IMG/VR virus record: IMGVR_UViG_3300030406_000545 | Location: 1 to 22,228 of that record | Strand: one strand, 5' to 3' | DNA: 22,228 nucleotides | Source: a virus | Shown: positions 1 to 22,228 of the stretch, in pieces | Layout: the number at the start of each line of letters is the position of its first letter | How positions within the stretch are numbered: position 1 is the first letter of the stretch | The notes under the pieces: model-generated | What the model saw: only the letters and a program-made list of their open reading frames with translations | Told to the model about the DNA's origin: nothing | Databases searched by the model: none | Position numbers and translations under genes: made by a program

Positions 1-672
1 CCATTCTTCTATAAAGGTAACGTGTTTAGGTTTTGTTATGTTATCTGATAACTTTTTGTTTCTATCAAAGTCAAATTCTATATAAAGTGCATCTGCTAAT
101 GTGTTATAGAGTTTTTTATCTTTTACAAGTAACTTACCTACTATCTGTAAATAGTATTGTTTAGTTTCATCATCTAATAATGTAGGCATACCAACAGCCT
201 TATTATGTTTATTTATAAGTGCTTTATAGTTTTCATCAGGTAAAGGTATTGGTTTGTTTTTATTTATAGGTGTTATTTTATCTGTTGCAGGGTTAGCAAA
301 ATCACCATCATTATCAGGTATACCTGCATTTAATCCTAGTATTGCTAATAAAGAATATCTGCGACAATAAGTTATAGCACCGCCTTCTTTATGCATAGGG
401 TTGCCACCACCACCTGTATTATTAGGTAACAACATTTCTGATGTTATAGATTCACCAGATGTATGCAGTAGGTTAGTTATTAATACATTCTTTCCTTCTA
501 CAACTTTTGTTGTATGTACAACAGCCAAACCATTTGAGGCTAATGCAGGGTTAACAGTAGATAGAACTGTAGATAGGTCAGCAAACTTACCATATTGTGC
601 TGTATCTTTTTCTTCTATTGTGCCTACTTGCTTTATAAACTTACATAAGGCTGCTGTTATTTCTTTAGTCAT
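1..672 (-). CDS. erf: ERF-family single-strand annealing protein (3' end cut by window)
   Basis: ERF proteins coat single-stranded DNA and anneal complementary strands during phage recombination and genome repair or circularisation. The frame is open from the ATG at 672 to the left edge, giving 224 residues with no stop, so the C-terminus lies outside. The ERF core is clear: YGKFADLSTVLSTVNPALASNGL (about residues 27-49), a hydrophobic strand NVLITNLLHTSGESI (62-76), and the hallmark GGAITYCRRYSLLAILGL (97-114) followed by an acidic DNDGD (120-124). The start directly follows the TAA of the upstream gene at 673, so the two are co-transcribed. The PD-(D/E)XK exonuclease at 2063-2686 is a plausible partner, as in lambda Exo/Beta, although it lies in a divergent operon. 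Confidence 0.9.
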   Translation of the reverse strand, partial: MTKEITAALCKFIKQVGTIEEKDTAQYGKFADLSTVLSTVNPALASNGLAVVHTTKVVEGKNVLITNLLHTSGESITSEMLLPNNTGGGGNPMHKEGGAITYCRRYSLLAILGLNAGIPDNDGDFANPATDKITPINKNKPIPLPDENYKALINKHNKAVGMPTLLDDETKQYYLQIVGKLLVKDKKLYNTLADALYIEFDFDRNKKLSDNITKPKHVTFIEEW

Positions 673-894
673 TTACTTTTTTTCTGTTTTTTTCACTTTT
701 CTTTCTTCTAAATCTTCAAAAGGGTCTGTGTTTACCCACTCTCCATTTGTTAATACTTTCAGACCTTTCTTATCATTTGGATTGAACCATAATGTACCTT
801 CTGGTATATCTTTAATATCTCTGTAACCAAAACCATCTGGTATATCATTTGTTTTTGCTTTATCCCAGACCTTAGGTAAATTGTTTTCTGTCAT
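673..894 (-). CDS. Small hypothetical protein upstream of ERF
   Basis: A 73-residue soluble protein that I do not recognise. It has a central segment rich in Gly, Pro and aromatic residues (DGFGYRDIKDIPEGTLWFNP, about 20-39) and a charged tail of Glu, Arg and Lys (about 60-73). There is no signal peptide or membrane segment. Its TAA abuts the ERF ATG, so it sits in the recombination operon; an accessory role in DNA metabolism is inferred only from position. The single obvious ATG at 894 is used. Confidence 0.6.
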   Translation of the reverse strand: MTENNLPKVWDKAKTNDIPDGFGYRDIKDIPEGTLWFNPNDKKGLKVLTNGEWVNTDPFEDLEERKVKKTEKK

Positions 895-921
895 TTACTA
901 AATATATTTTTCTTAGTATAG

Positions 922-1116
922 CTATGGTTTACCCTTATGGCAATCATGGTTGTTTATAAATTGTCTTAATCGTTCATTATCTGCTATAACTTCTGCCAGT
1001 AATTCATAAGGGTCATTTATCCCTGCTAACTCTGTTCTTAGCATTTTTTTACGTCTATTCTTATCAGCTAATGTACAGGACATTGCATTAGTAGACTTAT
1101 GAGCTAACGATAACAT
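922..1116 (-). CDS. Small hypothetical protein, first gene of leftward operon
   Basis: A 64-residue protein, unrecognised. The N-terminal third is basic (KNRRKKML, about 19-26). The middle is a predicted amphipathic helix (PYELLAEVIADNERLRQFIN, about 36-55) that could self-associate. Two Cys (14 and 59) and a His near the C-terminus are not arranged as an obvious metal site. It is the promoter-proximal gene of the operon leading to ERF. The ATG at 1116 is the first in frame; later in-frame ATGs (residue 12) cannot be excluded, and no strong Shine-Dalgarno sequence is visible. Confidence 0.5.
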   Translation of the reverse strand: MLSLAHKSTNAMSCTLADKNRRKKMLRTELAGINDPYELLAEVIADNERLRQFINNHDCHKGKP

Positions 1117-1225
1117 ATATATGGTGTATGTAAAGATTTAATACAATCCATATAGCGTTACGTTGATCTCTCGGTTTTTAGATGGTCTATTAATGTACAA
1201 ATATTGTTAAATTTTTGACCAATTT
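1117..1225. promoter_or_regulatory. Divergent intergenic region with candidate promoters
   Basis: This 109-bp gap separates leftward and rightward operons, so it should hold at least one promoter per direction. Rightward, TTGATC (1163-1168) and TCTATT (1186-1191) are 17 bp apart, a fair sigma-70-type pair ahead of the ATG at 1226. Leftward, the AT-rich tract at 1120-1160 offers only weak -10-like hexamers. The string CTCTCGGT (1168-1175) also occurs in the leaders of the genes starting at 5418 and 6120. Neither promoter is close to consensus. Confidence 0.35.
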
Positions 1226-1807
1226 ATGAACACTTTAAGGCCAGTTTTGGACAGGGACTTAATTACTAAGATTCTAGAAATAAAGCCAAAATACATTACA
1301 ACAACTGCATTTTTAAATTTGCTTCTGGAAGATGCGTACAATGCAAGATGCAAAAATGAAAAAAATATGGCACTATATATACATAAAGATAATAAGTTTG
1401 AAAGTAAGAAATTAGACAATAAGAGCATAGATAAAGACTTAGAAAGAAAAGAACAAAAAGAAAAAATTAATAAAAAAGAAAAACAAGAAAAGAATATACC
1501 AGATGATTTAAAACACTTTCAAACTCTTATAGATGACTTCTGGAAAGTTAAGAAAGGTTCTAAATCTATACAGGCATGGAAATTACAGATAACAGAATAT
1601 AGAAAGTTCATAGATAAGTATGGTGAACAGGTGTTAAGAGATCAATTAGAAGCAGGGATACTTGCAGGTACTTGGAAGGGTTTAAAAATGAGTCATTATG
1701 AAGAACAAATGAAACGTGTAAAAAGGTTTGATAAAGAACCAGAAAAAGAAGTTATACACCCTGCTCAAAGGGTTGTACAGTTTGATGAAATGGGGAACTT
1801 AATCTGA
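1226..1807 (+). CDS. Lys/Glu-rich hypothetical protein, possible DNA-binding or replication accessory
   Basis: A 193-residue protein in three parts. The N-terminal segment (about 1-42) contains KYITTTAFLNLLLEDAYN, which resembles N-terminal segments I recall from cyanobacterial and phage proteins and could be a small helical DNA-binding fold. A very charged Lys/Glu linker follows (about 55-92). The C-terminal helical domain (about 95-170) carries FWKVKKGSKSIQAWKL and GILAGTWKGL. No catalytic motif is visible. It leads a rightward operon with the gene at 1807 and the exonuclease at 2063, which points to DNA metabolism. The stop overlaps the next ATG (TGATG). Function is unassigned. Confidence 0.7.
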   Translation: MNTLRPVLDRDLITKILEIKPKYITTTAFLNLLLEDAYNARCKNEKNMALYIHKDNKFESKKLDNKSIDKDLERKEQKEKINKKEKQEKNIPDDLKHFQTLIDDFWKVKKGSKSIQAWKLQITEYRKFIDKYGEQVLRDQLEAGILAGTWKGLKMSHYEEQMKRVKRFDKEPEKEVIHPAQRVVQFDEMGNLI

Positions 1808-2079
1808 TGGATAGTTTATTTGGTGGTGGTGCAAAAAAAACACTACGCATGATGGTAAAAAAAGGTCTTATAAAGGTAGAAGATCTAGATACACCTCCTT
1901 CTGGTTGGTTTATTGCTATGGGTTATGACAGGGAAAATAAAACAGGAAAATGGAAACGTATTTTACGTACAGAATGTGGTTCTAGGCCGTCATTACCTGT
2001 ACATAAATTACCAAAATATAGAAATAGTCTTACAGGTAAAATAACTTTTGATCCTGTGGAATATGAAAAGCAAAATTAA
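1807..2079 (+). CDS. Small basic hypothetical protein
   Basis: A 90-residue basic protein, unrecognised. Notable strings are LFGGGAKKTLRMMVKKGLIK (4-23), PSGWFIAMGYDRENKTGKWK (31-50) and a single Cys (57). The pattern of aromatic and basic residues would suit nucleic-acid contact, but that is inference. Its ATG overlaps the previous stop by one base, and its last 17 bases overlap the start of the exonuclease gene, so the three are translationally linked. Confidence 0.6.
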   Translation: MDSLFGGGAKKTLRMMVKKGLIKVEDLDTPPSGWFIAMGYDRENKTGKWKRILRTECGSRPSLPVHKLPKYRNSLTGKITFDPVEYEKQN

Positions 2080-2686
2080 AGATATTTTAGTACAAGATCC
2101 CTTTGTAGAGTTTTATCCAGAACCACATAAGTATTACGATTTAAAACGTAAATGCTATGTAGCAAGATCTGTTAGTGATGTAGTAAAAACAAGTGATTTT
2201 GTTAGTAAAAATATGGAACAGGCTGCAATACGTGGTACTGCAATACATGAAGCTGCACAAATATGGTGTGAAACAAAAGATAAGACACTAGCATTAGCGT
2301 ATGCAAAGGAATATAAACAATGGGTAAAACATTTAATTAATTATCGTATGTGGGATACATGGGAATGTGTTGCTAATGAATTACGTATGGTGGACAGGAA
2401 AAGAGATATAGCAGGTAGTTTAGATGCAGTATTACAACATAAAGAAACAGGTGTTTTATGTCTAGCTGATTTTAAGACACAAGTTAAGTACAGAAAGAAA
2501 AACCATAGGTTACAAATAGGTGGTTATGTATCGCTGTTAAATCAAAACTATCCATCTGTTACTTTATTTACCTGTAGAGTTATTTATATAACACTAGATG
2601 GCATAAAAACCCAAGAATATAACCCTGCTGAATGTATGTTTGATTATGAACAGGCAAGGAGTTTATATTTTAAAAAAGCTACTTAA
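2063..2686 (+). CDS. PD-(D/E)XK exonuclease, RecB/Cas4-like
   Basis: Likely a metal-dependent exonuclease that resects DNA ends for recombination. The family landmarks are in order in this 207-residue protein: RGTAIHEAAQ with His62, Glu106, GSLDAV with Asp121, LADFKT with Asp136 and Lys138 (the D-x-K of the active site), and QIGGYV with Gln151 and Tyr155. The ATG at 2063 is chosen because GTGGA precedes it and the only earlier in-frame start is a TTG at 2048. It ends 8 bp inside the convergent gene at 2679. Pairing with the ERF annealing protein at the left edge would give an Exo/SSAP recombination module. Confidence 0.8.
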   Translation: MKSKIKDILVQDPFVEFYPEPHKYYDLKRKCYVARSVSDVVKTSDFVSKNMEQAAIRGTAIHEAAQIWCETKDKTLALAYAKEYKQWVKHLINYRMWDTWECVANELRMVDRKRDIAGSLDAVLQHKETGVLCLADFKTQVKYRKKNHRLQIGGYVSLLNQNYPSVTLFTCRVIYITLDGIKTQEYNPAECMFDYEQARSLYFKKAT

Positions 2687-3443
2687 TTTTATGTGTATGC
2701 GGTATAACTTGATTTGGTTTAGGTACTAAATAAACATCTGCACATACATTATAAAAAGGGCTATCTTCTGTTACACGTATACCATTAGCAAGTAAAGATC
2801 CGCATTCACGTATTCTTGCTATCTGCCAATCTAAACGCTTGTTTTCTAATATCTGCTGCTGTAATTTTACTTGTGTTGTAGCAGCCTTTTCACAAGTAGA
2901 TTGTAATGTGCGATCTAAGGGAATAGTAAAGTTGAGGCTAAAACCACTATTTATTGCAAAACTGTCTTTGTTTGTTCCGCTATAGTTTTGTTGATAAAAA
3001 AGAATATCACCAGGGTTATCAGGTACACCATCATCATTTGCATCTGTAGGATCATAAAATGGTGTTTCGTAGTAGTCTCTAAAAGGTTTTCTATAGTTAG
3101 CACCAAAAGTAACAAATGGGCTAAACGATAAGGTAGCACCCTGACATACAATATTATTTCCAAACTGCTGAGTAGTCATATTGCCATTTATGGATTGTAT
3201 AGCCATATTGGTCACCGAGCCATTATTTGATTGTGAAACAGCATTAGCTAACACTTGTGTAGGAGATAGAAGGATTACTGGGAGAACACTGAGGTAGTTG
3301 TGACTACGCTTTCTGATTCTATTGACCTGTTTATTACTGTTATGTTTTGAAGGCCTGGTGCTTTGTATGTTTCTGTAAATTGAAACGCATTTCCTTCTGA
3401 TACTGTCCAGTTTGGTTTGTTGTTTAGATTTAATCCTGTCCAT
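2679..3443 (-). CDS. Secreted or envelope-type cyanophage protein, start uncertain
   Basis: The convincing part begins with a signal-peptide-like stretch LSVLPVILLSPTQVLA (about residues 51-66 if the ATG at 3443 is used). It continues through a beta-rich region (SVTNMAIQSINGN, CQGATLSFSPFVTFG), an Asp-rich loop (DPTDANDDGVPDNPGD) and a C-terminal helical part with four Cys. From memory this matches a family of unknown function repeated in marine cyanophages. The start is odd: no ATG, GTG or TTG lies just before the signal sequence, so the first usable codon is the ATG at 3443. That makes a 169-bp overlap with the upstream gene and a very basic 50-residue extension. A frameshift or a rare start codon is possible. 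Confidence 0.65.
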   Translation of the reverse strand: MDRIKSKQQTKLDSIRRKCVSIYRNIQSTRPSKHNSNKQVNRIRKRSHNYLSVLPVILLSPTQVLANAVSQSNNGSVTNMAIQSINGNMTTQQFGNNIVCQGATLSFSPFVTFGANYRKPFRDYYETPFYDPTDANDDGVPDNPGDILFYQQNYSGTNKDSFAINSGFSLNFTIPLDRTLQSTCEKAATTQVKLQQQILENKRLDWQIARIRECGSLLANGIRVTEDSPFYNVCADVYLVPKPNQVIPHTHKIK

Positions 3444-3697
3444 GTATATACCTGACCATTTACAGTTTCATTAATATTTGTTGGCTTTGGTGTAATACTG
3501 TCACCATCCATAGATACCCCAACACCTGTAACTGTATATTCATATCCTGTAGAAAAGTCTGTTGATGTAATTGTTTCTGTAATAGATGTTGTACTGTTTG
3601 TGGTGCTTGAAGTCGTACCTGTTGTGAAGGCGGGCGTAATAGGCTGTGATTTAACTGGTATGACATATAAAAACAGTAGCAGTATCAATTTTTTCAT
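3275..3697 (-). CDS. Secreted Ser/Thr-rich beta protein, cyanophage family
   Basis: A 140-residue protein with an N-terminal signal peptide: MKK, hydrophobic LILLLFLYVIPV, likely cleavage after KS-Q near residue 18. The mature part is almost free of charged clusters and rich in Ser/Thr and beta-forming repeats (GTTSSTTNSTTSITETITST), then STGYEYTVTGVGV and an FTETYKAPGLQNITVINRSI segment. From memory, proteins with this C-terminal pattern occur in marine cyanophages beside relatives of the genes on both sides. It probably acts in the periplasm or on the cell surface; the activity is unknown. It begins 3 bp after the previous gene and overlaps the next. Confidence 0.75.
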   Translation of the reverse strand: MKKLILLLFLYVIPVKSQPITPAFTTGTTSSTTNSTTSITETITSTDFSTGYEYTVTGVGVSMDGDSITPKPTNINETVNGQVYTWTGLNLNNKPNWTVSEGNAFQFTETYKAPGLQNITVINRSIESESVVTTTSVFSQ

Positions 3698-3700
3698 TCA

Positions 3701-4186
3701 TTATTTAGTTGTTACCTCAGTTACAAATTGTCCTGTTGTTATAGAACCTGCCCCACCTGGATCTAAATCTGTGATTGTATGATCTGCTTTCATAGTTACA
3801 TCAAATCCAGTACCTACACCAGCAGCAGTAGATGTGACACTACCAAAATTATTTACCTCACCAACTTCTAAATCACCAGATTGTAATGTATCAGGTAATA
3901 TTAAAGATTCTGTTAAAGCCCAGTTTGTTGCATTTGAGTTTATAGAATATTGCCCTGCATCAAAAGTTACTGCATTAGTTGTTGAGTTAACGCTAAAACC
4001 ACCTAACTTATCTCCTGAGTTAGATGTGCCTACATTAGTACCAGATGCACTATAAGAACCACCTAATCTTTCTACTTGCGTACCTGCTGCATTTACCTGT
4101 ATAGATACAGATGTTGTTAACTTGCTACTCACATCACAGTAAGCTGGTGTAGAAAATAAAAAAATAAAAGGTAGTAGTTTTTTCAT
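3701..4186 (-). CDS. Secreted beta-rich protein, cyanophage family
   Basis: A 161-residue protein with a typical signal peptide: MKK, LLPFIFLFSTPA, cleavage expected near AYC-D (residues 16-18). The mature chain is Gly/Ser/Thr/Asn-rich and beta-like: STKLT-type start DVSSKLTTSVSIQVNAAGTQ, ERLGGSYSASGTNVG, and a C-terminus AGSITTGQFVTEVTTK that I recall from cyanophage homologues of unknown function. The only Cys is at the signal cleavage region. Its ATG overlaps the TGA of the membrane protein gene at 4183, so translation is coupled. It probably functions outside the inner membrane. Confidence 0.75.
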   Translation of the reverse strand: MKKLLPFIFLFSTPAYCDVSSKLTTSVSIQVNAAGTQVERLGGSYSASGTNVGTSNSGDKLGGFSVNSTTNAVTFDAGQYSINSNATNWALTESLILPDTLQSGDLEVGEVNNFGSVTSTAAGVGTGFDVTMKADHTITDLDPGGAGSITTGQFVTEVTTK

Positions 4187-4566
4187 GTTTTTGATTTAGG
4201 GTCTACTTCTTTCACACCAATAATTTTGATTGGTTCTTGTATTATTCTTATAGTTTGCACGTTTTCATTAGAGTTTGCAACAGTTTTACCCTCTTCTATC
4301 TTTTCATCTTTCTTTTTTTTACCGCCTGGTGTGATATTAAAAGTTGCTAAACAGCCTGTAAATACTGAAGCTATGAATGTTATATCTTTAACCTCTCTAT
4401 CTTCTGTCAGACCAGGTATTGTTATGTAATTAAGGCTAATAATAAAACCAGCCCATACCATAACTCCTAACCTGATAAACGTGCCAAGTATCTCTAGTTG
4501 TTCTTCTTTATCGTCAAACTTTTCTTTTAGTTTTTGTAGAGGATTTTTAGATTTTTGCTCTGACAT
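4183..4566 (-). CDS. Two-helix membrane protein, cyanophage family (holin-like candidate)
   Basis: A 127-residue protein. A charged N-terminus (LQKLKEKFDDKEEQLEILGT, about 10-29) precedes one hydrophobic helix (IRLGVMVWAGFIISLNYITI, about 31-50) and a second (DITFIASVFTGCLATFNI, about 61-78). A cytoplasmic-type tail follows, starting GGKKKKDEK. From memory this layout is common in marine cyanophages. Size and two membrane helices would fit a holin or another membrane effector, but no lysin lies in the window and the role is unproven. It heads the leftward cluster of three secreted proteins and is coupled to the next gene by ATGA. Confidence 0.7.
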   Translation of the reverse strand: MSEQKSKNPLQKLKEKFDDKEEQLEILGTFIRLGVMVWAGFIISLNYITIPGLTEDREVKDITFIASVFTGCLATFNITPGGKKKKDEKIEEGKTVANSNENVQTIRIIQEPIKIIGVKEVDPKSKT

Positions 4567-4578
4567 GGGTTTTTAATC

Positions 4579-4584
4579 TATAAT
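4579..4584 (+). promoter_or_regulatory. Candidate -10 element (TATAAT) for the rightward pair
   Basis: A perfect TATAAT lies 24 bp before the GTG start at 4609, in the 42-bp gap between divergent genes. A TTGCTC at 4555-4560, 18 bp upstream, is the best -35 match and lies inside the neighbouring coding region. The exact -10 match and its position give moderate support. Confidence 0.4.
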
Positions 4585-4608
4585 AGCTGTAGATCAGGGT
4601 AAAGAAAA

Positions 4609-4839
4609 GTGATAGAAGTAGTAGCAGCAGTAGGTGGGGCAATGTTAACAGCCTGTTTTGTATCTGTAGGTTCTGTATCTTATAGAGGTAGGCAATCAAG
4701 GGATGACTTAGTAAGGAATACAACAGCAATAGAATTATTAACAACAAAGATAGATGATATGCATGATGATATGAAAGAGGTATTTCACAGGCTTAAGGAA
4801 GTAGAACTGGCTGTAGCAGAAATAAAGCCCAGAAGGTAA
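4609..4839 (+). CDS. Small membrane-anchored coiled-coil protein
   Basis: A 76-residue protein starting at GTG. Residues 3-25 (EVVAAVGGAMLTACFVSVGSV) form one membrane helix. A basic turn (YRGRQSRDD) then leads to a long helix with heptad-like spacing of Leu, Ile and Val (about 37-70). One membrane anchor plus a coiled coil is a common plan for small phage proteins near lysis genes, and I recall similar proteins in marine cyanophages. The biochemical role is unknown. It is the first gene of a two-gene rightward unit that runs into a convergent operon. Confidence 0.65.
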   Translation: MIEVVAAVGGAMLTACFVSVGSVSYRGRQSRDDLVRNTTAIELLTTKIDDMHDDMKEVFHRLKEVELAVAEIKPRR

Positions 4840-4937
4840 TAAAAGGCTGTCTAGCTTTGCGATGGGGATTAAACAGCCTTGTAGATGACCAATTTAAACT
4901 TAACGTCTACAATATGTTTGTAAAGCAAAACAAAGCT

Positions 4938-5102
4938 ATGTACAAAATTTTAAAGCCTATACTGCTACGCTTCCTTTCTACGACAGGATGCAAAAGGTTA
5001 ATTATTGATTTATTACGTGTAGTTTGTAAGCAGACTACGAATACATTGGATGATAAAGCTGTTGATATGTTGGAACAGCAGTTGTTTCCTAAATTAAATT
5101 AG
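4938..5102 (+). CDS. Small conserved cyanophage-type protein
   Basis: A 54-residue protein beginning MYKILKPILLRFLSTTG, followed by a helical region with two Cys and an acidic patch (NTLDDKAVDMLEQQLF). From memory, proteins starting with K-I/L-L-K-P-I-L-L-R-F-L-S are found in marine cyanophages next to relatives of the preceding gene, which is why this ATG is chosen. The same frame is open upstream to a TTG at 4857, with another ATG at 4914, so a longer product (81 or 62 residues) is possible. No clear Shine-Dalgarno sequence marks any of the three. Confidence 0.55.
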   Translation: MYKILKPILLRFLSTTGCKRLIIDLLRVVCKQTTNTLDDKAVDMLEQQLFPKLN

Positions 5103-5105
5103 ACA

Positions 5106-5127
5106 ATAAAAAACCCCTAGTGGGGTT
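5106..5127 (-). terminator. Rho-independent terminator
   Basis: Read on the minus strand, the stem AACCCC-ACTA-GGGGTT (5112-5127) is followed by a T-rich run ending near 5106. It lies 16 bp beyond the stop of the leftward gene at 5143 and four bases past the stop of the rightward gene. The U-tract is on the minus transcript; on the plus strand the hairpin lacks a following T-run, so it mainly serves the leftward unit. Confidence 0.75.
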
Positions 5128-5142
5128 GTAAGTTATCAGATA

Positions 5143-5418
5143 TTATACTAATGATTGTGTAATTTCTGTCCAATCATATTCACCCCATTTTTTATCATCA
5201 CCCATACCTCCATAAGGTATAACGTGTTTTGGCATATATTGTAAAATTGCTAACCATTCTCTTAATATATCTGTTTTTGTCTGGTTTTTCCAATCTTTTT
5301 GATAATCTAAATAACCTTTTTCTTGTAAAATCTTTCCTACTTTTGCATATGTTTTAGGAAAACGTGCAGCTACACTTCTTAGCTCATGTCTAAACTCGTA
5401 ATTATGCCAGTAGTTCAT
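5143..5418 (-). CDS. Hypothetical protein under a palindrome-bearing promoter
   Basis: A 91-residue soluble protein rich in aromatic residues (MNYWHNYEFRHELRSVAARF, then YLDYQKDWKNQTKTDILREWLAILQY at about 37-62). It ends with a GGMGDDKKWGEYDW segment. I do not recognise it. The ATG at 5418 is preceded by GAGAGG about 9 bases upstream, inside a leader nearly identical to that of the gene at 6120. The promoter at 5451-5479 contains the shared GGGTATACCC palindrome, and a terminator follows the stop. It is therefore a one-gene, probably regulated unit. Confidence 0.65.
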   Translation of the reverse strand: MNYWHNYEFRHELRSVAARFPKTYAKVGKILQEKGYLDYQKDWKNQTKTDILREWLAILQYMPKHVIPYGGMGDDKKWGEYDWTEITQSLV

Positions 5419-5425
5419 TTGGATT

Positions 5426-5440
5426 ACCTCTCGGTGTTGT
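5426..5440 (-). promoter_or_regulatory. Shared leader / ribosome-binding box (copy 1)
   Basis: On the minus strand this reads ACAACACCGAGAGGT, followed by AATCCAAATG at the start of the 5418 gene. The same 15 bases recur at 6128-6142 before the gene at 6120, again followed by TCCAAATG. GAGAGG is at Shine-Dalgarno distance, but conservation reaches beyond it, so the whole box may be functional. Confidence 0.6.
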
Positions 5441-5450
5441 TTATAAATGT

Positions 5451-5479
5451 AGTATACATATAGGGTATACCCCTATAAA
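5451..5479 (-). promoter_or_regulatory. Promoter with GGGTATACCC operator
   Basis: Minus-strand -35-like TTTATA (5474-5479) and -10 TATACT (5451-5456) are 17 bp apart. The perfect palindrome GGGTATACCC (5463-5472) fills the spacer. A protein bound there would block RNA polymerase, so repression is the simplest reading. It drives the gene starting at 5418. Confidence 0.6.
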
Positions 5480-5504
5480 GGTTATGTTACAAACTTGTAA
5501 TAAT

Positions 5505-5627
5505 TAGTCAGGAGTTAGATCAGATCCAAATTGTACTCTGCCCTGTCTTTCCTATGAATTGCAATAGGTTTTGTATAACTTTCAAGTTAGGGTATCTCAC
5601 AAACCTAACTATCAGGCTTCCCGACTA
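5505..5627 (-). ncRNA. Candidate structured RNA (unrecognised)
   Basis: The ends of this 123-nt gap region pair on the minus strand: TAGTCGGGA with TCCTGACTA, nine pairs including one G-U wobble. On the plus strand the same position is an A-C mismatch, so the fold favours minus-strand RNA. Inside are AGTTAGG/CCTAACT (5604-5610 with 5585-5591) and a CCTAT/ATAGG hairpin (5551-5568). A near-palindrome TTAGATC-A-GATCCAA lies at 5515-5529. The CTAAC of that element could alternatively pair with the GTTAG of the first hairpin, allowing a switch. It lies between the stop at 5631 and the promoter at 5479, so it may be a 3' UTR or processed RNA. It is not a tRNA and matches no family I know. Confidence 0.4.
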
Positions 5628-5630
5628 TTT

Positions 5631-5816
5631 TTATTTTCTTACCTCCTTTTGTTCTATTTGTTTTATAGCTCCATTAATTAAATCTCTTACAGATTCTAAA
5701 TATATTAAATATTGTTTATTCTCTATAGCAAGCTCAATCATGCGTATTACAGACTTTTGTAAATTATTAGCTACTCTTTGACCTTTTAATTGTTGTGTAA
5801 GTTTTTCTTTGCTCAT
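5631..5816 (-). CDS. Small helical hypothetical protein
   Basis: A 61-residue, almost entirely helical, basic protein (QQLKGQRVANNLQKSVIRMI, then a Glu/Lys-rich C-terminus). No known motif. A strong AAGGAGG lies just upstream of the ATG at 5816, and that ATG overlaps the TGA of the preceding small gene (ATGA), showing coupled translation as the third gene of the leftward operon that starts at 6120. Confidence 0.6.
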   Translation of the reverse strand: MSKEKLTQQLKGQRVANNLQKSVIRMIELAIENKQYLIYLESVRDLINGAIKQIEQKEVRK

Positions 5817-5944
5817 TTGTTTACCTCCTTACAAGCTAGTTCTATACCTGCATTACAATCTGTAATTGTCATGTCATATAGAGTTGATGAAAGGGCTGTA
5901 TAAAACAACCCTGTAGCAGAAAGTATCATTAAAAAGTTTTGCAT
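5813..5944 (-). CDS. Very small membrane-type protein
   Basis: A 43-residue ORF, MQNFLMILSATGLFYTALSS and so on. Residues 3-20 form a hydrophobic helix or signal sequence; the rest has two Cys (30 and 38) and an acidic middle. It has a strong Shine-Dalgarno (GAGGAGG), overlaps the preceding stop as TAATG, and its own stop overlaps the next ATG. The packing and ribosome-binding site make it credible. The two Cys beyond the hydrophobic part would suit a disulfide in the periplasm. Function unknown. Confidence 0.6.
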   Translation of the reverse strand: MQNFLMILSATGLFYTALSSTLYDMTITDCNAGIELACKEVNK

Positions 5945-6120
5945 TAGTTTTCCTCCTCATCAAATAGATGTGCGTGTGCAAATTTGAAAGTTATAGATTT
6001 ATCATTATTTTGCTGTAAAAGGTTGAGATCGTAAGGACAAGATTTAAGCCAATTTTGAAATTCAATATCGCAACTTAGCCATTCAAAGTAAACTCTTGTA
6101 CTTTTGTTTTGTGTTTGCAT
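5944..6120 (-). CDS. Small hypothetical protein, first gene of regulated operon
   Basis: A 58-residue ORF starting MQTQNKSTRVYFEWLSCDIE and ending HLFDEEEN. It is acidic with several aromatic residues and has no recognised domain. The ATG at 6120 follows the conserved ACAACACCGAGAGGT leader, and the stop overlaps the next gene (TAATG). It is the first of three tightly coupled small genes driven by the near-consensus promoter at 6226-6252. Small early phage proteins of this kind often target host machinery, but nothing here identifies a target. Confidence 0.65.
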   Translation of the reverse strand: MQTQNKSTRVYFEWLSCDIEFQNWLKSCPYDLNLLQQNNDKSITFKFAHAHLFDEEEN

Positions 6121-6127
6121 TTGGAAA

Positions 6128-6142
6128 ACCTCTCGGTGTTGT
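6128..6142 (-). promoter_or_regulatory. Shared leader / ribosome-binding box (copy 2)
   Basis: Minus-strand ACAACACCGAGAGGT followed by TTTCCAAATG. It is identical over 15 bases to the box before the gene at 5418. GAGAGG is about 9-10 bases from the ATG. Confidence 0.6.
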
Positions 6143-6151
6143 GTACATTTG

Positions 6152-6219
6152 ATGAAGGTATAAACAATCTCACACTTCAGAGGTTATAAATAACTTGGTT
6201 ATGAGGAATATACCTTCAT
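6152..6219 (-). repeat. Inverted repeat in operon leader
   Basis: The arms TATACCTTCAT (6209-6219) and ATGAAGGTATA (6152-6162) are perfect 11-bp inverted copies 46 bp apart. A smaller GTTAT/ATAAC hairpin lies between them. All of it lies in the transcribed leader between the promoter and the gene at 6120. The RNA could fold into a long stem just before the ribosome-binding site. The arms also contain GGTATA, half of the nearby operator palindrome. Confidence 0.5.
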
Positions 6220-6225
6220 ATATAT

Positions 6226-6252
6226 ATTATAATTAGGGTATACCCCTGTCAA
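6226..6252 (-). promoter_or_regulatory. Near-consensus sigma-70 promoter with GGGTATACCC operator
   Basis: On the minus strand a perfect TTGACA (6247-6252) is followed by a perfect TATAAT (6226-6231) at 15 bp, or by TAATAT (6224-6229) at 17 bp. The palindrome GGGTATACCC (6236-6245) sits in the spacer. This is the strongest promoter seen in the window and starts the 6120 operon directly after the methyltransferase stop. The operator position suggests repression. Confidence 0.7.
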
Positions 6253-6253
6253 G

Positions 6254-7099
6254 TTATTTATTTATATTCTTTTCTATATCTAATACTCTTTGCATAGGTA
6301 TGGCAGCTACCTGTGGTACAACTGCATTTCCTAGTGCTTTAAGTCTGTCCATCCGACCTCGTAACCCATCATCTCCTCTACAAAGGCAGGGTTCAGAAAC
6401 ATATCCTGTCCAGTCTCTTCTGATAGTTCTCCTCTCCTTGCTATTGAGGAAAGCATTTGTCCAGACTGGTTGGGCTTGTCTTGTCCTGTCGCTTTGTGTT
6501 CGTGTGCTGTTGGTGTTGGAAGAACTAAGTGTATCTTTCTGCCTAATGTGTCCTGTTTCTTGCAGTTCTTTGTTGAATTGTAACAGCCGTCTTTGTGATC
6601 TCTTGCTGTCGGGGTAGGCAACGAGCCACCATCTTGCCCTCTGATGACAGGCTCCCAAAGCACTTGCTGAAATAACTGACCATTCTGCATCATACCCTGA
6701 TTCGTATAGTTCCCTGAGAACAATGTCCAGCCCTCTATTAGTGATCGCTGCCACGTTCTCCAAGACAACGTATCTGGGTCGTACCATGCGTATGATTCTG
6801 ATGAGTTCGTAAAACAAACCTGATCTGGTGTTTTTCGTAATTCCTTTTTGTAACCCTGCATTTGATATGTCCTGGCAGGGGAATCCACCACTAATGCAAT
6901 CATATTGAAAAGGCTCTGCTGTGAATGTTTTGATGTCATTGTGAATAGGTACGTGAGGCCAATGTTTTTTTAAAATTTTCTGAGAAAAAGAATTTATTTC
7001 GATAAATTGTGTTGTTTCATAACCTCCAACAATTTTTTCAGCAGCATAACTAAAACCACCAATACCTGCAAAAGTGTCTAATAATTTTAGTTTTTTCAT
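6254..7099 (-). CDS. C5 cytosine DNA methyltransferase
   Basis: Transfers a methyl group from S-adenosylmethionine to C5 of cytosine in DNA. Motifs in the 281 residues: I, LDTFAGIGGFS (7-17); IV, GGFPCQDIS with catalytic Cys75; VI, ENV (114-116); VIII, QRARWW (153-158); and X, GNAVVPQVA (257-265). Motif VIII to the MDRLKALGN block is the target-recognition region. It is short and low in complexity, probably because the same DNA also encodes the ORF at 6331-6939. The start overlaps the stop of the nuclease-like gene (ATGA). It may protect phage DNA from host restriction. No restriction enzyme is obvious unless the neighbouring nuclease is one. G+C rises sharply inside the gene. Confidence 0.92.
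   Translation of the reverse strand: MKKLKLLDTFAGIGGFSYAAEKIVGGYETTQFIEINSFSQKILKKHWPHVPIHNDIKTFTAEPFQYDCISGGFPCQDISNAGLQKGITKNTRSGLFYELIRIIRMVRPRYVVLENVAAITNRGLDIVLRELYESGYDAEWSVISASALGACHQRARWWLVAYPDSKRSQRRLLQFNKELQETGHIRQKDTLSSSNTNSTRTQSDRTRQAQPVWTNAFLNSKERRTIRRDWTGYVSEPCLCRGDDGLRGRMDRLKALGNAVVPQVAAIPMQRVLDIEKNINK
6331..6939 (-). CDS. Overlapping ORF inside the methyltransferase gene (methyltransferase-associated PTPTA protein)
   Basis: A 202-residue frame lies wholly within the methyltransferase gene, same strand, shifted +1. It has protein-like features: DSPARTY (19-25), AWYDPDTLSWRTWQRSL (51-67), GMMQNGQLFQQ (82-92), two copies of LPTPTA (107-112 and 140-145), LNPAFVEEMMG (182-192) and GWTDL (196-200). 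From memory, proteins with this motif order are annotated beside C5 methyltransferases in many phages and bacteria, with no known function. SPART is read from the bases of motif IV PCQD, and the NPAFVEEMMG block from the bases of the PCLCRGDDG block. The PTPTA repeats fall where the methyltransferase frame is little constrained, so they argue for real coding. G+C is about 46% here versus about 25% in the non-overlapped 5' part. No clear ribosome-binding site is seen. Confidence 0.6.
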   Translation of the reverse strand: MTSKHSQQSLFNMIALVVDSPARTYQMQGYKKELRKTPDQVCFTNSSESYAWYDPDTLSWRTWQRSLIEGWTLFSGNYTNQGMMQNGQLFQQVLWEPVIRGQDGGSLPTPTARDHKDGCYNSTKNCKKQDTLGRKIHLVLPTPTAHEHKATGQDKPNQSGQMLSSIARRGELSEETGQDMFLNPAFVEEMMGYEVGWTDLKH

Positions 7100-7446
7100 A
7101 ATAATAATTTTGTTAATCTTGCATACTGTTCAATAGTCATTACAACTCGCCAATTATCACCTTCTGCACAGCCTGGTCTTTTATTAAACCTGACCATAGT
7201 AATAGCATGGTCTACTTTTGCATTTAATCTTTGCTGTTCTGCTTCTCTAGGTTTTCTAAGTACCGCTTCACTCTTATCTTTCATATCCGTTACCTGTACA
7301 ACAGTATTAGGAATACCAACTAAATCACCTTTATCTTTATCCTGACCTGCACCAAAACGTCTTTCAACTATATGGCCTGTAGCTGCTGTTAGATATATAC
7401 ACGCTTCTCTTTCTGCTCTATCGCCCTTATTTTTTTGTGCGTTCAT
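7096..7446 (-). CDS. Holliday-junction-resolvase-like PD-(D/E)XK protein
   Basis: A 116-residue protein with the outline of small phage resolvase-like nucleases: KGDRAEREACIYL (7-19, Glu12 and Glu14), a GHIVERRFGAGQ strand (24-35), KGDLVGIP with Asp41, then VVQVTDMKD (49-57), where an E-x-K is expected. Here the place is Q-V-T, with Lys56 a few residues on, so the active site may be altered. It overlaps its neighbours on both sides by ATGA-type junctions and immediately precedes the methyltransferase. Resolving recombination intermediates is the best guess; a restriction-like role beside the methyltransferase is an alternative. Confidence 0.6.
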   Translation of the reverse strand: MNAQKNKGDRAEREACIYLTAATGHIVERRFGAGQDKDKGDLVGIPNTVVQVTDMKDKSEAVLRKPREAEQQRLNAKVDHAITMVRFNKRPGCAEGDNWRVVMTIEQYARLTKLLL

Positions 7447-7712
7447 TTTTCTAAATCTGTTATTTTTTTCTTTAGCTCGTCATACTGCACTATATATTCC
7501 TTTGTACTGAATGTTTTTCTGTTACTAAACATATATTTATCAGATAATGCACCTAACTGTACATATAAATCATCTATCATTTCTTGCTTTTTTTTATTAA
7601 ATTCTATATTTAGTGGATCTTCTTCTTTTGGCTGTTTAGTCCAATCTGATACTAAGCCTAAAAGCTCTTTCACACGTTGTAGTGCATTTATTACACGTTC
7701 TGATGTTTTCAT
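7443..7712 (-). CDS. Helical hypothetical protein
   Basis: An 89-residue, Lys- and Glu-rich, mostly helical protein (TSERVINALQRVKELLGLVS at the N-terminus). It includes a KKKQEMIDDLYVQLGALSDK segment and a final coil ending LKKKITDLEK. Start: an ATG at 7712 overlaps the previous TGA as ATGA, matching the operon's habit; an ATG at 7724 would add four residues. No known domain. It sits between another helical protein and the resolvase-like gene. Confidence 0.6.
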   Translation of the reverse strand: MKTSERVINALQRVKELLGLVSDWTKQPKEEDPLNIEFNKKKQEMIDDLYVQLGALSDKYMFSNRKTFSTKEYIVQYDELKKKITDLEK

Positions 7713-8023
7713 CTTATAGCCCATGTATATTCTGTTTCTTTTTTCTTTGCAATGCCTTCTTCCCTTTCATATTGTTCCTTAGATTCTATAGCATCTGTCA
7801 TTTCTTGCTTATACTGTTCTAATTCGTCACTATATTGCCATTTCTCAGGTTTACGCCTTCTTTCTGCCTTAACACCTTCTATAGAAAATGTAGACATAAT
7901 ATAACCATCATTATAGTACTGTTCTAATATTGTTTTTCTAGCGTCTATCTGTTCCTGACATACTTTCTTTTTATTTTGCCAATCTTTTAGCTGTTTTAGT
8001 AGTTGTTCTGGTTGTGGCTTCAT
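7709..8023 (-). CDS. Coiled-coil hypothetical protein
   Basis: A 104-residue highly charged protein. It has a helix with a basic Cys-containing segment (LKDWQNKKKVCQEQIDARKT, about 12-31), a short non-helical middle (YYNDGYIMSTFSIEGVKAER) and a second Glu/Lys helix (about 60-98). Two helices linked by a turn would suit a coiled-coil hairpin. I do not recognise the family. It begins 3 bp after the 52-residue gene and is coupled to the next gene by ATGA. Confidence 0.6.
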   Translation of the reverse strand: MKPQPEQLLKQLKDWQNKKKVCQEQIDARKTILEQYYNDGYIMSTFSIEGVKAERRRKPEKWQYSDELEQYKQEMTDAIESKEQYEREEGIAKKKETEYTWAIR

Positions 8024-8026
8024 AGG

Positions 8027-8185
8027 TTAAAAACTAAATTCAGAATAAGTGTTTGGTTCATAATCATCAGGTAAATGATACAGCCATTCAAGAAACATTC
8101 TTGCAGCGTTCATTACTTGACTATCATCAAACTTAGCCAGCCATTCTTCCCTTTCTATTGCTTCTAGTTCTTCTTCAAAACTCAT
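8027..8185 (-). CDS. Small acidic hypothetical protein, first gene of methyltransferase operon
   Basis: A 52-residue strongly acidic ORF: MSFEEELEAIEREEWLAKF, then a helix with Met and Trp (RMFLEWLYHLP) and an acidic tail DDYEPNTYSEFSF. The high negative charge could mimic DNA, but that is only a guess. CTAAGG lies upstream of the ATG at 8185, and the palindrome promoter at 8217-8235 is about 30 bp away. Its stop is 3 bp before the next ATG, so it opens the five-gene operon ending with the methyltransferase. Confidence 0.6.
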   Translation of the reverse strand: MSFEEELEAIEREEWLAKFDDSQVMNAARMFLEWLYHLPDDYEPNTYSEFSF

Positions 8186-8216
8186 AGCCTTAGATAATAA
8201 AAATAACAGCTTTTCT

Positions 8217-8235
8217 ATAGTATGGGGTATACCCC
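8217..8235 (-). promoter_or_regulatory. GGGGTATACCCC operator with -10 element
   Basis: A perfect 12-bp palindrome GGGGTATACCCC (8224-8235) is followed on the minus strand by TACTAT (8217-8222), a -10-like hexamer about 30 bp before the ATG at 8185. A TTGCAT lies 19 bp upstream of that -10. The palindrome is the most symmetric copy in the window. Confidence 0.55.
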
Positions 8236-8261
8236 TACATTATGCAAGCTATATATTAATA

Positions 8262-8891
8262 CTAGCTTTTTTTCTTAGTAGTTACTTTCTTTATTAAATT
8301 TTTGATTAAAGGCTTTATTATATTAAGTATTAAGGGTGAGGTTGCAGCTACAAGGGCTATTGCTCCTGTTGAGATTATGGTGCTTATTTCTGGTATATAA
8401 GATGACTGAAAAGGTACAGGTTCCCAAATAATATTACAATCAATGCCATTTTCGCCACGTTCAAAAGCCTTTACTCTTTCTAATTTTTTGTCATTAGCAA
8501 ATGAACCTACTCTTAATGCAGATTTAGGATCTGGACATGGTGGTATAACTATTTCTTCTTTTTTATCATTCTTTGGTATTTCTGGTGTATCAGTTTTAGG
8601 TGGATCAGGTGTATCTATTGCAGATGGTTTAGATTCTTCTACTATTTCTAGTTTTCTAGGGTTGTAGTCAATTGGAATATAAGAAGGTATAGAACTACCA
8701 TCAGGACAAGTATAAAACGCCCCATTAGGATCATCATTTACTATTTGTGTATTTTTTATAGAAATATCTCTATGTGTTTTTACACAACCAGGCATACCAA
8801 CATTAGGTAAAGGTATGTTTAAACTTTCATTTGTTGCAGGTATATATGTAAAAACTTTTATTTCTGGTATTACTATTTCATGTATTTCCAA
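8262..8891 (-). CDS. Cyanophage-type protein with Pro-rich middle and C-terminal membrane anchor
   Basis: A 209-residue protein. The N-terminal part has three Cys and short Pro/Ile segments (IPLPNVGMPGCVKTHRDISI). The middle is rich in Pro, Asp, Lys and Thr (TPDPPKTDTPEIPKNDKK, about 94-111) and probably extended. Near the C-terminus is a hydrophobic helix (STIISTGAIALVAATSPLIL, about 170-189) and a basic tail ending KKVTTKKKS. From memory, proteins of this layout lie beside tail genes in marine cyanophages, sometimes assigned to the virion. The role is not known. The next gene upstream ends directly before it, so they are co-expressed. Confidence 0.7.
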   Translation of the reverse strand: MEIHEIVIPEIKVFTYIPATNESLNIPLPNVGMPGCVKTHRDISIKNTQIVNDDPNGAFYTCPDGSSIPSYIPIDYNPRKLEIVEESKPSAIDTPDPPKTDTPEIPKNDKKEEIVIPPCPDPKSALRVGSFANDKKLERVKAFERGENGIDCNIIWEPVPFQSSYIPEISTIISTGAIALVAATSPLILNIIKPLIKNLIKKVTTKKKS

Positions 8892-9113
8892 CTACTTAAA
8901 TGGTATTGGTATAGATTTACCAGTTGTATCAGGTATATTATTATCTAACATTTTTGGAATCAGTTTTTGTACATCAGATAACACCATGTTCATAATTTTG
9001 TTCTGAAATTGTGGTGATGTAAGGTATTTGTAGCCAAAATATGATGCTCCTAAAGTACTGGTAATAAGTACAAATGAAGCTATACTTAAAATGTTTGAGA
9101 TTTTTTGAAACAT
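8892..9113 (-). CDS. Small membrane protein, cyanophage family
   Basis: A 73-residue protein with an N-terminal membrane helix (ILSIASFVLITSTLGASYFG, about 8-27), then FGYKYLTSPQFQNKIMNMVL, an amphipathic stretch, and a Pro-rich end (PDTTGKSIPIPFK). From memory a similar protein precedes relatives of the 8262 gene in marine cyanophages, so the two may work together at the membrane or in the virion. The ATG at 9113 shares the sequence CATATG with the start of a divergent plus-strand ORF. Confidence 0.65.
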   Translation of the reverse strand: MFQKISNILSIASFVLITSTLGASYFGYKYLTSPQFQNKIMNMVLSDVQKLIPKMLDNNIPDTTGKSIPIPFK

Positions 9114-9248
9114 ATGTGGAAAGAAGCGTTTGCGAAAGCCCTAGTACCTATAACTTGGGGAGTTCTGGCTCTAATAATAGGATTAAGCCCACTATATCTT
9201 ATAGGTTCAATGATGACCAAACAAATGCACGAAAAAGTAAAATTTTAA
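9114..9248 (+). CDS. Tiny plus-strand single-helix membrane protein
   Basis: A 44-residue ORF: a basic amphipathic start (MWKEAFAKALV), one membrane helix (PITWGVLALIIGLSPLYLIG, about 12-31), and a short charged tail (MMTKQMHEKVKF). It exactly fills the space between the minus-strand start at 9113 and the minus-strand stop at 9250, which argues that it is real. Against it: it opposes its neighbours, has no visible Shine-Dalgarno sequence and no obvious promoter. No function can be assigned; small membrane effectors of this size can be holins or envelope modulators. Confidence 0.5.
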   Translation: MWKEAFAKALVPITWGVLALIIGLSPLYLIGSMMTKQMHEKVKF

Positions 9249-9249
9249 A

Positions 9250-9588
9250 TTACCAAGGTACACCAGAAGTTTTAGTAGGTGTTTTTGATTCTGTTATCTG
9301 TGCAGCAATACCTGTTTCAATAGATGTAACTTCATCAGTACCTAGTGCAGCTTTAGCCCATGCAATAGCATTTGCTTTTGTAATATCTGCATAAGCAGTA
9401 AACGATTTAGAATCAGCTTCAGCAAGCCCTACAGACCCATAAGCAGAGCCACTATGCACTACTGCTGATTCTCCACTACCTACAGTTTCAGAATCACTTG
9501 CTGTCCAATGAACAGTAGTTACAACATCAGACAAACTTCCTACAGTTTTTGTTGCATCTATAGAAACAACATTCCAAGTTACAGCCAT
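9250..9588 (-). CDS. Small conserved cyanophage protein, virion-neighbourhood
   Basis: A 112-residue protein: MAVTWNVVSIDATKTVGSLS, VVTTVHWTASDSE, a Gly/Ser-rich loop (SGSAYGSVGLAEADSKSF), AYADITKANAIAWAKAALG, then IETGIAAQITESKTP and a C-terminal VPW. From memory this pattern (W at the start, VHW, helix with WAK, PxxxxGVPW end) is frequent in marine cyanophages next to tail fibre genes, as a domain of unknown function. It lies two genes after the S74 fibre and is probably expressed late with the virion genes. Confidence 0.75.
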   Translation of the reverse strand: MAVTWNVVSIDATKTVGSLSDVVTTVHWTASDSETVGSGESAVVHSGSAYGSVGLAEADSKSFTAYADITKANAIAWAKAALGTDEVTSIETGIAAQITESKTPTKTSGVPW

Positions 9589-9610
9589 AATAATAATTTT
9601 TTATTTTATT

Positions 9611-9811
9611 TTACTTTGATTCTACAGTCTGTACAACATCACTTAGTTTTTCTAATTGTTTTAATGCTCCTTGATCTTCCATTATGGGTTGCATTAATTT
9701 TTGTGCTTCTGCTTGCTTTTCTTGTATTTCTTTTTGTAGCATTTGTAATTTTGCAATATTTAAATCAAGACGAGTTTTTGTCTCGTCATAAAGTTCCTGA
9801 GGTGTCGCCAT
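9611..9811 (-). CDS. Small coiled-coil protein after tail fibre
   Basis: A 66-residue protein that is almost all helix with heptad-type spacing: ELYDETKTRLDLNIAKLQML (6-25), then a Glu/Gln/Lys-rich segment and a Leu-zipper-like end. It lies just after the fibre gene, where small assembly factors or fibre chaperones are often encoded. That role is inferred from position only. Confidence 0.65.
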   Translation of the reverse strand: MATPQELYDETKTRLDLNIAKLQMLQKEIQEKQAEAQKLMQPIMEDQGALKQLEKLSDVVQTVESK

Positions 9812-9838
9812 AAAATTAATTTTATTTAACCAATTTTA

Positions 9839-11842
9839 CTAAGCTGCTTCTAATGCTGCAACTTTGGTTTCCAACACCTCAATTTTTGTAATCGCTTCTT
9901 GTAAGGCTGCTGTAAGTAAAGGTGTAATTTTTCCATAATCCATACTTTGATAAACAGGCTCAACTTCTTTAACATCTCCAATTTTTTTTCCACTTGGTAT
10001 TGTATCTTCTTCTGTATATAAAACATTTTTAGTTTCATCTTTAATTCCAGTTATTGCCTCTGGAACTGCTGTTACTTCATGTGCAAAAAAACCATCAACT
10101 GTTGTACCTGGTGAAGATTTAAAATTAAATCTATATGGTTTTAAAGTTTTTAATCTAGTAATACCATCAGATATTGCAACTTGATTTTCTTTTAATCTAT
10201 AATCAGAACTCGTTGCATATGCAGTTGTAGTACCATTATTTGTTAAAACAATACTTCCTCCAACAGATCCATTCGCTCGCATTTGAATAGCAGTAGAGTT
10301 TCCAGTAAAAACATCATTAGTATTTACTATTATTCCCCCTGTAGCTGGTACATAATTAAATTGATATGTTGCATTAACAGTTCCACCAGAATTAAAAGCT
10401 ACTTTCCCATCAGATTTTATTCTGATACGTTCTCCAGCAGCAGTTTTGAACAACACATGATCAGTATTATGGAAATATTCTATTGTTCCTCTATAGCCTG
10501 AATTATCATTACCAGTACCATCACTAAATACAATTCCACTTGAACCAGAAGTAGATGTTCTTAATTCTATGAAAGTAGCACTTCTACTTGTTGCTCCAAT
10601 CTGTAAAAGTCTATCTCCAAGAGAACTAGCAGTTGAACTTCCTATATTTAAAACACCAGTACTTTGTAACCGCATACGCTCATTGCTGCCAGTAGCAAAA
10701 ACCATATTATTTACACCAGCACTTCTAAATATATAAGGCGTAGCAGTATCAGATGCTGAGGCACTACCAAATATTCCAAAACCTCCAGCTATTTGTAAAA
10801 TGCCCTGTCCAGAATTAGGGGTCATATTTACACCTACATTTCCAGACGAATTTATTGCCATTCGCTGACTTGCAGATGATGAATTATCAGCACAAGTGTA
10901 AAACATCAAACGGCCAGGAAAATCATTATTTCCCATAGCTCCATCTATACTTGCTTGAATGTAAGCGTAGTCACCACCATCTAAAGTTGAAAAAATTAAA
11001 CGCCCTAATGTATTGCCCTCAGTTTGGGAAGCTGAAGTAGTTCCAGCTTTAATTGTTAAGTGACCAGCACCAGCAGCATTAGAACTATTACCACTTACTT
11101 CAAACCTAGAATATTGAGAGTTGCCAACTGTCGATGCAGTAGAAGTATTTATTAAAACTTTTCCTTGATGTGTAATTCTAGCTCTTTCACTACCTGCATT
11201 AAAAAATAAAATATTTTCACTAGATTCTTGATGGTTTATGAAAAAATCATTATCACCATTTATACCCATAATAATGCCATCACCTGAAGCACTGCCTGTA
11301 GCACTATTAGTAATTTGAAATCTTGCACCCTGTCCATTTAAGTGCATTAAAGTTTGCGGTGTTGAAGTGCCAATACCTATGCGATTATTTCCAGCATCAA
11401 CATAAAATAAATTAGCTTCTGTATCTCCTTCAATTCTAAAATCTACATCTGCCCCATCTTCGTTAAATATTGTTGTAGTGCCAAGCTCCATTCTCTCAGT
11501 ACCACCAGTTGCAACATTAAATTTATCAGCAGCACTAAAAAACACTCCTGTGTTTAAATCATTTCTTGCTGCTAGTGCGGGAGCCGAAGCAGTGCCATCT
11601 TCAAGTGTTAAAGTACCGTCTAATTGAAATAACTCTATCCATGCATTATTAGCACCATTTCTTATTTTCATTGTGCCAGTATTAGTATCAGCCCATAACG
11701 TGTAGGCTTTAGCATATGATGGGCCAGAACTACCACTATTTACAGTTAATATTGCGTCAAATATTTCATTTATGTCGGCTCTCACATTTGCCCCTGTGGA
11801 GTTGTCGACTACATAATTTCCACCTGTAGGTACTTGTGCCAT
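9839..11842 (-). CDS. Tail fibre/spike with C-terminal S74 intramolecular chaperone
   Basis: A 667-residue receptor-binding fibre candidate. The N-terminus (about 1-80: GGNYVVDNSTGANVRADINE, YTLWADTNTGTMKIRNGANN) resembles tail-attachment modules of phage fibres. The shaft is a long run of beta repeats with recurring ERMRL-, ERARI- and ERIRI-type strands and G-x-V-x-I/F-N turns (about 85-530), as expected of a trimeric fibre. The C-terminus holds the peptidase S74 chaperone: SDYRLKEN with nucleophile Ser546 and Lys551, then PYRFNF, GFFAHEV, the MDYGKITPLLTAALQE helix and a terminal coil. S74 domains drive trimerisation and cut themselves off. Stated from family knowledge: cleavage before Ser546 leaves about 545 residues. 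Confidence 0.9.
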   Translation of the reverse strand: MAQVPTGGNYVVDNSTGANVRADINEIFDAILTVNSGSSGPSYAKAYTLWADTNTGTMKIRNGANNAWIELFQLDGTLTLEDGTASAPALAARNDLNTGVFFSAADKFNVATGGTERMELGTTTIFNEDGADVDFRIEGDTEANLFYVDAGNNRIGIGTSTPQTLMHLNGQGARFQITNSATGSASGDGIIMGINGDNDFFINHQESSENILFFNAGSERARITHQGKVLINTSTASTVGNSQYSRFEVSGNSSNAAGAGHLTIKAGTTSASQTEGNTLGRLIFSTLDGGDYAYIQASIDGAMGNNDFPGRLMFYTCADNSSSASQRMAINSSGNVGVNMTPNSGQGILQIAGGFGIFGSASASDTATPYIFRSAGVNNMVFATGSNERMRLQSTGVLNIGSSTASSLGDRLLQIGATSRSATFIELRTSTSGSSGIVFSDGTGNDNSGYRGTIEYFHNTDHVLFKTAAGERIRIKSDGKVAFNSGGTVNATYQFNYVPATGGIIVNTNDVFTGNSTAIQMRANGSVGGSIVLTNNGTTTAYATSSDYRLKENQVAISDGITRLKTLKPYRFNFKSSPGTTVDGFFAHEVTAVPEAITGIKDETKNVLYTEEDTIPSGKKIGDVKEVEPVYQSMDYGKITPLLTAALQEAITKIEVLETKVAALEAA

Positions 11843-11883
11843 CTTACAAACAAATTTTTATCTAAGTATATCCTACTTTAAAA

Positions 11884-14800
11884 TTAACTACCACGCCCAA
11901 AACCTACAGCAGTATAACTAAATGTTTTATTTTGTACAGCGTTACCTGCATTAAGAAATTTTATAGTAAATCCAGAACCACTTATATTAGTTATCTCAAA
12001 ACGATCAGTACCACCAAGATCATTAGCAGTAATACCAATACTAGGTAATTGTGTACCTGCTGCAACATCAGTACCACTAGCACCTGTGAAAAACGCATGG
12101 TCAAAAGTAACTGCAAGTCCAGATGATGATGTACCAGAACTTAAATTAGACTTTTGTTCTGTTCTTCTATCTAATTCGGCTGTATAGCCTAACTGATCTA
12201 TCTCTATACTTTGTGCAGGGTCATCACTATCCATTTCGCATCTAAATTTAAATCCTCTTCCAATATGCGTACCATTTGCAAAAGTATTAAATGTTTTACC
12301 AGAAAAATCGCTATCTTGATAACTTGACCCATTAGAAGGTGCTGCGGTTGTAGTAGCAACTAATAATTTTGCATTACAATCAAATGCGGTTGCGGAATCG
12401 AAATCTCTCCATAAATCAATATTTGCAGTTCTCTTATCGATAAGATCATTTGGATAAAAACCTTGTGTTACAAAATGTCTTGTTAATCTTAATGGGTGTA
12501 CAGAACCTAAATCTAATATATTAGCGAAGTCATAAGAGCCACCAGTTATATCAACAGCACCTAAAAAGTCAAAATCAGCAATAGCATCAAAGTCTGCTAC
12601 ATTATCTAATGTTTCTAACGAACCAAGAACAAGTCCATTTACCTCATCACTAAAAAAACAATCTACTTTAGTACCTGCAAAAGGTGGACTGTCTGTATCT
12701 TCTCTATCTGTAAATGTGAGTAGTTTAGGTTGCGGATCAGGATTAGTTACAACAACTGATGCTTCACCAGAACTTAACCTACCGCCATCATCCCTAAATT
12801 TTAAAATATACTCACCATCAATTGCTGGTACAAGCGTTTCGCTTACTGATCCTGGCAATCTAGGGATAATATCAACAGAATTAGTAAATGTACCAGTACC
12901 ATCTGTTAAATTACTATGTCTTACAACTACGTTACCGCCATGTAAAACATCAACGTCTGTGGATTGATTGAAACGTAGTCTTAAAAACTGATCTGATACT
13001 GGTTCTACTAAAAGACCTGTTACATCCTGTGGAACGGCAGTTTTACCAGCAGCGTTAAAAGTTAATGTTGTAGGTTCTGCACTAGGTTCAAAAAATGCAT
13101 TATAACTATATACTTCAAATTCATAAGTACCTAATTCAGTATCAAATATCTCAAAAACTGGACTTTGTACAATTGTTGTTTGAAAACTACCATTATTAAA
13201 TTTATGTTTTACAGAATATTGTGAAACACCTGCTACTGGTTGCCATGATATTATTAACTTACTTACTGCCCTATCACCTAAAACAATAATCCTTTCATCA
13301 CCTACAATATTACTAGGTGCATCTTTAAGTTCTATAAGATTTTTTATTATAGGTGTAGTTATTGTTGCACCATCTTCTACAAATGCATATTTAGCGGGAT
13401 TATGAAACATTGCAGATATAGTAAATGTATTATTATCCTCTTTAACTGATAACACTCTAAAATCTTCTGTTTCAGTTGTAGCCCTTACAAACAACCATAC
13501 GCTATTAACTTGTGGTGCAGAACTATATGCACTAGATACTGTTATAACAGAACCAGATATATCAGATATTGTTTTTGTCTGTAAACTGCCATCTGTAAGA
13601 ATTACTGATAACTCATCACCTGTAGATGGTGTTGTAGGTAAATCTTTAATATTATCTACTGTAATCTGTGTTGTTGTAGCTGCTGATATTCTTCCAGATC
13701 TTCTAACACCACTACGTACAGGATCTTGAACAGTAATAATATCACCTGGTCTGATTAAAGAACCTGCATCTGCTGTTGTAGTAAATGCAACTGTTTCCGT
13801 TTCATTGTTTTGTGTGTAAAGATGCCATAAACCCATTCTTCTAGCTTGTGCCTGATCGCTACAACCTATTGCTTCTAGATTTTTTACAACAACACCAAAT
13901 TTTGATTGGTTTGCACTAGTATCTTCTACTGTCTCATATTCATATGTTCTAGTTTCATTCTGAAAATATTTTACATTTACGACTGTATCTCTTGTTGATT
14001 GACTTGCATTATTATAAATAAAACCATCTTCTGTTACGTTGGCATAGGAAAAGAAATAAGAACTTGTAGTTGGTCTATCTTGAGTAAGTGTAATTTTACC
14101 ATCTTCTATAAATAAACTAGCCCTCATTATCGAGGCAATTTTATCTAACAAAGTATATGCCTGAGTACTGGTCTGTATAACAATATTGCAGCTAAATCTA
14201 GGGGAAGTACCACCCTGACCATTATCTATTAATTCTGAATTATATACAGAAGCGTCATAAAAAGCATATTTATCTACCTCATCTTCTGTTACAAAATCAC
14301 CAAAACCCGCCCTACTTTCTGTAATAATGTCATATAAAACCCATGCAGGGTCATTACAATATTCTTTTGTTGCCTTTAATGTGCCATTAAAAGTACCGCT
14401 AAAAGATAAAGAGCCATCTGATCTAACAGTAGAATTATGTGGTATTTTTACTAACCTACCTCTTATACGATACATTCTTTGGGGTACTGATCTAAATATT
14501 TCAGCATCAAAGCGTAAAGCAGCTACAGCAGTATTTGCATAGGTTGGTTGTTCAAAAACTAATTCTGTTATAGATGTAAGTTCAAAGGCATTAATTAATT
14601 TTACATCTGTACTATCTGCTGTAATTCTAGTTACTGTAAGTGTTAAAGGGAAATCAGAATTTTGTATATCATCAGGTAAAAATAATATATGATCTTTAAA
14701 ATATGGTGATGTGCTTTTACCAGTTAAAATACCCCCACTAGTATATATAGAGCGATCAAATCCTCTTGGTGGTGCAGACGTTAGTATTTTCTTAAGTAAA

Positions 14801-15387
14801 GTATTAGCTTGATCTACTAGCTCTATTGTATATTTAACTGTTGTGCCTGATATATTTCCATCATCTTCAATTTTCTGTAATCTGGGAAAACCAATAGTTA
14901 CCCTAATTCCTTCAGTATTTGTATCTGTAATTGATACTACCTGTGGGTTTGTTGTAGTTACAGTAACACCTATTGGTCTATCTCTTTCTGTTTCTTTTAC
15001 ACCTGGTATTTTTGTTTGTGTAGATGTGCCGAAACGTGGTATAAATCTTGGTCTATTAGAATCTGATGTACCAAAATTATAATCAGTATCTGATGGATCA
15101 GTATCTGGTGCAGATTGTTTTAAAACTTGTACGTTATTTAGAAATACATCTTTGAGTGCTGTTACATTGTAATTATTTGTACCTTGTGTATGACCTGCTT
15201 CTATAGCAGATGGGAACCCTGCCACCTGACCTTCCGCTATAACGTCTATCGTAGTAACAAATTGACGAGAACCTAACTCGCCTTCTTTCATTTCACTGTC
15301 ATAATATCTTAAATTAAGCTGTCCTTCGACATCATTCTTTTTAAATCTAAGGCTATTAGCATCAGTTATATTTGCTGGTAATGTCAT
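11884..15387 (-). CDS. J: Tail tip / host specificity protein, lambda gpJ-like
   Basis: The large tail-tip protein (1167 residues; lambda J is 1132) that closes the baseplate hub and contacts the host surface. The N-terminal J core is recognisable: LRYYDSEMKEGELGSRQFVTTIDVIAEGQVAGFP, VTALKDVFLNNVQV, and further on TYANTAVAALRFDA and YRIRGRLVKIP. Fibronectin-III-like segments follow at about 705-900 (LIISWQPVAGVSQYSVKH, GTYEFEVYSYN). The C-terminal third is less conserved and probably holds host-specific parts. Position directly after the K-I gene and before the fibre matches lambda order. Confidence 0.88.
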   Translation of the reverse strand: MTLPANITDANSLRFKKNDVEGQLNLRYYDSEMKEGELGSRQFVTTIDVIAEGQVAGFPSAIEAGHTQGTNNYNVTALKDVFLNNVQVLKQSAPDTDPSDTDYNFGTSDSNRPRFIPRFGTSTQTKIPGVKETERDRPIGVTVTTTNPQVVSITDTNTEGIRVTIGFPRLQKIEDDGNISGTTVKYTIELVDQANTLLKKILTSAPPRGFDRSIYTSGGILTGKSTSPYFKDHILFLPDDIQNSDFPLTLTVTRITADSTDVKLINAFELTSITELVFEQPTYANTAVAALRFDAEIFRSVPQRMYRIRGRLVKIPHNSTVRSDGSLSFSGTFNGTLKATKEYCNDPAWVLYDIITESRAGFGDFVTEDEVDKYAFYDASVYNSELIDNGQGGTSPRFSCNIVIQTSTQAYTLLDKIASIMRASLFIEDGKITLTQDRPTTSSYFFSYANVTEDGFIYNNASQSTRDTVVNVKYFQNETRTYEYETVEDTSANQSKFGVVVKNLEAIGCSDQAQARRMGLWHLYTQNNETETVAFTTTADAGSLIRPGDIITVQDPVRSGVRRSGRISAATTTQITVDNIKDLPTTPSTGDELSVILTDGSLQTKTISDISGSVITVSSAYSSAPQVNSVWLFVRATTETEDFRVLSVKEDNNTFTISAMFHNPAKYAFVEDGATITTPIIKNLIELKDAPSNIVGDERIIVLGDRAVSKLIISWQPVAGVSQYSVKHKFNNGSFQTTIVQSPVFEIFDTELGTYEFEVYSYNAFFEPSAEPTTLTFNAAGKTAVPQDVTGLLVEPVSDQFLRLRFNQSTDVDVLHGGNVVVRHSNLTDGTGTFTNSVDIIPRLPGSVSETLVPAIDGEYILKFRDDGGRLSSGEASVVVTNPDPQPKLLTFTDREDTDSPPFAGTKVDCFFSDEVNGLVLGSLETLDNVADFDAIADFDFLGAVDITGGSYDFANILDLGSVHPLRLTRHFVTQGFYPNDLIDKRTANIDLWRDFDSATAFDCNAKLLVATTTAAPSNGSSYQDSDFSGKTFNTFANGTHIGRGFKFRCEMDSDDPAQSIEIDQLGYTAELDRRTEQKSNLSSGTSSSGLAVTFDHAFFTGASGTDVAAGTQLPSIGITANDLGGTDRFEITNISGSGFTIKFLNAGNAVQNKTFSYTAVGFGRGS

Positions 15388-15389
15388 AA

Positions 15390-16358
15390 TTAATCCTTAA
15401 ATACAGGGGCTGTGTCAGTTCCAGATGACACAACTATTGAGCCAGTAAACACTTCTCCAAAAATCAGAGGTATGCAAACACCACTTCTGCTAACGTTTTG
15501 TATGCCAGTAAATGAATAATTAACCCTCGTATCTGTTTCGCTTAAACCATTTGGTACATCACCTACTGTAGGCTGCTGTTGTGGAAATAGCATATTTGTT
15601 ACACCACTTACAGCCATTGATACACCAGTTGTTAATAATGCAGTACCTATTGTTGCAACTATTGCTACGGAAGATGCAGCAGCAGCAGCACCGCCCCCTA
15701 TTAAAGCTGCGGCAATCCAAAACCATGCACCAGATACAATAGGTATCATTCTTATCTCACCAACACTATTTATTAATAAATCATCTTTTGTTTTTATAAC
15801 ATCATTATTTATAGTAATTCTGTACATATTTTGTTTAAGATGCGGTTCTATTTCTGGATAATTACAAACTAAATATTTATAAACATCTTTCATATTTTTA
15901 ACATCTGCATAATTAACGTGCCAACCTACTAATTGTGCTAATCTTCCGTATACTTTTATTTTTCTTAAATCTTTTTCTTCTTCTGTTCTATCTCTATCAA
16001 TAAATTTATCTTTTGTAAGCATTGGCTTATGCACTTCTGGTTTAAGTTCTATACATTCATCATCAATAGGGTTAAAAATAAACCATGATAAACCTATAAA
16101 ATTACAATTTTTTATATCTTCTTGTGATGCAGTTAAATCACCATTTGGATGTGAATGACATATATACAAAACAGTTCCAGTTTCTTCTGCTTTAGCCCAG
16201 TCTTCTGGATCTATTGTAAAACTATTTGCACCTTCTATAGCTATATTTTTACATGGATAATATTGCTGTTTATTATCTACATCTATAACTAAACCACAAC
16301 TTTCATCTGGTAAAGATGTTTTAGCATGATGTAGTGCCTGTTCCTGCCAAGAATTCAT
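15390..16358 (-). CDS. Tail tip assembly protein: JAB peptidase (gpK-like) fused to gpI-like domain
   Basis: A 322-residue protein. The N-terminal JAB/MPN metalloprotease domain has Glu19 (DESCGL) and the full JAMM motif HSHPNGDLTASQED with His68, His70, Ser78 and Asp81, so it should be active. From about residue 130, VYGRLAQLVGWHVNYADVKN and YKYLVCNYPEIEPHL match the beta-grasp start of lambda tail assembly protein I. The hydrophobic AAALIGGGAAAAASSVAIVA stretch and MLFPQQQP tail complete that part. Lambda has K (JAB plus NlpC/P60) and I as separate genes; here JAB is joined to I and NlpC/P60 is absent. The start overlaps the L-like stop by ATGA. Confidence 0.85.
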   Translation of the reverse strand: MNSWQEQALHHAKTSLPDESCGLVIDVDNKQQYYPCKNIAIEGANSFTIDPEDWAKAEETGTVLYICHSHPNGDLTASQEDIKNCNFIGLSWFIFNPIDDECIELKPEVHKPMLTKDKFIDRDRTEEEKDLRKIKVYGRLAQLVGWHVNYADVKNMKDVYKYLVCNYPEIEPHLKQNMYRITINNDVIKTKDDLLINSVGEIRMIPIVSGAWFWIAAALIGGGAAAAASSVAIVATIGTALLTTGVSMAVSGVTNMLFPQQQPTVGDVPNGLSETDTRVNYSFTGIQNVSRSGVCIPLIFGEVFTGSIVVSSGTDTAPVFKD

Positions 16359-16927
16359 GCAAACGTACCTACAGATGGAAAATCTTTTCTTGTAATAATA
16401 CGTTTAGGTGCTGATCTGTTTTGCAAGTCCAAAGATGACGCACATTCAAATTCTACAAAATCTTTTGATTCTACAGTTTTTCTATCAATGAAAAATGTTT
16501 GATTTTCATATGTATTATTAGCAGGTGTACCAAATGGATTTGTACCAGATTCAAAATTGGCATTATCTAAATAACGCAACATAGTGACCTTTCTAATAAA
16601 TTTAGCACCATTTAAATCATTCTTAGGTGTTGTTAGGTTTGCCTGTGTCATTAATGCTGTAACAGTTGACAAAATATTGCTAATTCTTACTGTTGGTCTA
16701 GGTCTAGTTGTTCTTGTTGCTGCATATTCAAAACCGTTAGCTTCTATTGGAATGCGTGTATATGTATTACCTTGAAATACAACATTAAAAGTAGTGTTCA
16801 TATTTATCCCATTATGAAACCTTGATACATCACTACTGCCATGTAAAGCAGCTACCAAATGTATTTCAAACAGTTCTATTTTTGCACTAGGGTTTGCTTT
16901 TTGTAGTTCTTCAGTAGGTATAGCCAT
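16355..16927 (-). CDS. L: Minor tail protein, lambda gpL-like, without Cys-rich end
   Basis: A 190-residue tail tip protein. Residues about 17-150 follow gpL: LFEIHLVAA, FQGNTYTRIPIEANGFEYAA, RPRPTVRISNILSTVTALM, FIRKVTMLRYLDNANF, RKTVESKDFVEFECASSLDL. Lambda gpL is about 232 residues and its C-terminus carries Cys residues that bind an iron-sulfur cluster. Here the chain stops at RKDFPSVGTFA, with a single Cys at about 161, so the cluster domain is missing. The ATG overlaps the last base of the M-like gene, and the stop overlaps the K-I start. Confidence 0.82.
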   Translation of the reverse strand: MAIPTEELQKANPSAKIELFEIHLVAALHGSSDVSRFHNGINMNTTFNVVFQGNTYTRIPIEANGFEYAATRTTRPRPTVRISNILSTVTALMTQANLTTPKNDLNGAKFIRKVTMLRYLDNANFESGTNPFGTPANNTYENQTFFIDRKTVESKDFVEFECASSLDLQNRSAPKRIITRKDFPSVGTFA

Positions 16928-17499
16928 TATGGTTCAAATACCTCCTCAAATGTAGCTGTAATTGTTGCCCTGTTAGGTACTCTTATATTTTTTGTCCATT
17001 TTTTACATACAAACTGTTTTGCACCTGATCTTGTAATTGTACAGTTTCCGGAAGTTGTAGCACTTCCACTAGCTGTTACTGTAAATATATTTGCACTTGT
17101 AAGACCAACAACAGAATATGTACCATCAGATGCAGAACCACTTGTAAAATCTATTGTTATAGAATCATTCGCAAATAATTGATGGTTACTAATCGTTATT
17201 GTTATTGTTGTAGAACCGCTTTGTGCGTATGTACCTGATTTTGTTAATGTTTGATTAGGTGGTGTATAAGTAAATGATGCCTGATCTAATGCACGTTCAT
17301 TTAAAAAATATTCAATAGTATCACTATCCGCTTCTGTAATATTATTCCATGCAAGATTATATATTTTTTTATTTTGATGTGCTGCTATACCTACTAATTG
17401 TCTTTGTTCAAATCCATCTGCAAATTTTACTATTTTGATAGTAGGACTACTTTGCTTTTGTAATCCATAACTAGGTTCAATAGAAGGAAATGTAGCCAT
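16927..17499 (-). CDS. M: Minor tail protein, lambda gpM-like, with inserted beta module
   Basis: A 190-residue tail tip protein. The N-terminal part (IKIVKFADGFEQRQLVGIAA at 21-40, IEYFLNERALDQASFTYTPP at 62-81) and the end (KQFVCKKWTKNIRVPNRATI, then FEEVFEP) align well by eye with lambda gpM (109 residues), which has KVRFGDGYSQR, FLWTPP, VTCAKW and EFEQV at the same points. Between them, at about 84-158, is an extra module: SNHQLFANDSITIDFTSGSA, DGTYSVVGLTSANIFTVTAS. I recall it as a mobile beta domain in other phage virion proteins. Confidence 0.82.
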   Translation of the reverse strand: MATFPSIEPSYGLQKQSSPTIKIVKFADGFEQRQLVGIAAHQNKKIYNLAWNNITEADSDTIEYFLNERALDQASFTYTPPNQTLTKSGTYAQSGSTTITITISNHQLFANDSITIDFTSGSASDGTYSVVGLTSANIFTVTASGSATTSGNCTITRSGAKQFVCKKWTKNIRVPNRATITATFEEVFEP

Positions 17500-17501
17500 A
17501 A

Positions 17502-19247
17502 TTATGCGTTAGATAATAAACCACCTGCACGTTTCTGGTTAATTAATTCAGCTTGTATTGCTGCTGCTAATACGTTACCAAATTCATTAGCCTGACCTGT
17601 ATTACCTTCTACAGCAGTACCAGAAGCATCTACAGATACATTAATAATTGTACTGCCACCACCTGATGATTCAACACCTAATTTACCGTTTGCACCCCTT
17701 CTAAGAGGTAATATCGCCTCAGCACCTGCCTCACCCATAAGACCCATACCATTTTTCATAGGAAACATAGTCGGTCTATTTACAATGCCGCCATAAGCAT
17801 ATTTCTGTATTTGACCATCTACAAATGCATTACCGTTTGCACTTTTGCTAAATAAACCACTAAAAAAGTTTGTTAAAGGTTTTGTTATTGTTTGTTGTAT
17901 TGCTATACGTGCCATATCAGCAATAATTGATCTTGCTAAATCACTAAAATTTAGTTTTCCTGTTTCTACAAACTTAACAAGAGCATCTTCCATACCCTTA
18001 ATACCACTAACAACAACATCTGCCATAGATTCCTGTACTGTTTTTATGCTGTCTCTAAATGTTTTTAGTTTTTCTCGCATTTGTTGACCAAATGTTTTAT
18101 CTATAGACTCACCTGCTTTTTCAGCACTTTTTTCTATATTTTGGAAGTAACTAGCAGGTGCATTTGTTTCACCGCTAAATAATTGTTGTATTTTATTGAA
18201 ACTTTCAGTAAACCTTTCAGAAAAACCTTTTGTAAAATCTTCACCTAATAGTGATGTTAAATTACTTTTTTGTTGTGTTTTAAATCTATTACCTAAATCT
18301 TTTGCAATATTACCTGCACCACCTAAAAGTTTTTGTACAAAAGGTGGAATTTTTATTTTGGCAAATTCACTTTGTATTTTTTGTGCTGCTGCACTGATAA
18401 CTCTTATTACTTCATCTACTAATTTAACAGTTGCAAATATACCAATAGCAATACCTCTAATCCCTATTTCTATAGCCTTGAAAAATCCACTAAAATCATT
18501 TTCTGCACTAAACAATTCACTAAATACACCAACAATAGTATTTAATGCAGGTAAAAGTGCATCTGTAAGTTGCTTTCTAAATCCATCAAACCTAATTGCT
18601 AATACTGCTATCTGGTCATTGAAAAATTCAGCATTTTGTGCAAAATTTTCTGATACTTCATAATTAAATTCTGTTAAAGATGCTGCACCACCATTAAGTA
18701 AATTAATTAAACTCGCACCTGATCTACCAAATATTTCCATAGCAAGTGCAGCTTTTGTTGCACCATTCTCCATAGTTGCAAATTTATCTGCTACTTCTCC
18801 TAGTACCTGCTCACTTGTTTTAAATGTGCCATCTGTTGTTCTAACAGATATTCCTAATGCATCAAAACTATCTTTATATGTAGCAACACCCTGATCTGCC
18901 TCCCTCATAGATTGTGCTAATCTTCTTAACCCCTTATCTATAGTTTCTTGGCTTACACCTGCTAATTTACCTGCGTTTACGTATGCCTGTAGTGTATTAG
19001 CTGCTATTCCTGTCTGATCAGCCATCTTACCAAAACTATCTGCACTATCTATTGCACCTTTTACAAGTCCTACAAACGCACCGCCAGAAATAAGAATACC
19101 AAAAGTTGCAAATGTTTTATTTAGGCCACCCATTGCAAGCCTTAAATTTTTAACACGCCCTGCAACCCCTTGCATAGAGTTACCTAGACGTTTAATAGAA
19201 CCTGCACCTACAGTTTTTGCTGCTACTACTAAATCAAACTTTGCCAT
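17502..19247 (-). CDS. H: Tape measure protein, lambda gpH-like
   Basis: Sets tail length and is ejected at infection. 581 residues. Early part: FGILISGGAFVGLVKGAIDS (membrane-like helix, about 49-68), then the family block MADQTGIAANTLQAYVNAGK and AALAMEIFGRSGASLINLLN. A second hydrophobic segment is IEIGIRGIAIGIFATVKLVD (about 257-276). The C-terminal lambda-type tape measure segment is present: DLARSIIADMARIAIQQTIT, GLMGEAGAEAILPLRRGANG, INVSVDASG. By the family rule of about 0.15 nm per residue the tail would be near 87 nm (inference). It starts one base after the frameshifted chaperone ORF stops. Confidence 0.92.
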   Translation of the reverse strand: MAKFDLVVAAKTVGAGSIKRLGNSMQGVAGRVKNLRLAMGGLNKTFATFGILISGGAFVGLVKGAIDSADSFGKMADQTGIAANTLQAYVNAGKLAGVSQETIDKGLRRLAQSMREADQGVATYKDSFDALGISVRTTDGTFKTSEQVLGEVADKFATMENGATKAALAMEIFGRSGASLINLLNGGAASLTEFNYEVSENFAQNAEFFNDQIAVLAIRFDGFRKQLTDALLPALNTIVGVFSELFSAENDFSGFFKAIEIGIRGIAIGIFATVKLVDEVIRVISAAAQKIQSEFAKIKIPPFVQKLLGGAGNIAKDLGNRFKTQQKSNLTSLLGEDFTKGFSERFTESFNKIQQLFSGETNAPASYFQNIEKSAEKAGESIDKTFGQQMREKLKTFRDSIKTVQESMADVVVSGIKGMEDALVKFVETGKLNFSDLARSIIADMARIAIQQTITKPLTNFFSGLFSKSANGNAFVDGQIQKYAYGGIVNRPTMFPMKNGMGLMGEAGAEAILPLRRGANGKLGVESSGGGSTIINVSVDASGTAVEGNTGQANEFGNVLAAAIQAELINQKRAGGLLSNA

Positions 19248-19248
19248 A

Positions 19249-19910
19249 TTATTTTTCCTTATTTATTACTTGTAATGCTGCTGCTTCCATTATTTGTAGA
19301 TTTTCAAGCATAGCAACAGTATCTTCTACTAAGTATAGTTTAATCATTTCTATCACAGATGTATAGTCTAAACCAATAATTCCACTTATTCCTACACGCC
19401 ATTGTGTTTGACATCTTAAAAACATTTGTACAGTTTCCCAATTTTGTGAATAAACATAAAAATTATTATCTATTTCTTTTTTTTCTGTTTTTATTCCTAA
19501 TACTGCATCATCTTCTGCTGTTTTATCTATGACAGTTGAACCAACAGCCCAATATTCACCTGCCTTTATTAGTTTTTTACAAATATTTCTTCATTAGATT
19601 CCATAAATGCAAAACCTACAGCAGTAGCAAAACCTCTTACTTCTAGTAATTGATTAAGTGTACTTTTGTTGAATGGTACTTCTTGACCTTCAGCATCTAC
19701 TAAATCTTCCCAACCTAGTAATACTTCTTTTGCTACATCTATATCATCTATCTGTTTATCTTCCACCATTTTTATCATTTCTTTAAATCTAGATTGTGAA
19801 ATATTTTTAAAGTGTGCTGTAAAAATTTCTTGTGAAACTTCACCATCTTTATTTATTTTAACTACTACTTTCCATTTATATGTAGGTTTCTGGTCAATAA
19901 CAAAGGGCAT
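19249..19910 (-). CDS. Tail assembly chaperone fusion G-T made by -1 frameshift
   Basis: The 220-residue product of the G frame continued in the -1 frame after the slippery site at 19572-19578. The T part (107 residues, LIKAGEYWAVGSTVIDKTAE onward to QVINKEK) has no start codon of its own near its beginning, and the frame is open right up to the tape measure gene. It contains NWETVQMFLRCQTQWRVGIS and GLDYTSVIEMI, the pattern of the DUF1799-type T domain known from siphoviruses. As in lambda, G and G-T should coat the tape measure and recruit tail tube subunits; G-T is made in small amounts. The stop at 19249 is one base before the tape measure ATG. Confidence 0.85.
19569..19910 (-). CDS. G: Tail assembly chaperone, lambda gpG-like
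   Basis: The 113-residue product of normal decoding. It begins MPFVIDQKPTYKWKVVVKIN, a beta-rich start, then a helical part (HFKNISQSRFKEMIKMVEDK) and WEDLVDAEGQEVPFNKSTLN near residues 67-86, typical of tail chaperones that act on tape measure protein. It ends IFVKN-stop exactly at the slippery heptamer. Position between the tail tube and tape measure is that of lambda G. A palindrome-bearing promoter region lies just upstream (19933-19946). Confidence 0.85.
   Translation of the reverse strand: MPFVIDQKPTYKWKVVVKINKDGEVSQEIFTAHFKNISQSRFKEMIKMVEDKQIDDIDVAKEVLLGWEDLVDAEGQEVPFNKSTLNQLLEVRGFATAVGFAFMESNEEIFVKN
19572..19578 (-). other. Slippery heptamer A AAA AAC for -1 frameshift
   Basis: In the G frame the bases read GTA AAA AAC TAA, giving the X XXY YYZ heptamer A AAA AAC immediately before the stop. 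Slipping back one base lets the ribosome read CTA ATA AAG and continue for 107 residues. No strong downstream hairpin was identified by eye; a GAAGAA purine stretch lies upstream and could act like an internal Shine-Dalgarno sequence. Confidence 0.85.
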
Positions 19911-19932
19911 AACAAAATAGGTATATACATAC

Positions 19933-19946
19933 TAGGGTAGACCCTA
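19933..19946 (-). promoter_or_regulatory. Palindrome TAGGGTAGACCCTA, variant operator before chaperone gene
   Basis: The arms TAGGGT and ACCCTA are perfect; the centre is AG rather than TA. It lies 22 bp before the G start, in a 54-bp gap after the tail tube gene. On the minus strand TATATA-like hexamers follow it and TTGCAT lies upstream, as at 8224. An imperfect AGGTATATAC half-site is nearby at about 19918-19928. It could give a second promoter for the tail genes. Confidence 0.4.
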
Positions 19947-19964
19947 TTTATAATCTATGCAACT

Positions 19965-20900
19965 TTAGGTATAAACTAAACTAAATTCATTATTAGCTGA
20001 TGCTGTAGGTGTTGCCATAAATGGTAAATTAAGCATTGTTATGCCATCTGATTCCTCATAAGTAGGCTGCCCTAAATCTGTTTGTGGACAAGATACAGTA
20101 ACTTTATTACCTGCTGTTGTACCATGCAACCAAGTGTTTGTGCCAGTTGATGTGCCAGTATAATCTGTAAAGAAGTTATGACTAGATAATGCAACAGCTT
20201 CTACAACTGCTGTACCTGATGGTCTGCGGTCTGTAATTATTACTTCTTTTGTACCACCTACTAATTCTCTATAAATAACTTCATTATTAAAATCTAAATT
20301 CCATGATTGTAATGCTGCTGCAAAACCAAATATTGCAAAGTTAGATGTACTGCCATTTTTAAATATAAGGGGAGATGCCTGATTGCTAACTGTTACAGAA
20401 GGTAACGCATCATCAGTAGGTGCAGTAAATAGACCAGTTAAAGAAAAAGAAATACGTGGAATATTATTTACTTCACAGTTAATACTAAATGTGCCTCTAC
20501 AGCCTTTAACAATATGTCTAACACCATCATAGTTAACAAATAATGTAACGCTATCTGAAGGGGTACTAACTGGTGCATAAGTAACTGTATTTCCACCACT
20601 AATTGTTTCTGATAAACCACAGGCTTTTAAAATACTGCCGTACTTTGGTGCTGTACCCGCAGATCCACTACCTGACATTTCTACATCAAAGGTTACATTA
20701 ACTCTTGTATTAGCAGGTATTACTTCATAGTTACCCATGTATGGCCTTATTAAATCTCTCGATACTTCATCACTAACAATAGGTTCTATATTTAAATCTA
20801 TTACCTGTACATAGTTAGCACTACCTGTAGGGTTAGGGTCTGTACCATAACTAGATTCTGCTTTCGCTAATATGCTTCTTTTTCTGTGTAGCTTAGGCAT
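19965..20900 (-). CDS. Major tail tube protein
   Basis: The 311-residue protein that should polymerise into the tail tube around the tape measure. Recognisable features are the start KRSILAKAESSYGTDPNPTG (about 8-27), YVQVIDLNIEPIVSDEVSRD, LIRPYMGNYEVIPANTRVNV, then FDVEMSGSGSAGTAPKYGSI and LLKACGLSE-type text, which is the usual pattern of the phage tail tube family in siphoviruses. The remainder is beta-rich, with FSLTGLFTAP and a long C-terminal domain. Position between the U-like terminator and the chaperone is that of lambda V. A weak TATAAA-like -10 lies in the 55-bp gap upstream. Confidence 0.88.
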   Translation of the reverse strand: MPKLHRKRSILAKAESSYGTDPNPTGSANYVQVIDLNIEPIVSDEVSRDLIRPYMGNYEVIPANTRVNVTFDVEMSGSGSAGTAPKYGSILKACGLSETISGGNTVTYAPVSTPSDSVTLFVNYDGVRHIVKGCRGTFSINCEVNNIPRISFSLTGLFTAPTDDALPSVTVSNQASPLIFKNGSTSNFAIFGFAAALQSWNLDFNNEVIYRELVGGTKEVIITDRRPSGTAVVEAVALSSHNFFTDYTGTSTGTNTWLHGTTAGNKVTVSCPQTDLGQPTYEESDGITMLNLPFMATPTASANNEFSLVYT

Positions 20901-20955
20901 TGTTACATTAGATCAGTATGTTTATATAATATATGTTTTTAGTAAGAAACACCAT

Positions 20956-21381
20956 CTATTGCGTTAAATCGTCTATTTCTGTTCTATATCGTACTATATA
21001 TTCCACTCCAATAACTCCACCAGGCTGATCTGCATCTAACAATTCAAATGAAGTATCAGATGGTTGTACATCAATAGCTAAATTATTTACTGTTAAATCT
21101 GCCATTACTTTACTATGCAAACTCTCTACAGTTGCATCTGCCACATTATCAGGTACATCACCCCTTACTATTACACTTATTCTTATTGTTAAAGAATGGT
21201 CTAGTGTAGGAAGCGATGTATTTTGTTCAACAGTATCACTAACAGGTTCTAATACTAATGCAGGTGATTCCCCTCTAGTTAATGGTACTACCCTACTTCT
21301 GTAGATCCTTGTACTAACTCCTGTTGTATTAGCAAGGGTTGTAAGTAACCTTGCCATAATCTGCTCACGTTTAGTAGTCAT
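20956..21381 (-). CDS. U: Tail terminator protein, lambda gpU-like
   Basis: A 141-residue protein that should cap the finished tail and join it to the head. It begins with a helix (TTKREQIMARLLTTLANTTG, 2-21), then RIYRSRVVPLTRGESPALVL (25-44), SLTIRISVIVRG, a second helix VESLHSKVMADL, and ends VEYIVRYRTEIDDL. This helix, strand R-x-x-x-x-x-x-x-x-E-x-P-A, strand and final Y-R-T strand are the pattern of minor tail terminators. Its ATG overlaps the FII-like stop (ATGA). Lambda has gene Z between FII and U; no Z-like gene is seen here. Confidence 0.75.
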   Translation of the reverse strand: MTTKREQIMARLLTTLANTTGVSTRIYRSRVVPLTRGESPALVLEPVSDTVEQNTSLPTLDHSLTIRISVIVRGDVPDNVADATVESLHSKVMADLTVNNLAIDVQPSDTSFELLDADQPGGVIGVEYIVRYRTEIDDLTQ

Positions 21382-21656
21382 GTTTTCTGTATTGCAATTT
21401 CACAAAATGCACCATCATCTAACTTTCTTACTTCTCTAACTGTATATGCAACAGAATCAACAGTAATAGATGCACCTGCAACCAAACTACCAAAGTCACT
21501 AACTCTTGCAGTAAGTTGATAATCAGTACTTATAATCTGGTTGCCAGCTAAAACTAAATCAGGTTGTTCTAATATTGCTTTTGCAGTAGTTCCACCTGAT
21601 GTACAGCTAACACCAAAATCAGCTAAATATACTGTTTGATCTTCACTTATTTGCAT
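21378..21656 (-). CDS. Head-tail joining protein, lambda gpFII-like
   Basis: A 92-residue protein expected at the neck, where it lets the tail attach to a filled head. Strands visible: QTVYLADFGVSCTSGGTTAK (7-26), ILEQPDLVLAGNQIISTDYQ (28-47), LTARVSDFGSLVAGASITVD (48-67), SVAYTVREVRKLDDGAFCEI (68-87). The order of A-I-L-E-x-P, then D-x-x-L/V-x-x-G, then Y-x-V-x-x-V, D-D-G resembles FII. Short length, all-beta look and position between the capsid and the tail terminator support the call. Confidence 0.72.
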   Translation of the reverse strand: MQISEDQTVYLADFGVSCTSGGTTAKAILEQPDLVLAGNQIISTDYQLTARVSDFGSLVAGASITVDSVAYTVREVRKLDDGAFCEIAIQKT

Positions 21657-21753
21657 TAGCTTTAGATGCTACTGTTTTTTTGGGTTTTGCTGTTTCTTTA
21701 TATTCTTCCGCTTTACCAATACTGATAAGAAAAGAAGCATCTGCACTAAACAC
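21643..21753 (-). CDS. Tiny ORF between capsid terminator and FII-like gene
   Basis: A 36-residue ORF from a GTG start: FSADASFLISIGKAEEYKET, then a Lys/Ala-rich tail AKPKKTVASKANANK. It overlaps the start of the FII-like gene by 14 bases. Lambda has FI at this place, but nothing else connects the two. There is no Shine-Dalgarno sequence. A competing frame from an ATG at 21764 gives 31 Lys-rich residues and looks less natural. Confidence 0.4.
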   Translation of the reverse strand: MFSADASFLISIGKAEEYKETAKPKKTVASKANANK

Positions 21754-21764
21754 TTAATTTTCAT

Positions 21765-21790
21765 AAAAAAAAGGGGTAGATAGCTACCCC
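21765..21790 (-). terminator. Strong rho-independent terminator after major capsid gene
   Basis: On the minus strand GGGGTAG-CTAT-CTACCCC (21773-21790) forms a perfect 7-bp stem with a 4-base loop, followed by eight T residues (21765-21772). It lies 14 bp after the capsid stop. It probably lowers expression of tail genes relative to the capsid protein rather than stopping it fully. Confidence 0.85.
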
Positions 21791-21804
21791 ATATAGTAAA
21801 CCAA

Positions 21805-22228
21805 TTATGTGGTTACGTCTAAGATTGCAGCAAATGATTGTGCGTGTCTAACAGCAACATCAAATGCGACTACACCCTTGATACTTACCAAGTTCTTGGC
21901 GAAATCATCACTGTCCTCACCTGCTGTTATTTCAATACCAGATCCATATAGACCTAAGATAGCTTGTGAGAAGTCACCCATAACAACAGCAGAACATGTA
22001 CCACTAGTAGAACCTTTAGTTAAGTTGCTAGGTACTTGGTTAGTCATTGCTAAAGGATATCCATTGACAGCAACAGGTGTAGCACCTCTTCCTAATGCCT
22101 GTAGGTTGTTGTTAACTAAGTACTCACCGCCAGATGTCTTAAGTTTCTTAATTGCACCCATCACCTTAGCGTTAGTTACATAAGAAATAGAATCAGCGTT
22201 AACACCTGCATTATCTTCCATAATTGCA
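21805..22228 (-). CDS. Major capsid protein, HK97 fold (N-terminus cut by window)
   Basis: The frame is open to the right edge (GCA ATT before the ATG at 22221), so that ATG is internal and only the last 140 residues are seen. The C-terminal pattern is that of HK97-family capsid proteins: an ALGRGATPVAVNGYPLAMTN stretch, where a loop leads into the P-domain, then CSAVVMGDFSQAILGLYGSG, IEITAGEDSDDFAKNLVSIK and GVVAFDVAVRHAQSFAAILD with a short VTT end. G+C is slightly higher than in neighbours, as often in highly expressed capsid genes. The gene is followed by a terminator. Confidence 0.85.
   Translation of the reverse strand, partial: AIMEDNAGVNADSISYVTNAKVMGAIKKLKTSGGEYLVNNNLQALGRGATPVAVNGYPLAMTNQVPSNLTKGSTSGTCSAVVMGDFSQAILGLYGSGIEITAGEDSDDFAKNLVSIKGVVAFDVAVRHAQSFAAILDVTT

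Follow-up and report, generated by a model that had tools for sequence, protein, structure and literature searches.

A phage C5-cytosine methyltransferase gene with two coding frames that appears to specify a two-subunit enzyme

Background

M.EcoHK31I and M.EaeI are C5-cytosine methyltransferases of the same kind, both for the sequence YGGCCR. The beta gene of M.EcoHK31I is said to be nested in its alpha gene in another frame, as Lee, Kam and Shaw reportedly described in 1995. Long same-strand overlaps are thought to be rare in prokaryotes. M.EcoHK31I is a two-polypeptide enzyme – its large subunit has motifs I–VIII and X, its small subunit has motif IX, and its recognition domain has been predicted in the large subunit (PMC3404938). 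M.AquI has its catalytic half and its recognition/motif IX half on separate chains (PMC3404938).

The gene described here is from a phage. It was found in a window of 22,228 nucleotides, the whole stretch of DNA that was analysed (positions 1 to 22,228 of IMG/VR record IMGVR_UViG_3300030406_000545). The two overlapping frames of the gene are called alpha and beta below. Compared by motif layout, alpha (motifs I–VIII and X) and beta (motif IX) resemble the large and small subunits of M.EcoHK31I, and the nesting in another frame is also alike, insofar as that of M.EcoHK31I is as described above. The recognition domain is predicted in the large subunit of M.EcoHK31I, whereas selection places it in beta here, and the gene here differs in lying in a phage. 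DNA searches from relatives, seeking M.EcoHK31I, returned prophage copies only, among the matches inspected. In M.AquI motif X is on the small subunit and here it is in alpha, so the locus is not of the M.AquI type, although an AquI-like split is found within the alpha/beta family, in the phages Toaka and Firecracker. Single-chain enzymes of the M.HhaI type have the same catalytic domain as alpha, but all of their motifs are in one frame, without a comparably long +1 frame.

A two-polypeptide, nested C5 enzyme is a known kind; what appears to be new is its breadth, and that the recognition region is placed in beta. A literature search, largely of sources outside subscription journals, found no account of the alpha/beta family as an overlapping gene.

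Results and discussion

The alpha frame

Alpha (6254–7099, minus strand) encodes the predicted large subunit of a C5-cytosine methyltransferase, with 281 amino acids. Residues 5–215 match PF00145 (E 4.8e-40), with motifs I–VIII of that family present, including PCQ and ENV, and the protein also matches phrog_363 (E 3.1e-71). Motif X is present as well, and motif IX is absent. A profile of HhaI-like single-chain enzymes covers motifs I–VIII of alpha and then stops; the match to M.HhaI in the PDB (E 4.8e-15) is likewise confined to motifs I–VIII. A single-chain C5 methyltransferase encoded by alpha was ruled out, as motif IX is in the +1 frame and not between motifs VIII and X.

In the AF2 model the large domain and motif X of alpha are confident and residues 168–247 (6359–6598, minus strand) are not, with a pLDDT of about 40–50. 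This is also a stretch in which selection on alpha is relaxed (dNN/dSN 1.18, see below), and the middle of alpha looks like a disordered linker opposite the recognition region of beta. Motif X (GNAVVP in the translation; 6314–6331, minus strand) lies directly 3' of the beta stop codon, where constraint on alpha is back (0.35).

The nested beta frame

The beta frame (6331–6939, minus strand) would encode a subunit of 202 amino acids that includes the variable region as well as motif IX. It was identified by a match to phrog_1008 (E 2.4e-27) and by the shuffling and selection tests described below. The original prediction was of a 202-codon ORF wholly within the C5 methyltransferase gene, on the same strand and in another frame; the coordinates confirm this, with an offset of +1. 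All of the motifs that it quoted are in the translation (LPTPTA twice, AWYDPDTLSWRTWQRSL, GMMQNGQLF, LNPAFVEEMMG and GWTDL). The bases of PCQD in alpha do also encode SPART in beta, and those of PCLCRGDDG also encode NPAFVEEMMG. The first LPTPTA module is at residues 107–112 (6604–6621, minus strand) and the second at residues 140–145 (6505–6522, minus strand), both read from the translation. By a loose pattern, relatives have between 0 and 5 LPTPTA-like modules.

No Pfam family matches beta. PHROG 1008, which is matched by all 103 beta sequences, is named 'DNA methyltransferase', a name without a mechanism, and its longer profile includes motif X, as in Toaka.

The first ATG of beta (6937–6939, minus strand) lies over the alpha codons for H-N-D-I, and no Shine-Dalgarno sequence was seen there on inspection. 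Of 228 loci, 204 have an ATG upstream of SPART. A selected start was tested for by the choice of third base ahead of the conserved Asp, which gave a slight signal in near relatives (p 0.01) and none in the other loci; third-base evidence of this kind for a selected beta start is weak. Modelled without a partner, beta had a pLDDT of 59.9 and a pTM of 0.30. A PDB structure search with this model found no match, the model being weak, as expected of a part that depends on a partner.

Dual coding compared with chance

To compare the beta frame with chance, synonymous codons were permuted in 200 shuffles that left the alpha protein sequence and codon usage intact. The shuffled beta region had a mean of 9.4 stops, with a minimum of 5, and was open in 0 of 200. 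The beta HMM score was 304.6 bits for the real sequence and 103.8 ± 15.2 bits for the shuffled ones, with the window being within the training set of the profile. Because alpha-synonymous shuffles bring at least 5 stops and collapse the family score, the beta frame is not a product of chance. In five isolate phages held out of the beta profile, the shuffle z was 4.8–10.5.

The two halves of beta were also scored separately in 145 distant held-out loci. In 105 of these (3.5 expected) the real N half scored above all 40 shuffles. The real C half did so in 143 (3.5 expected), but a pattern from this half had been used to retrieve the genome loci, so the unbiased part of this result is the 65 viral loci that alpha retrieved, 97% of which had z > 2.

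The control set was 78 HhaI-like phage C5 methyltransferases. Their longest +1 open stretch had a median of 54 codons and a maximum of 142, compared to medians of 221 and 266 codons in the two-frame family. Judged from these sequence comparisons, the overlap of alpha and beta is genuine dual coding. The original prediction held that both frames code, and on this the shuffles, the control methyltransferases and the selection test agree.

Selection and cassette exchange

Selection was estimated from 31 disjoint pairs, with each difference classified by what it changes in either frame. Within motifs IV–VIII alpha is constrained, with a dNN/dSN of 0.28 (0.24–0.33). After motif VIII alpha is unconstrained (1.18; 1.03–1.37) and beta is strongly constrained, with a dNN/dNS of 0.35 (0.30–0.40). 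Followed along the gene, the alpha ratio rises at motif VIII, from 0.28 to 1.27, and falls back to 0.35 at motif X (residues 247–268). This pattern was unchanged with close pairs only and with other transition weights. In the N half the beta ratio of 0.63 was not cleanly lower than the 0.50–1.31 upstream of beta; constraint on the N half rests on the shuffle test, since the rate ratio is similar upstream.

Between motifs VIII and X purifying selection acts on beta and not on alpha, so beta is most likely the frame that holds the variable target-recognition region. Position and exchange, along with selection, point to a recognition function for it. The window and its relative L011 differ by 11 base changes after motif VIII – beta is 100% identical, and alpha 89%. 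Rates in both frames had been proposed as a check, and over the variable region beta does change less than alpha. The LPTPTA repeats had been said to go beyond what conservation of the methyltransferase explains. On this the prediction was right, with one correction: freely varying alpha sequence underlies the second repeat only, and the first overlaps VAYPD, which is partly conserved in the methyltransferase.

The N part of alpha and the C part of beta were compared between the window and other relatives. L012 is 97% identical in the C part of beta and 83% in the N part of alpha. In L065 and L036 the N part of alpha is 85–87% identical and the C part of beta 54–58%; in L067 the figures are 56% for the N part of alpha and 79% for the C part of beta. 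In some relatives the two frames have lengthened together, with alpha reaching 542 codons. In L070, L073, L077 and L088, alpha has 479–542 codons and there are 4–5 LPTPTA-like modules. Enlarged relatives with extra LPTPTA-like modules may hold several recognition units.

Motif IX and the derived relatives

Beta carries C5 methyltransferase motif IX (LNPAFVEEMMGY). In the window this is LNPAFVEEMMGYEVGW, at 6349–6396 (minus strand, beta frame), identified from hhalign alignment to HhaI-like methyltransferases and from the locus L240. The hhalign match is short (16–52 columns, p 0.0025, probability 12%). In it, LNPAFVEEMMGYEVGW at the C-terminus of beta pairs with motif IX LTPRECARLQGFP of HhaI-like enzymes, and PTPTARDHKDG pairs with TLSARYYKDG, the stretch preceding motif IX in those enzymes. 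Relatives support this placement of motif IX more strongly. L240 (2694–3752 in an Acidimicrobiales genome) has motifs I–X in one frame. There LNPDFPEWMMGFPTGW, the same motif as the C-terminus of beta, is in the methyltransferase frame between motifs VIII and X, and the region is covered by PF00145 (2–315 of 324) and by the HhaI-like profile. L240 also matches phrog_1008 (5.9e-29). The +1 frame of L240 is still open over a relic of the N part of beta.

In two Mycobacterium phages, Toaka (L003:1233–2247) and Firecracker (L004:1125–2070), alpha stops after motif VIII, and an overlapping second ORF has motifs IX and X. Both overlapping ORFs are annotated in these phages, as methylase or methyltransferase, and the second frame of Toaka matches the C-terminal part of the methyltransferase profile phrog_116. 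In a quick tree with a single-chain outgroup, the two-frame family forms one clade, within which L240, Toaka and Firecracker group together (98% SH-aLRT); the three thus appear to be derived from nested forms, though the place of L240 is not firm because of its long branch.

By these comparisons beta does not form an accessory family of its own, and its C-terminal half is methyltransferase sequence, namely motif IX and the region preceding it. Beta had been proposed as a second family that could have arisen by overprinting. The N half, over motifs IV–VIII, does look overprinted; the C half, being methyltransferase sequence, does not fit the proposal. In the C half, the beta frame is the constrained and probably the original one, with alpha as filler.

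In one locus (L142:1631–3901) the beta frame is open for 757 codons to the end of the sequence, into a region of Dam-like adenine methyltransferase (phrog_111, E 1.9e-7), with alpha intact. This possible fusion of beta with a Dam-like protein argues for translation of beta.

Distribution of the two-frame gene

Beta was used to find 88 loci, and in each of them its frame was open and in phase +1. The same frame and phase recurred in every one of 80 viral loci retrieved through alpha alone, none of which lacked the beta frame, and in 80 of 80 loci from bacterial and archaeal genomes. A few contigs are common to both viral sets, giving about 245 distinct loci, which are the related loci that allow comparison of both frames. 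Homologues were thus found in the alternate frame of methyltransferase genes in all loci compared. The original prediction placed such proteins near C5 methyltransferases; the association with these genes is correct, but the homologues lie inside the gene, in the alternate frame, and not beside it. Stops in this frame among relatives, which were named as a sign against the prediction, were not found.

Relatives of beta are found in phages of Synechococcus, Microcystis, Mycobacterium, Lacticaseibacillus, Acinetobacter and other hosts, each within a methyltransferase gene at an offset of +1; in the Microcystis phage record the gene is incomplete. The genome loci span Pseudomonadota, Actinomycetota, Bacillota, Bacteroidota, Planctomycetota, Patescibacteria, Spirochaetota, archaea and others. 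Most of the annotated records inspected name alpha alone. E. coli prophages carry the two-frame gene. Two of these copies (L260:4013–4774 and L357:1486–2655) are annotated as broken, one with an internal stop and the other as two incomplete pieces, and other E. coli strains have intact copies.

Proposed enzyme and alternative explanations

Dual coding, the placement of the motifs and the hand-over of selection between frames are seen directly in these loci. Very probably, the one gene encodes in its two frames a two-subunit C5-cytosine DNA methyltransferase of the M.EcoHK31I kind. From the sequences we infer the expression of beta, internal initiation, assembly, activity, a target site and a biological role, as follows. 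Alpha would fold as the catalytic large domain (motifs I–VIII and X), with a loose, unconstrained linker leading to motif X. Translation of beta would be initiated at a start codon within alpha, in the +1 frame, to supply the recognition region and motif IX, and a single HhaI-like enzyme would form from the two subunits. Solitary phage methyltransferases usually shield DNA from restriction, and the simplest role for this enzyme would be to mark the phage DNA and so protect it from host restriction. As for its history, the recognition region and motif IX of a one-chain enzyme probably slipped to the +1 frame, with motif X back in frame 0. Later overprinting would have added the N half of beta on motifs IV–VIII and, on the recognition region, the linker of alpha.

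The absence of a Shine-Dalgarno sequence at the beta ATG, the weak conservation of the start and the switch of selection at motif VIII would also fit a programmed frameshift near motif VIII, giving a fused chain of motifs I–VIII, recognition region and motif IX with no separate beta. However, beta is open and conserved beyond the shuffles over motifs IV–VIII too, which slippage downstream would not need, and Toaka and Firecracker are annotated with separate overlapping ORFs, with motifs IX and X in the second. We consider a frameshift unlikely. Still less probable is a separate, overprinted regulatory or anti-restriction protein encoded by beta, with alpha a complete enzyme. This is close to the original prediction, which was right about two coding frames but not about beta as a separately invented family beside the methyltransferase. 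Alpha has no motif IX and is free of constraint where recognition is expected, the C-terminus of beta is motif IX, and alpha was never without the beta frame in the 80 loci found by alpha; these points outweigh the lack of a Pfam family for beta and the distinctive set of conserved motifs in its N half. That the beta frame is untranslated, with its similarity following from alpha conservation and codon bias, has almost no probability. SPART and the first LPTPTA do overlie conserved alpha motifs, but the shuffles, the control methyltransferases and the selection test all reject this explanation.

If the gene does encode a two-subunit enzyme, its wider meaning can be stated with somewhat less confidence. 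On balance it is probable that few long same-strand gene overlaps in prokaryotes and viruses are as widespread as this one, a C5 methyltransferase with its catalytic and recognition halves interleaved in two frames, in which selection shifts from frame 0 to frame +1 past motif VIII and returns to frame 0 at motif X. The specificity cassette would evolve and be exchanged in beta while alpha merely stays open, contrary to the published recognition domain in a large subunit. The overlap is ancient and fixed in phase across phages, bacteria and archaea, yet beta goes unnamed in most of the records inspected. Should the two-subunit explanation hold, it changes the cloning of many phage methyltransferases, in which alpha alone should fail, and shows where to seek target specificity. 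It would also provide a clear natural system for two frames that share constraint along one gene.

Genomic setting

The 22.7-kb virus record that includes the window has lambda-like tail genes. Upstream of alpha is a RusA-like gene (7096–7446, minus strand; phrog_244, E 9.7e-12), the stop codon of which overlaps the alpha start codon (ATGA). This overlap suggests that translation of the two genes is coupled. No partner nuclease for the alpha/beta system was recognised in the phage. The window also encodes a DUF6450 protein (PF20048, E 1.9e-26) at 4183–4566 (minus strand). Antisense to alpha and beta is an ORF of 105 codons (6300–6617, plus strand), found mechanically only.
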